A DNA stretch of 64,000 bases, from positions 1 to 64,000 of the forward strand of contig CANRIP010000007.1 of NCBI GenBank assembly GCA_947630715.1, in the 5' to 3' direction. Both the position numbers and the translations under genes were made by a program. Below, piece after piece: positions 1 through 64,000 of this stretch; position 1 is the stretch's first letter; the number at the start of each line of letters is the position of its first letter. The notes under the pieces were generated by a model. That model did no database searches, had not been told where the DNA came from, and saw only the letters and a program-made list of their open reading frames with translations. Origin of the DNA: an uncultured Acetatifactor sp. (GTDB taxonomy: Bacteria > Bacillota > Clostridia > Lachnospirales > Lachnospiraceae).

Positions 1-237
1 GTTTGTCCTGCCAGTCTTACTTTCCTGGCATTACTGTTGTTCTTAGGTCGTTCTCTGAATTTCTTCTTCAGCTCCGCTTGCTCACTGCTCTTTGCCCGCG
101 GCGCTGTTTGGAATCTTCAGGGTTGCACTGCTGTTTATTTGTCAAGGTGCTGCCAGCCCGACGGCCGGTGATCCACGATCCAGGCGCTTGCGCCCGGCGG
201 GTTGTTCTGAGAGGTATCCGCAGGAATATCTCTCAAA
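1..237. other. Intergenic stretch, no gene recognised
   Basis: This is the left edge of the window, downstream of the tRNA-Ser pair in their direction of transcription. A 90-codon open frame crosses it on the plus strand, but it runs on into the tRNA gene and its product has no recognisable features. I see no RNA gene, terminator or repeat that I can support here. Confidence 0.5.
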
Positions 238-326
238 CGGAGAAGGAGGGATTTGAACCCTCGCGCCGCTATTAACGACCTGCACCCTTTCCAGGGGTGT
301 CCCTTCGACCACTTGGGTACTTCTCC
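238..326 (-). tRNA. tRNA-Ser (anticodon GGA)
   Basis: The minus strand folds into a class II tRNA of 89 nt. It has a 7-bp acceptor stem (GGAGAAG with CTTCTCC), discriminator G, and an anticodon stem CACCC/GGGTG enclosing the loop CTGGAAA, so the anticodon is GGA and reads UCC/UCU. A long variable arm, as expected for serine tRNA, precedes the T arm (GGTTCAAATCC). The 3' CCA is not encoded. It lies 64 bp downstream of a second tRNA-Ser and is probably cotranscribed with it. Confidence 0.96.
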
Positions 327-390
327 AAGTCAGTTGAATCCATGAACTGTCTGTGTTTTGTTTTCCTCGGGGCCTTTCACCTGCCCCCAG

Positions 391-476
391 CGGAGAGAGT
401 GGGATTCGAACCCACGCGCCCTTGCGGACAAACGGTTTTCAAGACCGCCTCGTTATGACCACTTCGATATCTCTCC
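391..476 (-). tRNA. tRNA-Ser (anticodon TGA)
   Basis: This is an 86-nt class II tRNA on the minus strand with acceptor stem GGAGAGA/TCTCTCC and discriminator G. The anticodon loop is CTTGAAA between GCGGT and ACCGT, so the anticodon is TGA (UCA family). The variable arm is long and the T loop is GGTTCGAATCC. CCA is not encoded. It is the promoter-proximal member of a tRNA-Ser pair. Confidence 0.96.
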
Positions 477-509
477 TGAAGTGTACCGCCGGATTTGACG
501 GCAAGAATT

Positions 510-538
510 ATTGTATCAAAAAGGGACGTCTCTGTCAA
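510..538 (-). promoter_or_regulatory. Sigma-A promoter of the tRNA-Ser pair
   Basis: On the minus strand a consensus -35 box TTGACA (533-538) is followed after 17 bp by the -10 box TACAAT (510-515). It points at the tRNA-Ser(TGA) gene, whose 5' end is 34 bp downstream. The near-consensus match is what is expected for a stable-RNA promoter. It also separates the tRNAs from ispD, which ends at 583. Confidence 0.85.
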
Positions 539-582
539 CAAAATTTTTTAGGAGTTTACGCCGTTATCTGCGCTGTTGTCTT

Positions 583-1380
583 TTAGGAATCTGCGCCGTT
601 ATGTTTAAGCGTTTCCGCCAGTATTTCCGCCCCCGGCACATGTTTCAAAAAGGCTTCCGCAACTTCCAGATCCTCCGGAGTCGTAATCTTCATATTTCGG
701 TAAGAACCCTCCACCAGTTTCACAGCCGTGTCCGTGTAGCGCTCCACCACGCCGGCATCATCGGTGACAGGAGTTTCCGAGCCGACGGCATACTGTTTCG
801 ACAAACGCCGGTACGCCTCTGTAATCAGGGTTCGCTCAAACACCTGAGGGGTCTGAATGATCCACACCTGATCCCTCTGGGGAGTGGAGGCGGCAAACCC
901 GTTGGCATCCGCCAGTTTCACCGTATCCTTGGAGGGCATGGCCGCCACGCAGGCATGGTAAGCCTTCACTCCCTCGTAAGTCCGGCGGAGAATTTCTTCC
1001 GTGAGAAAGGGTCTTGCGCTGTCATGTATGAACACATAACCTTCCTTCCGGCATTCCTCCCCGGCAGCCTGTTCCCGCTCCAAAAACGCCAGCGCGTTTG
1101 CCACGGACCAGCACCGCCTCGTTCCTCCGGCGATAATATGGCGGACTTTCGTAAACTGATAGGGTTCCACGATCTGACGCCGCGCAAATTCCCGGTCCGC
1201 TTCTCCCGTGACCAGAATGCAGTCGTCAATGACACGGCTCTCCTGTACCGCCTGAAGGGAATACCAGAGAATCGGTTTCCCGCCTAAGGACAAATACTGT
1301 TTTGCCACGCTGCTTTTCATCCTGCCGCCGCATCCTCCCGCCAGAATGACAGCGGTGCAGCGCTCCTTTTTCCCTTCCAT
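583..1380 (-). CDS. ispD: 2-C-methyl-D-erythritol 4-phosphate cytidylyltransferase
   Basis: IspD transfers CMP from CTP to methylerythritol phosphate in the non-mevalonate isoprenoid pathway, in the cytoplasm. The 265-residue product opens with the nucleotide-binding signature LAGGCGGRM (about residues 13-21) followed by KQYL, and carries the HDSARPF segment typical of the family, whose usual length is 225-240. The extra length is at the C-terminus. The start at 1380 is preceded by GGGGGAGG. It lies 75 bp downstream of tsaD and seems to be the last gene of the tsaE-tsaB operon. No other MEP-pathway genes are present in the window, and it is not fused to ispF. Confidence 0.93.
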   Translation of the reverse strand: MEGKKERCTAVILAGGCGGRMKSSVAKQYLSLGGKPILWYSLQAVQESRVIDDCILVTGEADREFARRQIVEPYQFTKVRHIIAGGTRRCWSVANALAFLEREQAAGEECRKEGYVFIHDSARPFLTEEILRRTYEGVKAYHACVAAMPSKDTVKLADANGFAASTPQRDQVWIIQTPQVFERTLITEAYRRLSKQYAVGSETPVTDDAGVVERYTDTAVKLVEGSYRNMKITTPEDLEVAEAFLKHVPGAEILAETLKHNGADS

Positions 1381-1455
1381 TTCCTTCCTCCCCCGGTTCC
1401 GGTTTCCACAGGCCGCCCACGTCCTTTTCGCCCTCCCCGGAATCAGGCTGCGCTC

Positions 1456-2490
1456 TCAGGAGAGCTGTAAACCCGGCGCCGCGTTCAGATCCAGGCCGTG
1501 GCGCACTCCCTTCTGATATTCATAATATGCGGCGGCTCCGATCATTGCCGCGTTGTCCGTACAGTAAACGGGAGACGGACAATAGAAAGCGATCCGGCGT
1601 TTTTCGCACTCTCCGGCAAAAGCCCGGCGCAGAGAGGAATTTGCCGCCACGCCGCCGGCGATGGCAAACCGATTCCATCCGCACTGTTCTACCGCGTGGA
1701 GGGAATGCTCCACCAGCACGTCGATCACGGCCTTTTGAAACGAGGCGGCCACGTCCGCCTGGGAGATTTCCTCCCCCTTCATCCGGCAGCCGTTCAGATA
1801 ATTCAGCACCGCCGACTTTAAACCGCTGAAACTGAAATCATATGCATTCTCCGCGATCTTGGCTCTGGGAAAGGGAATCGCGTCCGGATTACCCTCCCTG
1901 GACAGTTGATCGATCTTTGGCCCGCCCGGATAGCCGAGCCCGATGGCCCTGGCCACCTTGTCAAACGCCTCCCCGGCCGCATCGTCCCTGGTTCTGCCGA
2001 GGATTTCATATACGCCGTAGTCCTTCACCTTCACCAGATGGGAATGTCCCCCGGAAACCACCAGACAGATAAAGGGCGGCTGCAGATCCGGGTGTTCGAT
2101 ATAATTGGCGCTGATATGCCCGCTGATGTGATGTACGCCGATCAGCGGTTTCCCGGTGGCAAAGCTGATGGCCTTCGCCGCGGATACCCCCACAAGAAGG
2201 GGCCCCACCAGACCCGGCCCACAGGTGACGGCGATCGCCGTAAGATCCTCCAGCGCCGTCCCCGCCTGTGCAAGCGCTTCCTCGATCACCGGATTGATTT
2301 TCTCAATATGCTTTCTGGAAGCAATCTCGGGAACCACTCCGCCAAACCGTGTGTGCAGATCAATCTGTGAAAAAATAATATTGGACAGCGCCTCCCTGCC
2401 GTTTTTCACAACGGAGGCCGCCGTTTCGTCACAGGAACTTTCGATCGCAAGGATCAGAACGTCCCCGGTATTTTCCCGTTCCAAATCCAA
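1456..2490 (-). CDS. tsaD: tRNA N6-adenosine threonylcarbamoyltransferase TsaD
   Basis: TsaD transfers the threonylcarbamoyl group to A37 of ANN-decoding tRNAs, working with TsaB and TsaE, both encoded upstream. The 344-residue protein has the ASKHA-fold start IESSCDET (16-23), the metal-binding histidines in the HHISGH segment (about 120-125; many relatives have HxEGH), the VVSGGHSHL glycine loop and a late CTDNAAMIG motif with the metal-ligand aspartate. I read the start as TTG at 2490 behind GGCGGG; a second in-frame TTG two codons later is possible. It follows a small membrane protein by 15 bp. Confidence 0.95.
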
Positions 2491-2505
2491 ATCCCGCCTT
2501 TACCC

Positions 2506-3087
2506 TTATTCTGATTCCACATGTACATTTTCCGCGTTGTCCCAGCCGTAAATTTTCCAGAGACGGTTTTCATCCTTGCGGAACAGGTAGACGATATCCG
2601 CCTGCAGATTCATCCCGTTTTCCAGATAATAATAGGTACAACTGAGCCGGGCAAAGGAGTAACCGTCTTCTTCAAAAAAGTCCGCATTGATGCTGCCCGC
2701 CACAGACACGCTGGTAATCGTCCGTTTCTGGCCCCGAAACCGCTCCACGTCCGCTTTTAAATTGATGAGGTAATCCTCCGTTTTGTTCTTCTCCAAAAGT
2801 TCCTCATCGTAAAGCTCTCTTGCCTTCATTCCCAGCTTTTCCAGTTCCTCGTCCGTTGTTTCCTCATCATAAAGGCATTCTTCCAGCTCCACATAATATT
2901 TCAGAACTTCCCGCACCGTTGGCGGGTACCGGGTGGACAGATCTCTGCTCAGCACCTTTTCCACCGGCGTCAGAGCGGCGGCGTCCTTGTCGTCCTTCGC
3001 CCTCCCGGTCAGGAACGCATAGACCCCTACCAGACCTGCGATTACCACCAAAATCACGGTTATTATGATCGTCGTAGACTTTTTCAT
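2506..3087 (-). CDS. Small membrane-anchored protein of unknown function
   Basis: The 193-residue product has a single N-terminal hydrophobic segment (about residues 5-27) after a short basic start. A mostly acidic, helical region follows (about 35-115) and then a C-terminal half with aromatic beta-type sequence. It looks like a signal anchor with an extracytoplasmic domain. It resembles the small anchored proteins filed under DUF6715 in Lachnospiraceae, but I could not verify that. It lies between RNase Z and tsaD in one operon. Function is unknown. Confidence 0.75.
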   Translation of the reverse strand: MKKSTTIIITVILVVIAGLVGVYAFLTGRAKDDKDAAALTPVEKVLSRDLSTRYPPTVREVLKYYVELEECLYDEETTDEELEKLGMKARELYDEELLEKNKTEDYLINLKADVERFRGQKRTITSVSVAGSINADFFEEDGYSFARLSCTYYYLENGMNLQADIVYLFRKDENRLWKIYGWDNAENVHVESE

Positions 3088-3133
3088 GCCCTCTCACCTC
3101 CAGCGCCGCCCTGCATCCGCCGCGTTTCTTCTC

Positions 3134-4045
3134 TCAGTCTTCCTCAAATTTCAGTTCCATCGTCCTGCCGTCCCTTGCCGCCACCGTCTCCGGGAAAATT
3201 TTCCGGACGCCGTCCAAAAAATCCTCCGGCCGGTTCATGGAGGGACTGTAATGTGTCAGCCACAGCTTAGGCACTCCGGCGGCTTTCGCGATCCCCGCCG
3301 CCTCATACATGGTCATATGCCGGTTTTCCCTGGCTTTCTCCAGCTTGTCGGCCTCGCCGTACATTCCCTCCAGAATCAAAAGATCCGCCCCCGCCGCATT
3401 GGAAACAATGCTGTCCGTGGGCCTTGTGTCCGTACAGTATGTGACCTTCAGGCCCTTTCTCGGCTCTCCCAGCACCATCCCGGGGGTAAACGTCCTGCCG
3501 TCCTGGCAGATCGTCTCTCCCTTCTGAAGCCTGTTCCACAGTTTCAGAGGGATCTGCTGTTCCACCGCCTTGTCCTTGTCAAATCGTCCCGCCCTGTCCA
3601 CCATCATGCTGTACCCATAGCATAGCACACTGTGGTTGACCTTAAAAGCCTTTAAGCGAAAACCGTCAAAGAAAAATTCCTTCTCCGGCTCCTCGATCTC
3701 CTGACAGCGGATTTCAAAAGGCAGCTCCGGCGCGATCACCCTAAGGGCGTTGACTGCCCTGGTCAGCCCTTTGGGGCCGATTAAGACAAGCGGCTCCGTC
3801 CTCTCCGCGTTCCCCATCGTCAACAGCATTCCCGGAAGGCCGCTGATATGATCCGCATGATAATGGGTAAAGCAAATGATGTCGATGGGTTTGGGACTCC
3901 ACCCTTTTTCCCTGAGCGCAATCTGAGTCCCCTCGCCGCAGTCGATTAAAATGCTTTTCCCCTGGTATCGTAACATCAGCGACGTGAGCCACCGATAAGG
4001 AAGCGGCATCATGCCGCCCGTTCCCAGCAAACAAACATCCAGCAT
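3134..4045 (-). CDS. rnz: Ribonuclease Z, metallo-beta-lactamase fold
   Basis: RNase Z cleaves the 3' trailer of tRNA precursors. That fits an organism whose tRNA-Ser genes, as seen at the left of this window, do not encode CCA. The 303-residue length is usual for the short form. The zinc motif HYHADH lies at about 61-66, and further metal ligands appear in YCTDTRPT and in the late LTHYSPSM histidine (about 263). The start at 4045 has GAGGTAGGG just upstream. It belongs to the same minus-strand run as the t6A genes. Confidence 0.93.
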   Translation of the reverse strand: MLDVCLLGTGGMMPLPYRWLTSLMLRYQGKSILIDCGEGTQIALREKGWSPKPIDIICFTHYHADHISGLPGMLLTMGNAERTEPLVLIGPKGLTRAVNALRVIAPELPFEIRCQEIEEPEKEFFFDGFRLKAFKVNHSVLCYGYSMMVDRAGRFDKDKAVEQQIPLKLWNRLQKGETICQDGRTFTPGMVLGEPRKGLKVTYCTDTRPTDSIVSNAAGADLLILEGMYGEADKLEKARENRHMTMYEAAGIAKAAGVPKLWLTHYSPSMNRPEDFLDGVRKIFPETVAARDGRTMELKFEED

Positions 4046-4088
4046 ATCCCTACCTCAGATCTTTTCCTGTACCTGAAAATTTTTTGCG

Positions 4089-4337
4089 TTACAAAAGTTC
4101 CGTAACCGTCTCCTCCTCCACAGGCACCGCAAACTGTGAAACAATACTGTCATAACAATCTTCGCAAAGATCAAAACGATGAACGGTTCCGTCCTTGCGG
4201 GTGAAGTAACCGAAGGCCGCCTCGGCGCTAAAGCATCCCTCCTTCAGACAGCCGTTCTCCAGCCGTAAACTTCTGCCGCACTTATTGCAGACAACCTGGA
4301 TCAGTTTCTTTTCCTCAGACTTATGGTATTTTCGCAA
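4089..4337 (-). CDS. Small zinc-ribbon-like protein, unknown function
   Basis: This is an 82-residue protein with two CxxC pairs (VVCNKCG near the start and LCEDCYD near the end) that could bind zinc like a treble-clef or rubredoxin-type knuckle. A further cysteine pair (GCLKEGC) lies between them. I prefer a TTG start at 4337, because GGGAGG lies 5 nt before it; an ATG at 4388 would add 17 residues but overlaps a likely promoter. It sits between tsaB-rimI and rnz. No function can be assigned. Confidence 0.7.
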   Translation of the reverse strand: MRKYHKSEEKKLIQVVCNKCGRSLRLENGCLKEGCFSAEAAFGYFTRKDGTVHRFDLCEDCYDSIVSQFAVPVEEETVTELL

Positions 4338-4392
4338 AATATCCTCCCATCCGCCGCTCAAGCGGCCGCAACCCACATTCTGCAGCAATGCC

Positions 4393-4401
4393 AGTATACC
4401 A
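4393..4401 (-). promoter_or_regulatory. Possible extended -10 promoter before the zinc-ribbon gene
   Basis: On the minus strand TATACT (4393-4398) is preceded by TGG, giving the extended -10 pattern TGnTATACT. No good -35 box is seen 17 bp upstream. It would drive the zinc-ribbon gene and downstream rnz independently of tsaE. The 205-bp gap between the zinc-ribbon gene and tsaB-rimI contains nothing else I recognise. Confidence 0.45.
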
Positions 4402-4542
4402 TAAGTGCAGGACTGTTTTGTGTGGTAATTGTTGCCGTCCGCATCCGCCGTTTTGGTTGTTTCGTATCTTCATGTTGCGCGCCGCGCTTTCATCCCGCTG
4501 GCGTTATGACTTTTTGCATGTTGCGTTTTCGCCCTTTTGGTT

Positions 4543-5694
4543 TTAACGTTTCCACATAATCATGGCATCCTCGACGGGTTTTTCATAAAATCCGGGCCGG
4601 ATCCCCTCCGAGCGGAAACCAAACTTTTCGTATATGTGAATCGCGGCCTGGTTGCTGACCCTGACCTCCAGGGTATATGCCGTGATTCCCGCTCCGTCCC
4701 CCGTCTCCATCAGCTTTTCCAGCATGGCCTGGGCGATCCCGCGGCCGCGGAATTCCTCCGCTACAACCACATTGTCGATATTGGCCTCCCGGCAGGACTC
4801 GGTGTAACCGCAGTTTCCCACAACCTGTCCCTCCCAAAGCGCCACCAGATAAACGCGGCCGGGCTTGTCCAGAAGATCCCGGAAAGCCTCCGCTGACCAG
4901 GGCATCCCGAAGGAGGCCGCCTCAATCCGGCTCACCTGCTCGATGTCCTCACTCCGCAGTTCCCTGATTTCGATTTTGCTGTCCCTTTTTGCTTTTTCCA
5001 GATCCATATCGGCCTGGCTCTTTCTAAAGTACCGGGGCGTGTGCTCCGCCGCCGTGACCGTTTTCCCCTGAGAGAAATAAACCTCTCCCAGCGCCGCGAT
5101 ACAGGCCGCCCTCTGCCTGTTGCAATGGGCGGGCGCAAGACGGTAAGGAACCTTCAGCGTTTTTTTCAAAATGTCCAGATACACGCTTACCCCGTCCCCC
5201 AGGAAGATCGTCTCCCGTCCAAACGCGTTGAGCCTTGCAGCCAATTCCTCCACGTTCATGGGCTGCCCGGGCACCAAGGTTTGAAAACCGAAACCCTCCC
5301 CCTGGGGCACAAACTCGCAGACCATCGTATAAACCTGGTTCCGCCTGGCATCCATCATGGGACACACCAGCCGGGACGATCCCCACAGGTTCCACGCAAG
5401 CCCCTCCAGCGTGGGAACCTCCACCAAAGGTTTCTTCAGCGCAAGCCCCAGTCCCTTTGCGGTGGCGGAGCCGATGCGCAGTCCCGTAAAAGAGCCGGGG
5501 CCGGAGGCTACCGCAATGGCGTCCAGCGTATCCGGATCCAGCTCCAGCATTTTCTTTAATTCTTCCAGCATGGGGAGAAGCGTCTGCGAATGGGTTTTTT
5601 TATAATCCACAGTGTACTCCCCCAGCAGCACCTGATCCTCCACCACTGCCACTCCCGCCACCAGGCCGGAGGTATCCAACCCCAGTATCTTCAT
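4543..5694 (-). CDS. tsaB-rimI: TsaB-RimI fusion protein
   Basis: The 383-residue protein joins two enzymes that are usually separate. Residues 1 to about 230 are TsaB, the non-catalytic ASKHA partner that scaffolds TsaD in t6A synthesis (start MKILGLDTSG, ASGPGSFTGLRIG motif). Residues about 238-383 are a GNAT acetyltransferase like RimI, which acetylates the N-terminus of ribosomal protein S18: the acetyl-CoA loop is EEFRGRGIAQAML and the end is GFRSEGIRPGFYEKP. The frame is unbroken across the joint. The gene overlaps tsaE by 4 bp, so the two are probably translationally coupled. Confidence 0.94.
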   Translation of the reverse strand: MKILGLDTSGLVAGVAVVEDQVLLGEYTVDYKKTHSQTLLPMLEELKKMLELDPDTLDAIAVASGPGSFTGLRIGSATAKGLGLALKKPLVEVPTLEGLAWNLWGSSRLVCPMMDARRNQVYTMVCEFVPQGEGFGFQTLVPGQPMNVEELAARLNAFGRETIFLGDGVSVYLDILKKTLKVPYRLAPAHCNRQRAACIAALGEVYFSQGKTVTAAEHTPRYFRKSQADMDLEKAKRDSKIEIRELRSEDIEQVSRIEAASFGMPWSAEAFRDLLDKPGRVYLVALWEGQVVGNCGYTESCREANIDNVVVAEEFRGRGIAQAMLEKLMETGDGAGITAYTLEVRVSNQAAIHIYEKFGFRSEGIRPGFYEKPVEDAMIMWKR

Positions 5695-6242
5695 ATTCCG
5701 TCCATCTGCTCCTTTTCGTTTCCTTTCCCGAAACGTTCCGCCGCAGACCCTTTTTGCAAAGTGATGCGCCGATAGTCAAACCCCTGCTCCGGATCCCTGT
5801 CCATCCGCACACAGATCCTCTCCTGGGGCAGAATCTCCCGGATCAGCTCCGCCCATTCCACAATACAGACGCCCCCGCCGTAGATACAGTCCTCCCAGCC
5901 GATTTCGTCCATTTCCTCCGCGTCAGCAATGCGGTACGCGTCAAAATGAAACAGGGGAAGACGTCCCGTTTCATAGACCTGGAGAATCGTGAAGGTGGGG
6001 CTGCTCACCGGCTCCGTTATGCCAAGTCCCGCCGCAAACCCCTGGGTAAACAGAGTTTTCCCCGCTCCCAGATCCCCGGACAGCGTATACACCTGGCCGC
6101 CGCAGCTTTCCTCTCCCAGCCGTTTTCCCAAGGCAAACGTCTCCTCCGCGTTCCTGCTGTGAAAAACCATTCCCTGTGGGATTTCTGCCAGCCTGCTGCA
6201 AATGGCATCCGACTCTTTCATCTCTCTGATTTCTATTTCCAT
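5691..6242 (-). CDS. tsaE: tRNA threonylcarbamoyladenosine ATPase subunit TsaE
   Basis: TsaE is the P-loop ATPase that cycles the TsaB-TsaD complex. The 183-residue product has the Walker A motif SGDLGAGKT, the SSPTF segment and the FHFDAYR motif of the family. About 25 N-terminal residues precede the usual family start, which makes it somewhat longer than typical (150-160). The ATG at 6242 follows AGGAGG by 6 nt. It is the first gene of the t6A run, with a 15-bp tandem-repeat array just upstream. Confidence 0.94.
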   Translation of the reverse strand: MEIEIREMKESDAICSRLAEIPQGMVFHSRNAEETFALGKRLGEESCGGQVYTLSGDLGAGKTLFTQGFAAGLGITEPVSSPTFTILQVYETGRLPLFHFDAYRIADAEEMDEIGWEDCIYGGGVCIVEWAELIREILPQERICVRMDRDPEQGFDYRRITLQKGSAAERFGKGNEKEQMDGI

Positions 6243-6280
6243 GAAGGCCTCCTATGCCCCGCCGTCTCCCAGCCAGTCCT

Positions 6281-6460
6281 GCCAAATCACGCCCCGCCGG
6301 AAAGCGCTCTGCCGGAAAGCACTTTGCCAAAAAGCACCCTGCCGTATAACATCCCGCCGGAAAGCGCTCTGCCAAAAAGCTCCCTGCCGTATAACATCCC
6401 GCCGGAAAGCTCCCTGCCGGAAAGCTCCCTGCCCCATAACATCCCGCCGGAAAGCGCTCT
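6281..6460. repeat. 15-bp tandem repeat array upstream of tsaE
   Basis: Eleven contiguous 15-bp units fill 6296-6460, with a twelfth degenerate unit at 6281-6295. The commonest unit on the plus strand is GCCGGAAAGCGCTCT. A diverged unit type, GCCGTATAACATCCC (or a close variant), recurs as units 4, 7 and 10, so part of the array has a higher-order 45-bp period. All units are exactly 15 bp, so every frame stays open and would encode pentapeptides. There is no good ribosome binding site for such a product. It fills the gap between the ycxB-like stop (6467) and tsaE. Confidence 0.9.
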
Positions 6461-6466
6461 GCCGTC

Positions 6467-6943
6467 TCAGCCCTTAATCTTTACCTTCTCCGGGGGCATA
6501 TGGGTGGAGATCATCCGGATCACCTCTGTCTTCTTGTCTTCCATCTGCCTTTTGGGAAAGATGGTGGCGTTGATCCTGGAGGTGTAAACGATAATGCTTC
6601 TCCCGGTGGAAACCGCCCGATACATCTCCGCCCAGGGAAACAGAACGCTTTCCTCCCCCTGAGAAATCGTTATGCCCTGATCATCCAGCGCGTAATGCAG
6701 GGGTTTCTGGAAACCCGGATTGGAGAGCACCTGCTTTTTGCTTCTCAAAAACAGGCTCCAGGGCAGATACAGCAGTATGACCACTCCCAGGATGAGAAGG
6801 GCGATCCGGCCGGTTCCCAGCCCGAACAGGATCATCATGGCTCCGCAGGCGCTGCCGATCACGCCCGCCGCGCTGTTATAGGTATGACGCAGCATATAGT
6901 CATACAAATCCTTTGACTCGATCTTCACGTCCAGCTCTACCAT
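6467..6943 (-). CDS. YcxB-like membrane protein
   Basis: The 158-residue protein has two closely spaced hydrophobic segments (about residues 20-60) followed by a soluble domain with the FPWAEMYRAVSTGRSIIVY pattern seen in YcxB-type proteins, whose role is unknown. I start at 6943, where AGGAGG precedes the ATG by 9 nt; the longer open frame upstream (to 7045) covers the leader. It is transcribed after the P-type ATPase, with its own likely promoter between them. Confidence 0.78.
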   Translation of the reverse strand: MVELDVKIESKDLYDYMLRHTYNSAAGVIGSACGAMMILFGLGTGRIALLILGVVILLYLPWSLFLRSKKQVLSNPGFQKPLHYALDDQGITISQGEESVLFPWAEMYRAVSTGRSIIVYTSRINATIFPKRQMEDKKTEVIRMISTHMPPEKVKIKG

Positions 6944-7019
6944 ATTACCTTCCTCCTGCTGTTCCCCTTCCGGAATGCGGCGGGCCAGACGTGCCCCCGC
7001 CCCCGCTGTGAAAAACACA

Positions 7020-7067
7020 TTAGTGCGCCGCCCCGTTGCAACCAAATTCCGCGAGGCAGCACACTAA
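7020..7067 (-). promoter_or_regulatory. Stem-loop in the ycxB-like leader
   Basis: Two arms, 7020-7033 and 7055-7067, form a 13-bp stem in the minus-strand transcript (TTAGTGTGCTGCC against GGCGGCGCACTAA, with G-U pairs). It lies between a likely promoter and the start codon, about 75 nt from the ATG. There is no following U-tract, so it does not look like a terminator. Its role is unknown. Confidence 0.55.
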
Positions 7068-7102
7068 ACATCAAACGCCGTCAGTTGTTCTGTTCTGAGT
7101 GA

Positions 7103-7131
7103 ATTTTACTCTAAACAGCCCAAAAAAGCAA
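7103..7131 (-). promoter_or_regulatory. Likely promoter of the ycxB-like gene
   Basis: TTGCTT (7126-7131) and TAAAAT (7103-7108) are separated by 17 bp on the minus strand. The -35 box overlaps the region just after the ATPase stop codon (7135). The -35 is a weak match and the -10 is good. Confidence 0.55.
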
Positions 7132-7134
7132 GTC

Positions 7135-9846
7135 CTAAAAGTGTCTGCTCCGGGACGGCCCGGCAGAAAACAGCGCCATAAATTCATGAGCCAGCAGGGG
7201 CATGGCGGAAAGTCCGGCCAGCCGGATCCATTCCATCCGGGAAAGGGAGGAGGTTCCAAAGGCTCCGATCAGAAAGGGAACCTCCGTCACCGCAAACTGA
7301 AGCAGGAAACCGGCCACGCAGGCAAGAATCATCAGGCCGTTTTCCAGATGATTCATGCGGAATACGGATCTGTGTACGTCCCGCATTCCCACCGCATGAA
7401 AGAGCTGGGACATCCCAAGCACCGTAAACGCATAGGTCTGAGCCCGGGACAACAGCCCCGGATCCTCCAGCACATGTGAAATCTGCCCCAGGCTCAGGGG
7501 CAGCCCCTGCCCCCGGATCACCGTGCAGGGAACCAGAAAGAACGCCGCCAGACTGATCCCCGCGATCAACGCCCCGTAAAAACAGGTACAGGCGAGGCCG
7601 CCTCTGGCAAACAGGCTTTCCTGCGCCTTTCTGGGCTTTTGCCGCATCAGCCCGGCGCCGTCGTTTTTATCCACCCCCAAAGCCAGAGCCGGAAGGGAGT
7701 CCGTAATCAGGTTAATCCAGAGAATATGGCTGGACTTTAAAGGGGCCGCAAGGCCGCATATCACCGCTAAGAACATGGTAAACAGCTCGCCTAAGTTGGA
7801 GGAAAGCAGGAAGATCACCGACTTTCGGATATTCTCGTATACCCCCCTGCCTTCCTCAATCGCCCGCCGGATGGTGGCAAAATTATCGTCCGTCAAAATC
7901 ATGTCGGAAGCCTGTCTGGCCACGTCGGTGCCCGTCATCCCCATGGCGATCCCGATATCGGCCTTTTTTAAGGAGGGGGCATCGTTGACCCCGTCCCCGG
8001 TCATAGCGACGATCTCTCCCCTCTTTCGGAACCCGTCCACAATGCGCACCTTCTGGGCGGGCGATACCCGGGCGAACACCCGCACATTCTCCAGCTTTTC
8101 CGTGAGCGCCTCATCCGATAGCTGCTCCAACTGTTCTCCCGTCAGGCATTGATCCGGCCGTTGGGCGATCCCAAGCTGCCTCCCGATGGCAAAGGCGGTT
8201 TCCACATGATCCCCTGTGATCATCACCGTGGTCACCCCGGCGGCCTTAAAGTCCTCCACCGCCCTTGCGGCCTCCGGCCTGGCGGGATCCCTCATCCCCA
8301 CCAGACCCAGAAACACCAGTTGTTCCTCCGCAGGTGCGTCCGCGCCGGGACGCATGGCCACCGCCAGCGTCCGGAGCGCATCCCCCGACATCTCCTGCAC
8401 CGCCCTGCGGATCTGTCTGCGGCAGGCGTCCGTCATCCGAACCGGCCCCTCCGGCGTCTGTACCCCCACACAGTGTTTCAGCACCTCATCCGGCGCCCCT
8501 TTGGTATAGCTGACCAGCTCCGCCGTACAACTGGCGGCCCTGAGTTCCGCCCCGGACAGACGCATCCGCCTGTGATGGGTTGTCATCATCTTCCGCTCCG
8601 AATCGAAGGGCAGCTCGCCGATCCTGGGAAGAAACTGATCCAGCTCCTTTTTGTCCAGTCCCTGGGCCTCCCCCAGATCCAAAAGGGCAAGCTCCGTGGG
8701 ATCTCCCGTCCTGTGCCCCGGCTCAATCGACCCGTCGTTACAGGCCACGCACCCGTACAAAAAATCCGGGCACCGGGAAAGCTGCACCTGATCCGCCGGG
8801 TGGATTTCCCCGTTATAAAAACATGTTTCCACCGTCATACGGTTCTGGGTCAGAGTCCCCGTCTTATCGGTACACACCACGCTCACCGACCCCAGCGTCT
8901 CCACGGACGGCAGTTTCCGCACAATGGTATTGACCTTGACCATCTTGGTAACGGAAAGGGCAAGGCAGATCGTGACCACCGCGGGCAGTCCCTCCGGCAC
9001 CGCCGCCACCGCCAGGCTGATGGCGGTAATCAGCATCTCCGGGATGTTCCGCCTCTGAACCACCGCGATCCCAAACAGCGCCGCGCATAACAAAAGGCTT
9101 AACAGGCTCAATACCTTTCCCAGCTCCCCCAGCCTTTTTTGAAGGGGCGTCATTTCCTCCCCGGCCTGGGTGATCATGGACGCGATGCAGCCCAGCTCCG
9201 TGTCCATTCCCACGGCGGTGACAATCCCTTCTCCCCGGCCGTAGGTAACCAGGGTGGACATGTACGCCATGTTCTTCCTGTCTCCCAAGGGCAGCCCTGG
9301 CCCCTGTGGCGCCACAAAATCCGGATCCTTTTCCATAGGCAGGGACTCGCCGGTCAGGGCGGATTCCTCCGTCTTCAGGCTGGCGGCGGCCGTCAGCCGA
9401 AGATCCGCCGGCACCTGGCAGCCCGCCTCCAGATACACCAGATCCCCCACCACCAGTTCCTCCGCCGGAATTTCCGTCCGCTGTCCCTCCCGGATCACCG
9501 CCGCCTTGGGGCTGGCCAGTTTCTGTAAGGATTCCAGGGCCTTTCTCGCCTTCCCCTCCTGGAGCATCCCCACCGCCGCGTTCAAAAGCACCACTGCCCC
9601 GATGATCACCGCGTCGCTGATCTCTCCCAAAAGCGCCGAAACCACCAGCGCCACCAGCAGCACATAAATCAGCGGATCGTTCAACTGTTCCAGAAAGGTT
9701 TCCACAGGCGTTTTCTGCCGCACCGTTTTCATCCGGTTGGGGCCGTTTCGCTTGAACCGCGCCGCCGCCTCCGCCCAGGAAAGCCCCCTTTCCGCATCCG
9801 TCCCCAATTCTGTTTCCACCTGATGTATTCCAGCCTGTTCAAACAC
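7135..9846 (-). CDS. P2A-type calcium-transporting ATPase
   Basis: This is a P-type ATPase of 903 residues that would export Ca2+ (or a related divalent cation) across the cell membrane. Visible in order are an N-terminal cation-ATPase domain, TGES (175-178), the M4 motif VPEGLP (283-288) with its ion-binding glutamate, the phosphorylated aspartate in DKTGTLT (D327), the TGDGVND hinge (616-622) and the M6 motif NLITDSLPA. Together these point to the SERCA/PMCA-like P2A group. The start is a GTG at 9846, with GGGAGG 8 nt upstream. That ribosome binding site lies in the 3' arm of a hairpin. Confidence 0.92.
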
Positions 9847-9847
9847 G

Positions 9848-9896
9848 AAAAAAACCTCCCGAAGCTTGTCTGCATTGCATTCTATGCCTTCGGGAG
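9848..9896 (-). terminator. Terminator-like hairpin that contains the ATPase ribosome binding site
   Basis: On the minus strand CTCCCGAAG (9888-9896) pairs perfectly with CTTCGGGAG (9856-9864). A smaller GCAT/ATGC hairpin lies in the 23-nt loop, and a seven-U tract follows (9848-9854). It has the form of an intrinsic terminator for the peptide-transporter operon that ends at 9993. However, the GTG start of the ATPase lies immediately after the U-tract, and the 3' arm GGGAGG is its only Shine-Dalgarno. It could therefore also control the ATPase. Confidence 0.75.
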
Positions 9897-9992
9897 AGAA
9901 AGTATGTCCTGTTTTATTCTGCTGTTTTACGCCGCGGTTTCACCCAGGACGGCAGAGCCGCCAGGGTACCCCGTTTCCGTTCGGGTTTCCGT

Positions 9993-11567
9993 TCAGGATT
10001 CCGCCAAAAGCTGCCTTGTGTATTCCTCCCTGGGTTCGCGAAACACCTCCTCCGTGTCTCCGATTTCAATGATTTTCCCCTGCCGCATCACCATGATCCG
10101 GTCGCACATCCGGTATACCACATTGATGTCATGAGAAATAAACAGATAGGACAGGCCCAGCTCCTGCTGCAAACCCTGCATCAGTTCCATGATCTGCGCC
10201 TGGATCGTCACATCCAGGGCCGAAAGCGGCTCGTCCGCCACAATCAGGCCGGGTTTCGTGATCAGGGCCTGGGCAATGCTGACCCGCTGCCTCTGGCCCC
10301 CGGAAAGCTGAGAAGGCTTTCTGTGGAAATACGAATCCTCCAGCCCTACCCGCCGCAGCATCTGATAGGCCGCCTCCTTCATATCCTCCTTGGTCATGGG
10401 GCGGGCTCCCTCTCTTGCGCTCTGGGCCCGCAAGGGTTCCATCAACAGCCATCCCACGGTCCCGGCGGGATTCAAGCTGCTGTAAGGATCCTGAAAGATC
10501 ATCTGAGGCCGCAGGGTGTGATGAAGGATCTTCCCCTCCACGTCCCGGTTCATGCCAAGTATCGCCTTTGCCAGCGACGTCTTGCCGCAGCCGCTCTCCC
10601 CCACCAGCCCCAGGCTCTCGCCTTGGCGGATCTCGAAATCCGCGTTCTGCACCACGCAGCGATGTTTTTTCCGGTCAAACAGACTGTTGCCGCTCTCCCG
10701 GTAATACACGGAAAGGTTTCTGACCTCCGCCACCGGCTCCCCCAGGCTCTCCCCCGGCTCCCGGCGTTCCTCCAGGCTCCTGTTTTTCTTCACTCTCCCG
10801 GGAACCGCCTGAATCAGTCTCCGGGTATACTCCTGCCTGGGATGGAGAAAAATCTGTTCCGCCGTTCCCTGCTCCACCACGCAGCCGTCCTTCATCACCG
10901 CGATCCTGCCGCAGATCCTTTTGGCCAGGTTCAGATCGTGAGTGATAAACAGCATGGCGTTATTCTCTTTCTCATTGATGGATTTTAACAGCCGGATGAT
11001 CTGATTCTGCACGGTCACGTCCAGGGCCGTAGTGGGCTCGTCGGCCACGATCAGCCTGGGATGCAGGATCACCGCCATGGCGATCATCACCCGCTGGCGC
11101 ATTCCGCCGGAAAGCTGATGGGGGTAGCTGGCGTAGATGCGCTCCTCCTCGGAAAGCCCTGCCGCCCGGAAGGATTCCAGCACCTTCTCCTTCCGTTCCC
11201 GGGGCGAAAGGCTTGTGTGCAGCCTTAACACCTCGTCCACCTGGAGCCCCACTCTCTGGGTGGGGTTTAAGGACGTCATGGGTTCCTGAAACACCATGGA
11301 CATCTTCTCCCCCTGATACCTTCGGTACAGCCCCCTGTCCCTGGGCTTGCCGGCCTCCAGCAGAACCTGGCCGTCAAACAGAATCCGTCCCGACGTCACG
11401 CGGGCGTTGTCCGCCACCAGCCCCATCAAAGTCAGGGCCGTAACGGATTTCCCGGAGCCGGATTCTCCCACCACGCCCAGAATCTCTCCGTCATGGAATT
11501 CCAGCGTAACGTTTTTGACCACCTCCGGGCCGTCAAAGGCCACGGAAAGATTTTCCACCCGAATCAT
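9993..11567 (-). CDS. Oligopeptide ABC transporter, fused two-domain ATPase
   Basis: The 524-residue protein contains two complete ABC ATPase modules of the Dpp/Opp type, corresponding to separate DppD and DppF in most systems (YejF/GsiA-like arrangement). Module 1 has Walker A GESGSGKS (34-41) and signature LSGGMRQR (152-159). Module 2 has Walker A GESGCGKT (323-330) and signature LSGGQRQR. Each module ends with the peptide-importer extension ([20 protein letters not shown]). It overlaps the upstream permease gene by 4 bp and is the last gene of the operon. Confidence 0.93.
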
Positions 11568-12373
11568 TCCCCCAGCCTCCTTAATCCCTCCCCAAAGAGA
11601 GAAAATCCCAGCACGATCCAGACGATGGCAAGCCCCGGGATCAGCGCATACCAGGGCGCCGACTGTAAAAATCCCTGGGCATCCGAAAGCATGTTGCCCA
11701 GGCTTGCGTCCGGCGGCTGCACCCCGATCCCCAGATAGCTCATCCCGGACTCCGCCAGAATGGCGTTATTCAGCCCGATCACCAGGGAAACCCCCAGCAC
11801 CGGCAGAACATTGGGGAGAATATGTACAAAGAGAATCCTAAGCTTTCCCACGCCCATCAGCCTTGCCCGCATAATATAGTCCGCATCCCGCAGCTTCACA
11901 TATTCGCTTCGGACGATGCGCACATAGCTGGGCGTAAACACAATCCCCAGGGAGAGGATCAGGTTCTGCCTCCCGTTGCCTAAAAGACTGATCATGACCA
12001 GCGCAAGCAGGATGCTGGGAAATCCGTTGACCGCGTCGATCACGCGCATAACCGCCTCGTCAAAAACCCCGCCGAAATATCCGGTCAGCGCCCCCAGCAG
12101 AATCCCAAAGAACGCGGAAAACAGAACCACCAGCAAACTGATGCAGATGGTGGTACCCATGCCCTGCATCACCCGGGAAAACAGATCCCGCCCGAAATTG
12201 TCCGTGCCGAATAAATGCCGCAGGGACGGCGCCTGAAAACGCTCCGCCGCTGACATGGCCGTGGTACCAAAGGGCGTCCAGAAAGCCCCCAGAAGGCCCA
12301 GCCCCGCCGCAGACCCTGTCATGGCCATTCCCGCGATCAGATATGGATTTTGTTTTTTCCTTCCCGGTTTCAT
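11564..12373 (-). CDS. Peptide ABC transporter permease (DppC type)
   Basis: This is a membrane permease with six predicted segments, the GTDNFGRDLFSR motif and the EAA loop characteristic of DppC/OppC. With the ATG at 12373 it has 269 residues and starts about a dozen residues before the first membrane segment. The open frame continues to a GTG at 12445 that would overlap the upstream permease by 11 bp. Neither start has an ideal Shine-Dalgarno, so the N-terminus is uncertain. It pairs with the DppB-type permease in the inner membrane. Confidence 0.9.
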   Translation of the reverse strand: MKPGRKKQNPYLIAGMAMTGSAAGLGLLGAFWTPFGTTAMSAAERFQAPSLRHLFGTDNFGRDLFSRVMQGMGTTICISLLVVLFSAFFGILLGALTGYFGGVFDEAVMRVIDAVNGFPSILLALVMISLLGNGRQNLILSLGIVFTPSYVRIVRSEYVKLRDADYIMRARLMGVGKLRILFVHILPNVLPVLGVSLVIGLNNAILAESGMSYLGIGVQPPDASLGNMLSDAQGFLQSAPWYALIPGLAIVWIVLGFSLFGEGLRRLGE

Positions 12374-12434
12374 GAGCCTTTCCCGGACTCCTTTCGTCTG
12401 TTTCGTCCCCGTTTCCTTCCGAACGCCGTCCCGT

Positions 12435-13394
12435 CTACTTTTCACTGATCCTGGGATCGATCACCCGGTACAGAATGTCCACCAGAAAATACACCAGAAT
12501 CACCACAAAGGTGATATACAGAATCAAAATCTCCACCACCGGGAAATCCCGGTTGTTCACAGAGCTTACCAAAAGCCTTCCGATGCCGGGCAGCCCAAAA
12601 ACCTGCTCGATCACGATGCTGCCGGCCACAATCTCCGCTACGATCATTCCCAGAAACGTAACCACCGGCATCAAAGCGTTTCGCAGCACATGGCCGTACA
12701 TGACCCGCCGCCTGGTGCAGCCCTTGCCGTACGCGGTTCTCACATAATCCGCCCCCATCTGCGTCAGCATGGAATTCCTCAGAAACCGCGCCGTCATGGC
12801 AATCTTCGGAATAGCCACGGACAGCGCCGGAAAAAACAGATATCCCAGGAAAGCCGGAAAGTCCTTCTCATAGCTCACATACCCTCCCGGTACAAAGAAA
12901 TGCAGAACGATGCCGAAAAGATAAGTGACCAGTATCCCCAGAAAAAAGGAGGGAATGGCCATGGACGCCTGGGTCAGCACCCCCAGCACAGCGTCCAGCG
13001 CGGGGTTTGCGCTTTTCGCCCAGATCACCCCCAGAGGAAGGGATATGAGCAGGATCAGCACAAAAGAAAAAGCCGCCAGCCAAAGCGTTACCGGCAGTTT
13101 ATCCCCGATCAGCTCCGCAACGGGCATCATCTCGTTCATATTTCTGGAATACCGGTAGCTGACCCCCAGATCCCCCCGCAGAATACCGCCGATCCAGTGA
13201 AAATACTGTTTCACCGGCGGCTCCGTCAGGCCCAGCTCCTCCCGCAGCTTTGCTTCCATCTCCGGCGTCGCCTCAGTCCCGAGAATGGAGGTCACCACAT
13301 CCCCGGGAATGATCTGAAACGCAAGGAAGACGGCAGCGGAGACTAAAAACAATGTCATAATGAGAGTAATCAGCTTTTTACCTAAGTATCTCAC
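12435..13394 (-). CDS. Peptide ABC transporter permease (DppB type)
   Basis: The 319-residue protein begins MRYLGKKLITLIMTLF, the usual DppB/OppB entry into the first membrane helix. It keeps the family's first loop (FQIIPGD, LGLTEPP, QYFHWIGGILRGDLGVSY) and the late cytoplasmic EAA loop (RTAYGKGCTRRRVMYGHVLRNAL). It forms the channel with the following DppC-type subunit. It lies 61 bp downstream of the binding-protein gene. Confidence 0.92.
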   Translation of the reverse strand: MRYLGKKLITLIMTLFLVSAAVFLAFQIIPGDVVTSILGTEATPEMEAKLREELGLTEPPVKQYFHWIGGILRGDLGVSYRYSRNMNEMMPVAELIGDKLPVTLWLAAFSFVLILLISLPLGVIWAKSANPALDAVLGVLTQASMAIPSFFLGILVTYLFGIVLHFFVPGGYVSYEKDFPAFLGYLFFPALSVAIPKIAMTARFLRNSMLTQMGADYVRTAYGKGCTRRRVMYGHVLRNALMPVVTFLGMIVAEIVAGSIVIEQVFGLPGIGRLLVSSVNNRDFPVVEILILYITFVVILVYFLVDILYRVIDPRISEK

Positions 13395-13455
13395 GCTTCC
13401 GCCTCCTTTCCCGCCGGCCCGCCCGGACAGGGCGGACCCTATCTTTTGGCGGATG

Positions 13456-15012
13456 TTATTCCACCAGATACACCGTGCTCAGATCCTGCACATAAACAGG
13501 ATAAAACCGGTAGCCCGCCAGCCGGTTGCTGAGGGCCGTCATGTTGCCCGGCACCTGAAGAAATGCCGTGGCCGCGTCGTCCGTCAAAAGCTTTTGAAGC
13601 TGCTTGTAATATTCCGCTTTCTTCACGGGATCCTGTTCCTTCTGGGCCTCCACAAAGATTCTGTCGTATTCCTCGTTGGAATAATTGATGAAATTCTTGG
13701 GGGAGTCCGTCTGGAACCGGTTCAGCAGATAGCCGGGCGTCTGGTCGCAGGTGATTCCGCTGATCGTCGCCGTATACTGCCGACCGTTATAAATGTCCTC
13801 CAGCCAGGTATCCCAATCCACCGGATGGATGGAGGCGTTGATTCCCACCGCTTTAAGCTGCTCCACAACCACCTCTCCGGTCTGCATGTGGAACTCGTAA
13901 TTGGAGGGGATATCGATCACCAGGTCGAAACCGTCCCCGTATCCCGCCTCCGCCAAAAGCTCCTTGGCCTTCTCCACATTGGCGTTGTTCCCGTACTCGT
14001 CATTTAAGTCCACATAATAGTCCGTCAGGCTGGGAAGCATGGCGGAACCGATCAGGGAGCCGCTGCCGCCGCCCACAAAGACGTTGACTTCTTCTTTATC
14101 GATGGCATACAGGATGGCCTGGCGAACCAGTACATTGTCAAGGGGTTCCACCGCGTTGTTCAAAAACAGCGCCTGCACCACGTTGGAGGGGGACGTCAGC
14201 ACCTGATGGGTTTCGCCGCCTGCCAGCGCCTGGGCCTGGGAATCCGTCAGGTAGGGATAAATATCAATGGAGCCTCCCTGCATTTCCATCAACGCCGTCT
14301 GCGCGCTGCCCGTGATCTTGAAAGTCACCTGATCCAGATAAGGCAGCCCTTCCTGCCAGTAATCAGGGTTCTTCTTCACCACGATCTCCTCCTGGGGCGT
14401 GTAGGACACAAAGGAAAACGGCCCCGTTCCAATGGGATCCGCGCCCTCCTCCTCGCCGCTGCCGGCGGGGATGATGGCCGCCACAAAGCTGTAAATCAGC
14501 TCCGTGTTGGCACTGCCCACTGTCACCTGAACCGTCTTATCATCCAGTATTTCCACGCCGGTAATACCGCCCTTCTCAGGGCTGAGCGCGGAGATCAGTG
14601 CCGTGCCGTCCAGCAGTCCGGATGCCCTCTCCAGCGAGTACTTCACATCCTCAGCAGTCACAGGGTCGCCGTTATGGAACTTTACGTTGTCTCTCAGGGT
14701 AAAGGTATAAACCAGATAATCCTCAGAGATCGTATAATCGCTGGCTACCGCACCGATCAAGTTTCCCTTTTCGTCAGACTTTACCAGTCCTTCAAAAATG
14801 TTGAACAGAATTTCTTTGGTTCCTGCCGCAGTTGCTAAATGAGGGTCAAGACTGTCGATATCCTGTTGTATTCCTACAACAACGGAGCCGCCGTAAGCCG
14901 GCTCCGCAGAGGAATTATCCCCCGAAGACTCTCCTGTGCCGTCCGAGCATCCGCCCAGTACAGCCATTGTCAGAAGCGCCGTCAAAAGTAAACCGCAAAG
15001 TTTCTTTTTCAT
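13456..15012 (-). CDS. Peptide ABC transporter substrate-binding lipoprotein (family 5)
   Basis: The 518-residue extracellular solute-binding protein captures oligopeptides or similar ligands for the permease encoded downstream. It has a lipoprotein signal with lipobox VLGGC (C22), a Ser/Gly/Glu-rich linker, and the family-5 signatures DSLDPHLAT near the start and a segment with LRDNVKFHNGDPVTAEDVKYS. GAGGAG precedes the ATG at 15012. It is the first gene of the operon (binding protein, DppB, DppC, fused ATPase) and has its own promoter. Confidence 0.93.
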   Translation of the reverse strand: MKKKLCGLLLTALLTMAVLGGCSDGTGESSGDNSSAEPAYGGSVVVGIQQDIDSLDPHLATAAGTKEILFNIFEGLVKSDEKGNLIGAVASDYTISEDYLVYTFTLRDNVKFHNGDPVTAEDVKYSLERASGLLDGTALISALSPEKGGITGVEILDDKTVQVTVGSANTELIYSFVAAIIPAGSGEEEGADPIGTGPFSFVSYTPQEEIVVKKNPDYWQEGLPYLDQVTFKITGSAQTALMEMQGGSIDIYPYLTDSQAQALAGGETHQVLTSPSNVVQALFLNNAVEPLDNVLVRQAILYAIDKEEVNVFVGGGSGSLIGSAMLPSLTDYYVDLNDEYGNNANVEKAKELLAEAGYGDGFDLVIDIPSNYEFHMQTGEVVVEQLKAVGINASIHPVDWDTWLEDIYNGRQYTATISGITCDQTPGYLLNRFQTDSPKNFINYSNEEYDRIFVEAQKEQDPVKKAEYYKQLQKLLTDDAATAFLQVPGNMTALSNRLAGYRFYPVYVQDLSTVYLVE

Positions 15013-15067
15013 AATTGCTCTTCTCCTCTTCGTTCAATAAACCTCTCACTATTCAATTGTTTCCCCT

Positions 15068-15095
15068 ATTGTACCACAGAATTTTCATATTGCAA
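15068..15095 (-). promoter_or_regulatory. Promoter of the peptide-transporter operon
   Basis: TTGCAA (15090-15095) and TACAAT (15068-15073) are spaced by 16 bp on the minus strand, about 56 bp before the binding-protein ATG. The promoter starts immediately downstream of the ATG-like end of a dispersed repeat element. Confidence 0.7.
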
Positions 15096-15101
15096 GCATT
15101 T

Positions 15102-15198
15102 TTACACCTCATTTCCGCGCTGATCTTTGCGCATAACGAGTTTGTGTCAAGCAGCGCGCGGACACAAATCTCGCGATTGAAAATTTTAATTTTCAATC
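15102..15198 (-). repeat. Dispersed Shine-Dalgarno-bearing element, long form (copy 1)
   Basis: In transcription order it begins with an AT-rich palindrome (arms GATTGAAAAT and ATTTTCAATC, 15175-15198). It continues with a 41-bp segment holding an 8-bp inverted repeat (TTTGTGTC/GACACAAA), then GCGCAAAGATCAGCGC, and ends in GAGGTGTAA followed by AAATG. Here the ATG opens only a 4-codon frame, so the element does not serve a gene start. It abuts the folD stop codon (15199). It is 97 bp long and nearly identical to the copy at 44861-44957. Confidence 0.85.
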
Positions 15199-16038
15199 TT
15201 ACACGCTCCGCCCCTCCACGCAGTTGTACATCAGCATGGCCACGGTCATGGGGCCGACGCCCCCGGGGACAGGCGTAATGGCCGAGGTATGGGGAGCCAC
15301 GCTGTCAAAGTCCACGTCCCCGCAAAGCTTGTTGTCCGCGTTTCTGTGGATCCCCACGTCGATGACCACCGCCCCCTCCTTCACATAATCCGCCGTCACA
15401 AACTTCGGTTTTCCCACCGCCACCACCAGAATGTCGGCGCGCCTTGTGATCTCCTTCAGGTTTTTGGTCCGGGAATGACACACCGTAACCGTCCCGTTTT
15501 CCCGCAGGAGCAGCATTGCCATGGGCTTTCCCACAATATTGCTTCGTCCCAGCACCACGCATTCCTTCCCCTCGATTGCGATCCCGGAACGCTTTAAAAG
15601 CTGGATCACGCCCGCCGGCGTACAGGACACGAAACCCGGACGGCCAATGCTTACGTTTCCCACATTGACGGGGTGGAAACCGTCCACATCCTTGTCCGGC
15701 GAGATGGCCATTAACACCCTGTCGCTGTCAATGTGCTCTGGCAGGGGCAACTGCACCAGAATGCCGCCCACCTGCGGATTTTCGTTTAATTCCCCGATCA
15801 GCTCCAAAAGCTCCTCCTGGGAGGTGTCCTCCTTGCGCTGGTACACCAGGGACTCGATACCCACATAGGCGCAGGCATTTTTCTTATTGTTGACATACAC
15901 GCTGGACGCAGGGTCATTCCCCACCTGAATCACCGCCAGGGTGAAGGTTTTTCCCTGCTCCTTCAGCGCGGCCGCCTTCTCCCGCAGTTCGTCCCTGATC
16001 TCCTGTGAAATTTTTTTCCCGTCAATGATCTGATACAT
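15199..16038 (-). CDS. folD: Methylenetetrahydrofolate dehydrogenase/cyclohydrolase
   Basis: FolD oxidises 5,10-methylene-THF to methenyl-THF with NADP and hydrolyses it to 10-formyl-THF in cytoplasmic one-carbon metabolism. The 279-residue length is standard. Diagnostic motifs are YVNNKKNACAYVGI with the catalytic lysine (about 52-53), VQLPLPEH, DKDVDGFH, GRSNIVGKP (NADP site) and the C-terminal TPVPGGVGPMTVAMLM. The start has GGGAGG upstream. It follows an intergenic 21-bp repeat array after the protease gene and is immediately followed by a dispersed repeat element. Confidence 0.96.
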   Translation of the reverse strand: MYQIIDGKKISQEIRDELREKAAALKEQGKTFTLAVIQVGNDPASSVYVNNKKNACAYVGIESLVYQRKEDTSQEELLELIGELNENPQVGGILVQLPLPEHIDSDRVLMAISPDKDVDGFHPVNVGNVSIGRPGFVSCTPAGVIQLLKRSGIAIEGKECVVLGRSNIVGKPMAMLLLRENGTVTVCHSRTKNLKEITRRADILVVAVGKPKFVTADYVKEGAVVIDVGIHRNADNKLCGDVDFDSVAPHTSAITPVPGGVGPMTVAMLMYNCVEGRSV

Positions 16039-16097
16039 GTCCGATGATTCCTCCCATCCTTTTCCGCCTTAATGCGGCTGTTTTCCCGGCTTAGGTT

Positions 16098-16181
16098 CCG
16101 CCGTTTCCGGTTTACATTCCTCGGTTCCCGGTTTGTTTTCTGCCGTTTCCGGTTTATTTTCCGCCGTTTCCCGGCTTGTTT
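16098..16181. repeat. 21-bp tandem repeats upstream of folD
   Basis: Four contiguous 21-bp units (16098, 16119, 16140 and 16161) share the pattern CCGCCGTTTCCGGTTTATTTT on the plus strand with a few changes each. They occupy most of the gap between the protease stop (16188) and folD. There is no open frame with a ribosome binding site across them. Confidence 0.8.
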
Positions 16182-16187
16182 CCCGAT

Positions 16188-17741
16188 TTAATCCCGCCCG
16201 GCGCCGTCATAAACCTCCCGGCCTGTGATTTCCTGATACGCCTGCAAAATCCCGTCCAGAGGTACGCACCAATACCGTCTGGGCTGGCAGGAATAAGCGT
16301 AGGCCATGGCGATCAGATTGCCCCGGCCGTCCATAATGGCGGAGCCGGAATCACCGTGTTCCAGCACCAGGGTCACCTCCGTCATATCCGTATCCTCGTC
16401 CCAACCGAAATACTGTTTCACCTTCAGCAGAATCCCCGTGGAGATATGTACCAGGCCTCCCTCTCTGTCTACCCGCTCAAGCCCTACGTCGATCCGCCGG
16501 TCGTCCAGCCCGCTCCAGTAATCTCTGTCGATATGGACGGTCATCAGCTTTTGGGCCAGCTCCTCCGGAAGATCCTGTAAGGACACGGCAACCACGGCCA
16601 CATCCTGCACCTGGCTGCAGCCCACCTTCCTTCCGACCGCCTGGGTTCCGTCAAAAAAGAAGACCTGCCATTCATCCCGTTTCTCCACCACATGGCGGTT
16701 GGTACAAAGGTAAACCGTGTCGGACGTAATCTCCATCACAAAGCCGGATCCGGCGCTGTAACCCGTTTCATCGGAATAATACAACTGCACCATCGCCGGC
16801 CTTACATACGCCAGCGTATCCTGAATGCTGTCCTGTTCCCAGGTTCCCGAGTCATAGGGATTGATGGCCCCGATGATCCTGTCCCGATGCCGGTCCGCCC
16901 GGCGGTCACCGATCATCTCCTGAAGCTTCTCCCCGGAGGCCACCGTCACGTCCACGCTGCTTACCGTATCGATCCCCAGGCTGTTTTCCACACGGTAGCT
17001 GACCTGATAGCTCCCTTCCCTGGACAGATCCACCTGTCCGGCGTCCGCCGTGATTTTGTCCGTCAGATCTCCGTCCTTTTCGTCCCAGGCGGTGACCTGA
17101 TCCAGATAATCCACCGTCTCGCCCAGCGCCACAAAGAAATCCGCCGTGCCGGACAGGACGGGAGCGGCCGCCGCCGTCACGGCAATGTCCGCCTGGGCGG
17201 CATTGCCCGACCCGTCCCGGGCGATAATCCGGAAGAAAAAGGTTCCCTCCTTCTCACAGCACAAAGTTTCGCTTTCACCGGCTGCACTCTGGGCCAGCAC
17301 CGTCACCTGTGCATCCGCGTCCTCCACGCTCTCCACCAGTTCCCCGGCCTCATACTCCCTGTTCAAAGCCAGGTACACCGGTTCCTCCCGGAGCACGATC
17401 CGGGGAGCCGTAGTGTCCTCAACCCTGACGGTCAGCTCATATTCCCTGCCGCCAAAGCGGATCCACGCCGGATACTCGCCTGTGCGGGAAACATCCACCC
17501 GGGAAAAATCCGTCTCCGCCCCTTTTACCAGCCATGCGGGCCCCCGCAGATACTCCGCCGGATCCGTTTCCATGTCCTGCCCCAGCTCCCACGTCAGGGT
17601 ACCGGAGACGGGTTTCACCCCCAAAAACAGCCAAAGACCCGCCCCCAGAAGGACAAGCGCCCCCAGCAGGAGAAGCACCCGGACGCCCCGTCCTGCGCTT
17701 TTTTGTTTTTTCTCCGGCTGCTCCTTGTTTTTCCGTCCCAT
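16188..17741 (-). CDS. Membrane-anchored trypsin-like serine protease with Ig-like domains
   Basis: The 517-residue protein has a basic N-terminus and one membrane segment (about 21-42). Two or three immunoglobulin-like beta domains of the DUF5011/cadherin type follow (about 100-270; VEDTTAPRIVL and AWDEKDGDLTDKI are typical). The C-terminal half is a trypsin-fold protease with a complete triad: His350 in CTNRHVVEK, Asp380 in VQDVAVVAV and Ser465 in GDSGS. It should face outward. It is not a standard HtrA, because no PDZ domain is seen. Its substrate is unknown. The ATG at 17741 follows GGGGAGG. Confidence 0.85.
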   Translation of the reverse strand: MGRKNKEQPEKKQKSAGRGVRVLLLLGALVLLGAGLWLFLGVKPVSGTLTWELGQDMETDPAEYLRGPAWLVKGAETDFSRVDVSRTGEYPAWIRFGGREYELTVRVEDTTAPRIVLREEPVYLALNREYEAGELVESVEDADAQVTVLAQSAAGESETLCCEKEGTFFFRIIARDGSGNAAQADIAVTAAAAPVLSGTADFFVALGETVDYLDQVTAWDEKDGDLTDKITADAGQVDLSREGSYQVSYRVENSLGIDTVSSVDVTVASGEKLQEMIGDRRADRHRDRIIGAINPYDSGTWEQDSIQDTLAYVRPAMVQLYYSDETGYSAGSGFVMEITSDTVYLCTNRHVVEKRDEWQVFFFDGTQAVGRKVGCSQVQDVAVVAVSLQDLPEELAQKLMTVHIDRDYWSGLDDRRIDVGLERVDREGGLVHISTGILLKVKQYFGWDEDTDMTEVTLVLEHGDSGSAIMDGRGNLIAMAYAYSCQPRRYWCVPLDGILQAYQEITGREVYDGAGRD

Positions 17742-17895
17742 GCCGAAACCTCCCCAAACACCTTTTCCACAGACGCCTCCCGAAAGAGGCGCCCCGGCGC
17801 GCGATCCAAAGGAACCGTATCCTCACAGAGAAGGGCCTGACCCTTTGCAGGCCACGCCCCCCGCTCGCCTTGATCCGCCGGTTTTTACATCCCGG

Positions 17896-20184
17896 CTATT
17901 TGGCCACCAGATATTTTTGTTCAAATTCCTCCACAGGGATCGGCTTGGAAAAATAATATCCCTGAAATACGCTGCACCCCAGCTCTTTGAGCATTTCCAT
18001 CTGCTCCGCCGTCTCCACGCTCTCCGTGATCACTTCCATATCCAGCGCCCTCGCCATGGTGATAATGGAGTTTAAGAGCCTCTTGACTCTCTGAGGATCC
18101 GTAACGTCCTGCAACAAGCGCAGATCGATTTTTAACAGATCCGCCCGGATGGTTTGCAGCATGTTCAAAGAAGAATAGCCCTTCCCGAAATCGTCGATCT
18201 GAATGGAAAAGCCGAATTCCTGAAGCCGGTTCATCTCCTTGATCTGAGGCGCCGTATCGGACAAAAGCTCCGTCTCCGCAATTTCCAGGTTCATGCGGGA
18301 AGGATCGATGCCGTACTTCCTGACGATGGACACCAGCGTCTCATAAATGTCAATGTAATAAAAATCCTTGGAGGTAACGTTTACGGAGATATGGGCCTGT
18401 CCGTAACCCCGCTGATCCCATTCCACCAGCTTTTCCGCGGCCAGCTCCCACATATACTCGTCCAGCAGGCTGATCAGCCTTGTCTTTTCCACCACGGCAA
18501 GGAAATCCACCGGGAAAATCAGGCCCCTCTGAGGATGATGCCATCTGGCCAGAGCCTCCGCCCCCACCACATTGCCGTCCACATCCACCTGTGGCTGCAG
18601 GAACATACAAAACTGCCTGGTTTTTAACGCCTTTTCAAACTCCTCCGTCATATCCCGTTCCTTCATGATCTGCTGGAGCAGTTTCGCGTCATAGTAAACC
18701 ACCGTCCTCTGGTAGTCGCTGTCCTGGCTTTCCACCGCGACGCTGGCCTTTTCAAACATCTCCTGAGGGCTTTCCTCCGGATCGACGATATTATAAACGC
18801 CCATGACGATATTCAGCTTGTAATTTCTGCCGTCGATCATATACTGGAGACGTCCCAGATTCTTGACCGTCATTTCCGCGTTGAAGTTGTCCTTTGTGAT
18901 CAGCATCGCGAACTTTTCACCGGAAATCCGGCCCTGGATGCAGTCTTCAATGTTGGTGTACTTTAAAAGGGCCGCCTGCGCCACAAGGATTTTGTCGCTG
19001 ATTTCCTCGCCGAACAGATCGTTCAACAGCCGGAAATTCTTAATGTGGGCGCAGACCATATACCGCTCTCTCTCGGGATGGCGCTTGATAATTTCCTCCG
19101 CCTTCTGGAAGAAATAATCCCTGGTGTACAGGCCGGTCAGCCTGTCATGGGTAGCCAGATACTGGCCCTCCTGAAACGCCTGTATCTCCGCCGTTTTATC
19201 CGTAAGCTTGTAAAAGTATCCGATGGTGGAATTGCCGTTCCCCTTCAGCCTCTGGAACTCAATGTGGAAATGATGTTCCTCGCCGTCCACAGGATATTCC
19301 TTGTCCCAATATTCGTAGTCCACGGAGTCCGGCGCATGGCTGCGGATCCAGTTCAAATAGAAATCGTCCTTAATCTCATTGACCTTATCGTTCTCCACCC
19401 CGAGAATGGTTTTCGCCTTGGTATTGGCGTAAATACATTTTCCGCCGAAGTCAAAACAGACGATTCCGTTGTCGATATCCTCCACCACATTCGCCAGGAT
19501 GCTTTCCACCAGCCCCTTGGGAGAGGCATACACCAAAAAGAAACAGAACGCAATGGCCAGCAGGGCATAAAACGCCGAGGGGATGCCGATGGGCGGCACC
19601 CAGATGTAGCAGATAAAATTGACGAACAAAATCAGCCAGAACACCACCAGAATGGAAGAATACATCTTCCGGTAGGGCCTGGGCGAACGGATCAGCCGGT
19701 TAATGAGCAGCACCACCGCAAAGACGGAAACCACATAGCAGAATCCCACATGGGTGTAATGAAGGGGCATAAAATCAGGCAGCCAGTAAGACTCCCCCTG
19801 TGGGAGCGACGCCCTCTGAAGCTGGAACATATGATGCGTGACCAGATTAGTCAACAGAGAAAACACGTCGATGGTTCCGCAGATAATGAAAAAATACCGG
19901 AAAAATTTTGTATGGATGGGAGTTTTCGTATATATGGTGATAAACCGAACCATAAACAACAAAATCCCGTCTATGCCGATAAAGTAGATCGTGTAGAACA
20001 ATTCCGCCAGATTTTTCTGAAACGCCTGCATCTGAAGGATATTGCAAAAAACGGCGACCAGCCCACACGCATACATTCTTAAAAGATCAGCCGTATAGTC
20101 CCGTTTTTTTCTGCCGACCATTACCGCGCAGATCACCACGCCCAGCTCCAGTACCAGCAGAACAAAGCTGTATATATTGGTCAA
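17896..20184 (-). CDS. Membrane EAL phosphodiesterase with PAS and degenerate GGDEF domains
   Basis: The 762-residue protein probably hydrolyses cyclic di-GMP. A multi-helix membrane sensor occupies about 1-225, a PAS-like domain 230-345, and a GGDEF domain 345-505 whose signature is SGEKF (about 421-425), so it is likely not a cyclase. An EAL domain follows (about 515-758). The EAL domain keeps EAL (543-545), NLEIAETELL, IDDFGKGYSS, LLKID, ITESVET and FQGYYFSKP, which is consistent with activity. I chose the TTG at 20184 because AAAGGAG lies 8 nt upstream; the longer frame to 20322 covers the leader. Confidence 0.88.
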   Translation of the reverse strand: MTNIYSFVLLVLELGVVICAVMVGRKKRDYTADLLRMYACGLVAVFCNILQMQAFQKNLAELFYTIYFIGIDGILLFMVRFITIYTKTPIHTKFFRYFFIICGTIDVFSLLTNLVTHHMFQLQRASLPQGESYWLPDFMPLHYTHVGFCYVVSVFAVVLLINRLIRSPRPYRKMYSSILVVFWLILFVNFICYIWVPPIGIPSAFYALLAIAFCFFLVYASPKGLVESILANVVEDIDNGIVCFDFGGKCIYANTKAKTILGVENDKVNEIKDDFYLNWIRSHAPDSVDYEYWDKEYPVDGEEHHFHIEFQRLKGNGNSTIGYFYKLTDKTAEIQAFQEGQYLATHDRLTGLYTRDYFFQKAEEIIKRHPERERYMVCAHIKNFRLLNDLFGEEISDKILVAQAALLKYTNIEDCIQGRISGEKFAMLITKDNFNAEMTVKNLGRLQYMIDGRNYKLNIVMGVYNIVDPEESPQEMFEKASVAVESQDSDYQRTVVYYDAKLLQQIMKERDMTEEFEKALKTRQFCMFLQPQVDVDGNVVGAEALARWHHPQRGLIFPVDFLAVVEKTRLISLLDEYMWELAAEKLVEWDQRGYGQAHISVNVTSKDFYYIDIYETLVSIVRKYGIDPSRMNLEIAETELLSDTAPQIKEMNRLQEFGFSIQIDDFGKGYSSLNMLQTIRADLLKIDLRLLQDVTDPQRVKRLLNSIITMARALDMEVITESVETAEQMEMLKELGCSVFQGYYFSKPIPVEEFEQKYLVAK

Positions 20185-20269
20185 GATGTTCACTCCTTTA
20201 AGCCGTACGGCAATGCCACGGCTTTTCTCTTTGGAGTAAAGTATATCACACTCTTTCCAATCTTTCCAC

Positions 20270-20314
20270 AAAAAAGTGCAGCGGCAGCCGTTTTTTCCGA
20301 AAAACTGCCGCTGC
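20270..20314 (-). terminator. Rho-independent terminator after spoVAC
   Basis: On the minus strand a 10-bp GC-rich stem (GCAGCGGCAG, 20305-20314, with CTGCCGCTGC, 20278-20287) encloses a 17-nt loop and is followed by an A-C spacer and six U. It lies 42 bp after the spoVAC stop and before the EAL gene leader, ending the operon that carries spoVAC. Confidence 0.85.
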
Positions 20315-20355
20315 CGCTGCAAAACCCAGCCTTGGAACGCCTGTCCGGGAAATCC

Positions 20356-20838
20356 TTATCCCGCGACGCCCGCCAGCTTTAACACCCAGTAAATGATTCC
20401 CAGTCCCCAACTGGCGAAGATTCCGTACAGAATCACGGGGCCGGCGATTGTAAAAATCTTACACCCGATTCCGAACACCTGTCCCTCCGCCTTGAATTCA
20501 ATCGCCGGCGCAGCCACGGAATTGGCAAACCCCGTAATCGGCACCAGCGCCCCGGCACCGCCCCATTTGGCGATTTTGGGGAAGATGTTGAAACCTGTCA
20601 GCACCACGGACAAAAGCACCAGGAGCAGGGAACACCAGTTTCCCGCCGTCTGCTTGTCCATCCCCAGATTCCCCGCCGTGTTTAAAATCCATTGTCCAAT
20701 ACAGCAGATGATGCCTCCCGTCACAAAGGCTTTCAGCATCTGAAGGGCCAGATTGTGAGTGGGCGTTACCTCCTTCACATACTGCTCATACTCTTTGTTT
20801 TGTCTTTGCTGTTCCAACTCCTTGTTGTCCGTCGCCAT
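20356..20838 (-). CDS. spoVAC: Stage V sporulation protein AC
   Basis: SpoVAC is an inner-membrane protein of the developing spore that forms part of the dipicolinic-acid channel. The 160-residue product has the TPTHNLALQMLKAFVTGGIICCIGQ opening pattern, four to five membrane helices and the PITGFANSVAAPAIEFKAEGQVFGIGCKIF segment diagnostic of SpoVAC/SpoVAE. I start at ATG 20838; the frame upstream is not conserved-looking. Here it stands alone, without spoVAD or spoVAE beside it; spoVAA and spoVAB are 23 kb away. Confidence 0.92.
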   Translation of the reverse strand: MATDNKELEQQRQNKEYEQYVKEVTPTHNLALQMLKAFVTGGIICCIGQWILNTAGNLGMDKQTAGNWCSLLLVLLSVVLTGFNIFPKIAKWGGAGALVPITGFANSVAAPAIEFKAEGQVFGIGCKIFTIAGPVILYGIFASWGLGIIYWVLKLAGVAG

Positions 20839-20982
20839 GTTCTTTCTCGTCCTTTCCCGCAAAGGTTCCGCCATGCAGACCTGCGCCGCGTCATATAAGC
20901 CATGCTCTCCCTGGTTACTATGCCCGAAAATCACAGCTTTATCCGCTGAAAAAGACTTTTTCTCCGCATTTGGCGGCAACGG

Positions 20983-22671
20983 TCAGTTATCCCAGCCGGA
21001 AAGTCCGATGAGCGAATCAGGTTCACAGTAACTCCACCAGATATTATAATTCCAGTCGTCGTACACATCCCTGTTTTCCATCACCACATAAATAATTTGA
21101 TCCACATGGCTCTGGGCCAACGTTTGCTGATACTGGGGATACTGATCCCAGACGTCGGAAACATGTCCGTTCACCGCGGTATAGGTGCCTGTAAAGGAAA
21201 GGCCCGTATTATAAGTATCCTGCAGAACCTTCGTGATCAGCCCGTCATACAGTCCGTCCTTTACGGTGACATTTTCTGTTACAATATAATAATCCCCGAA
21301 TGCTTCATCCAACTGCTGCCTTCTCAACATCGTCACCGTTCCCTGGCCGTTGGGAGCATCGTTCTGCCACTCCCCGTCATAACAGGAATAATAATAATCA
21401 CTGCTGATAAATTCTATCCCATGCCCCTGGCGAATTCCGTTGACATAATCTCCATAATAAAAATAATAGCCGTATTCACTGCCGGTTCCTTCGGTTTCTT
21501 CCGTTTCTTCCCCGCTGTCCGATTTGTACGGATACAGCCCGGCTCCCAGGCCGGTATAGTCCGCCGTATATCCGGAAGGAGCGAAAATCAAAGGCTCTCC
21601 CTCCAGCCATTCCACTATGGTCTCCGCTTCCTCAGAGCCGTCGATTTCCGTCATTGCCACATAATCCCCAGCCTCCATCAGCGCATAGACATTCTGCATC
21701 AGCGTTTCCTTGGCCGCCTCCTGCTCCCGAAGCTGTGTCAATGTCTCTGTGTACAGGTTGAAATCGATCTCCGGGATCAGATCCTGGTACTTCTCGATCA
21801 GTTGCTGGAGTTCATCCAGATATCCGCCCGCGACCAGTTCGTCCAGATATTCCTGGACGCAGTCCTTCCGGTTTCCCTTCGCCTGCTCATTGTCCGGGAA
21901 AAGGCTCAGGATTTCTTCATAAATTTCCAGCTCCCGGGTGCGGTCGCCGGTTTCCCTGATTTCGTCCGCCAGTGTTCCATAGCTGCTTACCAGAGATTCT
22001 CCTACGCTTTCATCGCCGTCCGTCAGCTCATAGCCCAGCTTAAGAGTATCCACCGCTTTCTGTGTGTCTTCTTCATATACGTCTTCCGCCCGCACAAAAA
22101 TATCCACCAGATAAGTCAGGTTTTCTTCCGTCTGCGCGGGTTCCATCTCCCGTACCGTCTCTATGGCTTCTTCATAGAAAGTCTGTAACGCCTGCGCATC
22201 CCCGGTTCCCGCATAGGCTTCGATACCGCCGGCATAAGCCCGGATATTCGCGGGATCGATCTCCAGGGCGTCCGTAAACGCCACAACCGCCTGGGCGTAA
22301 TCCAGCTCGCTTAAATATCTTTCTCCCAGATCCAGCAGTCTTTCCAGCTTATGAGCCGGCGTGTTGTAAGCGTAAATTCCCGCCCCGGCCAGCGCCAGAA
22401 TCACAACGATGACCGCTCCGATCACAATGGGCAGCAGCGTCCTTTTTTTCTTGGGTTTCTGCGCCGGTTGCGCATCACCGGCGTTTTTTGCTCCTTCCTG
22501 GGCCGGAGCCGCCTGAGACGGAGTTCCCTGAGACGGAACTGCCTGGGATGATGTCTCCTGAGACGGAGTTTCCTGAGACGGAGCCGCCTGGGATGGTGTC
22601 TCCTGAGACGGAGTTTCCTGGGGCATACCCGTCTGGGATGATGTCTGTCCCTCCTGAATTTCATTTTCCAT
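20983..22671 (-). CDS. Membrane-anchored TPR protein with MORN-like C-terminus
   Basis: The 562-residue product starts with a low-complexity region of five-residue units of the type PSQET/PSQAA (about 15-60), then a short basic stretch and one membrane helix (about 78-102). A TPR region follows (about 108-300, LDLGERYLSELDYAQAVVAF), then a C-terminal domain holding MORN-type repeats (YDGEWQNDAPNGQGTV, NGIRQGHGIEF). Its first TPR closely resembles those of the three LRR proteins at 37.6-43.2 kb. It lies downstream of the kinase and the 43-residue peptide, in the same direction. Function is unknown; scaffold or surface roles are possible. Confidence 0.8.
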   Translation of the reverse strand: MENEIQEGQTSSQTGMPQETPSQETPSQAAPSQETPSQETSSQAVPSQGTPSQAAPAQEGAKNAGDAQPAQKPKKKRTLLPIVIGAVIVVILALAGAGIYAYNTPAHKLERLLDLGERYLSELDYAQAVVAFTDALEIDPANIRAYAGGIEAYAGTGDAQALQTFYEEAIETVREMEPAQTEENLTYLVDIFVRAEDVYEEDTQKAVDTLKLGYELTDGDESVGESLVSSYGTLADEIRETGDRTRELEIYEEILSLFPDNEQAKGNRKDCVQEYLDELVAGGYLDELQQLIEKYQDLIPEIDFNLYTETLTQLREQEAAKETLMQNVYALMEAGDYVAMTEIDGSEEAETIVEWLEGEPLIFAPSGYTADYTGLGAGLYPYKSDSGEETEETEGTGSEYGYYFYYGDYVNGIRQGHGIEFISSDYYYSCYDGEWQNDAPNGQGTVTMLRRQQLDEAFGDYYIVTENVTVKDGLYDGLITKVLQDTYNTGLSFTGTYTAVNGHVSDVWDQYPQYQQTLAQSHVDQIIYVVMENRDVYDDWNYNIWWSYCEPDSLIGLSGWDN

Positions 22672-22734
22672 GTTTGTTTTCTCCTTGTCTATTATTGATT
22701 TCTCTTATCACCGATTTCTGGCATGGGGTTTGCT

Positions 22735-22866
22735 TTATTCCTGGCTCAGCCGTTCCAGCATCTTTTTCCTCTGCTTAGGAAAGACCCTGAGACAGATCAG
22801 TCCCAGCACAACGCCCAAAACAATTCCTCCGATCCCTCCATAAAACATAAGCGTCCCTGTGGTCAT
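22735..22866 (-). CDS. 43-residue single-pass membrane peptide
   Basis: A short frame starting at ATG 22866 is preceded by GGGGGTG at 8-9 nt, a good ribosome binding site. It encodes MTTGTLMFYGGIGGIVLGVV and continues as a glycine/leucine-rich membrane helix ending in a basic tail (RVFPKQRKKMLERLSQE). It begins 18 bp after the kinase stop codon and precedes the TPR-MORN gene, so it looks like an authentic operon member. No family is recognised. Confidence 0.7.
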   Translation of the reverse strand: MTTGTLMFYGGIGGIVLGVVLGLICLRVFPKQRKKMLERLSQE

Positions 22867-22883
22867 GGATTCCTTCACCCCCT

Positions 22884-25208
22884 TTACTGCGCCAGCCAGC
22901 CGCCGTCCAGCACCTGCTGCCAGGTGTTATCCAAAAGCTGCATTTCGGCGTCTGTCACGTTTCCGGACACCTGCTGCTGATAGCATTCCTTCGCTTTCTG
23001 GTAATACCGGTCAAACTCCGTATAGTCCCTGTCCTGATTCTCCTTCTCGTTCTGGAGCTGCACCTCCAGATAGGCCAGCCGCATATAGGTGACATAATGG
23101 TCCGGATACTGATCCAGCATCTCCTGGGCCCATTGTCTGGCCTGTTCCAGATCTCCCATCCGCTGGCAGAGAACAACTGCGTTGCTGTACGTCAGATAAG
23201 TATCCCAGCCCATTTCCCGGATCTGTGCGAATATCTCCACCGCCGCCTCATAAAACGCCGTATCCTGGGTCATTTCTCCCAGGGTAATGTCGTCCTGAGC
23301 CAGCCGTTCATACAAAAGCAGCCTATTATTCATGGAAAGCCGATCCAGACCTTCCTGCAGCCACTGGGTATCCTGCCGTAAGGCTTCCTCCGTTCCCTCA
23401 TCCTCATGGCATTTGCTGCCCATTACATACACCCGCTGTAACAGATACTCGTCCTGCGTCTCCTGCCTCACGCTTTCAAAGCACTCCATAGCCTCCGCGT
23501 AATTTCCGTTTGTCCGCGCCAGTTCCCCGCGAACCATAGAAATGTCCACCTGCTCCATGCCCTCTGCAACCGCCTGGTCTAACAGTTCCGCAGCCTCCTG
23601 CACGTTGCCGATATACACCAGAGAAATGGCAAAATCCCGATATACCTCCGGATCGTCCGAACGGTATTTCAGGGACGTGCGGTAGCTGGCCGCCGCATTT
23701 TCATAATCCTCCAGCCGGAAAAAGCATTCGCCGTAAAGGTGATACAGGTTGCCCCACAGCTCATTGTCGCCCTCCAGAGAGGTATCCAGCATCTGCCTGA
23801 TATAGTCCGTCACAGCCTCATAATCTCCCGTCTGGAACAGATAACAGGCTTTTTCGTAGTAAGCGTCAAAATACGTTGGATACATGGCGGAAGCGCTCTC
23901 AAATAGCTGGTCGAACTGCGCCTGCTCCATACCGGAGCCAATGCCCTCCTCCATCTGCGCCACCAGATCGTAATAGGTTTCCTGCCGCTCGGATTCCATC
24001 ACCTGAACGCCCTCCACCGTAAAAAAGACCCCTGCGGCGATCAGCAGGATAATCGCTGCGGACAGAATGGTCTGAACCCGCAGCAGCTTTTTGTATCGCC
24101 GGTTCTTTTTGTTGACCTGAAGAACCGCCTGAAGCATTTTCCCCGCATCCCTGTAACGTTTTGCCGGATCCTTGGCCAGAGCCTTTGTCAGAATAACCGC
24201 AAAGCCGTCCGATATGTCCGGCAGCTCTATGTTCAGATTCCTGACGTCCAGCACCTTCCCCGTAAGCAGCGTATATAGGGTGGCTCCCAGAGAAAAAATA
24301 TCCGATCTTCTGTCAATGACAATCCCCACAGCCGCACCGGCGTCTTCCGATTGGGAAAGTTTCGGCTGGCTGGAACCGGCGCTTTCCGGGTGGGAAGACC
24401 GGGGCTGATCCAAGCCGGTCTGGGACAGCAGTACCGTAGGGTTCTGATCCCCCTGGGATAACAGTACCGTGGGGTTCTGATCCCCCTGGGATAACAGTAC
24501 CGTGGGATTCTGGTCACCCTGGGATAACAGTACCGTGGGATTCTGATCCCCCTGGGACAGCAGTACCGTTGGGTTCTGATCTCCCTGGGACAGCATCACC
24601 GTAGGGTTCTGGTTCCCCGCCTCCGGCCGCTTTTGACTCTCCTTCCTCATGCTCCGGCGCGCCGCGTCAAATCCCTCCACCTGCTCCGGCGAGGAAAAGC
24701 CCGGCGTATATCCGGACGCCTGAGCGCCCTTTCCCTCCAGAATGCCGGAGATGTTAAAATCGATCAGGCAGACATTCCCCTCCGGAGTCACCATCACGTT
24801 GTCCGGCTTGATATCCCCGTGTACGATGGGCGGATTCTGCCCATGAAGGTAAGAAAGAGCGTCGCAAAGCTGACGGGTGTACTTTAAAACCTCCTTTTCC
24901 CGGAACACATGCCCTTCATCCAGCATCTGCCGAAAGGACTTGCCGGGAATAAAATCCATGACCGTATAAATCCCTTCAGGGGAATCAATAAAATCCAGCA
25001 CCTGAGGCAGATAAGGGTGATGCAGATTTTTCAGGATGTCCACCTCGGTACGGCATTCCTGAATATTGGTATTGTTTCCCGTGATCTTTTTCAGCACCAC
25101 CTGTTTTTGCAGACGCTTATGTACGGCCCGGTAGACAGTGCCGCCTCCCCCTGCCCCAATCTGCTCAAATATTTCATAAGTGTCGGTAAGTTCTTTAAAA
25201 CCATCCAT
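22884..25208 (-). CDS. Membrane Ser/Thr protein kinase with TPR sensor and FHA-type repeats
   Basis: This is a Hanks-type kinase of 774 residues. The glycine loop IGAGGGGTVY is at 17-26, the catalytic lysine K40, the catalytic loop HGDIKPDN 130-137 (D132), and the metal site reads DFN (150-152) rather than DFG. Inserted after the activation segment are six 10-residue repeats QNPTV(M/L)LSQGD (about 199-263). The kinase fold then resumes (IVIDRRSDIFSLGATLYTLL), followed by a membrane helix (about 373-393) and a long extracytoplasmic TPR region. I start at ATG 25208; the frame upstream overlaps the peptidase gene in another frame. It belongs with the PP2C and FHA genes just upstream. Confidence 0.9.
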   Translation of the reverse strand: MDGFKELTDTYEIFEQIGAGGGGTVYRAVHKRLQKQVVLKKITGNNTNIQECRTEVDILKNLHHPYLPQVLDFIDSPEGIYTVMDFIPGKSFRQMLDEGHVFREKEVLKYTRQLCDALSYLHGQNPPIVHGDIKPDNVMVTPEGNVCLIDFNISGILEGKGAQASGYTPGFSSPEQVEGFDAARRSMRKESQKRPEAGNQNPTVMLSQGDQNPTVLLSQGDQNPTVLLSQGDQNPTVLLSQGDQNPTVLLSQGDQNPTVLLSQTGLDQPRSSHPESAGSSQPKLSQSEDAGAAVGIVIDRRSDIFSLGATLYTLLTGKVLDVRNLNIELPDISDGFAVILTKALAKDPAKRYRDAGKMLQAVLQVNKKNRRYKKLLRVQTILSAAIILLIAAGVFFTVEGVQVMESERQETYYDLVAQMEEGIGSGMEQAQFDQLFESASAMYPTYFDAYYEKACYLFQTGDYEAVTDYIRQMLDTSLEGDNELWGNLYHLYGECFFRLEDYENAAASYRTSLKYRSDDPEVYRDFAISLVYIGNVQEAAELLDQAVAEGMEQVDISMVRGELARTNGNYAEAMECFESVRQETQDEYLLQRVYVMGSKCHEDEGTEEALRQDTQWLQEGLDRLSMNNRLLLYERLAQDDITLGEMTQDTAFYEAAVEIFAQIREMGWDTYLTYSNAVVLCQRMGDLEQARQWAQEMLDQYPDHYVTYMRLAYLEVQLQNEKENQDRDYTEFDRYYQKAKECYQQQVSGNVTDAEMQLLDNTWQQVLDGGWLAQ
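24421..24612 (-). repeat. 30-bp tandem repeats within the kinase gene
   Basis: Six in-frame 30-bp units encode the repeated decapeptide with core NPTV(M/L)LSQ. Units differ mainly at third positions, so the protein sequence is held while the DNA drifts. The position is inside the kinase domain, between the activation loop and the DxFSLG helix. Confidence 0.9.
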
Positions 25209-25299
25209 GTTTTCTATTTCCCTTCCCTTGCGCCCGAGCGAGCGAATTTGCGGCCTCTCGGCGGGCGGATTTGCCACGCCCGGCAGACGGATTTCTCCT

Positions 25300-25809
25300 T
25301 TATCCGGAAACTTGTAGGCGCAGGATCCACTCCGCCAGGCAGCCGATTGCCAACGGTATGGAAAAGGGGAATTCTCTGGGGTTTTCCGCCTCATACCGCT
25401 TGTAGCTTTTTGACAGAAACGTACATTTGAGATAATTCCACAACCTTGAAAACCGTTGCTTTCCATCCCGTTTGAACAGCAGCAGCACCAAGGCCGTCAC
25501 GCCGCCCGCCAGCAGCGCGCACAGCAAAATGATCCCAAACCTTTTCCATCCCCTGATCACACCGATGCACCAGAAGAATTTTGCGTCCCCGCCCCTGATC
25601 GCCCCCAGTTTCCAGAGAACCAGACCGGACACAAAGGCAAGGCCGAATCCCAAAAGCGCGTCCAACACTGACGTTTCTTTGGTGGCCAGCGCACAGCACA
25701 AGCCAATCAGCGCTGCAGCCACATTAAAACCGTTTTTGATTTTGCGGGTCGTAAGATCCTGTATCACGGCCAGACAGCAAAACGCCGCCAGCAAAAGATT
25801 ACAAACCAT
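25300..25809 (-). CDS. A24-family prepilin peptidase (CpaA/TadV type), copy 2
   Basis: The 169-residue membrane aspartyl protease would cleave prepilin leaders of Flp and TadE-like proteins. Both catalytic aspartates are visible: D18 in IQDLTTRKIKN and D75 in the GGDAKF motif. It lacks the N-terminal methyltransferase domain of PilD, as is normal for Tad systems. I start at ATG 25809 behind GGGAAGG. It lies between the PP2C and kinase genes, and a second A24 peptidase is encoded 3 kb upstream. Confidence 0.87.
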   Translation of the reverse strand: MVCNLLLAAFCCLAVIQDLTTRKIKNGFNVAAALIGLCCALATKETSVLDALLGFGLAFVSGLVLWKLGAIRGGDAKFFWCIGVIRGWKRFGIILLCALLAGGVTALVLLLFKRDGKQRFSRLWNYLKCTFLSKSYKRYEAENPREFPFSIPLAIGCLAEWILRLQVSG

Positions 25810-25864
25810 GTTCCCTTCCCCGTTCCTACCCCCTCGTCGCCCCAGGGGACGGCGGCCCATTCTC

Positions 25865-26659
25865 TCAAATGAAATCTTGCAGACGCAGGGTGTTGACGGC
25901 CCCTTTTCCCGCCCGCTGCCCGTCATTTACTGCCAGAATGGCCGTATAATTATCCGTGGCGGGGGTCAAAAGGATCTCCCTTTCTTTTTCCTCCAGCAGT
26001 TTCTGCGGGTCGCCGTCTTCCCTCATCCGGCTGCCGGGATCCAGGTATCTGTAAAAACCGTCGCTGCAAACCAGATATCTGTCTCCCTCCGCCATCTGCA
26101 GAATCCGCGTGTCTATCCGGCAGCTTTCACACGCTCCCAGGGCGTTGACCAGCGCGCCCTTTTTGCGCAGATATCCGGGATCCATGGTGGGATCCGCCCC
26201 CCGTTCCAGCTCCTGCTGTTCCCAGGTGTGATCCTGGGTCAACTGGGCCCATTGACCGTTCCTCTCATAATAGATCCGGCTGTCCCCGATATGCTTGACC
26301 AGAATCTGCCCTCCGTAGAAAAACAAAAGGGACAGCGTGGTTCCGGAGGAAACCCCTCTTTCGCAAGCGCGGCTCCACACGATGCGGTGGCACTCCTGGA
26401 TCACCAGATCCAGGCTTTGCGATACCATGCCCTGCACCGCGTCCCCCGTAAGCAGTTGGGGCAGTTCTTCCTCCCACCAGCTTTTCAGCCGGTTCACCGT
26501 CAGCTCGCTTGCCAGGCCTCCGTCCTGGGTTCCCCCCATCCCGTCCGCCACGGCGCAGAGGGAAAGCATGACGCCGTCCTTCCATCGTAGCAGGGCCAGA
26601 AACCTGTCCTGATTTTCCGTGCGCACATTTCCATAGCCCGTTATGTATCCGATTTTCAT
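25865..26659 (-). CDS. PP2C-family Ser/Thr phosphatase
   Basis: The 264-residue protein has the metal-dependent phosphatase motifs ENQDRF (D18), VADGMGG (about 38-43) and SDGFYRYL; near the C-terminus only DNYTAILAVN is left of the usual DN motif. It would dephosphorylate targets of the neighbouring Ser/Thr kinase, and probably the FHA protein encoded just upstream. It has no membrane segment. Start 26659 is preceded by GGGAAAGGGA. Together with the FHA and kinase genes it forms a phosphothreonine signalling set. Confidence 0.9.
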   Translation of the reverse strand: MKIGYITGYGNVRTENQDRFLALLRWKDGVMLSLCAVADGMGGTQDGGLASELTVNRLKSWWEEELPQLLTGDAVQGMVSQSLDLVIQECHRIVWSRACERGVSSGTTLSLLFFYGGQILVKHIGDSRIYYERNGQWAQLTQDHTWEQQELERGADPTMDPGYLRKKGALVNALGACESCRIDTRILQMAEGDRYLVCSDGFYRYLDPGSRMREDGDPQKLLEEKEREILLTPATDNYTAILAVNDGQRAGKGAVNTLRLQDFI

Positions 26660-26679
26660 GCCACGTCCCTTTCCCCGGA

Positions 26680-28152
26680 TTACGAAGTATGGAAAACAAA
26701 TTCCTCATTGCTCATCCGCAGATGATCTCCCTCTTGCAGTTCCTCCGGTTTTCCCGCTTCCAGCCTGCGCCCGTTTAAGAAGGTGCCGTTTGTGGAATTT
26801 TCATCCTTCACCCAATAGCCGTTTCCCTGTTGCAAAATAGTGGCATGCACTCTGGATACGGTCTGGTTTGCCACCACATAGGTTGCATTCCCCTTCCCCA
26901 CCGTGAAGGGGAACTGGCACATAGGCACATAATCCGTCCCGTGCATCAGATGGGGCTGGGCCGTGTTCAGCATGACGGTTCTCTGTTCCTTCTCCGGCCG
27001 GATCATCATGGTTTTGGACCATTCCTCCCCCTTGGGCGCCGGTGCGGGAGCCGGATTGGGTGAAACGGGCGGCTGAACCGGCGCGACAGCCGGAACCGGC
27101 TGCTCCTGCCCGTGATCCCCCTTCTTTTTCCCAAATCCAAAGAAGGAGCTCTGTTTCTTTTCCTTCCCCGGCTTTTCCTGGGAAGCGGCGGCATCCTTCT
27201 GGGATCCGGCCGCGTTCATGCCGGGAACGCCCGGTATGGCGATCCCGCGGCGGCCGCCTTTCTCCCCTTCCGCCGGGGCCGGTGCCGGAACTGCGGGCTC
27301 CGGGATCTTTCCGGCGGGCTCCTTCTTGCCCCCGGACTCTTTCTTTCCTATGGGCGCTTTCTCCCCCAGGCCGGGGATCCGTATCCCCCCTTTGCCCTGT
27401 CCGGAAACCTCCACCGGCGCGGCAGCGGCAGGGACGGCCTGGGGTTTCGCCGCTCCAAAGCCCGCGCTTTCATTGGAGCCGGAACCGGAGACGGGGCCGG
27501 AGCCGAAACCTGAGACAGAACCGGAACCGTAGGTTTCCCGGGAGGGCCCATGGAAGTCCATCTGCTCCTGCACGGACATAAGCGCCTGGTTCGAGGACTC
27601 CTGGGGCTGCGTCAGCATTGCCTGAAACTCCTTTAAATTGAAGTTCGGCTGAATCAGGTACCTCATCAGCTTGTCATAAAAGGGATCCTGTTTCCCGTCC
27701 GAAAAATAAGACAGAAGATCCAGGAAAAATTCACGCCATATTTTGTTGATTTCCCGGCTGTGAACGTTTTCATAGGGCAGATAAACCAGGTAGGGATTCA
27801 GCGTGAAATCCACATACAGGTATTCCAGATCGTACAGGCACTGATCCGCGTTCAGGAAATACTCTCCCATTCCCGCAATGGCATCCGTCAGACGCCGGTA
27901 AATCAGCCCGGCCTGGGCGCTGGTGATCCGATCCTGCCGAATCAGATCCAGCAGCCTGTATCGATCCCCCACCTGAAAATTCAACAGTACGCGCCCGTTC
28001 ATGCTCCTGCTTTTCAAGGGCAGTATGCCAGGGATGGAATTATATTCCAGCATCTTTGCCAGATAATCGTTCAGACATTCCTCCTGCTCCTGGTGTACCA
28101 CCAGGAACTGCTCCGTTCCCCTTACCTCCGATGTGATTTCGTATGTTTTCAT
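26680..28152 (-). CDS. FHA-domain protein with DUF6382-like N-terminus
   Basis: The 490-residue protein has an N-terminal DUF6382-like domain (about 1-185), a long Gly/Pro/Lys-rich linker (about 200-395) and a C-terminal FHA domain (about 400-488; SRVHATIL and ENSTNGTFLNG are the phosphothreonine-binding loops). The linker end carries SKTMMI and QRTVMLNT, which resemble the TVML/TVLL repeats in the neighbouring kinase and may be phosphorylated. The ATG at 28152 uses a Shine-Dalgarno (GAGGTG) supplied by a dispersed repeat element inserted directly upstream. It is the reader of the kinase-phosphatase pair. Confidence 0.88.
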   Translation of the reverse strand: MKTYEITSEVRGTEQFLVVHQEQEECLNDYLAKMLEYNSIPGILPLKSRSMNGRVLLNFQVGDRYRLLDLIRQDRITSAQAGLIYRRLTDAIAGMGEYFLNADQCLYDLEYLYVDFTLNPYLVYLPYENVHSREINKIWREFFLDLLSYFSDGKQDPFYDKLMRYLIQPNFNLKEFQAMLTQPQESSNQALMSVQEQMDFHGPSRETYGSGSVSGFGSGPVSGSGSNESAGFGAAKPQAVPAAAAPVEVSGQGKGGIRIPGLGEKAPIGKKESGGKKEPAGKIPEPAVPAPAPAEGEKGGRRGIAIPGVPGMNAAGSQKDAAASQEKPGKEKKQSSFFGFGKKKGDHGQEQPVPAVAPVQPPVSPNPAPAPAPKGEEWSKTMMIRPEKEQRTVMLNTAQPHLMHGTDYVPMCQFPFTVGKGNATYVVANQTVSRVHATILQQGNGYWVKDENSTNGTFLNGRRLEAGKPEELQEGDHLRMSNEEFVFHTS

Positions 28153-28154
28153 TT

Positions 28155-28210
28155 TTACACCTCATTTCCGCGCTGATCTTTGCGCAGATTGAAAATTTTA
28201 ATTTTCAATC
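28155..28210 (-). repeat. Dispersed Shine-Dalgarno-bearing element, short form (copy 2)
   Basis: This is the 56-bp form: palindrome (arms GATTGAAAAT/ATTTTCAATC, 28187-28210), GCGCAAAGATCAGCGC stem, then GGAAATGAGGTGTAA directly before AAATG, the start of the FHA gene. The flank before the palindrome is GGCAGGAGGAA, itself a perfect Shine-Dalgarno. Removing the element would place that AGGAGG at normal distance from the same ATG. Confidence 0.88.
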
Positions 28211-28242
28211 TTCCTCCTGCCGCCGCTGCGGCTGTCCATGAT

Positions 28243-28857
28243 TTATAGCAGAGCGCCGATCAGAAGAAAAGGCGCCAGCGGATACTCCGTTTTCATATCA
28301 GCGCGGCGGCGCAGAAGCTGTATCCCGCTGTAAACCGCCGCCGCCACAAGCCCCCGGAAAAACAGGTACGCTATGCCCGGCATTCCCACCAGGAACGCCG
28401 CCGCGCACAGGGTCTTTAAATCTCCCAGGCCAAACTGATCCCGCTTGACCAGATGCACCGCCCCCAGAAAGACCAGCGTGACCACAGTCCCCACCAGCCC
28501 GCTTCGCAAGTCCCCCCAGGTGCCGCAGAAAAAATGAAAGAGCAAAAACAGAGCCCCATAGACCGGATGAAGCAAATCCGGCAACTGCCTGTACTTTACA
28601 TCCGTAAGGCTTAAGGGGAGCAGATAGCCGCACAAAAGCATCTGTCTTCCAAAGTGATATCCCAGCCCGTCCGTAACCCATACCAGCCACAGGCCGCAAG
28701 CCCCCATCCCGCACAGGACGATCCAGACCGTCTTTTGCTTCCACGGCCGTTTTTTTTCAAACAGTACAAATCCTTCCCGTTTCTGGGCCAGGAATAACAG
28801 GCCCAGATCCGCAAGGCCCAGTATGACCCCCGCGGACAATGCGATCCCATATGTCAT
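28243..28857 (-). CDS. A24-family prepilin peptidase (TadV/CpaA type), copy 1
   Basis: This is a 204-residue integral membrane protease with the two A24 aspartates: D86 in LTDVKYRQLPD and D146 in FGLGDLK. Six or so hydrophobic segments are visible. It directly follows the TadE-like gene (overlap on the same strand with the frame ending 28871 is avoided by the ATG at 28857, which has GAGG 5-6 nt upstream). It should process the Flp pilin and the TadE-like pseudopilins. It differs strongly from the A24 protein at 25300-25809, so it is not a recent duplicate. Confidence 0.87.
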   Translation of the reverse strand: MTYGIALSAGVILGLADLGLLFLAQKREGFVLFEKKRPWKQKTVWIVLCGMGACGLWLVWVTDGLGYHFGRQMLLCGYLLPLSLTDVKYRQLPDLLHPVYGALFLLFHFFCGTWGDLRSGLVGTVVTLVFLGAVHLVKRDQFGLGDLKTLCAAAFLVGMPGIAYLFFRGLVAAAVYSGIQLLRRRADMKTEYPLAPFLLIGALL

Positions 28858-28870
28858 AGCCGCCTCGTTC

Positions 28871-29611
28871 CTAATTTGACCAGATGCCGCCATCCTGCCG
28901 GACGCCGGGCGTTTCACCGCCCACCCAGGGATGCACCACCACTACCTGCCGCATGTCGATGCCGTCTGTAAACAGGGAAAACATGGGCGATTGATAGCGA
29001 TAGGTGACGATGAGCACAATATTCTGATCTTTGTCCAGGGATGCGTAGTAGTGGAATTCCTTTCCCTTTTCCCCTTCCAGCAGATTCCTGTTGACCTTCA
29101 TCTCGTCCAGATAATCTTCCACCATGCTCTGAACCGCCATGGAAGCGCCTAACTCCGTCCCGCTGGCCACCAGATAATTCACGATATCCTTTCCGTCCAC
29201 GTTTTCCGCCGCCGCCTTCATGGTATCCACCTGATCCGGTAGCTGCTTGGCGCCCTCTACCACTTCCTGAAGCTGCTCCAGGGAAAAATGGCCGAATAGC
29301 TGCCCGATTTTGGAGACCAGGCCGTCCGTTCCCAGCAGCGACTGGAAAACCGTCTTCGTGCTTTCTTCAAAGGTATCCACATCCGCCGTATCGTTGAGGT
29401 TTTCCAGCCCCACCGCCACGTCCATGGCATATCCGTACTGAGCCAGCATCCTGCCGGCGTTATTCAGCCCCTGCTGCACCGTAAGCTGGGTGTAGGTGAT
29501 ATTCATGAAATTGATCAGGAACAGGATCACCAGGATATACAGCGGCAGAATCATAACCGCCTCCACGGTGATCGCGCCCTTTTTTCCGTTCTCTTTCATC
29601 TTGCCTCTCAT
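28871..29611 (-). CDS. TadE-like pseudopilin
   Basis: The 246-residue protein has a TadE-type processing site and membrane helix at the N-terminus (KKGAITVEAVMILPLYILVI, residues 10-29; the glycine before AITVE is the expected cleavage point). A mainly helical extracytoplasmic domain and a VVVHPWVGG end follow. It lies between the DUF5702 gene and the first prepilin peptidase gene in the Tad locus. Start 29611 is preceded by AAGGCGGCGG. Confidence 0.82.
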   Translation of the reverse strand: MRGKMKENGKKGAITVEAVMILPLYILVILFLINFMNITYTQLTVQQGLNNAGRMLAQYGYAMDVAVGLENLNDTADVDTFEESTKTVFQSLLGTDGLVSKIGQLFGHFSLEQLQEVVEGAKQLPDQVDTMKAAAENVDGKDIVNYLVASGTELGASMAVQSMVEDYLDEMKVNRNLLEGEKGKEFHYYASLDKDQNIVLIVTYRYQSPMFSLFTDGIDMRQVVVVHPWVGGETPGVRQDGGIWSN

Positions 29612-29620
29612 TCCGCCGCC

Positions 29621-32476
29621 TTAATAGGAAACGGCGCTGTGTACCGTAAAGGACATCCGTCCGTTTCGCCGAACCTTATCCGGCAGGACCGCGTTTTCCA
29701 TAAACAGGTACCGGATTTCGCAGTCCATATCCGCCCACACCGAAACGGCGCAGTCCTCCATCCGGAATCCCTCGTTTCCTCCATGAATCATATTGGCCTG
29801 GATCAGCGATTGAATGCGCTGTACCTTCTTATCCTGATTCATCATCAGCAGGAAGACCCGCATGTAATCCCCATAGCTCATATCCAAAACCGCCTGGCCC
29901 GCCGCGCTGGTCAAATCGACTCCCGCCTTATCCCCGATCAACTGGGACGCGTCCAGATACTCCCCGATTTTGCCCTTGAGCTGGGCCTTTGCTTCCTCCC
30001 CCAACTGGCTGAATTTTTCGCTCAGGGCGGTTTCCATCCCTGTAAACGCCTGATCCAGAGAATCCCCCACCGCCTTGATCGCCTGATCCTTGATCCCGCC
30101 GCTCCAGGACTGCACCTTTGTCATGGCCTGATCCTTTAAGGCATTCGCCGCCTGGTCAAAGCTTTGGCTGAACTGCCCCAGCAATTGCCCCGCGTCGCTG
30201 ACCGCGCTGTCCTTCAGCCCGGTGACCCGCCCTTTGACCGTCTCCAGCGCTGAGTCCACCGAGGACACGGCGCCGTTATAAATATCGTTGATCGCCTGAT
30301 TGGCCTGGTTGCTGATCTGCTCATGAAACCCTTCCAGCAGCCCGCTCACAGTATCCGTAACCACTTCCCCGGCCTTGTCAACCACGGCCTCCACGCATTT
30401 ATTCAAGGCGTTCTCAATGCTCAATGTCCAGGCGCTTCCGGATTTAAACAGGGGCACTTCCTCCCCGTTCATCAACTGCGCCACGTCGATTGCCGATTCG
30501 GCCACCGCCCATCCGATCAGAATCACCACCGTCAGGACGGGAGCGGCCGGCGTAGGAATGGCGGACGCCAGCGCCATGGCCTGATTGCGTTTCGCCGTAT
30601 CGGTAAAAATGGCCACCGTGTTAAAGATGGTGCGAACGCCCAAAAGCCGCGCCTTTGCCCCGTTCACGTTGTCCTCCGCGTCGGCCTTTCCCACCAGGAT
30701 GTACTCCACCCCGGCGTTGGTGGCATTGTATTCGTGCCGTTTCTGCTGCAGCTTTGTGGCGGTGGAGGGATCGTAATCCTGCTCGTCCACAATATTGGGA
30801 AACGTGGTCATAATATACTCGTTCACATAGATATTGTCGCGGACGCCCTCCGCCATCATGGAGAGAAGGCTGTCCACCAGATTTAAGCCCGCGTCGAAAA
30901 TCTTTGTGATATCCACCTTTTTATTGCCGCCGGTATCCAGATCCAGATCCGACAGCATATCCGCCAGGGTGGGCGCGGGCGCCTGGGTGTACGCCACCTC
31001 CAGATCATCCTCGTTGTCAAACCCTGTGGGGGTCTTGGGTTCCTCCACCTCGTCCGCTTCCGGCTCGGCGCTGATATCCGGCTCCGAGTCCACCTCCTCT
31101 TTAGGCGGATCGACCTGGCTTGCATAAAAGGCGCTTGCTTCCGTGCACAGCTCGCTCAGCCTGCCCTGCGCATCCGTCAAAAACTGATCCGCCGCGGATT
31201 TGATTTCATCCGGGCTCCCGGGAGTCAGCGCCCCAAACCTGTTTTGAAGGGCAGCCTTGTCCTGGGCCTGGAGCTGGTTCAGCAGAAAAGACGCCGCCAG
31301 CAGCGGAATTCTCCCCCGGAGAATCTCCCCGCACTGCCCCTTGGCCTCCGCAACCGCCGGTTCAAAAACCACCTGATAGGCATCGGAGCCGCTGTGGGCG
31401 TTCATGGTACTGCTCAGGGACTGGATGTACGACTGGTACCTTGCGTTGATCGCTTCCGTCTCGCTCAAAAGCTGATCCGCTTCCGCTTTCAGCGTCTGCG
31501 CATTGGAAAACAGCTTGGCCAGATCGGTCTGCACAAAAGCGGTTTTCGCGGACGCGTAATCGGCCGCCTGCTCCTGATGCAGCTTTGCTTCCGCCGCCTC
31601 TTTTCTTTCCTTGATCTGCTGCTGGGTGAGAGGGACGCCGTCCTCCATGGTGGGAACGGGATCCGGCGTCCGGTTGGCGATCCCGTCTATCTTTGTGTGA
31701 AAGGCGTTTCCGTAGGTTTCCCCCAGATTCTCCGTAACGTTGCACAGATAAGAAGATTCGGAAGGGGTGGCATCCGTATCGTTACAGTAGGAAATCACCT
31801 TTTTCACAAAGGAATCGATTTTCGTTTTCAAAGCATCCCCATCTTCAAACAGGGATTTGTTGCTCTTGGTGGCGCTGTTTAACTCCTTGGAGGCCACCAG
31901 GCTGTCCTTGATGGCCGTGATCGCGTTCAGCTTTCCCAGGAACCCATCGATTCCCGACATCTGAAGGGGCGCCCGGTACTTCATATAATCCACAATCTGG
32001 TCTTCCACATAGTCCGTGCTGGCCAAGGTAAGGCTGGTTCCGGCCTGTTCCTCCCCGATGGACACGGTGAAATCAAAATCGTCAAAATATTCCGTGTCGT
32101 TGTCCTGCCACATGGAGCCGTCCAGCAGAAACTCCGTCAGCGTAGACACATAGGCGTCGTCGTCGATCTCCGCGGCCGCCAGCGTTTTATTGACGTAATC
32201 CTCCAGCACCTGGGCGATCTGTTCCTGGGACACGCTCTCCGGATCCACAGCCATCAGGCCGTACAGGTCATAGAGCATTTGATTATAATAACTCAGCACC
32301 GACTGTCCGGCGCTGTCCAGCGCAGATTCCGCCATCACCTGGGCCATGCGGTATCTTCCTCCGTCCACCAGCACCGCGCTGAGCATAAAGGTAGCCAGAA
32401 AGATCAGAATCAGAAAAATACTGATCGCTCCCTTTTTGCGTTTCTTCATGTAAAAAACCTTGTCCATCAGAAACAT
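29621..32476 (-). CDS. DUF5702/TadG-like surface protein
   Basis: This large 951-residue protein has an N-terminal anchor of the pilus-associated type (KKRKKGAISIFLILIFLATF) followed by the DUF5702 pattern (VDGGRYRMAQVMAESALDSAGQSVLSYYNQMLYDLYGLMAVD). It has long coiled-coil-prone and Ala/Gln-rich stretches and a second hydrophobic region near residues 640-665. Such proteins take the TadG position in Gram-positive Tad loci and are thought to sit at the pilus base or tip. The ATG at 32476 overlaps the preceding stop (TGATG) and has AGGAGG 8 nt upstream. Confidence 0.82.
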   Translation of the reverse strand: MFLMDKVFYMKKRKKGAISIFLILIFLATFMLSAVLVDGGRYRMAQVMAESALDSAGQSVLSYYNQMLYDLYGLMAVDPESVSQEQIAQVLEDYVNKTLAAAEIDDDAYVSTLTEFLLDGSMWQDNDTEYFDDFDFTVSIGEEQAGTSLTLASTDYVEDQIVDYMKYRAPLQMSGIDGFLGKLNAITAIKDSLVASKELNSATKSNKSLFEDGDALKTKIDSFVKKVISYCNDTDATPSESSYLCNVTENLGETYGNAFHTKIDGIANRTPDPVPTMEDGVPLTQQQIKERKEAAEAKLHQEQAADYASAKTAFVQTDLAKLFSNAQTLKAEADQLLSETEAINARYQSYIQSLSSTMNAHSGSDAYQVVFEPAVAEAKGQCGEILRGRIPLLAASFLLNQLQAQDKAALQNRFGALTPGSPDEIKSAADQFLTDAQGRLSELCTEASAFYASQVDPPKEEVDSEPDISAEPEADEVEEPKTPTGFDNEDDLEVAYTQAPAPTLADMLSDLDLDTGGNKKVDITKIFDAGLNLVDSLLSMMAEGVRDNIYVNEYIMTTFPNIVDEQDYDPSTATKLQQKRHEYNATNAGVEYILVGKADAEDNVNGAKARLLGVRTIFNTVAIFTDTAKRNQAMALASAIPTPAAPVLTVVILIGWAVAESAIDVAQLMNGEEVPLFKSGSAWTLSIENALNKCVEAVVDKAGEVVTDTVSGLLEGFHEQISNQANQAINDIYNGAVSSVDSALETVKGRVTGLKDSAVSDAGQLLGQFSQSFDQAANALKDQAMTKVQSWSGGIKDQAIKAVGDSLDQAFTGMETALSEKFSQLGEEAKAQLKGKIGEYLDASQLIGDKAGVDLTSAAGQAVLDMSYGDYMRVFLLMMNQDKKVQRIQSLIQANMIHGGNEGFRMEDCAVSVWADMDCEIRYLFMENAVLPDKVRRNGRMSFTVHSAVSY

Positions 32477-33099
32477 CAGTCGCCGCCTCCTGAATGATCC
32501 TCAAATTCCCCTGTCAAGAGATCGCAGAGCAGGGAAAAATTCCTCATAAATTCTGTGTTATCCGTCTGAACCGCCTCGGCGGTGATCTGAAATTCATCGG
32601 GCGTGGAAAGACCGATTTTATCAAACAAAAAGCCAAGGGGATTTTCATTCTGTCTGGAGACGGTCACCTGAATATAGCTGTGAAAGCCGACCAACTGCCG
32701 TTTGACAGAGACGCCTCTGCTGCCCTCGTAAATCGCCGTATCGTCCCCCAGCAGATTCGGAGTCATCCGCAGGATTTCACCCGCCGCGGCGGCGGCGTTG
32801 TTTTCCTTGGTGCTGCTGAACAGATCCACCACCGTCTGATAGGGATTATGATCCCGAAAGGTAGCGTCCGTGATCCATTCCTTGGCGCTGCCGGTCCCCC
32901 GAAAGGCCGCCGGCTCCCCATACTTCAGCTCCTGCCAGTAGGAGGCGCTGCGGTCGGCTACCCGCATAGCCTCCGCGGATGTGACGATATTTTGGTAATG
33001 CACCACGCACATCCTGATCAGGATCATAATGACAAAGATCACCACCGGCAGAACGATGGTTGCCTCTGCGGTAAGCGAACCGCGCTTTTTCTCTTTCAT
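32476..33099 (-). CDS. TadE/TadF-like pseudopilin
   Basis: The 207-residue product starts MKEKKRGSLTAEATIVLPVV, the TadE-type leader with the conserved glutamate five residues after the presumed cleavage glycine. A single helix and a soluble domain follow. I use ATG 33099 rather than the upstream frame because the leader then has the right length. It directly follows the Flp pilin gene and overlaps the DUF5702 gene start. Confidence 0.83.
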   Translation of the reverse strand: MKEKKRGSLTAEATIVLPVVIFVIMILIRMCVVHYQNIVTSAEAMRVADRSASYWQELKYGEPAAFRGTGSAKEWITDATFRDHNPYQTVVDLFSSTKENNAAAAAGEILRMTPNLLGDDTAIYEGSRGVSVKRQLVGFHSYIQVTVSRQNENPLGFLFDKIGLSTPDEFQITAEAVQTDNTEFMRNFSLLCDLLTGEFEDHSGGGD

Positions 33100-33204
33100 A
33101 CGGATTATCCGCCTTTCCTCCTGAAAATCCCATGGCATCATTGACACAGTTACAGGAGCAGACCATTTGCACCCGGTCTGCTCCTTTCGTTTTGCAGGCA
33201 TCCG

Positions 33205-33393
33205 TCAGGGTGAGGGTTCCACCACGCTTGTGCCCCCGGTGGTGTCGGATCCAAAGACATTGCTCATAGCATCGGTTACAAATTTCACAATCGCTTTCCG
33301 GAAAATCAAAGCTACCGCAACCAATGCAGCGATAATCAGAATGATCTCCACCGTTCCCATTCCTTCTTCTTCCTGCCAGAACTCTTTCAGCAT
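33205..33393 (-). CDS. flp: Flp-type pilin
   Basis: The 62-residue Flp prepilin has an acidic leader (WQEEEG), then MGTVEIILIIAALVAVALIF, the class IVb pilin helix with the Glu5 of the mature protein, and a short hydrophilic tail ending in a Pro-Ser stretch. The ATG at 33393 has a near-perfect AAGGAGG 9 nt upstream, consistent with high expression of the major pilin. It is the only Flp gene in the locus. Confidence 0.9.
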   Translation of the reverse strand: MLKEFWQEEEGMGTVEIILIIAALVAVALIFRKAIVKFVTDAMSNVFGSDTTGGTSVVEPSP

Positions 33394-33417
33394 ACTGTTA
33401 CCTCCTTTTCTCAAGAT

Positions 33418-34308
33418 TTATATTTGCATGCTCTGGACGGCCGGAGCCACCACAAGCAGTACAACCGCAAGCAGCATGAGCATCATGGGGAACAGCATCT
33501 TGGTGGATGCTTCTTCCGCCACCCGCAGCGCCAGCGCCTTCCGGGAGCTCCAAAGTTCATCGCCGATGCTCTTTAAAGCCGCAGATACGTCCGACCCGCC
33601 CCGGTGGATATTCTGGATAATCACCGCGATAAAACGCCGCATTTCCGCCATATTACACTTGGTTCCCAGCCGGTCAAAGGCCGCGTCGGCGGATTCTCCG
33701 GAGTCGATCATGGACATGGTGTGGGCAAGCTCCCGATATAGAATCCTGTCGCTGTACATCTCGTTGGCAATCTTGGACAAAGCCCCCTGAAGCGTCAGCC
33801 CCGCGCCGGTCAGAATCACAATCTTATTGACCAGCTCCGGCATATCCATGGCGATGGCGGTATGACGCTTCTGCACCTTGTTTTCCAGATCCCTCATGGT
33901 CATCCAGGGCAGGATCAGCCCCATGCCGAAGGCCACCAGCGCGCCCACCATCGGATCGTTGGCCGCCACATAGATCAGCGCGCCCAAAAGAATCGCCAGC
34001 ATCGAGTACGTCAGGGCCTGCGCCCAATAGACCCGCAGATAAAACTCCACATATTCCGGATCATACAGCTCTTTTAAATACTTCCTGTTCTTTCGGTCAA
34101 AAGCCGTATTGTACTGATATTTTGACAGATCCATAGCGGCGAACCCCACAGGCAGCATATCTCTGAGCGGGAATTCCTCCTTGCTCAGAGGCTCCAGGTA
34201 AGAGGCAAATTTCTTCTTCCCCTTCTCATACAGCAAAGCGAACAATCCCAGCGCCGCTATAAAAATAACCACCGACACAGTCGATATATCTTCCATATTC
34301 TCTCTCAT
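33418..34308 (-). CDS. tadC: Tad pilus membrane platform protein TadC
   Basis: The 296-residue protein has a T2SSF domain (about 135-260) with the MPELVNKIVILTGAGLTLQGAL pattern and three to four membrane helices, the last at the C-terminus. TadC forms the inner-membrane platform with TadB and is driven by TadA. It lies between tadB and flp in the usual order tadZ-tadA-tadB-tadC-flp. Confidence 0.92.
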   Translation of the reverse strand: MRENMEDISTVSVVIFIAALGLFALLYEKGKKKFASYLEPLSKEEFPLRDMLPVGFAAMDLSKYQYNTAFDRKNRKYLKELYDPEYVEFYLRVYWAQALTYSMLAILLGALIYVAANDPMVGALVAFGMGLILPWMTMRDLENKVQKRHTAIAMDMPELVNKIVILTGAGLTLQGALSKIANEMYSDRILYRELAHTMSMIDSGESADAAFDRLGTKCNMAEMRRFIAVIIQNIHRGGSDVSAALKSIGDELWSSRKALALRVAEEASTKMLFPMMLMLLAVVLLVVAPAVQSMQI

Positions 34309-34392
34309 TTCCCCGCCTTTGCGGCTGTTTTGTTTTCCCGGTTTTGCTTTTGCCGGATCCTGCTCCCGGCAAAGCGCCTTTCTGACCGGCGG

Positions 34393-35214
34393 TTATATCT
34401 CAATGTTCGTGATGGAGTTGGACCACACCGCCCCCACCAGGATCAGGGCCAGCGCCACCGTTGCCACCAGCCGCCCTGCCAGGGTGGTAAAGATGGGATC
34501 CATGAATCCGTCCGTGGTCACCGTCATAAACAGGGTCAGAAGGATCGGCATCACCGTCACTACCTTCTGCTCCATTTTCTTGCCGGATAAGGTGGTATCC
34601 ATCTCCGTCTCAATTTCAATTTTGTCCGCGATCACGTCCGTTGTCTGACGGATAATCTGAACCAGATTACCGCCCGTGCGCTTGGACACTTCAAAAATAT
34701 CCGCGAAGGTTTTTACATCCTCCAGACCGCTGCGCTCCGCAAACTCCGCAAAGATGTCCTCAATATTCTGATTCAGGGAAACCCGGCTGATCATCAGATC
34801 CAGCTCCTCCACAATGAAAACATTGCTCTCACCGTATTGATTGACCATATCGTCCCGGGCCACCTCCAGGGCCTTTTCCACAGAGTTGCCGGCGCTGACC
34901 GCGGAGGAAAGGCTGTAAAGCATGTCCTTAAACTGAAGGGTCAGGGTCTTTTTCCGCTTGCGGATGATGTTCTTTGTCTGCATCTTGGGAAATTTCACCG
35001 CCAGACACGCAAACAAAAGGGAAATGATCACGCTGTGGTAAAAGATGTATCCCAGGGCAAAGAGCCCGATCCCCGCCGCCAGGGTATACAGCGCCTTTTC
35101 CCTTGCGGACATATGGTACACGTTGTAATTTGTGGCTCCGTTGTAATCCTTCTCCGGCATTTCCTGTTTCTTTTTCTTTTTTTCTTTTACCGGCTTTTCC
35201 TTCTTTTCTTTCAT
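34393..35214 (-). CDS. tadB: Tad pilus membrane platform protein TadB
   Basis: The 273-residue T2SSF-domain protein (about 100-225; LSSAVSAGNSVEKALEVARDD) has membrane helices at about 38-65 and at the C-terminus. The first 22 residues are extremely lysine-rich (KEKKEKPVKEKKKKK), an unusual cytoplasmic tail that may touch the membrane or the ATPase. It is 9 bp downstream of tadA. Confidence 0.92.
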   Translation of the reverse strand: MKEKKEKPVKEKKKKKQEMPEKDYNGATNYNVYHMSAREKALYTLAAGIGLFALGYIFYHSVIISLLFACLAVKFPKMQTKNIIRKRKKTLTLQFKDMLYSLSSAVSAGNSVEKALEVARDDMVNQYGESNVFIVEELDLMISRVSLNQNIEDIFAEFAERSGLEDVKTFADIFEVSKRTGGNLVQIIRQTTDVIADKIEIETEMDTTLSGKKMEQKVVTVMPILLTLFMTVTTDGFMDPIFTTLAGRLVATVALALILVGAVWSNSITNIEI

Positions 35215-35223
35215 TGTGCCGCG

Positions 35224-36486
35224 TCACCTCGCTTCCACGCCCTGGTTCCCCGTCTCCGTCTTCCAGGGGATTCCCGACATTTCAAATTTATGTATGTTCT
35301 GCATGTCATTCACCTTTTCCAGCTTTCCCGTCAGCTTTCCGGCGGCGTCCTTTCCCTGGATCCGGTATTCATACAGCGGGTTGATGTGATACGTCCCGTT
35401 CTCATACCCCAAAATTTCCACGATATTCAGTGTTTTTCTCGACTTGTCGCTCATCCTTCCCAGATGCACGATAATATCGATAGCGGAAGAAATCTGCTGG
35501 CGTATGGCGTCCATGGGGAAATCCGCCCCCGTCAGCACCATCGTCTCCAGACGGGAGAGCATATCCGCGGGAGAATTCGCATGTCCGGTGGAGAGGGAGC
35601 CGTCATGTCCGGTATTCATCGCCTGGAGCATGTCCAGCGCCTCCGCGCCACGCACCTCGCCCACCACAATCCGCTCCGGCCTCATACGCAGGGACGATTT
35701 GATCAGATCCCGAATGGTGATCGCCCCTTTCCCTTCCGTGTTGGCGTTTCTGGTTTCCATGCGGACCAGGTTATGTACGCTCTGAATCTGAAGCTCCGCG
35801 GAATCCTCAATCGTAATGATACGCTCGTCCTCCGGAATGAAGTTGGAAAGCGCGTTCAGAAACGTTGTCTTTCCTGAGCCGGTTCCTCCGCTGACAAAAA
35901 TGTTGTATTTCGCCCTCACGCATTGCCTCAAAAAATCCGCCGCCTCCTGGGAAATGGCGCCCCAGCCGATCAGATCCTCAAAACTGATGACCTTTTCCGG
36001 GAATTTACGGATTGTGACAATGGGCCCGTTCAGCGCAATGGGCGCCAGCACAATGTTGACTCGGGAGCCGTCCTCCAGCCTGGCATCACAGATGGGATTG
36101 GCGCTGTCCACCGTCCTGTTCACCCGGTAGACAATCCGCTGGATAATGTCCTCCAGCTCCTTCTGGTCTTTGAAGTGTTCTCCGGTTTCGTAAAGCCGTC
36201 CCGCCTTTTCTATAAAGATGTGATCCGGCCCGTTAATCATGATCTCCGTGATGCTCTTATCATCCAGCAGCGGCTGCAGAACGCCCAGCCGGCGCATAGA
36301 ATTGAAGACATGATTGATGATCTCCAGTCTTTCGCTGACGCTGATATATCTGTCTCCAATCAGTTCCTCCAGATACCTCCCTGCCGTATCCTTGATATCG
36401 GTATCGCTGATATCCTTACGGTTTTCCATGTTTCGCTTTGTTTTCTGGATGATTTCCTCCAGCATTTCTTCGGACACAGCGGACAT
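35224..36486 (-). CDS. tadA: Tad pilus assembly ATPase
   Basis: This is a CpaF/TadA secretion ATPase of 420 residues that powers Flp pilus polymerisation. It has an N-terminal helical domain, Walker A GTGSGKTT (201-208), Asp box and Walker B region (RPERIVVGEVRG) and His box (GHDGSLSTGHANS). Start 36486 is preceded by GGGGGGTG. It follows the tadZ gene by 34 bp. Confidence 0.95.
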   Translation of the reverse strand: MSAVSEEMLEEIIQKTKRNMENRKDISDTDIKDTAGRYLEELIGDRYISVSERLEIINHVFNSMRRLGVLQPLLDDKSITEIMINGPDHIFIEKAGRLYETGEHFKDQKELEDIIQRIVYRVNRTVDSANPICDARLEDGSRVNIVLAPIALNGPIVTIRKFPEKVISFEDLIGWGAISQEAADFLRQCVRAKYNIFVSGGTGSGKTTFLNALSNFIPEDERIITIEDSAELQIQSVHNLVRMETRNANTEGKGAITIRDLIKSSLRMRPERIVVGEVRGAEALDMLQAMNTGHDGSLSTGHANSPADMLSRLETMVLTGADFPMDAIRQQISSAIDIIVHLGRMSDKSRKTLNIVEILGYENGTYHINPLYEYRIQGKDAAGKLTGKLEKVNDMQNIHKFEMSGIPWKTETGNQGVEAR

Positions 36487-36520
36487 ACGGTTTCACCCCC
36501 CTGATACGATTCCGCGGCAG

Positions 36521-37567
36521 TTACCTCTCCGCGGCGGCTACGATCTCCCTGCACTTTTCATAAAAATCCCTGTTCCCTGCCAGAACCGTCTCCACATCCG
36601 CTCCGTGATCCAGACTGTCGGACCAGGGAACCCGAATCGCATCCTTGTCCTCCTGCCTGACCTTGCATTTATTGATCACAAAATAAGCCCGTGACAGAAA
36701 GTCCGCCTTTTCAGCGCTTCTGTCATGGCGCAGCCTTTCCATTTTGCCCCGCCCTGTCTCCGTATCGTCAAACACCCAGAAACTGTGATCCGCCATCTCC
36801 AGGACCCGCCTGTTGCGGGAATTCAGGCCGCCGGACAAATCCACGAAGATCAGATCCGCGCCGCTGACTTGCCGCAGGGTTTTCAGCATTTTTTCGATAT
36901 GATCCGCGCTCAGATCCGCCAGATCTTCATAGTTTTCCATCATCGGCATCACGGACACGTTTCTCGAGTCCCTGACCAGCCCGTTGGTCAGATACGCGGC
37001 AAGATCCCGGTCATCGTTCAGCGCCAGCAGCACCTCCTCCATCCGGATCCTGAAATCCGCCTGATACAAATGTCCCGTATACCCAAACTCCTCCAGATTC
37101 AAATACACGCTGGCGCCCCTTGCCGCGCAGAGCAGCGCGCACACATAGGCCAGAGTGGTCTTCCCGGTTCCGCCCTGGGGAGAGTAAAACGCGATAATAC
37201 GGCTGCCCTGTTCTTCGGAAACCGTCTGTTTCCCGCTGGCCGCCGATATGATCTTGCGGAGATCTCCCAGAATGTCCATTCCCCTCTGATAAATGTTCAA
37301 TTCATGGCCGCCGTTTTCCGGATCCGCCACCGTGCGGTTGGAAATGCCGATCCGCAGCATGCCCGGACGGCTGGCGGCGCTATCTTTCAAAAATCCTTCA
37401 TCGGCCAGCAGGACGTCCACAGAATTGGATTGCAAAACCGCCGCGGCTTTTTCCTGATCCGGGTAAAACGCGAAATCAAAACCGCCGGGATCCGAATTCA
37501 TCACATAATTGCTCAGACAATCCAGAAAATATTGATTTTTGCTGTAAATCAGTACATTCGTCTTCAT
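36521..37567 (-). CDS. tadZ: TadZ/CpaE-like localisation ATPase
   Basis: The 348-residue protein has a receiver-like N-terminal domain (about 1-115) and a MinD/ParA-type ATPase domain with the deviant P-loop SPQGGTGKTTLA (about 129-140). TadZ proteins set the cellular position of the pilus machine. I start at ATG 37567, behind GAGAGG. It is the first gene of the Tad operon, and the first LRR gene ends 56 bp upstream; I see no clear promoter in that gap. Confidence 0.87.
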   Translation of the reverse strand: MKTNVLIYSKNQYFLDCLSNYVMNSDPGGFDFAFYPDQEKAAAVLQSNSVDVLLADEGFLKDSAASRPGMLRIGISNRTVADPENGGHELNIYQRGMDILGDLRKIISAASGKQTVSEEQGSRIIAFYSPQGGTGKTTLAYVCALLCAARGASVYLNLEEFGYTGHLYQADFRIRMEEVLLALNDDRDLAAYLTNGLVRDSRNVSVMPMMENYEDLADLSADHIEKMLKTLRQVSGADLIFVDLSGGLNSRNRRVLEMADHSFWVFDDTETGRGKMERLRHDRSAEKADFLSRAYFVINKCKVRQEDKDAIRVPWSDSLDHGADVETVLAGNRDFYEKCREIVAAAER

Positions 37568-37623
37568 CTTAACCTCTCGTTTGCTGCGGAATTTATTGTT
37601 ATGCTGCATTTCCCCGTGGGGCG

Positions 37624-38949
37624 TTACTGAGATACATAACCGGATACATAACCGCCATTCTCCTTGATAAAGTCTACGGGAGAATAGTCGGTGATAGGGT
37701 TAAAATCCAGAGTGAGCCAACGCAGATTCGTCAAACCCGATAGATTGCTGATATCTGTGATCTGGTTGCTTTCCAAACCTAAGGCTTGCAAATTCGTCAA
37801 ACCCGATAGATTGCTGATATCTGTGATCTGGTTGCTTTCCAAATATAAGTCTTGCAAATTTGTCAAACCCGATAGACTACTGATATCCGTGATCTGGTTA
37901 TCTCCCAACTCTAAAGCAGTCAAATTCGTCAAACCTCTTAAGCTGCTGATATCAGTGATTTGGTTAAAATCCAAAAGTAATATCTCCAAATTTGTCAAAT
38001 TAGACAGACTGCTGATATCAGTGATTTGGTTATAATCCAAATATAAGTTAGTCAAATTTGTCAAATTAGACAGACTGCTGATATCCGTGATCGAGTTCAT
38101 ACTCAAATTTAATGTTTCCAAATTTGTCAAACTCGATAGACTGCTGATATCTGTGATCTGGTTTTCAGACAAACCTAAGTCTTGCAAATTTGTCAAACCC
38201 GATAAACTGCTGATATCCGTGATCTCGTTGTCATACAAATATAATGTTTCCAAATTTGTCAAACTCGATAGACTGCTGATATCCGTGATCTCGTTGTAAG
38301 ACAAAGCTAAAGTCTGCAAGTTTGTCAGATACGCTAAGCTGCTGATATCCTTTATACCTTTGCTACTTAGTATCAACTCGGTGATATCTTTCACATCCCC
38401 GCAAGTGATATCCCCCGTAGCAATCCCTATCTGCTCCCGCATAGCTTGTTCCAGATTTTCATCCTGCCATGAGATCACATAATCATCCGGCCATTGTGCC
38501 GGCAGGGTTTCCGGGGGTTCTGTGGATTCCGGAGTTTCCGCAGGTTCCGGAGTCTGCGCGGAGGCTGTCTCCTGCTCCATGGCCTGGATCAGCAGTTCCA
38601 CTTCATCCTGCTTTGCCTGGATTTCCTGGGACTGGGTCTGGGTATAGCCTTCCGCCAGCACTTCCTGGGCTTTCTGCGGTTCTTCCATGGCAATGTATAC
38701 GTCTGCCAGCCCTATGTAAGCCTCCACGTTCTTCGGGTCTATGGCAATGGCGGCCTCATATGCCGCTATGGCGTTCTCATAGTCCAGTTCCGCCAGATAC
38801 CGGGCGCCCATTTCCAACTGCTCCGCCAGATTTCCGCCTTTTTTCCCGCCCGCGCTGGCTAAAACAACGCAGAGTGCGGCAACGCACAGCGCCGCCGCCA
38901 CTACCGCAATGACAATGATTTTTCGGTTAAATTTTTTTTCTGATTTCAT
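37624..38949 (-). CDS. Anchored TPR/leucine-rich-repeat protein (paralogue 1)
   Basis: The 441-residue protein starts with a basic stretch and a membrane helix (about 10-33, no lipobox). A TPR pair follows (about 40-105; YENAIAAYEAAIAIDPKNVEAYIGLADVYIAM), then a Thr/Pro/Glu-rich linker (about 125-150). About ten leucine-rich repeats of 22 residues make up the rest (consensus LTNLxxLxLxxNxITDISSLSG, SDS22/internalin class). The LRR domain should face outward. It is the nearest of three tandem paralogues to the Tad operon. The ATG at 38949 is 12 nt from GGAGGA, a rather long spacing. Confidence 0.88.
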   Translation of the reverse strand: MKSEKKFNRKIIVIAVVAAALCVAALCVVLASAGGKKGGNLAEQLEMGARYLAELDYENAIAAYEAAIAIDPKNVEAYIGLADVYIAMEEPQKAQEVLAEGYTQTQSQEIQAKQDEVELLIQAMEQETASAQTPEPAETPESTEPPETLPAQWPDDYVISWQDENLEQAMREQIGIATGDITCGDVKDITELILSSKGIKDISSLAYLTNLQTLALSYNEITDISSLSSLTNLETLYLYDNEITDISSLSGLTNLQDLGLSENQITDISSLSSLTNLETLNLSMNSITDISSLSNLTNLTNLYLDYNQITDISSLSNLTNLEILLLDFNQITDISSLRGLTNLTALELGDNQITDISSLSGLTNLQDLYLESNQITDISNLSGLTNLQALGLESNQITDISNLSGLTNLRWLTLDFNPITDYSPVDFIKENGGYVSGYVSQ

Positions 38950-39274
38950 AGTGTCAATGAATTCCTCCCCGTGAAAATTCTCCCCTTAGAAATTTGTTTG
39001 CTTTGAAACCGGCGTTTTGCCTGTTTCCCTGAGGACAAATTCCTGTCCCGCTTGCAGATTTTGTCAAAATATGCAATTTTTCGTCCTCATTTTACCCCCC
39101 CGAAGTCTTTTGTCAAGCAACAGACCCTTTGAGTATAAATTCAGACCCTTTGAGTATAAATTCTGATGCGGGCACGGGCGCAAGCCGGGCAACCATGCGG
39201 GGCCAGTATTCATTGATGTTTTCTTTGTTTCTCTTTCATCAAGTGCTTACGCGGTAGGGCATCACTTATTTACA
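38950..39274. other. Intergenic region between LRR paralogues 1 and 2
   Basis: This 325-bp gap holds the leader and promoter of paralogue 1 (38950-39116), two direct 21-bp repeats (39121-39141 and 39142-39162, containing CCCTTTGAGTATAAATT), and a block of about 80 bp (39178-39257) that recurs almost unchanged at 40920-41003 after paralogue 3. It has no open frame with a ribosome binding site. The shared blocks show that the gene and flanks were duplicated together. Confidence 0.8.
39089..39116 (-). promoter_or_regulatory. Promoter of LRR paralogue 1
   Basis: TTGACA (39111-39116) and TAAAAT (39089-39094) are spaced by 16 bp including a run of seven G on the minus strand. The same boxes, spacing and G-run occur before paralogues 2 and 3. 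The leader to the ATG is about 135 nt. Confidence 0.8.
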
Positions 39275-40714
39275 CTACCACGTTACAGTAACAGTACCGC
39301 CATTCTCCGTGATAAAATCTACGGGAGAATAATCGGTGATAGGATTACTGTATAAAGTAAGCTCTTGCAGATTCGTCAAACCTCTTAAGCTGCTGATATC
39401 CGTGATCTGGTTAAATTGCAAATGTAACTCAGTCAAATTTGCCAAACCCGATAGACTGCTAATATCTGTGATCTGGTTATCTCCCAACGCTAAAACAGTC
39501 AAATTCGTCAAACCCGATAGATTGCTGATATCTGTGATCTGGTTATCAACCAAATATAATGATTCCAAATTCGTCAAACCCGATAAATTGCTGATATCTG
39601 TGATCTGGTTATCGTTTAAATTTAAGTAAGTCAAATTCGTCAAACCCGATAGACTACTGATATCCGTGATCTGGGTAAGGCTTAAATTTAAGTAAGTCAA
39701 ATTCGTCAAACCTGATAGACTGCTAATATCAGCAATATTATAAGAATCATGTATAGTTAATTCTGTTAAATTTGTCAAACCCGATAGACTACTGATATCC
39801 GTGATGATCGAGTTTTCACTCAAATATAATGTTTCCAAATTTGTCAAACCCGATAGGCCGCTGATATCCGTGAGCTGGTGGTTAGCATCCAGATATAATT
39901 CCTTCAAATTTGTCAAACCCGATAAACTGCTGATATCCGTGATCGAGTTTTCACCCAAATATAAGTTAGTCAAATTTGTCAAATTAGACAGACTGCTGAT
40001 ATCCGTAATCTGATTAGTCGCCAAAACTAAGTAAGTCAATTTTGTCAAACTCGATAGACTGCTGATATCCGTGATCTCGTTGTCATACAACTCTAAAGTC
40101 TGCAAGTTTGTCAGATACGCTAAGCTGCTGATATCCTTTATACCTTTGCTATTTAGTATCAACTCGGTGATATCTTTCACATCCCCGTAAGTGATATCCC
40201 CCGTAGCAATCCCTACCTGCTCCCGTATGGCTTGTTCCAGGTTCTCATCCTGCCATGAGATCACGTAATCATCCGACCATTGTGCCGGCAGGGTTTCCGG
40301 AGTTTCCGTGGATTCCAGGGTCTGATCGGATGCCGTCTCCTGCTCCATGGCCTGGATCAGCAGTTCCACTTCATCCTGCTTTGCCTGGATTTCCTGGGAC
40401 TGGGTCTGGGTATAGCCTTCCGCCAGCACTTCCTGGGCTTTCTGCGGTTCTTCCATGGCAATGTATACGTCTGCCAGCCCTATGTAAGCCTCCACGTTCT
40501 TCGGGTCTATGGCAATGGCGGCCTCATATGCCGCTATGGCGTTCTCATAGTCCAGTTCCGCCAGATACCGGGCGCCCATTTCCAACTGCTCGGCCAGATT
40601 GCCGCCCTTTTTCCCGCCCACGCCAATTAAGACGGCGCAGAGTGCGGCAACGCACAGCGCCGCCACCACCGCAATGACAATGATTTTTGGGGTAAATTTG
40701 TTTTCTGATTTCAT
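39275..40714 (-). CDS. Anchored TPR/leucine-rich-repeat protein (paralogue 2)
   Basis: The 479-residue protein has the same layout as its neighbours: N-terminal membrane helix (about 10-32), TPR pair (about 40-105), short acidic linker, and about twelve 22-residue LRRs of the ITDISSLSGLTNL type. Two LRR units carry one-residue length changes (NHQLTDISGL, NSIITDISSL), which would perturb the solenoid. The first 130 residues are nearly identical to paralogue 1, implying recent duplication or gene conversion. It ends DFITENGGTVTVTW. Confidence 0.88.
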   Translation of the reverse strand: MKSENKFTPKIIVIAVVAALCVAALCAVLIGVGGKKGGNLAEQLEMGARYLAELDYENAIAAYEAAIAIDPKNVEAYIGLADVYIAMEEPQKAQEVLAEGYTQTQSQEIQAKQDEVELLIQAMEQETASDQTLESTETPETLPAQWSDDYVISWQDENLEQAIREQVGIATGDITYGDVKDITELILNSKGIKDISSLAYLTNLQTLELYDNEITDISSLSSLTKLTYLVLATNQITDISSLSNLTNLTNLYLGENSITDISSLSGLTNLKELYLDANHQLTDISGLSGLTNLETLYLSENSIITDISSLSGLTNLTELTIHDSYNIADISSLSGLTNLTYLNLSLTQITDISSLSGLTNLTYLNLNDNQITDISNLSGLTNLESLYLVDNQITDISNLSGLTNLTVLALGDNQITDISSLSGLANLTELHLQFNQITDISSLRGLTNLQELTLYSNPITDYSPVDFITENGGTVTVTW

Positions 40715-40853
40715 AGTGTCAATGAATTCCTCCCAGTGAAAATTCTTTCCTTGGAAATTTGTCTGTTTGGGAACCGGCGTTTTGCCGGATTTCCTAAAGA
40801 CAAATCCCCGTCCCGCTTGCAGATTTTGTCAAAATTTGCAATTTTTCGTTCCC

Positions 40854-40881
40854 ATTTTACCCCCCCGAGGTATTTTGTCAA
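40854..40881 (-). promoter_or_regulatory. Promoter of LRR paralogue 2
   Basis: TTGACA (40876-40881), 16-bp spacer with a G-run, TAAAAT (40854-40859), minus strand. It is identical in its core elements to the promoters of paralogues 1 and 3. The rest of the gap 40715-41006 is leader DNA and the block shared with 39178-39257. Confidence 0.8.
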
Positions 40882-41006
40882 GCAACAGACACTTTGGGTA
40901 AGAATTTCGATGCAAATACAGGCGCAAGCCGAGCAGCCGTGCGGGGCCAGTATTCATTGATGTTTTCTTTGTTTCTCTTTCATCAAGCGCTTACCGCGGT
41001 AAGGCG

Positions 41007-43241
41007 TTACTTACCTACATAACCATAACCTCCATTTTCCGTAATAAAGTCTACGGGAGAGTAGTCGGTGATAGGGTTATTATGCAGATTGAGCCAATGC
41101 AGATTCCTCAAACCCGATAGATTGCTGATATCTGTGATCTGGTTATCCCTCAAATCTAAAGTCACCAAAGTTTTCAAACCCGATAGACCGCTGACATCTG
41201 TGATCTGGTTACTACCTAAATATAAAGATGTCAATTTGGCAAAACCCGATAGATCGCTGATATCTGTGATCTGGTTACTACTTAAATCTAACAACGTCAA
41301 ATTGGCAAAACCCGATAGACCGTTGATATGCTTTATCTGGTTTTCATTCAGATATAAGTCCTTCAAATTTGTCAAACTCGATAGACTGCTGATATCCGTG
41401 ATCTGGTTACCATCCAATTGTAACTCAGTCAAATTCGTCAAACTCGATAGACTGCTGATATCCGTGATCTGGTTACCATCCAATTGTAACTCAGTCAAAT
41501 TCGTCAAACCCGATAGACTTTTGATATCCGTGATTTGGTTATCACCCAAATTTAAGGAAGTCAAATTTGTCAAATTAGACAGACTGCTGATATCCGTGAT
41601 CTCGCTGTCACACAACTCTAAAGTCTGCAAGTTTGTCAGATACGCTAAGCTGCTGATATCCTTTATATAGGTAGACCACAAGCTTAAAACAGTTAAATTC
41701 GTCAAACTCGATAAACTACTGATATCCGTGAACTGGTTTTCACCCAAATTTAAGGAAGTCAAATTTGTCAAATTAGACAGACTGCTGATATCCGTGATCT
41801 GGTTCACTCGCAAATCTAAGGAAGTCAAATTTGTCAAACTCGATAGACCACTGATATCCGTTATCTGGTTACTATACAAATCTAAGGAAGTCAAATTCGT
41901 CAAACTCGATAAACTACTGATATCCGTTATCTGGTTACTAGACAAATCTAAGGAAGTCAAATTCGTCAAACTCGATAGACCACTGATATCCGTGAGGTAC
42001 CTGTTATAAGACAAATCTAAGGAAGTCAAATTCGTCAAACTCGATAGACCACTGATATCCGTGATCTGGTTATCGTACAAATATAAGTTAGTCAAATTTG
42101 TCAAACCCGATAGACCACTGATATCCGTGATCAGGTTCCTAGACAAATTTAAGGAAGTCAAATTTGTTAAACTCGATAAACTACTGATATCCGTGATCAG
42201 GTTAGTAGACAAATCTAAGGAAGTCAAATTTGTTAAATACACTAAACTGCTAATATCCGTTATATGACATCCAGTTAGTGTCAACTCGGAAATATCTTTC
42301 ACATCCCCGTAAGTGATATCCCCCGTAGCAATCCCTACCTGCTTCCGTATGGCTTGTTCCAGGCTCTCATTCTTCCAGTCAATCACATAATCATCCGGCC
42401 ATTTCCCCGGCAAGGGCTCCGGCGCATCCGCGGGTTTCGGCGTGGACTCAGGAGCAGGCTCCGGCGTAGTCACCGGGGGCTGGGTCTGCACAGGAGTATT
42501 CGTCGGCTGTGGCTGAGGTGTAGAAGTAGCCGCTGGCTGCGACTCAGGCGCAACAGTAGCCGTGGGCTGCGACTCAGGCGCAACAGTAGCCGCCGGTTGT
42601 GATTGAGGTGCAACAGTAGCCGCCGGTTGTGATTGAGGTGCAGAAGTAGCCGCAGGCTGCGACTCAGGCAGAACGGTAGGCGTAGCCGTGGGTTTCGCCG
42701 TGGGAGTTGCCGTGGGTTTTGCAGTAGCCGCAGGAGTTTCCGTAGGCTCCGGTGTATCCGTGGATTCCGGGGTTTCCGTAGGCTCCTGAGTTTCCGCAGG
42801 TTCCGATGTATCCGTAGGCTCCGGCGTTTCCGCAGGTTCCGGAGTCTGCGCGGAGGCTGTCTCCTGCTCCATGGCCTGGATCAGCAGTTCCACTTCATCC
42901 TGCTTTGCCTGGATTTCCTGGGACTGGGTCTGGGTATAGCCTTCCGCCAGCACCTCCTGGGCTTTCTCCAACTCTCCCATGGCGATATACACGTCTGCCA
43001 GCCCTATGTAAGCTTCCACGTTCTTCGGGTCTATGGCAATGGCGGCCTCATATGCCGCTATGGCGTTCTCATAGTCCATCTCCGCCAGATACCGAGCGCC
43101 CATTTCCAACTGCTCCGCCAGATTTCCGCCTTTTTTCCCGCCCGCGCTGGCTAAGACAGCGCAGAGTACGGCAATGCACAGCGCCGCCGCCACTACCGCA
43201 ATGACAATGATTTTTCGGTTAAATTTCTTTTCTGATTTCAT
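41007..43241 (-). CDS. Anchored TPR/leucine-rich-repeat protein (paralogue 3, longest)
   Basis: The 744-residue protein starts at ATG 43241. It has a membrane helix (about 10-33), a TPR pair (about 40-105), then a long Thr/Pro/Ala/Gln stalk (about 125-285) with units of the type ESQPAATVAPQ. About eighteen LRRs of 22 residues follow. The stalk is absent from paralogues 1 and 2, so this one should project furthest from the membrane. Several adjacent LRR units are identical or nearly so at DNA level, showing recent expansion of 66-bp units. Confidence 0.88.
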   Translation of the reverse strand: MKSEKKFNRKIIVIAVVAAALCIAVLCAVLASAGGKKGGNLAEQLEMGARYLAEMDYENAIAAYEAAIAIDPKNVEAYIGLADVYIAMGELEKAQEVLAEGYTQTQSQEIQAKQDEVELLIQAMEQETASAQTPEPAETPEPTDTSEPAETQEPTETPESTDTPEPTETPAATAKPTATPTAKPTATPTVLPESQPAATSAPQSQPAATVAPQSQPAATVAPESQPTATVAPESQPAATSTPQPQPTNTPVQTQPPVTTPEPAPESTPKPADAPEPLPGKWPDDYVIDWKNESLEQAIRKQVGIATGDITYGDVKDISELTLTGCHITDISSLVYLTNLTSLDLSTNLITDISSLSSLTNLTSLNLSRNLITDISGLSGLTNLTNLYLYDNQITDISGLSSLTNLTSLDLSYNRYLTDISGLSSLTNLTSLDLSSNQITDISSLSSLTNLTSLDLYSNQITDISGLSSLTNLTSLDLRVNQITDISSLSNLTNLTSLNLGENQFTDISSLSSLTNLTVLSLWSTYIKDISSLAYLTNLQTLELCDSEITDISSLSNLTNLTSLNLGDNQITDIKSLSGLTNLTELQLDGNQITDISSLSSLTNLTELQLDGNQITDISSLSSLTNLKDLYLNENQIKHINGLSGFANLTLLDLSSNQITDISDLSGFAKLTSLYLGSNQITDVSGLSGLKTLVTLDLRDNQITDISNLSGLRNLHWLNLHNNPITDYSPVDFITENGGYGYVGK

Positions 43242-43313
43242 AGTGTCAATAAACTCCTCCCCGTGGATCTTCTCCCCTTGGAATTTTGTCGAAATTTGCA
43301 ATTTTTCGTTCCC

Positions 43314-43341
43314 ATTTTACCCCCCCGAAGTATTTTGTCAA
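43314..43341 (-). promoter_or_regulatory. Promoter of LRR paralogue 3
   Basis: TTGACA (43336-43341), 16-bp spacer with a G-run, TAAAAT (43314-43319), minus strand; the same module as before the other two paralogues. The leader is shorter here (about 70 nt). Confidence 0.8.
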
Positions 43342-43503
43342 GCAGCAGAATTTTTCTCACCGAAACGCTCCGGCATATGGCAGACACCGATCCTTTCCGA
43401 TGCCGCCATAGAACGCGGTGCCGCCTTGTTCGGAAAAGCCACTTTCGTCATGGACAGGGGGATATGGTGACAACAAGATGTTCTTTCAAGGAAAAGAAAA
43501 CAC

Positions 43504-43532
43504 TTGAAACTCCACACAGGATATGGTATATT
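43504..43532 (+). promoter_or_regulatory. Plus-strand promoter of a probable small RNA
   Basis: TTGAAA (43504-43509), 17-bp spacer, TATATT (43527-43532). It is one of very few plus-strand promoters in the window and points to a short structured region with a terminator, not to a gene. Confidence 0.75.
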
Positions 43533-43538
43533 GAACAT

Positions 43539-43652
43539 AAAGAAGGGCACCTGCTGGTAACAGATGCCCGTGGGTTCTACCGATAGACGGTTAGCCCGTT
43601 CATCTAAACGTAAAATAGCCGCTTAGCTTGCGACGCTGGGGCGGTTATTTTT
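43539..43652 (+). ncRNA. Probable small structured RNA, about 110 nt
   Basis: The transcript predicted from the plus-strand promoter at 43504-43532 would start near 43539. It folds a hairpin GGGCACCTG...CAGATGCCC (about 43544-43568), and ends at the GC-rich terminator 43612-43652. No open frame with a ribosome binding site is present. The pairing of a promoter with a short structured RNA that runs against the neighbouring genes resembles antisense antitoxin RNAs of type I toxin-antitoxin loci. A complete toxin frame is not evident on the other strand, only a short remnant-like frame ending KDSNKTQK. Confidence 0.6.
43612..43652. terminator. Rho-independent terminator, probably bidirectional
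   Basis: AAAATAGCCGC (43612-43622) pairs with GCGGTTATTTTT (43641-43652) around an 18-nt loop. On the plus strand it ends the small RNA with a U-run. On the minus strand it lies about 50 bp after the spoVAA stop and also ends in a short U-run. Confidence 0.8.
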
Positions 43653-43700
43653 GTGTCTTGTTACTATCTTTACCAAAAGAGTATCCGATTCCAAAGCAGG

Positions 43701-44333
43701 TTAAGTCCCCGGCTCCTGTTCCCTGCCTTCCCGCCCCGCTTCCGCGATCAGCGTTTTATCCACATCCTCCTCATATTTGCGCATGGCAACCTCGATGGGG
43801 GTGGGATCGCTGGTCAGACGCCTTCCTCCCACATGGTTAAAGAACACCACGATTCCCAGGAAAAGTCCCACAGAATAGGATATTTCCAGCACGTTAATCC
43901 CCTGGGGCTCCCTGTTCATCACCAGCCTGTATAACTGCCCGAAGACCTCGTTGATTCCCACATCGTTGTGATAAGCCATGATGGTAAAGGCCGTGCCGAA
44001 AAAACTGACCAGGCACACAAAAGCCGCTTTCAGCCAGACCGCCGTTCCCTTGCGCCTGTCCACGCTGACCCATTCCACCAGCACGTCGGGTTCTCCCAGG
44101 GGCACAACCTCAATTCCCGGACATTCCTTCTCCATCAGTTCCACCAGTTTCAGAACGCTGATCACGCATCTTTTGGGACCGTCTTTAGGGAACTGATACA
44201 CCTTCAAGGCGTTCAGCTTGGCGTTGACCAGCTTGTCCGCGCACTGCACCTTCCCCACGTCGGTCATCTGCACCTCCGCCCGCTGCACCTCTACGTTTCT
44301 GTCGCACTTTACATATACCGTTTGATTTGACAT
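43701..44333 (-). CDS. spoVAA: Stage V sporulation protein AA
   Basis: The 210-residue protein has a soluble N-terminal domain (about 1-95) and two membrane helices (about 100-122 and 150-170). Its C-terminal motif YSVGLFLGIVVFFNHVGGRR, followed by DPTPIEVAMRKYEEDVD, is the hallmark of SpoVAA. It is part of the dipicolinate channel made in the forespore. It follows spoVAB here, the reverse of the Bacillus subtilis order. Confidence 0.9.
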   Translation of the reverse strand: MSNQTVYVKCDRNVEVQRAEVQMTDVGKVQCADKLVNAKLNALKVYQFPKDGPKRCVISVLKLVELMEKECPGIEVVPLGEPDVLVEWVSVDRRKGTAVWLKAAFVCLVSFFGTAFTIMAYHNDVGINEVFGQLYRLVMNREPQGINVLEISYSVGLFLGIVVFFNHVGGRRLTSDPTPIEVAMRKYEEDVDKTLIAEAGREGREQEPGT

Positions 44334-44378
44334 CTCTGAATCGCTCCTGACACACTCTGCTCCTTGTTTTGCCCCTTC

Positions 44379-44858
44379 CTACCCCGGGGAGCCCGAAAGC
44401 CCCAGGGCGAAATACGCCAGGGATCCGCAAAGCTTTCCCACCGCCATGCCGATCACGGCAAACCCCAGGCCGTGCCGGAAGGAAATCCTTCTGGCAAAGA
44501 TGGGGATGCTGTCCAGCATCTCCGCGATGGCAAGGGCGAGACATCCGATAAACATGCCGGAAAAGAGCCCGAACACCGCCTGAAACCCGGTTCCGACCCC
44601 CGCAAAGGGAAAGCTTCCGCCGGAAAACGCCCGTTCCAGAAAAGCGCCGATTCTTTCATATCCGGGAAACACGCTTAACCCGCTGCCAAACAGCGTCCCG
44701 AAAATCACAGCCTCCTCATAAAGCGCCGCTTTCTTTCCCGTGTGGGTTCTGCCCGCAAACCGGGGCACCAGGCCCACCGCCGCCAAAACCGTGAACACGC
44801 CGGCGGCGGCCAGCAGTCCGTAGCATGCGCCAAAGAGCAAAAGAAAAGCCGTCCTCAT
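44379..44858 (-). CDS. spoVAB: Stage V sporulation protein AB
   Basis: The 159-residue membrane protein with about four helices matches SpoVAB: GVFTVLAAVGLVPRF, YEEAVIFGTLFG, GMFIGCLALAIAEMLDSIPIFARR and the late VGKLCGSLAYF. Its ATG (44858) uses a Shine-Dalgarno (GAGGTAT) provided by the dispersed element inserted directly upstream. It forms a unit with spoVAA. Confidence 0.9.
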   Translation of the reverse strand: MRTAFLLLFGACYGLLAAAGVFTVLAAVGLVPRFAGRTHTGKKAALYEEAVIFGTLFGSGLSVFPGYERIGAFLERAFSGGSFPFAGVGTGFQAVFGLFSGMFIGCLALAIAEMLDSIPIFARRISFRHGLGFAVIGMAVGKLCGSLAYFALGLSGSPG

Positions 44859-44860
44859 TT

Positions 44861-44957
44861 TTATACCTCATTTCCGCGCTGATCTTTGCGCATAACGAGT
44901 TTGTGTCAAGCAGTGCGCGGACACAAATCTCGCGATTGAAAATTTTAATTTTCAATC
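44861..44957 (-). repeat. Dispersed Shine-Dalgarno-bearing element, long form (copy 3a)
   Basis: This is a 97-bp form with palindrome at 44934-44957, a 41-bp insert with the TTTGTGTC/GACACAAA inverted repeat, the GCGC stem, and terminal GAGGTATAA directly before AAATG of spoVAB. It differs from the copy at 15102-15198 at only two or so positions. It is joined head to tail with a short copy. Confidence 0.88.
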
Positions 44958-45013
44958 TTATACCTCATTTCCGCGCTGATCTTTGCGCAGATTGAAAATT
45001 TTAATTTTCAATC
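44958..45013 (-). repeat. Dispersed Shine-Dalgarno-bearing element, short form (copy 3b)
   Basis: A 56-bp copy lies immediately upstream of the long copy 3a, its terminal GAGGTATAA abutting the palindrome of 3a. The outer flank reads GGGAGGTAAA, a Shine-Dalgarno-like sequence. The order is thus flank SD, element, SD, element, SD, ATG. Confidence 0.88.
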
Positions 45014-45067
45014 TTTACCTCCCGCCCGTTTCTTACAGTATCCGCAGAAGTCCGGAAAATATTCCTC

Positions 45068-46237
45068 TTATTCCCAAAGAGGCGTCAGGCAGAGATTCAG
45101 ATCCACATCCCCCTGAATGCCCTGCACCCTGCCTGTGGCCGAGTACTGCCAGACCTTATATTCATAGGGATAATACAGAGTGTCCGTGTAAGCGGCGAAC
45201 CATTTGTCATAGTCCTCCAGCCTGGCAAGATCCAGCATCAGCGCGCCCATCTCCGTATTATGGTAAATCATGGGCCTGTATCCCGCGTCCTCCATGATCT
45301 GGCAGAACAGCGCCGTCAAATCGGTGCGTTCTTCCGGCGTGAGCTGGTTCATGCGCCCTCCGCCGCTCACCTTTTCCACGTCAAACACCACCGGGCAGTC
45401 CAGGTGATAGGGCGCGATCTTTTTCAAAACCAGATCGGCCTCCTCCCTTAACTCCGTCTCATTGAGAGCCTGGCTGTAAAAGTAGACCCCCACCTTGATG
45501 CCCGCGGCCTGGGCTCCCTTGATATTTGTGTCGAACTGTCCGTCCTCCTGCAGCGTCCCGCTCTCTCCGTAACCCCGGTTCCCCACCCGGATAAATGCAA
45601 ATTCCACACCGTCCCCGGCCACCTTGTTCCAGTCGATGGCGCCCTGGTGCTTTGACACGTCCACGCCCTTATGGGAGATCACCTGTCCGTTTTCCAGGTA
45701 CTGGATCTCCCCGTTTTCCAGCAGATTCAGGTTCTCTGTGCGCAGGGTGCTCTGTGCCAGGCTTCGGTCGATGGGGACGAAATGATACTGCCCGCCGCTT
45801 GCCACCAGGATGTGATCCGGGTACAGAGGCCGCAGCGCCTCCAGAACCGAATCCCCCTGGGTCAGCGCCGCCCGGATGGCGTCCAGCACCTCCTCGCTGC
45901 CCTGCTCCTGGGCCGCCGCGGCCGCCTCCGCCACCTTTTCGTCCAGTTGCTCCTGAGAATAGACCACCGTGTTGGAGATCACGCCGATCACGTTGCCCTC
46001 CCCGTCTACCACGTTGCCGTTCTCGTCCAGCCCGATGCTGTTTACCTGCTCCGACCCCGTTTCCTGGGCCCGGTCCCGGTACAGGCTGTAAAGCGTAAGA
46101 CCGCCGTACATCACCGCCACCAGAAGGATCAGACAGCAGACACAGGACAAAAACTGCATCCTCCTTCTCCGCGCCGTTTTCTTCCTTCTTTGCTGTCCGT
46201 CTCCCTCAAAGCTTTCCCTTCTTCTGTCCATCCGCAT
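45068..46237 (-). CDS. Membrane-anchored GH25 lysozyme-like protein
   Basis: The 389-residue protein has a strongly basic N-terminus, a membrane helix (about 28-52), a helical linker region (about 90-185) and a C-terminal GH25 muramidase domain (about 190-388). The latter starts GVDVSKHQGAIDW with the first catalytic Asp (D193) and has CPVVFDVEKV with the second acidic pair. It would cleave peptidoglycan at the cell surface. It lies between sigF and spoVAB, so a role in spore-wall or engulfment remodelling is possible but is inferred only from position. Confidence 0.87.
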   Translation of the reverse strand: MRMDRRRESFEGDGQQRRKKTARRRRMQFLSCVCCLILLVAVMYGGLTLYSLYRDRAQETGSEQVNSIGLDENGNVVDGEGNVIGVISNTVVYSQEQLDEKVAEAAAAAQEQGSEEVLDAIRAALTQGDSVLEALRPLYPDHILVASGGQYHFVPIDRSLAQSTLRTENLNLLENGEIQYLENGQVISHKGVDVSKHQGAIDWNKVAGDGVEFAFIRVGNRGYGESGTLQEDGQFDTNIKGAQAAGIKVGVYFYSQALNETELREEADLVLKKIAPYHLDCPVVFDVEKVSGGGRMNQLTPEERTDLTALFCQIMEDAGYRPMIYHNTEMGALMLDLARLEDYDKWFAAYTDTLYYPYEYKVWQYSATGRVQGIQGDVDLNLCLTPLWE

Positions 46238-46341
46238 CCTCCGCCTTTCGTCCTTCCTGCGTCTTCTCTTTTATCATAAGGGATCGGCCGGAAATTGAAA
46301 AGCGGAAAAAAATGTATTTCATAAAAAATTAAGTTTGTTTC

Positions 46342-47112
46342 TTACGTCTGTTTTGCAAGCTCCCGCAGGCGCAGCAGAATCCTTTTTTCCATCCTGCTGA
46401 CCTGCACCTGGCTGATCCCAAGGATCCCGGCGATTTCCACCTGGGTTTTTTCCTGAAAATACCGCATGTGAATCAACTCCCGTTCCCTGGGATTCAGGCT
46501 GTCCAAAAGCTGCGTCAACAGCATATGGTTCAACAGCTCCTCCTTTTCCTCGTCCACGCTGTCCGAAATCCCCACCATACTGTTTCCCACGCTGCCTCTT
46601 TCTCCCCGGACCACCTTATCCACCAGGTAGACCTCGCTGCCATCGTCCTGATAAACGGCGCTGTAAAGGGATTCCACCTCAACGGAGGCCTCCATGGCCA
46701 GAACCACTTCCTCCGAGGACAGCCCGGTTTCCTCCACAATTTGGGACAGGGTGGGCTCCCTGCCCGTCTCGGACTGGAGTTTCCGCCTTGCCAGGTTGAC
46801 CTTGACCGCGTTTTCCTTGATGGTTCTGGACACCTTCACCGGCCCGTCGTCCCGGAGGAACCGCTTAATCTCGCCGGTGATCATGGGAACCGCGTAGGTG
46901 GAAAACCTGACTCCCAGTTTCAAGTCAAAGTGGTCGATTGCCTTGATCAGCCCTATGACGCCGATCTGAAACAGATCCTCCGGATCGTGCCCTCTGCCGG
47001 TGAACCGTCTGACAATGTGATGCACCAGCCCCAGGTTTTTTTCTATCAGTACCTCTCTCGCCTTGCTTTCTCCCGCCTGTGAACGTTCGATCAGTACCGA
47101 CAGCTCCTCCAT
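46342..47112 (-). CDS. sigF: Forespore RNA polymerase sigma factor SigF
   Basis: The 256-residue sporulation sigma factor keeps all regions: 2.4 and surroundings (GHDPEDLFQIGVIGLIKAID, FSTYAVPMITGEIKRFLRDD), region 3 (ETGREPTLSQIVEETG) and a region 4 helix-turn-helix (KTQVEIAGILGISQVQVSRMEKRIL). It lies 3 bp after spoIIAB in the spoIIA arrangement. It is held by SpoIIAB until released in the forespore and should control spoVAA/spoVAB downstream. Confidence 0.96.
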   Translation of the reverse strand: MEELSVLIERSQAGESKAREVLIEKNLGLVHHIVRRFTGRGHDPEDLFQIGVIGLIKAIDHFDLKLGVRFSTYAVPMITGEIKRFLRDDGPVKVSRTIKENAVKVNLARRKLQSETGREPTLSQIVEETGLSSEEVVLAMEASVEVESLYSAVYQDDGSEVYLVDKVVRGERGSVGNSMVGISDSVDEEKEELLNHMLLTQLLDSLNPRERELIHMRYFQEKTQVEIAGILGISQVQVSRMEKRILLRLRELAKQT

Positions 47113-47115
47113 CCG

Positions 47116-47610
47116 TCATTCCTCGCCTTCGATCCATCCGCCGGTTCCCAGCTTTTTTTTCATGCTTACCACGGTTCCCTTCCCCGGGCTGCTTTCCACC
47201 TCCAGATCGTCCATAAAAGCCTCCATAAAGGAGAACCCCATGCCGGATCTCTCAAGCTGCGGCTTTGAGGTATACAAAGGTTCCATCGCCTTTTCCACGT
47301 CCTCGATCCCCTTTCCCTGATCGATCACCCGGATATGTAACATGTCCGTTTCCAGGCTGCATAGAATGCGGACTTTTCCGGGATGGATCTCCCTTAAGTC
47401 CGCCGGGCATCTCCCCGGCCTTCCGTACCCGTACAGATTTTCATACCCGTGAATGATGGAGTTTGTGACCGCCTCCGACACAGCCGTTTTGATATCGGCA
47501 AGCTCCTCCACGGTGGGGTTCAGGTGGGTCACAAACGCGGCCACCGCCACCCTGGCAAAAGCCTCGTTGTCGGAGACGGCGTCAAAGATAATCTCCATTT
47601 CGTTTTTCAT
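47116..47610 (-). CDS. spoIIAB: Anti-sigma F factor and kinase SpoIIAB
   Basis: The 164-residue GHKL protein kinase binds SigF and phosphorylates SpoIIAA. The N box TNSIIHGYEN (about 51-60), the G1 box DQGKGIEDVE and the G2-type segment GMGFSFMEAFMD are visible. It is slightly longer than the Bacillus form (146) at the C-terminus. Start 47610 is preceded by AAGGGAG. Confidence 0.95.
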   Translation of the reverse strand: MKNEMEIIFDAVSDNEAFARVAVAAFVTHLNPTVEELADIKTAVSEAVTNSIIHGYENLYGYGRPGRCPADLREIHPGKVRILCSLETDMLHIRVIDQGKGIEDVEKAMEPLYTSKPQLERSGMGFSFMEAFMDDLEVESSPGKGTVVSMKKKLGTGGWIEGEE

Positions 47611-47641
47611 ACTTTTCTCCCTTTCTGTGCCAGGCCCTTGC

Positions 47642-47962
47642 TCACTCCGGCATCAAAATAAGTTTGCTCAGTCCGCAGACCCGAAAGATCCGCCTGATCT
47701 GGCTGTCCGCGTGGATCGCGTAGACTCTGCCCCCAAAGCAGGATATCTTTCGGTAGCGCCCCATGATCATCCCGATTCCGGAGGAATCCATAAAGCGCGT
47801 GTCCTCAAAATCAAAAACCACATTGCGCACCTCCTCCCTGACCAGATACTTGTCCGCGTTTTCGCTGATATACCCTGCCCGATGGTGATCCACCTCCTCC
47901 GGCAGCCTGATGATCAGACAGTGATCGATTACCTGAAAATCGTCTTCGGTAACTTGTCCCAT
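47642..47962 (-). CDS. spoIIAA: Anti-sigma F factor antagonist SpoIIAA
   Basis: This is a 106-residue STAS-domain protein. The phosphorylation site lies in MDSSGIGMIMG, with Ser60 matching the regulated serine. When dephosphorylated it displaces SigF from SpoIIAB. I start at ATG 47962, where AAAGGAGG lies 8-9 nt upstream; the longer frame to 48112 runs through the terminator of the previous gene. Confidence 0.95.
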   Translation of the reverse strand: MGQVTEDDFQVIDHCLIIRLPEEVDHHRAGYISENADKYLVREEVRNVVFDFEDTRFMDSSGIGMIMGRYRKISCFGGRVYAIHADSQIRRIFRVCGLSKLILMPE

Positions 47963-48035
47963 AAAACCGCCTCCTTTTCCAAAACCGTCCTCCATGCCCT
48001 TCCTGCCGGCCCTTTGTGGAAAGCCGGCATCCGCA

Positions 48036-48072
48036 AAATAAGAAAGAACCCACGGTTTCCCACAGGTTCTTT
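48036..48072 (-). terminator. Terminator between the TPR gene and the spoIIA operon
   Basis: On the minus strand AGAACC and GGTTCT form the base of a hairpin around about 14 nt, followed by UUUCUUAUUUU. It lies 40 bp after the TPR-protein stop. A second hairpin (GCCGGC arms at 48006-48011 and 48024-48029) follows it, nearer spoIIAA. Confidence 0.65.
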
Positions 48073-48108
48073 TCTTGCGTGTCTTTCTATGAAGATTTAT
48101 CCGTCCGG

Positions 48109-49518
48109 TCACTCCGCGCCCAGGCTGTTTTTATAGCTTTGCGCGTTCCTTGCGTTGGCGGTATCGGGGAACAGCTCGATCACCTTGTTGTAGACCTCCA
48201 CGGCCTTTGCGGCGTCCCCGTTTCTGTCGTAAGCCCTCCCTAGCTGGAACAGGGCGTCCCCATTGGCTGCGTCATAGTACACCGCTTTGTCCAGCAGCTC
48301 GATGGCTTTGGTGTAATCTCCCTCCCGGTAAGCGCCGGAGCCTTCCTCCGCGTACTTTTTGGACAAGTCCGGGCCGATGGCGGTAAGCATCATATGGTAC
48401 AGGCTCTGAAATCCCTCCGAAGTATCCTCCAGATTAACCGACTGGGCGATATTCTCAAGGCTTGCGGCGGTGGCCTCCAGATCCTGCGTCTCCAGGTAGG
48501 AGGACGCGGCCAGCAGCAGTCCGTCAATGGTTTCCAGGGTGCCGTCCTCCCCCACGATATCCTCCAGCCTCTGGTTCAGATCCTGGATCTGCCCGTTCAG
48601 GTTCGTCACCTGGGTTTCCAGCTCCTGAACCCGCACCGTCTTTGCGTCTAGCTGGTCAATAATCCGGTCGGCGGATTCCTGGGCCTTGAGCTGCGCGTTG
48701 GATTCCGCGGCAGGCACCAGCAGGAAATAGGTGACGGCCAGCCCGATGACCAGCCCCAGCCCCAGATTCAACAGGGTGGACGCGCCGCCCCGCCTGGGCT
48801 CCTTCACGTTCACGGGCTGAATGATGACCTCGTTGTCGCTCTGGTAACGGATGGTTTCTTCCTTCTTGCGCTTGGCGGGCTGGCGCACGTTCTCGTCCGG
48901 CACCAGCATCAGCTCCACTTCCTTCAGATACCGCAGCGTCTGCGTGTTGTTCCTGTCGATATCCATGCACTTGTGAAGCTCCCGTTCCGCCCGCTCCCAT
49001 TCCTCGCTGTCCATATACAGCAGGGCCAGAAGCTGGTGCGCACGGATAAACCGGGGATTCAGCGACAGCACCTTCTTTAACTGGATCACCGCCAGATCCC
49101 TGCTGTCCTGCATACAGTAGACCAGCGCCTGATTGTATTTTTTGATGGTCTGATTGATGGAGTCCAGCCGGGAAGAATTGGACTGAAGCCTGTTGATGTA
49201 ATCGTCGGCAATGTTTTTCTCCGCCTTCAGGTTTTTGCTGATCACCCACTCGCTGAGGGCGGCCACGACCTCGCCCATCTCAAAGTAGACCAGTCCCAGC
49301 AAATTCCGGGCATCGATATTATTTTTATTGAATTTCAAACTCTGCCGCAAGCTTGTAACCGCCCCCGTCAGATCCCTCACGCCGGCTTTTTCCAGGCCCT
49401 CGTTATAGTACAGATTGGAGACGTACATGATCCTTTTGTACAGGGAAACGTCCGCACCGCAGGCGGTGCAGAAATCATGTTCGGACAGATGGCACCCGCA
49501 GTTATAACAAAACATCAT
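48109..49518 (-). CDS. Zinc-ribbon/TPR membrane protein
   Basis: The 469-residue protein opens with a zinc-ribbon-like knuckle (CYNCG and CTACG, C4/C7 and C17/C20). A cytoplasmic TPR region follows (about 28-215), one membrane helix (about 245-266), a coiled coil (about 275-325; VQELETQVTNLNGQIQDLNQRLED), and a second TPR set outside (about 380-460). Its start overlaps the small upstream gene by 4 bp (ATGA-type), so translation is likely coupled. Function is unknown; the layout suggests a trans-membrane scaffold. It precedes the spoIIA operon but is separated from it by a terminator. Confidence 0.82.
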   Translation of the reverse strand: MMFCYNCGCHLSEHDFCTACGADVSLYKRIMYVSNLYYNEGLEKAGVRDLTGAVTSLRQSLKFNKNNIDARNLLGLVYFEMGEVVAALSEWVISKNLKAEKNIADDYINRLQSNSSRLDSINQTIKKYNQALVYCMQDSRDLAVIQLKKVLSLNPRFIRAHQLLALLYMDSEEWERAERELHKCMDIDRNNTQTLRYLKEVELMLVPDENVRQPAKRKKEETIRYQSDNEVIIQPVNVKEPRRGGASTLLNLGLGLVIGLAVTYFLLVPAAESNAQLKAQESADRIIDQLDAKTVRVQELETQVTNLNGQIQDLNQRLEDIVGEDGTLETIDGLLLAASSYLETQDLEATAASLENIAQSVNLEDTSEGFQSLYHMMLTAIGPDLSKKYAEEGSGAYREGDYTKAIELLDKAVYYDAANGDALFQLGRAYDRNGDAAKAVEVYNKVIELFPDTANARNAQSYKNSLGAE

Positions 49519-49670
49519 GACACCTCATTTGATTTCTCATCCGACTCTTTGATCATTTTTACCAGCAGATCCGCCATATCGGTCAAATCCTGATTGTAAA
49601 TGGCTTCCTCCGCGTCCTCCACCTCAAGGCTGGGATGAAATTTTTTTAATTCTTCCTCAAAATTTATCAC
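49515..49670 (-). CDS. 51-residue acidic protein downstream of folC
   Basis: A GTG-initiated frame (49670) with AAAGGAG about 10 nt upstream encodes an acidic, helix-prone peptide with INFEEELKKFHPSLEVEDAE near its start and DLLVKMIKESDEK near its end. It overlaps the folC stop by 14 bp and the next gene start by 4 bp. Such tight packing on both sides supports it as a real gene. No family is recognised with certainty. Confidence 0.72.
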   Translation of the reverse strand: MINFEEELKKFHPSLEVEDAEEAIYNQDLTDMADLLVKMIKESDEKSNEVS

Positions 49671-51054
49671 GGCTGATCAACTCCTTTATCTCTCCTGCCA
49701 GATACAGACTGCCCGCCACATAGACCCGCTCCCCGTCCTTACGGCCGGACAACAGGCTGCGGAAGGCTTCCTCCGCGCTTTCGTACACGCTCACCTGGGG
49801 AAAACAGCAGGGGGGGAACATCTCCTTCAGCGCCATGGGGTCGCTGGTGCGGCCGGTTTTCAGGCGGGCGATGGCGATCCTGTCAAACAAACCCGACGCC
49901 GCCAGCTCCGCCGTCATACTCCTGCAATCCTTGTCCTTCACCGCCGCGAACAAAAGGCTCCTTCCGGCGCCCTGTCCCGCTTCTTCCTCTCCCGTTTCCT
50001 TCTGTCCCGTTTCTTCCTGTCCCGCTTCCCTCCGCTCCTTTACGCCGTCCAGCGCCACCGTCTCCAGAAATGCGCGGATCCCGTCCTCATTGTGTGCGCC
50101 GTCCACATAGACCTCCGGCAGCACTTCCTCCATCCGGCCGGCCCAGAAACAGGATTCCACACCGGCCCTGATCTGATCCGCCGAGACGGTTTTTCCCCCG
50201 TCCAGCGTTTCAATGGCGCGCACGGCCAGGGAGGCGTTTTCCATCTGATAAACGGCAATAGTGTGCAGGGTAAGGCTAATATAACCATAATACCCAGTGC
50301 GCAGAGAAAAATCAATGGTTTTCTTCTTAAATTTTCCAAAAGTATAATCCTTTTTCGACACAAAAACAGCGGGGATTCCAAGCTCCGACGCTTTCCTGGA
50401 AAATACGTCCTTCGTCCCGGGATTCGTGTCCCAGCAGACCGCCGGGGCGCCCCGCCGCATGATGCCGGCTTTTTCCCAGGCGATCTTCTCCATGGTTTCC
50501 CCCAGATATTCCGTGTGATCCAGGCCGATCCGGGTAATCACGGACAGCTCCTTGTGAAAAACCGCGTTAGTGGCGTCCAGCCTGCCGCCCAGACCGGTTT
50601 CCAGGATACAGTAATCCGGTTTCTGCCGGGCAAAATACAGCATGGCCATCAGGAACAGATATTCAAAGTAGGAGGGATGGTACGCCCCCGGCTGGTCCCG
50701 CTCCAGGCTCTGCCAGTCCAGCGCCTGGTACACCAGCAGAAAGACCTCCAGGAAATCCTCCCGGGAGATCATTTTCCCGTCCCACACAAACCGCTCCCGG
50801 ATGTCCACCAGATGGGGCGAGGTAAACACGGCCACCCGGTATCCGGCGCTTTCCAGGATGTTCCGCATATAGGCGCAGACGGAGCCCTTGCCGTTCGTGC
50901 CGGCCACATGGATGATTTTCATGCTCCGATCCGGGCTCCCCAGCTTTTCCAGAAAAGCCGCCGTGTCTTCCACGGTGTGCTTTGCGCCGAAACGGGGAAT
51001 TCGGTTGATATAATCCTCCGCCTCCTCAAAGGTGGACACGCATATTTTACGCAA
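49657..51054 (-). CDS. folC: Folylpolyglutamate synthase / dihydrofolate synthase
   Basis: FolC adds glutamate to folates (and to dihydropteroate) in the cytoplasm. The 465-residue protein has the P-loop GTNGKGSV (52-59), the substrate loop FTSPHLVDIRERF, ETGLGGRLDATN and VDGAHNEDG in the C-terminal domain. An unusual charged stretch with five-residue periodicity (AGQEE, TGQKE, TGEEE, about 341-361) is inserted in the C-terminal domain, encoded by 15-bp tandem repeats. It overlaps the PHP-protein gene by 8 bp. Confidence 0.94.
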   Translation of the reverse strand: MRKICVSTFEEAEDYINRIPRFGAKHTVEDTAAFLEKLGSPDRSMKIIHVAGTNGKGSVCAYMRNILESAGYRVAVFTSPHLVDIRERFVWDGKMISREDFLEVFLLVYQALDWQSLERDQPGAYHPSYFEYLFLMAMLYFARQKPDYCILETGLGGRLDATNAVFHKELSVITRIGLDHTEYLGETMEKIAWEKAGIMRRGAPAVCWDTNPGTKDVFSRKASELGIPAVFVSKKDYTFGKFKKKTIDFSLRTGYYGYISLTLHTIAVYQMENASLAVRAIETLDGGKTVSADQIRAGVESCFWAGRMEEVLPEVYVDGAHNEDGIRAFLETVALDGVKERREAGQEETGQKETGEEEAGQGAGRSLLFAAVKDKDCRSMTAELAASGLFDRIAIARLKTGRTSDPMALKEMFPPCCFPQVSVYESAEEAFRSLLSGRKDGERVYVAGSLYLAGEIKELISRDKF

Positions 51055-51736
51055 TGAAGTCCCCTCCCAGCAGTTTCAGCCTGCCTTCCTTCATCAGTCT
51101 CAGATAATCCAGGGGCGTTTTGATGGGTTCCTCCGTCTCCACGCCGCTGCCGAACAGGCCGGACAGATGGTGGCTGTCCGATCCCGCCGTCACGGGCAGG
51201 TGGAACATTCCGGCATAAAGGGCGGCTCTCTCATTCATCCAGGGTTCCTTAAGATGCGCGCCGTTTACCGTCTCCACGCCGTCCACATCCCTGGGAAAGA
51301 GGCTGATATGGCTGATGTAATCCCGCTCCCGGAAGGGGTGGGCCTGGACGATGAAACCGCCGTCCTTTCGCATACAGGCAAAGGCCTCCCTGGGATCCCA
51401 CCGGTCGATATCCTCATGATCTTCCAGCCACTTCCGATCCAGGGCATAGACCAGAAAGTCCGCTCCCTGATACCCGTACTCAAACCCGAAGAACACATCC
51501 AGCCCTATTTTCCTGCCCTCCTGCAAAGCGTCCTCATATCCCCGGCAGAACAGCTCCACCCTTTCCTTCCAGGGCAGATCACGGCTCACCGTGGTATTTC
51601 CGTTAAAGAAATGATCCGTCACAAAAATGCCCGTATATCCCTTTTCCTTGTGGGCTCTCGCCATCTGGGCCCCCGTGGCGGAGGCGCATCTGCTGCCCTG
51701 AGCCGTGTGCAGATGGGTTTCATATCTGTATGCCAT
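51047..51736 (-). CDS. PHP-domain metal-dependent phosphoesterase
   Basis: The 229-residue protein keeps the PHP metal motifs ETHLHT (6-11), FVTDHFFNG, IVQAHPFR and the late GSDSHH. It should be a soluble phosphoesterase of the histidinol-phosphatase/RNase AM superfamily; the substrate cannot be told from sequence. It lies between valS and folC, overlapping folC by 8 bp. Confidence 0.85.
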   Translation of the reverse strand: MAYRYETHLHTAQGSRCASATGAQMARAHKEKGYTGIFVTDHFFNGNTTVSRDLPWKERVELFCRGYEDALQEGRKIGLDVFFGFEYGYQGADFLVYALDRKWLEDHEDIDRWDPREAFACMRKDGGFIVQAHPFRERDYISHISLFPRDVDGVETVNGAHLKEPWMNERAALYAGMFHLPVTAGSDSHHLSGLFGSGVETEEPIKTPLDYLRLMKEGRLKLLGGDFIA

Positions 51737-51750
51737 GACCTTACCCCGCT

Positions 51751-54411
51751 TTATTGTAGCTGCTCCAGACGCTGCTTGACCTGTTCCATCATCTGCGTGT
51801 ACTTTGTCAGCTTTGCCCTTTCCTCGGCGATTTTCGTTTCCGGCGCCCTGGAGAGGAATTTTTCGTTGGACAGCATACCGTTTACCCGATCCAGTTCACC
51901 CTCCAGCCGTTTCCGCTCCTTGAGCAGACGTTCCTTTTCGGCGGCCACGTCGATCAATTCCGCCAGGGGAATGTAAAGCGTAGCCCCGGGAATCACAACG
52001 GACACGGCGTCTTTGGCGATGCCGTCCTTGTCCTTTTGCAGCGCCACGTCGCTGGCGCCGGCCAGGGAGGCAAAAAACAGCCTGCCTTCCTCGAAGGTTT
52101 TTAAAATGTCCTCCTGGCTGCTGACCACGATCACCGCCGCTTTTCTGCCGGGAGCCACATTCCTTTCGCTCCGGATATTCCGGATGCCCCGGACGGCCTC
52201 CTTGATGATCTCAATCGCCTTTTCTTCCTCCGCAAAGTTCCTGTCCTCCCGGTACCCGGGCCAGGAGCTGATCATAATGGATTCCTCCTGGCTCTGGATC
52301 GTACAGAAAATTTCCTCTGTGATAAAAGGCATATACGGATGCAGGAGCTTCAGCGCGTCGATCAGGACCGTTTTTAAAGTCCAGAGGGCCGCGTTCTGGC
52401 TGACCGCGTCGTCGGTGGTGTAGAGGCGGGGCTTTACCATTTCGATATACCAGTCGCAGAATTCGTCCCAGATAAAGTCGTACACCTTCTGCACCGCGAT
52501 TCCCAACTCAAAGTTCTCCATGTTGTCGGTGACGTCCTTCACCAGAGTGTTCAGCTTGGACAGAATCCACCGGTCCGCCGGCATCAGATCCCCGGACTTA
52601 GGCTCGCTGATCTGCTTTCCTTCCATATTCATCAAAATGAACCGGGAGGCGTTCCACACCTTGTTGGCAAAGTTGCGGCTGTTTTCCACCCGCTCATAGT
52701 AAAAACGCATATCGTTGCCGGGAGCGTTCCCGGTGATCAGGGTCAGCCGCAGAGCGTCCGCGCCGTATTGGTCTATGATGTCCAGGGGATCGATGCCGTT
52801 TCCCAGGGATTTGGACATTTTCCGGCCCATGCTGTCCCGCACCAGCCCGTGGAACAAAACGGTGTGGAAGGGTTTCTTCCCCATATGCTCATACCCGGAG
52901 AAGATCATCCGGATCACCCAGAAGAAAATAATATCGTAGCCCGTTACCAGGACATCCGTGGGATAAAAATAGTCCAGATCCTCCGTCTTCTCCGGCCAGC
53001 CCAGCGTTTCAAAGGGCCACAGGGCCGAGGAAAACCAGGTGTCCAGCGTGTCGGGATCCTGGGTCAGATGAGTGCAGCCGCACTTTGGACACTGTTTCGG
53101 CATCTCCCGGGCCACAACCACTTCCCCGCATTCGTTACAGTAATAGGCGGGAATTCTGTGCCCCCACCAGAGCTGTCTGCTGATGCACCAGTCCCTGATA
53201 TTGTCCGTCCAGTTAAAGTAAATTTTTTCCATCCGCTGAGGGATCAGCCGGATCTCGCCCTTTTTCACCGCCTCCACGGCCGGCTGAATCAGTTGATCCA
53301 TCTTCACGAACCACTGTTCCTTGACCATGGGTTCGATGGTGGTATGGCACCGGTCATGGGTTCCCACATTGTGGGAGTAGTCCTCGATTTTCACCAGCAG
53401 TCCCTGACGGTCCAGCTCCTTCACAATGGCCTCTCTGGCCTGATAACGGTCCATGCCCGCGTAGGCCCCGCCGTTTTCGTTGATGGTGGCGTCATCGTTC
53501 AGGATATTGATCACCGGAAGCTGATGGCGCTTTCCCACCTCGAAGTCGTTGGGATCGTGGGCGGGGGTAATCTTCACCACGCCGGTCCCGAATTCCCGAT
53601 CCACATAGGAGTCGGTGACAATGGGGATCACCCGGTTTACAATAGGCAGCATCACGCTCTTTCCCACAAGATGGGCGTAACGCTCATCCTCCGGATGAAT
53701 GGCCACGGCGGTATCGCCCAGCATGGTTTCCGGCCGGGTGGTGGCAAACGTAAGGAATTCGCTTTGGCTGGGAGTGCCGTCCTCCTGCATCACCGGGTAC
53801 TTGATATGCCAGAGATGCCCCGCCTGCTCCTGATATTCCACCTCCGCGTCGGAGATGGAGGTATTGCACACCGGGCACCAGTTGACGATGCGGGAGCCCC
53901 TGTATATATACCCCTTTTGGTGCATCTTCACAAAGACTTCCGTAACCGCCTTGTTGCAGCCCTCGTCCATAGTGAAACGCTCTCTGTCCCAGTCGCAGGA
54001 GGATCCCATCTTCTTTAACTGGGAGATGATCCGCCCGCCGTACTCCTTTTTCCAGTCCCACGCCCTCTCCAGGAATTTCTCCCGGCCCAGGTCATTTTTA
54101 TCAATGCCTTCTTCCTTCAGCTTTTCAATGATCTTCACCTCGGTGGCGATGGAGGCGTGATCCGTCCCGGGCTGCCAGAGCGCGTTATAGCCCTGCATCC
54201 GCTTAAAGCGGATGAGAATATCCTGCATGGTGTTGTCCAGCGCGTGGCCCATGTGAAGCTGCCCGGTGATATTGGGGGGCGGAATCACAATGGTGAAGGG
54301 GGTTTTGGAGGGATCCACCTTTGCGTGAAAATACTTTTTTTCCAGCCATTTCTGATAAATCCGATCCTCTATGCCCTTGGGATCGTAGGTTTTTGCCAGT
54401 TCCTTGCTCAT
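51751..54411 (-). CDS. valS: Valyl-tRNA synthetase
   Basis: This class I synthetase of 886 residues charges tRNA-Val. It has HMGH (53-56, the HIGH motif) within [17 protein letters not shown], an editing domain, CysX4-type knuckles around CNECGEVV and CPKCGC, KMSKS at about 530, an anticodon-binding domain and a C-terminal coiled coil. I start at ATG 54411, which has AGGAG upstream. The frame continues to 54582 but that part is the T-box terminator and an iterated leader sequence. It is under T-box control. Confidence 0.97.
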
Positions 54412-54520
54412 GTCCTGATTCTCCTTTTTTGATTGTGTCCTGATGCTCCTTTGGTTGCGTCCGGTTGCTCCTTTGATTGCGTCCTGTTTTTCTTTTGCTT
54501 GCGTCCGGTTGTTTCTTTTT
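54412..54520 (-). repeat. Iterated Shine-Dalgarno/start-region units before valS
   Basis: On the minus strand about five head-to-tail units of roughly 22 nt have the pattern AAAGGAGCAACCGGACGCA. The last one is the functional AAAAGGAGAATCAGGACATG of valS. Earlier units have GCA or ACA where the functional copy has ATG, and progressively fewer G in the Shine-Dalgarno. The translation-start region therefore appears to have been tandemly copied upstream of itself. Confidence 0.75.
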
Positions 54521-54548
54521 GGATTGTGCGTGTGCAGGAAAGGGGATG

Positions 54549-54840
54549 AAAAAAGCCCTCCGCCGATGTTTTCCACCGGCAAAGGGCGTCATAGACGCGG
54601 TACCACCTTTGTTCGCTGCCCGCTGGAAACGGGCGGCCTTACGGGACTTCCTGCAAAGTCCTATCCGATAACGGGGATAGTCCGTGAGAACCTACTGCTT
54701 TCAGCCCTCCGGCTCGGAAACTACCTTCCGCATCCCTTCCTCCAAGCGGCCTTTCAGCGCACACAGGCAGCCGCTCTCTCTGTTCAGGGGTGATGCGTAC
54801 TCCTTTTCGTCACAGCCTTTACTACATCTTTCTTTGATGT
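54549..54840 (-). promoter_or_regulatory. T-box riboswitch of valS with terminator
   Basis: The leader contains the conserved T-box AAAGGTGGTACCGCG (about 54596-54610) that forms the antiterminator with uncharged tRNA. An intrinsic terminator follows (stem GCCCTTTGCC with GGCGGAGGGC and six U, 54549-54587). The upstream part (to about 54805) has a GAGAGAGCGG motif and a CGCATC/GATGCG stem consistent with Stem I. A valine GUA codon in GGAAGGTAGTTTCC is a candidate specifier, but I cannot place it with certainty. High uncharged tRNA-Val should allow read-through into valS. Confidence 0.9.
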
Positions 54841-54910
54841 TTCTTTACGTTGATGCACCTTTCTTTGTGTTACATCCTTCTTTGATGCATCTTCCTTTTT
54901 TCTATGGTTG

Positions 54911-54939
54911 AATATAGTCTATCCGCGAATTCCTGTCAA
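54911..54939 (-). promoter_or_regulatory. Promoter of valS
   Basis: TTGACA (54934-54939), exactly 17 bp, TATATT (54911-54916), minus strand. The -35 box overlaps the stop codon of the GH43 gene (54936). The predicted leader is about 490 nt, long enough for the T-box plus the iterated start-region units. Confidence 0.88.
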
Positions 54940-56519
54940 GTCTTTTTTAACCGGATGGTCACATATCTGCGATCCTGCGGCAGATCTTCCTCCGGCTCCA
55001 GCGCCAGCACCGGCCGTCCCAGCGCGTTGATCTGGAGGCGGGTGATGGAGGTGTTGCGGTGATTGTCCTCCCCCGGCCTCTGGGCGTGGCAGACAAAATA
55101 CGTCTTCTGATCGTCCCCCACAAAGTAGCTGTTGTGAGCGGGGCCCTCCCGATCCCGGAACATGACGGAGGAGCTTTCCGGGCAGACGGATTTTGTCCAG
55201 TTTTCCGGGTTCAGCGGATCCTTCCCCTTCTCCAGCTCCAGAAAGCCCGCCACATAGGAATATCCGCCCGCCGCCCCGCCGGAATAGGTTAGATACAGCT
55301 TATCTCCCACAAAAAGCGAGAAGGGCCCTTCGTTGTTGACGGTGCCGGATTGGTTTTCCCAGCCGTAGAGGGGCCTTGAGAGCAGCACCGGCTCCGTTTG
55401 CAGCACCCAGGGTCTGTCCCGGTTGGTTCTGGCGATATAGAGCATGGAGCCGGAATCCGGGTTAAACCTTCTCTGGGACCAGCACAGATAATGGTTTCCG
55501 TCGATCTGAAAATGGGTCATATCCAGCGTGATTTTGCCCGGCGCAAGATCGCTGCCATCGGCCTTCACCACTCTCACCGGCTCCTCCCAGGAGCTTTGAA
55601 GGCAGGGATCCTCCCCTTTTTTCAGTTTCATCATATGGGAGTGGGGGGCCCACTGTCTGCCGCCGATGGCCAGCAGGATGTACAGCTCCCCTCCGATCCT
55701 GTGAAACTCCGGCGCCCAGAACGTTTGGATAAAATCCCGTTCCTCATCGTAGGGCAGGATCAGGGACGGCTGGTTGTCCGGCGCAAACAATCCCTCCACC
55801 GTGTCGGCTTTCCTGAGATACAGCCCCACATCCCCCGTGTTGTCGTTGGTTGCCAGAAAGTACCACTTCCCCTCATAGGGATAAATCACCGGATCCGCCC
55901 AGCCGCAGGCGCTGGGATACGGATACTGATTCTGCAGGATCTCCCCTGTGGCGCTGCTGCCGTCTTCCGAAATCTTCCATCGAACCGGTTTCCAGTCAAA
56001 GGAGCCGTCTGTATAGACCACCTTCGCCTGAAGGGCGTCAAGCTCCCCGGGATGCGCCTCCTTCGGCATCTGGATATGGGAAAACCTAAGCTTGGAAAAC
56101 CGGGCTAAAAGGGCCTGATACTCCGGCAGGGTGACGGTGAGCGTATCGCCGGCCAGCGCCGGATCAAAGGGCAGTTTTGAACGTGGGACAAGCCCCAGAT
56201 CCCGATACGTCAGAAAATCCTTTGTGCTCCAAAGGTACGCCTGTTCCGGGCACAGGGCCTCCCCCCGGGAATCCACATATTCCCCGAAAAAATAAATCTG
56301 GCCGTCCTCCCGGATCAGGCGGGGAGAAACCACTCCCCGCTCCAGGATCGTATCCTCCGGGCTGATCTGGGCCTTGGGATACAGAATGCCGTAATGATAG
56401 TTGAGAGGCTCAAAGCACCCGCCGTCCGCACTGACCGAAAAATGAATGCTGCGGGCAAGCGCGGACGGGTAGGTGCGTTCGTCAACGATGGATCGGTTAT
56501 AGACTTTCAGTAATGGCAT
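54936..56519 (-). CDS. Glycoside hydrolase family 43-like enzyme
   Basis: The 527-residue protein has the sequence texture of a five-bladed beta-propeller glycosidase of clan GH-F: SPRLIREDGQIYFFGEY, GWADPVIYPYEGKWYFLAT (a GH43-type Asp segment), FWAPEFHRIGGELYIL with a likely catalytic Glu, and NNEGPFSLFVGDKLYLTYSGG. It may act as beta-xylosidase or alpha-arabinofuranosidase. There is no signal peptide, so it should act in the cytoplasm. It is the last of four xylan-related genes; family assignment is firmer than substrate. Confidence 0.8.
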   Translation of the reverse strand: MPLLKVYNRSIVDERTYPSALARSIHFSVSADGGCFEPLNYHYGILYPKAQISPEDTILERGVVSPRLIREDGQIYFFGEYVDSRGEALCPEQAYLWSTKDFLTYRDLGLVPRSKLPFDPALAGDTLTVTLPEYQALLARFSKLRFSHIQMPKEAHPGELDALQAKVVYTDGSFDWKPVRWKISEDGSSATGEILQNQYPYPSACGWADPVIYPYEGKWYFLATNDNTGDVGLYLRKADTVEGLFAPDNQPSLILPYDEERDFIQTFWAPEFHRIGGELYILLAIGGRQWAPHSHMMKLKKGEDPCLQSSWEEPVRVVKADGSDLAPGKITLDMTHFQIDGNHYLCWSQRRFNPDSGSMLYIARTNRDRPWVLQTEPVLLSRPLYGWENQSGTVNNEGPFSLFVGDKLYLTYSGGAAGGYSYVAGFLELEKGKDPLNPENWTKSVCPESSSVMFRDREGPAHNSYFVGDDQKTYFVCHAQRPGEDNHRNTSITRLQINALGRPVLALEPEEDLPQDRRYVTIRLKKT

Positions 56520-56561
56520 ATTCCTTCCTCCGCTTGTTCAGGATGGGACAGTTTCCGCCGG

Positions 56562-58694
56562 TCACCGTTTCAGGGTAAACTCCAGGCATTTCGCCCCGGT
56601 CAGCTCGAAGGTTCTTTCATCCGGCTGGCCAAAGCCCACGCTGACCCGGAATTCGTCGCAGTCGATCCGTTTCTCTCCCTCCTGATCCACCACAAACAGG
56701 GCGTCCCTGTCCACGGGAACGGAAATTTTCCTGCACTCCCCGGGCATCAGCTCCACTCTGGCAAACCCGCAGAGCCTGCTGTTGGGCGTGGCGTTTGCGC
56801 TCTCCGCCCGGATATAAACCTGAACCACTTCCTGAAGGGTTCTGTCGCTGTGATTTTTCACCGACGCCTCCAAAGAGAAGGTCTGCTCACCCTCCAGCAG
56901 AATCCGGCTGTCCTGGGAGACCTCCTGTCCCTGGCAGAGAACGCTCTCCAGCCGTACCTCCCCGTAGGTGAGCCCATAGCCGAAGGGATAGAGCGGATTC
57001 CCCATAAAATACCGATAGGTCCTTCCCTGCATGGAGTAATCCTCAAAGTCGGGCAGCTCCTTGGTGTCCTGGTAAAAGGTCACAGGCAGCTTTCCGGAAG
57101 GGGAAATCCCGCCCAACAGAAGATCCGCGATCACCTTTCCCCCTCTCGCCCCGGGGTACCAGGCCTGAAGCACCGCCGCACAGTGTTCCTGGGCGTAGCG
57201 TAAATCCATGGCGCTGCCGGTCATATTGATCAAAATCACGGGTTTCCCGGTCTGCACCACCGCTTCCAAAAGCTGTCTTTGGGACTCGGGCAGGAGAAGA
57301 TCGTTTTTGTCGCCGGACGCGTAGCTGTTTCCGGTATCTCCTTCCTCGCCCTCCAGGCTTTCGTCCAGGCCCACGCAGACCACCACCACATCGCTGTGCT
57401 TTGCCACCATCTTTGCCTCGCTTAAGCGATCCGGGCCGGCGGCAAGGTTTTCCACCTTATCCCGGAACAGGTGGCAGCCCTCGGAGTAATACACTCTCAC
57501 ATCGTCTCCCACCGCATCCTGAATGCCCTCCAGAACCGTGATATATCGGGACGCGGTTCCGTGGTAATTTCCGATCAGAGCGGCCCTGCTGTTGGCGTTG
57601 GGCCCCACAACGCCTATGGTCTTTAAGTTCTCCTTCCGTAACGGCAGGATACCGTCATTCTTTAACAGCACCACCGACTCCGCCGCGGCCCTTTCCGCCA
57701 GCTCCAGATGCTCCCTGCATTCCACTCTGTCCAGCCCGATGCCGTCATACTCCGTCTCATCGAACAGCCCCAGCAGGAACCGGGTGGTAAAGAGCCGTTC
57801 CGCGGCCTGGGTGATGTCTTCCTCGGTGATCAGCCCCTGCTCATACGCCTTTAACAGATGGAGATAGGTATTGCCGCAGTTGACGTCACAGCCCGCCTTC
57901 AGCGCCATGGCGGCGGATTCCTCCGCGGTGTCCGTCACCATATGCTGGGTGTGGAAATCCCGGATGGCCCAGCAGTCGGACACAAAATGCCCCTCAAACT
58001 TCCATTCTCCCCGAAGAATTTTTTCGATCAGCGTAGTGCTGCCGCAGCAGGGCTCTCCGTTGGTTCTGTTGTACGCGCCCATGACGGCCTCCACGCCAGC
58101 CTCCTTCACCAGCTTTTCAAAGGCGGGCAGATAGGTTTCCCGCATATCCTTCTTGGACGCTTTGGCATCAAATTTGTGGCGCAGGGCCTCCGGGCCGGAA
58201 TGTACCGCAAAATGCTTGGCGCAGGCCGCGGATTTTAAGTATTTGCCGTCCCCCTGGAGGCCCTCCACAAAGGACTTTCCCAGCTCGCCGGTCAGATAGG
58301 GATCCTCGCCGTAGGTTTCGTGGCCCCTGCCCCATCTGGGATCCCGGAAGATGTTGACGTTCGGCGACCAGAAGGTAAGGCCCTTATAAATGTCCCTGTC
58401 CCCCTGCGCGCTGTACTCGTTGTATTTGGCCCGCCCTTCTTCGGCGATGGCGTCCCCCGCCTTTTTCATCAGATCGGGGTCAAACGCGGCCGCCATCCCG
58501 ATTGCCTGGGGGAAGACCGTCGCCACGCCGGCTCTCGCCACGCCGTGCAGCGCCTCGTTCCACCAGTTGTACGCCGGGACGCCCAGCCTGGGGATGGCGG
58601 GCGCGTCAAATTTAAGCTGCTCCGCCTTTTCCTCCAGCGTCATCTTTGCCACCAGTTCCTTTGCCCTCTTTCTGGCTTCTGTTCTGTCTCTCAT
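56562..58694 (-). CDS. Glycoside hydrolase family 3, probable beta-xylosidase
   Basis: The 710-residue GH3 enzyme has the N-terminal barrel (MTLEEKAEQL, DPRWGRGHETYGEDP), the nucleophile region FVSDCWAIRDF (Asp near 240), the six-stranded sandwich domain (VVLLKNDGILPL) and a C-terminal fibronectin-III-like domain. The barrel motifs resemble bacterial beta-xylosidases more than cellobiases. No signal peptide is present. GGAGG precedes the ATG at 58694. It lies between the GH115 and GH43 genes. Confidence 0.9.
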   Translation of the reverse strand: MRDRTEARKRAKELVAKMTLEEKAEQLKFDAPAIPRLGVPAYNWWNEALHGVARAGVATVFPQAIGMAAAFDPDLMKKAGDAIAEEGRAKYNEYSAQGDRDIYKGLTFWSPNVNIFRDPRWGRGHETYGEDPYLTGELGKSFVEGLQGDGKYLKSAACAKHFAVHSGPEALRHKFDAKASKKDMRETYLPAFEKLVKEAGVEAVMGAYNRTNGEPCCGSTTLIEKILRGEWKFEGHFVSDCWAIRDFHTQHMVTDTAEESAAMALKAGCDVNCGNTYLHLLKAYEQGLITEEDITQAAERLFTTRFLLGLFDETEYDGIGLDRVECREHLELAERAAAESVVLLKNDGILPLRKENLKTIGVVGPNANSRAALIGNYHGTASRYITVLEGIQDAVGDDVRVYYSEGCHLFRDKVENLAAGPDRLSEAKMVAKHSDVVVVCVGLDESLEGEEGDTGNSYASGDKNDLLLPESQRQLLEAVVQTGKPVILINMTGSAMDLRYAQEHCAAVLQAWYPGARGGKVIADLLLGGISPSGKLPVTFYQDTKELPDFEDYSMQGRTYRYFMGNPLYPFGYGLTYGEVRLESVLCQGQEVSQDSRILLEGEQTFSLEASVKNHSDRTLQEVVQVYIRAESANATPNSRLCGFARVELMPGECRKISVPVDRDALFVVDQEGEKRIDCDEFRVSVGFGQPDERTFELTGAKCLEFTLKR

Positions 58695-58729
58695 AGGATA
58701 ACCTCCAAATTGATATTTTGTTTTCGCCT

Positions 58730-61615
58730 TTACCGGGCCTGCCAGGATTCCTCAGGCCCCAGATAAGAGCTTTGCAGCGTCACGTTTTCCGGATAAATCC
58801 GCACCCGCTCCAGTACCGCTCCTGCTTCCAGCGCGCCGACCCGTAGCTGCTGTACGCCCTTTTCAAACCGCAGTTTCGTCCCCACAACCCGGATCTGATC
58901 CAGTACGCCCCGGCACCATTCGGGATCCCTTGTGTCCCCCGCGTGGAAATCACTGTCCACCAGCGTCAGGATCCTCATTCCGTCCAGCCGGTTCTCCACG
59001 GTGGCCCGCATGGGCCTTCCGTTCACCGGGGAATTGGTGGGCGCATACAAAAGCTCCACCTGATAGCAGCCGTCCTGGGGGCACCAGAATTGATAGGTGA
59101 GCGTGGGGCGTTCTTCCTGCTCCCCAAAGTCCTCCGTGCAGGGAAATACCTTCAGGCCCACGCCGTAGCGCCCGTAGCCCTCCACCGCCCGGAAAGCCCC
59201 CCGGGCCGTGTCCTGCTTTTCCGAATAATGGTCCGCGTTCATCACCACCACCCCGTTCCGGGGAAGGAAGGTTCCTTTGGGAAACGAATTCCTCTCCGGC
59301 GCCTGGGCGGTAACCGCCACCGCCACCGTCGTCTCCCCGTCGCTGACCAACAGCCGGCAGGATACGGGTTCGTCCGGCAGATTTTCCCGCAGACAGTGCA
59401 GCTCGATGCGCTGCAATAGCGTAGCCTCTCCCGACAGCGGGGAAACCTCCAGCCACTGAGGCATTTCCCCTTCCTCCGGCCGGATCTTGTACCGCACAAA
59501 CCCGATGCCGTCATTGGCCACTTCCAGGTAAACCGTCCCGCATCCGGCGCTGCAGAAATCGTCCACCCGAATCTCCGCGGGAGCGCCGTAATTTTTCACG
59601 AAAATCCTGTCATCGTCCCACCGGGAAACGCTCATTCTGGGTTTCTGCACCGGCTCCATCAGGCAGACGCAGGGATACTTGCTGCCGTCCTCGTTCCAAT
59701 GGGTAAAGCCCACATGGGGGGCAAGCTGCATCCCGTCCCATTTGCCGTCCAGGAACCGTCCCCATTCCTCTGCCAGCTCCCTGTCCTTGAGGATCGTGGC
59801 CTGGCCTTCCGGCAGGAATTGATTGGTAACGGTTCTGCCCTGCGCCGCGTAGTGATGGTTTTTGACGGCAATCAGGTGCATTTTCAGCAGATTCATGCTG
59901 GCGGACGCGGAAAAATGCACCATACTGTACCAGGCGTCCTTTTCCTGCTCCGGCAGTTCTTCCAGGATCTGGGCGGAAAGCCGCTCCACAGCCCGGGCGC
60001 GCTCCAGCATCCGATCCGCCTCCCCGTAATGGCAGGGATGGTAGATGCCGTCATTCAAAGCCTCGGGCCTGCGCAGATGGTTCAGATCAATGTAATCCGT
60101 AAACACCCGGGCAATCTTTTCCCGCAGCGGCTGCGAGGCAAGCGGAAAGCACTTCGCCGCCCACTGGTCGGTAAATTCCCGGTAACTTTGGGGATTGGAC
60201 GAGCCCCATTTGTCATAATCGTAGGCCAGCGCCATGAAATAAGTAAGGGGCACCTCATGGAACTTCAGATCGCCCACGTTGACGATCCACAGATCCCTGA
60301 CTCCGTACTCATACGCCGTGCACATCTGCTCCCAGGTTTTGGAAAGGGGTGTGGAATCCACCCATTCATAGGAAATGGGCCCTCCGTGATAATCGAAATG
60401 GTAATACATGCCGAATCCCCCGGGGCGGTTTCGCATGGACGCCTCCGGCAGAGTCCGCATATGGCCGAAATTATCCTCGCAGAGCATACAGATCACGCCG
60501 TCCAGCTCCTCCCAGTCCTTCAGCCCCGGCGTATCCTCGTCCCCGTAAAAATATGCCTCCACTTCCTTATAGAGCGCCAGCATCTGGGGCACCTTGTTAA
60601 GATCCGGATTCACATATTTCCTGATCAACTGGCGCTGCTTGCGGATAATGTCCTTTAACAGCTCCACATTCTCCCGGACCGTGGCGTTGTCCCCCAGCAT
60701 GGAGCTGTCCCGCTCCCCCCGCATGCCGATGGTGATAATGTTTTCATACTTGCCGCTTCTTTTCAGGCTGTCTTCCCAATAGTTCAAAAGCCCCTGCTCA
60801 TTGGTGTAGAAGTTCCACTGGTTTCCGTAGCGGGTTCCCTCGCCCCGAACCTTGTCCCATTCCTCGCTGGCCCTTAAACATGGCTCGTGGTGGGAATATC
60901 CCATCACCACGCCGTAAATATCCGCCAGTTCCTCGTTTCTGCCCTCCGGGCCGTCCAGGGGAAAGGACGCGGACCACATGGCGGGCCAGAGATAATTTCC
61001 CTTCATTCTGAGCAGGAATTCAAACACATGGCGGTACGCCTGGGCGTTAAACCCTCCAAAGTGGTCGTTGACCCAGTTGCCAAAGCAGGGCCATTCATCG
61101 TTGATAAAAAAGCCTCTGTACCGGACGCTGGGCTCCTTGGAGGTGCATTCGATGTCCGGCCGGATCACAGGTTCCTCCTGAACCGCGGGAGATACGTCCC
61201 CCCAATAGAGTAAAGGCGTCACCCCCAGGTACTCCGACAGCGTAAACATCCCGTAAATCGTTCCCCGCTTGTCGCTGCCGCAGATCACCAGCGCCTGGGA
61301 GACTCCCGCAAAGGGCTGCTCCACCAGGCCGATCCGGAACACCTCGCGCTTGCTTGCAAGGGAGGAGGAAACAAACTTGCCCTCTGCCTCCAGGCGTTCC
61401 AGAAGCGGGCTGCGCCCCAGGGTGGCGCACAAGATCACCCCCCGCCCAAGCTTTCCGCCCGAAAGGGCTTCTTCCGTTACAAGCTCGGGTTTTACCTTTG
61501 TCACAAGGCGGATATCCTCCGCCACAGTCTCTCCGATCAGCCTCACGCCCTCAAAGGCCGTCGTCTCCACCAGTATCGGCAGGGCCTTTCCGCCCTCCAC
61601 AAGTTTCACTTCCAT
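58730..61615 (-). CDS. GH115 xylan alpha-1,2-glucuronidase
   Basis: The 961-residue protein matches GH115: RGFFINDEWPCFGNW, FEFLLRMKGNYLWPAMWSASF, YGVVMGYSHHEPC and GMRGERDSSM are diagnostic segments of the catalytic barrel. A C-terminal beta-sandwich module follows (about 780-950). These enzymes remove (4-O-methyl)glucuronic acid from internal and terminal xylose units. There is no signal peptide. It is cotranscribed with an SGNH esterase and the GH3 and GH43 genes. Confidence 0.92.
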   Translation of the reverse strand: MEVKLVEGGKALPILVETTAFEGVRLIGETVAEDIRLVTKVKPELVTEEALSGGKLGRGVILCATLGRSPLLERLEAEGKFVSSSLASKREVFRIGLVEQPFAGVSQALVICGSDKRGTIYGMFTLSEYLGVTPLLYWGDVSPAVQEEPVIRPDIECTSKEPSVRYRGFFINDEWPCFGNWVNDHFGGFNAQAYRHVFEFLLRMKGNYLWPAMWSASFPLDGPEGRNEELADIYGVVMGYSHHEPCLRASEEWDKVRGEGTRYGNQWNFYTNEQGLLNYWEDSLKRSGKYENIITIGMRGERDSSMLGDNATVRENVELLKDIIRKQRQLIRKYVNPDLNKVPQMLALYKEVEAYFYGDEDTPGLKDWEELDGVICMLCEDNFGHMRTLPEASMRNRPGGFGMYYHFDYHGGPISYEWVDSTPLSKTWEQMCTAYEYGVRDLWIVNVGDLKFHEVPLTYFMALAYDYDKWGSSNPQSYREFTDQWAAKCFPLASQPLREKIARVFTDYIDLNHLRRPEALNDGIYHPCHYGEADRMLERARAVERLSAQILEELPEQEKDAWYSMVHFSASASMNLLKMHLIAVKNHHYAAQGRTVTNQFLPEGQATILKDRELAEEWGRFLDGKWDGMQLAPHVGFTHWNEDGSKYPCVCLMEPVQKPRMSVSRWDDDRIFVKNYGAPAEIRVDDFCSAGCGTVYLEVANDGIGFVRYKIRPEEGEMPQWLEVSPLSGEATLLQRIELHCLRENLPDEPVSCRLLVSDGETTVAVAVTAQAPERNSFPKGTFLPRNGVVVMNADHYSEKQDTARGAFRAVEGYGRYGVGLKVFPCTEDFGEQEERPTLTYQFWCPQDGCYQVELLYAPTNSPVNGRPMRATVENRLDGMRILTLVDSDFHAGDTRDPEWCRGVLDQIRVVGTKLRFEKGVQQLRVGALEAGAVLERVRIYPENVTLQSSYLGPEESWQAR

Positions 61616-61683
61616 TCTGCCTCTTTTCCGCCGCCCGCCCGGGCGGCCCCGCCTGCTTTGTCCTTATGTCCCAGGATGCCGTG

Positions 61684-61767
61684 CCGGATTGTTTCCCGGA
61701 TCGTTTTCCAGATTGTTTCCCGGCTTGTTTCCCGGATTGCTTTCCGGATTGCTTTCCCAACTGTTAC
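61684..61767. repeat. 12-bp tandem repeats upstream of the GH115 gene
   Basis: Seven contiguous 12-bp units (pattern CCGGATTGTTTC on the plus strand, starting 61684, 61696, 61708, 61720, 61732, 61744 and 61756) fill half of the gap between the esterase stop (61786) and GH115. The second unit differs at a few positions and the last is degenerate. Confidence 0.85.
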
Positions 61768-61785
61768 CCCCGGGAAACGGCTCCT

Positions 61786-63486
61786 TTATTCCACATACCC
61801 GAATCCTAAAATGGTAAACTGCTTTTCCTCGTCTCCGGGGTGCATGGAAATCTCCACATGATGTTCCTTTCTCTCCCGCCCTCTGAAACAGATCAGGGCG
61901 TTGCAATGGTTCCAGCCCACCTCCCTGGGATCGATGGTCCGCACCGTTTCTCCGTCCACCTTGATATCGGCCTTTCCGGTCTGCGGATCCGCGGAATCCT
62001 TTTCCACGATCAAAAGCGCCGTGCAGACAAGATCCATCACAAAGGGCCTGTTTCCGTTTCTGTGCATCCAGTTGTCCGGAAACTGCGGCGTCAGGGCCAG
62101 ATCCAGATTCCGCTCCACCGCCTGCAGTTGGGTGTCCTGCCCGGTAAAGTCGCCGCAGTCGATCCGGAACCCTTCCGGCGTCATAGAACGGTCAAACAGC
62201 TTGACGTCCATAAACTCCCTGCCGTAAGGAGCCGGAATGGCCGCCAGATCCGGCTCGCCCTCGTCCGCCTCCATGCTGTCCACCGTGCGGAACAACTGCA
62301 CCAGGCAGTCCGCCATCACCCGGTGCCCCAGATTGCTGGGATGATACACATCGTAGAAAAACTGCGCCTTGGTGAACACTCTGCCCTGACCGGCCTTTTT
62401 ATAAAACTGCTCCACCACGCAGTCTTTTACGCTCACCATGGGAAGCTCGTAAGCCTTTCCCACCTTCCCAAGACGCTCCTGCAAATTATAGTCGTCGCTG
62501 AAAACGGAAAACAACAGCACCACGGCGGGCTGTCCGGGAGAATTCCAGATCTTGTTTACCAGGCTGTCATAGCTTTCCCCCTTCGTCTCGTCGCCCTCGT
62601 CATTTACGGCAAACTCCACCACCACCAGATCCGGGCGCACGGCTCCGTCGCCGCACACATCCCTCTGGTAGCGGACCATTCCCAGCTCCGAGGAAGTGCC
62701 GCCCACACCGGCTTTCACATAATGAATGTTTTCCTGCGTTCCCTTCCCCGCCAGCCGGCAGAATCCCTCAAAGGCCCTGTAAGCATAACACATGGTATTG
62801 ATGGGGATCGCTCCCGCTCCCTGGGTGATGGAACCGCCGATAAAGGCCACGGTGACGTCCTCTCCCTGTTTCGCCCGCTGCATTGCCCGCTTAAGCCGTC
62901 TTACATTGCCCGTCTGAACCAGGGATTTTTGTAACATTTCCTTGTATTCCGCCCCTTCCAGATCCGGCGCGGCCTCCTCCTCCGGCTCCGGCGCGTCAAA
63001 TCCGTCCTGCAAATACAGCCTGACGGAAACTTTCGCCAGGGTTCCCGCTTTTTCAAACCCAAACCGCATCTGTCCCGGCACCCTGTCATCGTCGGACCAG
63101 TTGATCTCCGACAGCCGGATCACCTTCTCCATCCCGTCCGCGGGAACCACAGTCTGGAACTGGGTGCCCGAACGGTAGGGATCCCTCTTTCCGTACATCT
63201 GCATCACAAATTCCGTATTTTCCCCCGGATGGTCCGTCTCCACCGTCACGCCGACGGAATACACCAGTTTCCGGAAACCTTCCGCCGTGGGTAAAAGCCC
63301 CAGGATTTCCGGATCCGTAATTCCGCCGGTGATCCGCGCAAAGCTGACCATTCTGGAATCGTCCAGATAAATGGTCTGGATCCCCCTGCCGTCCGGCTGG
63401 GGCGATCCGGCCACCTCCTTATTCCTCATAATATAAAAGCTTTTCCTTTTTTTCTCCGGGTCCTTCGGAGCTTTGGGTCCTGCCAT
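61786..63486 (-). CDS. SGNH/GDSL-type carbohydrate esterase
   Basis: The 566-residue protein has an N-terminal beta-sandwich (about 20-165) and a central SGNH hydrolase domain: block I FIGGSITQGAG (Ser near 215), block II GVGGTSSELG, block III FAVNDEGD, block V DVYHPSNLGH with the catalytic Asp-His (about 378-385). A C-terminal beta domain follows. Placed at the head of a xylan cluster it is probably a xylan acetyl-esterase, though that is inferred from context. I start at ATG 63486, behind AAGGATAGG. No signal peptide is seen. Confidence 0.85.
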   Translation of the reverse strand: MAGPKAPKDPEKKRKSFYIMRNKEVAGSPQPDGRGIQTIYLDDSRMVSFARITGGITDPEILGLLPTAEGFRKLVYSVGVTVETDHPGENTEFVMQMYGKRDPYRSGTQFQTVVPADGMEKVIRLSEINWSDDDRVPGQMRFGFEKAGTLAKVSVRLYLQDGFDAPEPEEEAAPDLEGAEYKEMLQKSLVQTGNVRRLKRAMQRAKQGEDVTVAFIGGSITQGAGAIPINTMCYAYRAFEGFCRLAGKGTQENIHYVKAGVGGTSSELGMVRYQRDVCGDGAVRPDLVVVEFAVNDEGDETKGESYDSLVNKIWNSPGQPAVVLLFSVFSDDYNLQERLGKVGKAYELPMVSVKDCVVEQFYKKAGQGRVFTKAQFFYDVYHPSNLGHRVMADCLVQLFRTVDSMEADEGEPDLAAIPAPYGREFMDVKLFDRSMTPEGFRIDCGDFTGQDTQLQAVERNLDLALTPQFPDNWMHRNGNRPFVMDLVCTALLIVEKDSADPQTGKADIKVDGETVRTIDPREVGWNHCNALICFRGRERKEHHVEISMHPGDEEKQFTILGFGYVE

Positions 63487-63788
63487 CCTATCCTTCCTTT
63501 CCGCCGCAAGGGACACGGCAAACGCGCTTGTCTGATTTCAGTTTAATATACTTTTCTCCCCCAGACTCCTTAAACCTTGTGAAATCCTGCGCAATTCTTG
63601 CTATTTGTCCATCCAAACTGGACTGGTAAAAAAGTTTTATTCTGGCACTTTTAATCAAACCACTTTTTCTATACACTGTCACTAAACCACCGGTGGAACA
63701 CTAAAACAAAACCACAGATTTGCCCGCGGGCGCCAGTCCGCCCGGACAGACCGGGAGACGCGGCCACGCGGAGCAGGATGGGAGGAAA
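63487..63788. promoter_or_regulatory. Divergent regulatory region of the xylan cluster
   Basis: This 300-bp gap separates the esterase gene from a divergent plus-strand gene. It holds a perfect 10-bp palindrome CCACCGGTGG (63687-63696) flanked on both sides by CACTAAA, a plausible operator. It also holds TATAGA (63669-63674, minus strand) as a possible -10 box without a good -35. A 64-codon minus-strand frame here is not convincing as a gene. Confidence 0.45.
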
Positions 63789-63844
63789 GATTGAAAATTA
63801 AAATTTTCAATCTGCGCAAAGATCAGCGCGGAAATGAGGTGTAA
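63789..63844 (+). repeat. Dispersed Shine-Dalgarno-bearing element, short form (copy 4)
   Basis: This is a 56-bp copy on the plus strand: palindrome (63789-63812), GCGCAAAGATCAGCGC stem, GGAAATGAGGTGTAA ending 2 bp before the ATG at 63847. The flank before it is GGGAGGAAA, again a Shine-Dalgarno-like sequence. It is the only copy in this orientation, and it faces the only plus-strand gene of the region. Confidence 0.88.
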
Positions 63845-63846
63845 AT

Positions 63847-64000
63847 ATGGAAAATCAATCCAGGAAAAGCTATGGCCTGCTGCTGGCAGGAGTGATTCTT
63901 CTGGCCGTTGGAATTTTTCTGGCCGTCGTCACTTATCGGAACAGTTACCAGGAATCCGTCCGGACAGGAGAGGCCTTAAGTGAACTGAAGGAACAGATCC
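63847..64000 (+). CDS. N-terminus of a membrane-anchored protein (cut by window end)
   Basis: Fifty-one codons are visible from ATG 63847: a short basic start (MENQSRKSYG), a hydrophobic helix (about 10-28) and the beginning of a charged, helical region (SVRTGEALSELKEQI). The ribosome binding site GAGGTG is supplied by the adjacent repeat element. A sortase, a sensor or a simple anchored protein are all possible; too little is present to decide. Confidence 0.65.
   Translation, partial: MENQSRKSYGLLLAGVILLAVGIFLAVVTYRNSYQESVRTGEALSELKEQI

Follow-up and report, generated by a model that had tools for sequence, protein, structure and literature searches.

A short, probably mobile element between Shine-Dalgarno sequence and start codon in Acetatifactor and related Lachnospiraceae

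Elements in the window

The window, meaning the whole 64,000-nt stretch analysed here (contig CANRIP010000007.1, positions 1 to 64,000, from an uncultured Acetatifactor sp.), carries five copies of a short element at four loci. An initial annotation had reported these copies, and our search placed all five at exactly the positions it claimed, with 0 matches in 100 shuffles of the window. The elements and the Shine-Dalgarno sequences that they interrupt are as follows.

63780..63788, + strand: interrupted old Shine-Dalgarno, GGGAGGAAA
63789..63844, + strand: short-form element, 56 bp, with the palindrome at 63789-63812 and the core from 63814; in its 3′ part the Shine-Dalgarno GAGG at 63836-63839 (+), then the end TGTAA, 2 nt and ATG 63847
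45014..45023, − strand: interrupted old Shine-Dalgarno of spoVAB, GGGAGGTAAA
44958..45013, − strand: short-form element, first (transcriptionally upstream) of a tandem pair
44861..44957, − strand: long-form element, 97 bp, second of the tandem pair; its GAGGTATAA precedes spoVAB (ATG 44858-44856)
28211..28217, − strand: interrupted old Shine-Dalgarno, GGAGGAA
28155..28210, − strand: short-form element before a DUF6382 gene (ATG 28152-28150)
15102..15198, − strand: long-form element directly 3′ of the stop codon of a 279-aa ORF

At 28155, 44861 and 63789 the element ends in GAGGTRTAA, followed by 2 nt and then the ATG of a gene, and the opposite flank carries an older Shine-Dalgarno (28211-28217, 45014-45023 and 63780-63788), both as had been claimed. 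The gene after the 28155 copy, initially called an FHA protein, has a DUF6382 domain in a Pfam scan of its first 160 aa, and the gene after the 44861 copy matches Pfam SpoVAB; the protein from ATG 63847 gave one Pfam match only, below the cut-off. The 15102 copy follows an ORF at 15199-16038, and the ATG at +2 from its end (15099-15097) opens a 4-codon ORF only, the next long ORF lying about 90 nt further on with its own Shine-Dalgarno. Elsewhere in the window, positions 37647-43350 hold arrays with a period of 66 nt, in which 28 overlapping copies of 300 nt keep register, together with three 300-nt segments, of which two match the first at 92-93% identity. This suggests tandem repeat-rich paralogous genes.

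Copies in the genome and placement at start codons

Searching the window's own assembly, a 2.5 Mb MAG, for the element core with up to 3 mismatches gave 37 near-identical copies, 31 of them with an exact core, against 0 matches for a backwards control; beyond the 37 lie a diverged copy and another that a contig end truncates. Element length takes two exact values, 56 bp in 11 copies and 97 bp in 26. The 5′ part is a 24-bp palindrome, GATTGAAAAT-TAAA-ATTTTCAATC. A 41-nt hairpin domain may follow, then comes a core that contains GCGC, and the element closes with GAGGTRTAA.

Placement is narrow on both sides. The left flank ends in AA in 37/37 copies, compared with 3/59 ATGs in the window and 73/629 ATGs in the named loci that have AA at the equivalent place, both being crude sets of ATGs with a Shine-Dalgarno-like motif upstream. 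On the right, an ATG follows after 1-2 nt in 28/37 copies (2 nt in 24, and 1 nt in four, all of which have the variant end AAAA). Seven more abut another element, the neighbour in one case (L026) being only the first ten bases of an interrupted copy, and two (L001, L033) have neither an ATG nor a following element. Thus the concern that copies genome-wide might lie mostly away from start codons is not borne out. Four of the 28 ATG-bearing copies (L009, L015, L029, L031) precede only ORFs of less than 12 codons; one of these, L029 on G000:C40, lies about 130 nt downstream of a tmRNA gene, in the same direction, before an ATG without a long ORF. As first proposed, all copies appear to point with transcription. 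No promoter-like or terminator-like site was found in one element-bearing stretch (L002, 1300-1700).

The same placement holds in a wider sample. Among 64 sense matches in 60 chosen loci (68 rows before four antisense matches were removed, which were also removed from the pooled set and the Shine-Dalgarno comparison below), 60 have an ATG at −3 to +4, compared with 13% of random places over nearly the same range. In 54/64 the ATG also opens an ORF of 40 codons or longer (5% at random places), and a Shine-Dalgarno-like motif lies on the left in 43/64 (11.5% at random). We then pooled 140 copies, near relatives included, gathered with no ATG requirement: these 64, from loci mostly picked from the covariance-model matches listed; 45 from 70 further hand-picked loci; and the 31 remaining copies of the own genome. 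Of these, 126 lie at an ATG (−3 to +5) and 10 border another element, which leaves four at neither. Both this count and the Shine-Dalgarno comparison exclude every copy with an N nearby; loci from an ATG-requiring scan (100 of 107) stand outside the placement count and inside the Shine-Dalgarno comparison. Where elements are stacked, the junction reads GAGGTATAA joined directly to GATTG, and three consecutive 97-bp units occur in genome G066 (L206).

The genes behind these ATGs look like murF, tpiA, hisB, dut, aroB, yhbY and spoVAB, a cheV-like gene and the gamma subunit of a 2-oxoacid oxidoreductase. A Pfam scan of ten query stretches from nine genes put eight above the cut-off (DUF6382, SpoVAB, Mur ligase, TIM, IGPD, YhbY, CheW and POR), the names dut and aroB coming from sequence, outside that scan. 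The genes are functionally mixed, with no evident common theme.

Distribution and related repeats

A covariance model found the family in 36/121 genomes of the genus, the own genome having 35 matches, G108 23, G066 22 and G138 19. In an order-wide draw, 5/295 genomes had matches, among them the own genome and a second genome of the genus (G123), in which two of five matches have, by eye, GTG next and not directly ATG. The other three carriers belong to two other genera of the family and to one other family, and their six matches are all at an ATG. Among the matches listed are Lachnospiraceae, related MAGs and a small number of isolates, and many of the records bear the label Acetatifactor. A cultured bacterium, Lachnospiraceae bacterium 1XD21-87, matches the core pattern. 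Subfamilies differ in the palindrome: copies starting GAT have AA on the left in 85/91 cases, while those starting GTG often have TA there (11/17 in one sample, 6/13 in another).

A second element family has the same build, namely GTTTGAAAGTAAACTTTCAAAY, an optional hairpin, a hairpin and GGGGTATAA, and occurs in the own genome (L007, L025, L028, L039) and at many loci of G012. Its placement is also the same (GTTTGAAAGTAAACTTTCAAA ... GGGGTATAA-ATG); of 26 distinct copies in the fetched loci, 13 have an ATG within 8 nt, 10 adjoin another element and three do neither. The hairpin module GAGGGGTGTTTACACACCCTC is common to both families, so modules appear to have been exchanged between them.

Further repeats were seen in passing. 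A third repeat of about 215 nt in L026 (G000:C21) breaks into a palindrome just behind GATTGAAAAT, and its end, GAAAGGAATGGATA, lies near an ATG; a shorter version is present upstream of elements in G012 (L045). Possibly this repeat is one more element that brings a ribosome binding site. Variants at six loci (L226, L227, L230, L238, L254, L255) carry extra small hairpins at hairpin loops or junctions, for example AGTCATAAATGACT, AAGCCATGTATGGCTT and GGGGTGTTTACACACCC, as if built from swappable hairpins.

Empty orthologous sites

Orthologous leaders, drawn like our other comparisons mostly from MAGs, were compared for a clean junction between the flanking Shine-Dalgarno and the ATG. In the filled cheV-like leader, CGAGGTGGAA is followed by the element and then by AA-ATG. 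Five orthologues (G035, G005, G012, G013, G030) read CGAGGTGGAA-NN-ATG and a sixth (G061) reads CGAGGTGCGGGGT-ATG, so that the insertion is clean in 5/6 relatives; the base before CGAGG is A in the filled site and G in the relatives. For a tetR-family gene the filled leader contains two stacked elements (GGAGGTGGAA, second-family element, first-family element, AC-ATG), and both relatives show a clean insertion (2/2): G108 has GGAGGTGAGAGA-ATG, with spacing identical to that of the filled leader, and G066 has GGAGGTGAGCGGGT-ATG, the sequence further upstream being alignable by eye. These empty sites match the prediction that deleting the element would rejoin the old Shine-Dalgarno to the same ATG at normal spacing.

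Base-level empty sites come from these two genes only. At tpiA, 28 of 29 relatives' loci (29 of 37 relative matches) lack the element and the 29th (G001) has a related fragment. The other orthologous leaders examined are without a first-family element, most of them too diverged upstream for a base-by-base junction. The murF leader of G012 holds an apparent decayed second-family element.

Fate of the old and the new Shine-Dalgarno

We scored the pairing of the old site and of the element's own site with the anti-Shine-Dalgarno, calling a site strong at −5 kcal/mol or better, and took palindrome folding energy as the clock of element age. The comparison uses 185 of 209 copies, with left-tandem copies left out; subfamilies and relatives are pooled, and some of the copies had been selected for conservation of the core. 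Old sites are strong in 110/135 copies with an intact palindrome, 6/12 with an intermediate one and 16/38 with a decayed one, random 16-mers being strong in 20% of cases. The element's own site is strong in 130/135, 11/12 and 36/38, respectively. Old-site strength tracks palindrome energy (Spearman 0.42, p 4e-9, uncorrected for kinship and subfamily), while the element's site has no trend (Spearman −0.07, p 0.37). Decay of the old site beside a lasting element site is as expected if insertion hits a functional site and translation depends on the new one from then on; conservation thus suggests that translation uses the element's own Shine-Dalgarno.

Predicted RNA fold

Fold analysis was based on 75 distinct rows, in an alignment fitted to the hairpins (a third candidate hairpin included) and not to the pseudoknot; the shuffles used for covariation keep relatedness in. 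The first hairpin has changes on both sides at all 10 pairs and the second at 9/12. For hairpins and pseudoknot together, 92% of cells are paired and 0/500 shuffles reach any of five measures. The pseudoknot would pair the second hairpin's loop with the bases just before the Shine-Dalgarno. Its score, percentage paired and number of cells changed on both sides are reached by 0/500 shuffles, its number of pairs changed on both sides by 186/500 and its number of pair types by 176/500; two of its eight pairs are weak (73.5% paired). Matched loop-tail energies are −12.75 versus −11.87 ± 0.15 when shuffled, based on 132/170 parsed sequences (32 failed and six had long loops). These gave 90 distinct pairs, and misreadings among them weaken both values. 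The third hairpin, H3 (GCGC/GCGC), was rejected: it lacks covariation, 428/500 shuffles reach its score, and its energies are no better than shuffled ones (−6.96 versus −7.03). As H3 does not covary, the pseudoknot is preferred. The long form is therefore predicted to comprise two covarying hairpins and a moderately supported pseudoknot, with the Shine-Dalgarno unpaired in single-sequence folds of the four sequences tried. Since the short form is without the second hairpin, and hence without the pseudoknot, that part of the fold is not essential to spread.

Search for a mover or carrier

The initial annotation had asked for a transposase or other enzyme that mobilises the element, and none was found. 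Y1 transposase was tried as a mover in 19 genomes and the own genome, with no correlation with element number seen. There was no Y1 match in five of seven element-rich relatives, namely G066 (96% complete, 22 copies), G062 (96%), G106 (86%), G012 (73%) and G138 (64%), a negative weakened by three of the five being less than 90% complete. Matches were present in G108 and G090 and in four element-free genomes (G002, G006, G011, G014), and the only Y1 of the own genome lies truncated at a contig end with an internal stop.

No autonomous copy was found in the own genome, where 37 of the 38 palindromes have a core and the remaining one is truncated by a contig end. The fetched loci, a biased sample since most were chosen around elements, gave 170 palindrome rows, and the two odd ones were both readings of a single palindrome beside a masked stretch. 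By inspection, the sole palindrome is at the 5′ end and has no partner at the other end as terminal inverted repeats would. AA occurs on the left and at the element's end, where a possible 2-bp duplication is indistinguishable from target choice. The search for plasmid carriage gave no plasmid match. Eighteen short unannotated human-faecal records labelled 'Bacteriophage sp.' match the element, and in the ten fetched (MT83xxxx, L157-L166) 10/10 copies end just before an ATG; these records are possibly scaffolds of bacteria that were deposited under phage. In IMG/VR each of two palindromes matched one contig, and a core pattern matched none. Rfam scans by E-value, covering 13 loci, gave no match on the element, including no intron match.

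Interpretation and alternatives

The initial annotation read the sequence as an insertion into ribosome binding sites that rebuilds the site it interrupts. This reading is supported by the comparisons above, including the two on which it might have failed: junctions at empty sites are clean where the leader can be aligned, and copies genome-wide lie mostly at start codons. Judged on family, position, orientation, clean insertion at two genes, tandem stacking, decay of the old site and hairpin covariation, we consider it probable that this is a small, non-autonomous mobile element, inserted in a single direction between Shine-Dalgarno and ATG and bringing a replacement Shine-Dalgarno. At 56 or 97 bp it is too short for an enzyme gene, and so non-autonomous. 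Insertion is in one orientation, directly behind an AA and some 2 nt ahead of the ATG, and would be targeted by an enzyme acting in trans; candidate routes of movement are a trans-acting recombinase or an RNA-based one. The incoming 3′ end, GAGGTRTAA-NN-ATG, would be a Shine-Dalgarno at suitable spacing from which translation could continue, so that insertion is tolerated even before housekeeping genes, and the old Shine-Dalgarno would turn redundant and decay. Because the element's end resembles its target, further copies can stack in tandem. In the long form, hairpins and a probable pseudoknot would fold the RNA up to the Shine-Dalgarno and leave it single-stranded, perhaps insulating it from upstream sequence; the fold may also be recognised during movement.

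More tentatively, and at somewhat short of even chances, the element may stand for a distinct class of mobile element, whose machinery recognises the initiation region (Shine-Dalgarno plus AA-NN-ATG, as DNA or mRNA), swaps the host signal and gradually moves many of a lineage's genes onto initiation sites that the element provides together with a folded RNA. If the insertion reading is true, this is selfish DNA made harmless by targeting the short gap before start codons and bringing a replacement signal. It would imply an integrating enzyme with an unusual target, offer a natural experiment in initiation-site swapping across many species, and give a strong start-codon marker for annotating these gut bacteria.

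The pattern could instead be made by selection, if insertion is only weakly targeted and most surviving copies are those that give back a functional Shine-Dalgarno. At essential genes selection must be at work, and the 1-2 nt spacing to the ATG held in the own genome would fit it. However, intergenic insertions elsewhere should then be tolerated, and only 2/37 and 4/140 copies lie at neither an ATG nor an element; the four copies before tiny ORFs still have their ATG at exactly +2, and AA on the left in 37/37 is far above the crude background. We therefore hold this account to be unlikely. A similarly small chance goes to a mobile regulatory leader, riboswitch-like or protein-responsive, kept for common control of genes: covarying hairpins and a moderately supported pseudoknot beside the Shine-Dalgarno give a layout similar to that of several translational riboswitches, yet the downstream genes lack an evident theme, the orthologues examined lack the element, the 13 loci gave no Rfam match on it, and the short form is without the pseudoknot domain.

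Movement of the IS200/IS605 or REP/RAYT type, in which a Y1 (HUH) transposase recognises single-stranded hairpins and inserts 3′ of a short motif with no long target duplication, would account for the hairpins, the fixed orientation and the lack of a long duplication. The GATTG type is also mostly AA-flanked and ends in AA and, more loosely, some GTGTG types are TA-flanked and end near TA. What makes this decidedly unlikely is that no Y1 match was found in 5/7 element-rich relatives (three of those five less than 90% complete) while four element-free genomes have one, that the own genome's only Y1 is at a contig end with an internal stop, and that, set beside the layout of IS608, a hairpin at the very end of the element leaves hardly any space for a guide. 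If the element were an intron-like insert, its excision from the mRNA would bring the old Shine-Dalgarno back to its normal distance from the ATG; with a length of 56-97 nt, no Rfam intron match at the 13 loci scanned, and with the old Shine-Dalgarno decaying while the element's persists, the opposite of what it predicts, this is highly improbable.

Comparison with known systems

Small dispersed mobile repeats of bacteria include MITEs, ERIC/IRU, RUP, BOX, Correia and RPE. Like these, the element is short, non-coding, multicopy and near-identical between copies, presumably moved in trans, and able to fold as RNA. Unlike these, it shows no pair of terminal inverted repeats and at most a possible 2-bp target duplication, and it inserts one way at translation start sites with a replacement Shine-Dalgarno. 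REP/RAYT and other IS200/IS605-derived palindromic elements have hairpins, are orientation-specific and make no long duplication, all of which the element shares; it differs in that Y1 was not found in 5/7 element-rich relatives and that its target is the gap between Shine-Dalgarno and ATG. Tn7 at attTn7 and class C group II introns at terminators choose benign sites. The element likewise avoids harm by site choice, but its site falls within the region where ribosomes bind, at many genes, and is restored by the insertion.

The initial annotation knew of no named element with such a property, and none is described in the open-access literature searched, outside which most subscription papers lie. 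The text available of PMC4679880, PMC10969869 and PMC2229807 does not describe such an element, and a term search of the main text of the MITE review (PMC10969869) found no 'Shine', 'ribosom' or 'start codon'. According to the available text of PMC4679880, the TAACTGA direct repeats of marine Beggiatoaceae are dispersed, mostly a few nt upstream of start codons, with no functional pattern reported downstream. The element is likewise dispersed just before start codons of genes without a functional pattern. In contrast to it, the TAACTGA repeats, as that text presents them, are heptamer direct repeats of little Shine-Dalgarno character, which overlap the expected ribosome binding site and supply none (PMC4679880). 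The TAACTGA repeats are the nearest idea found in the literature searched.
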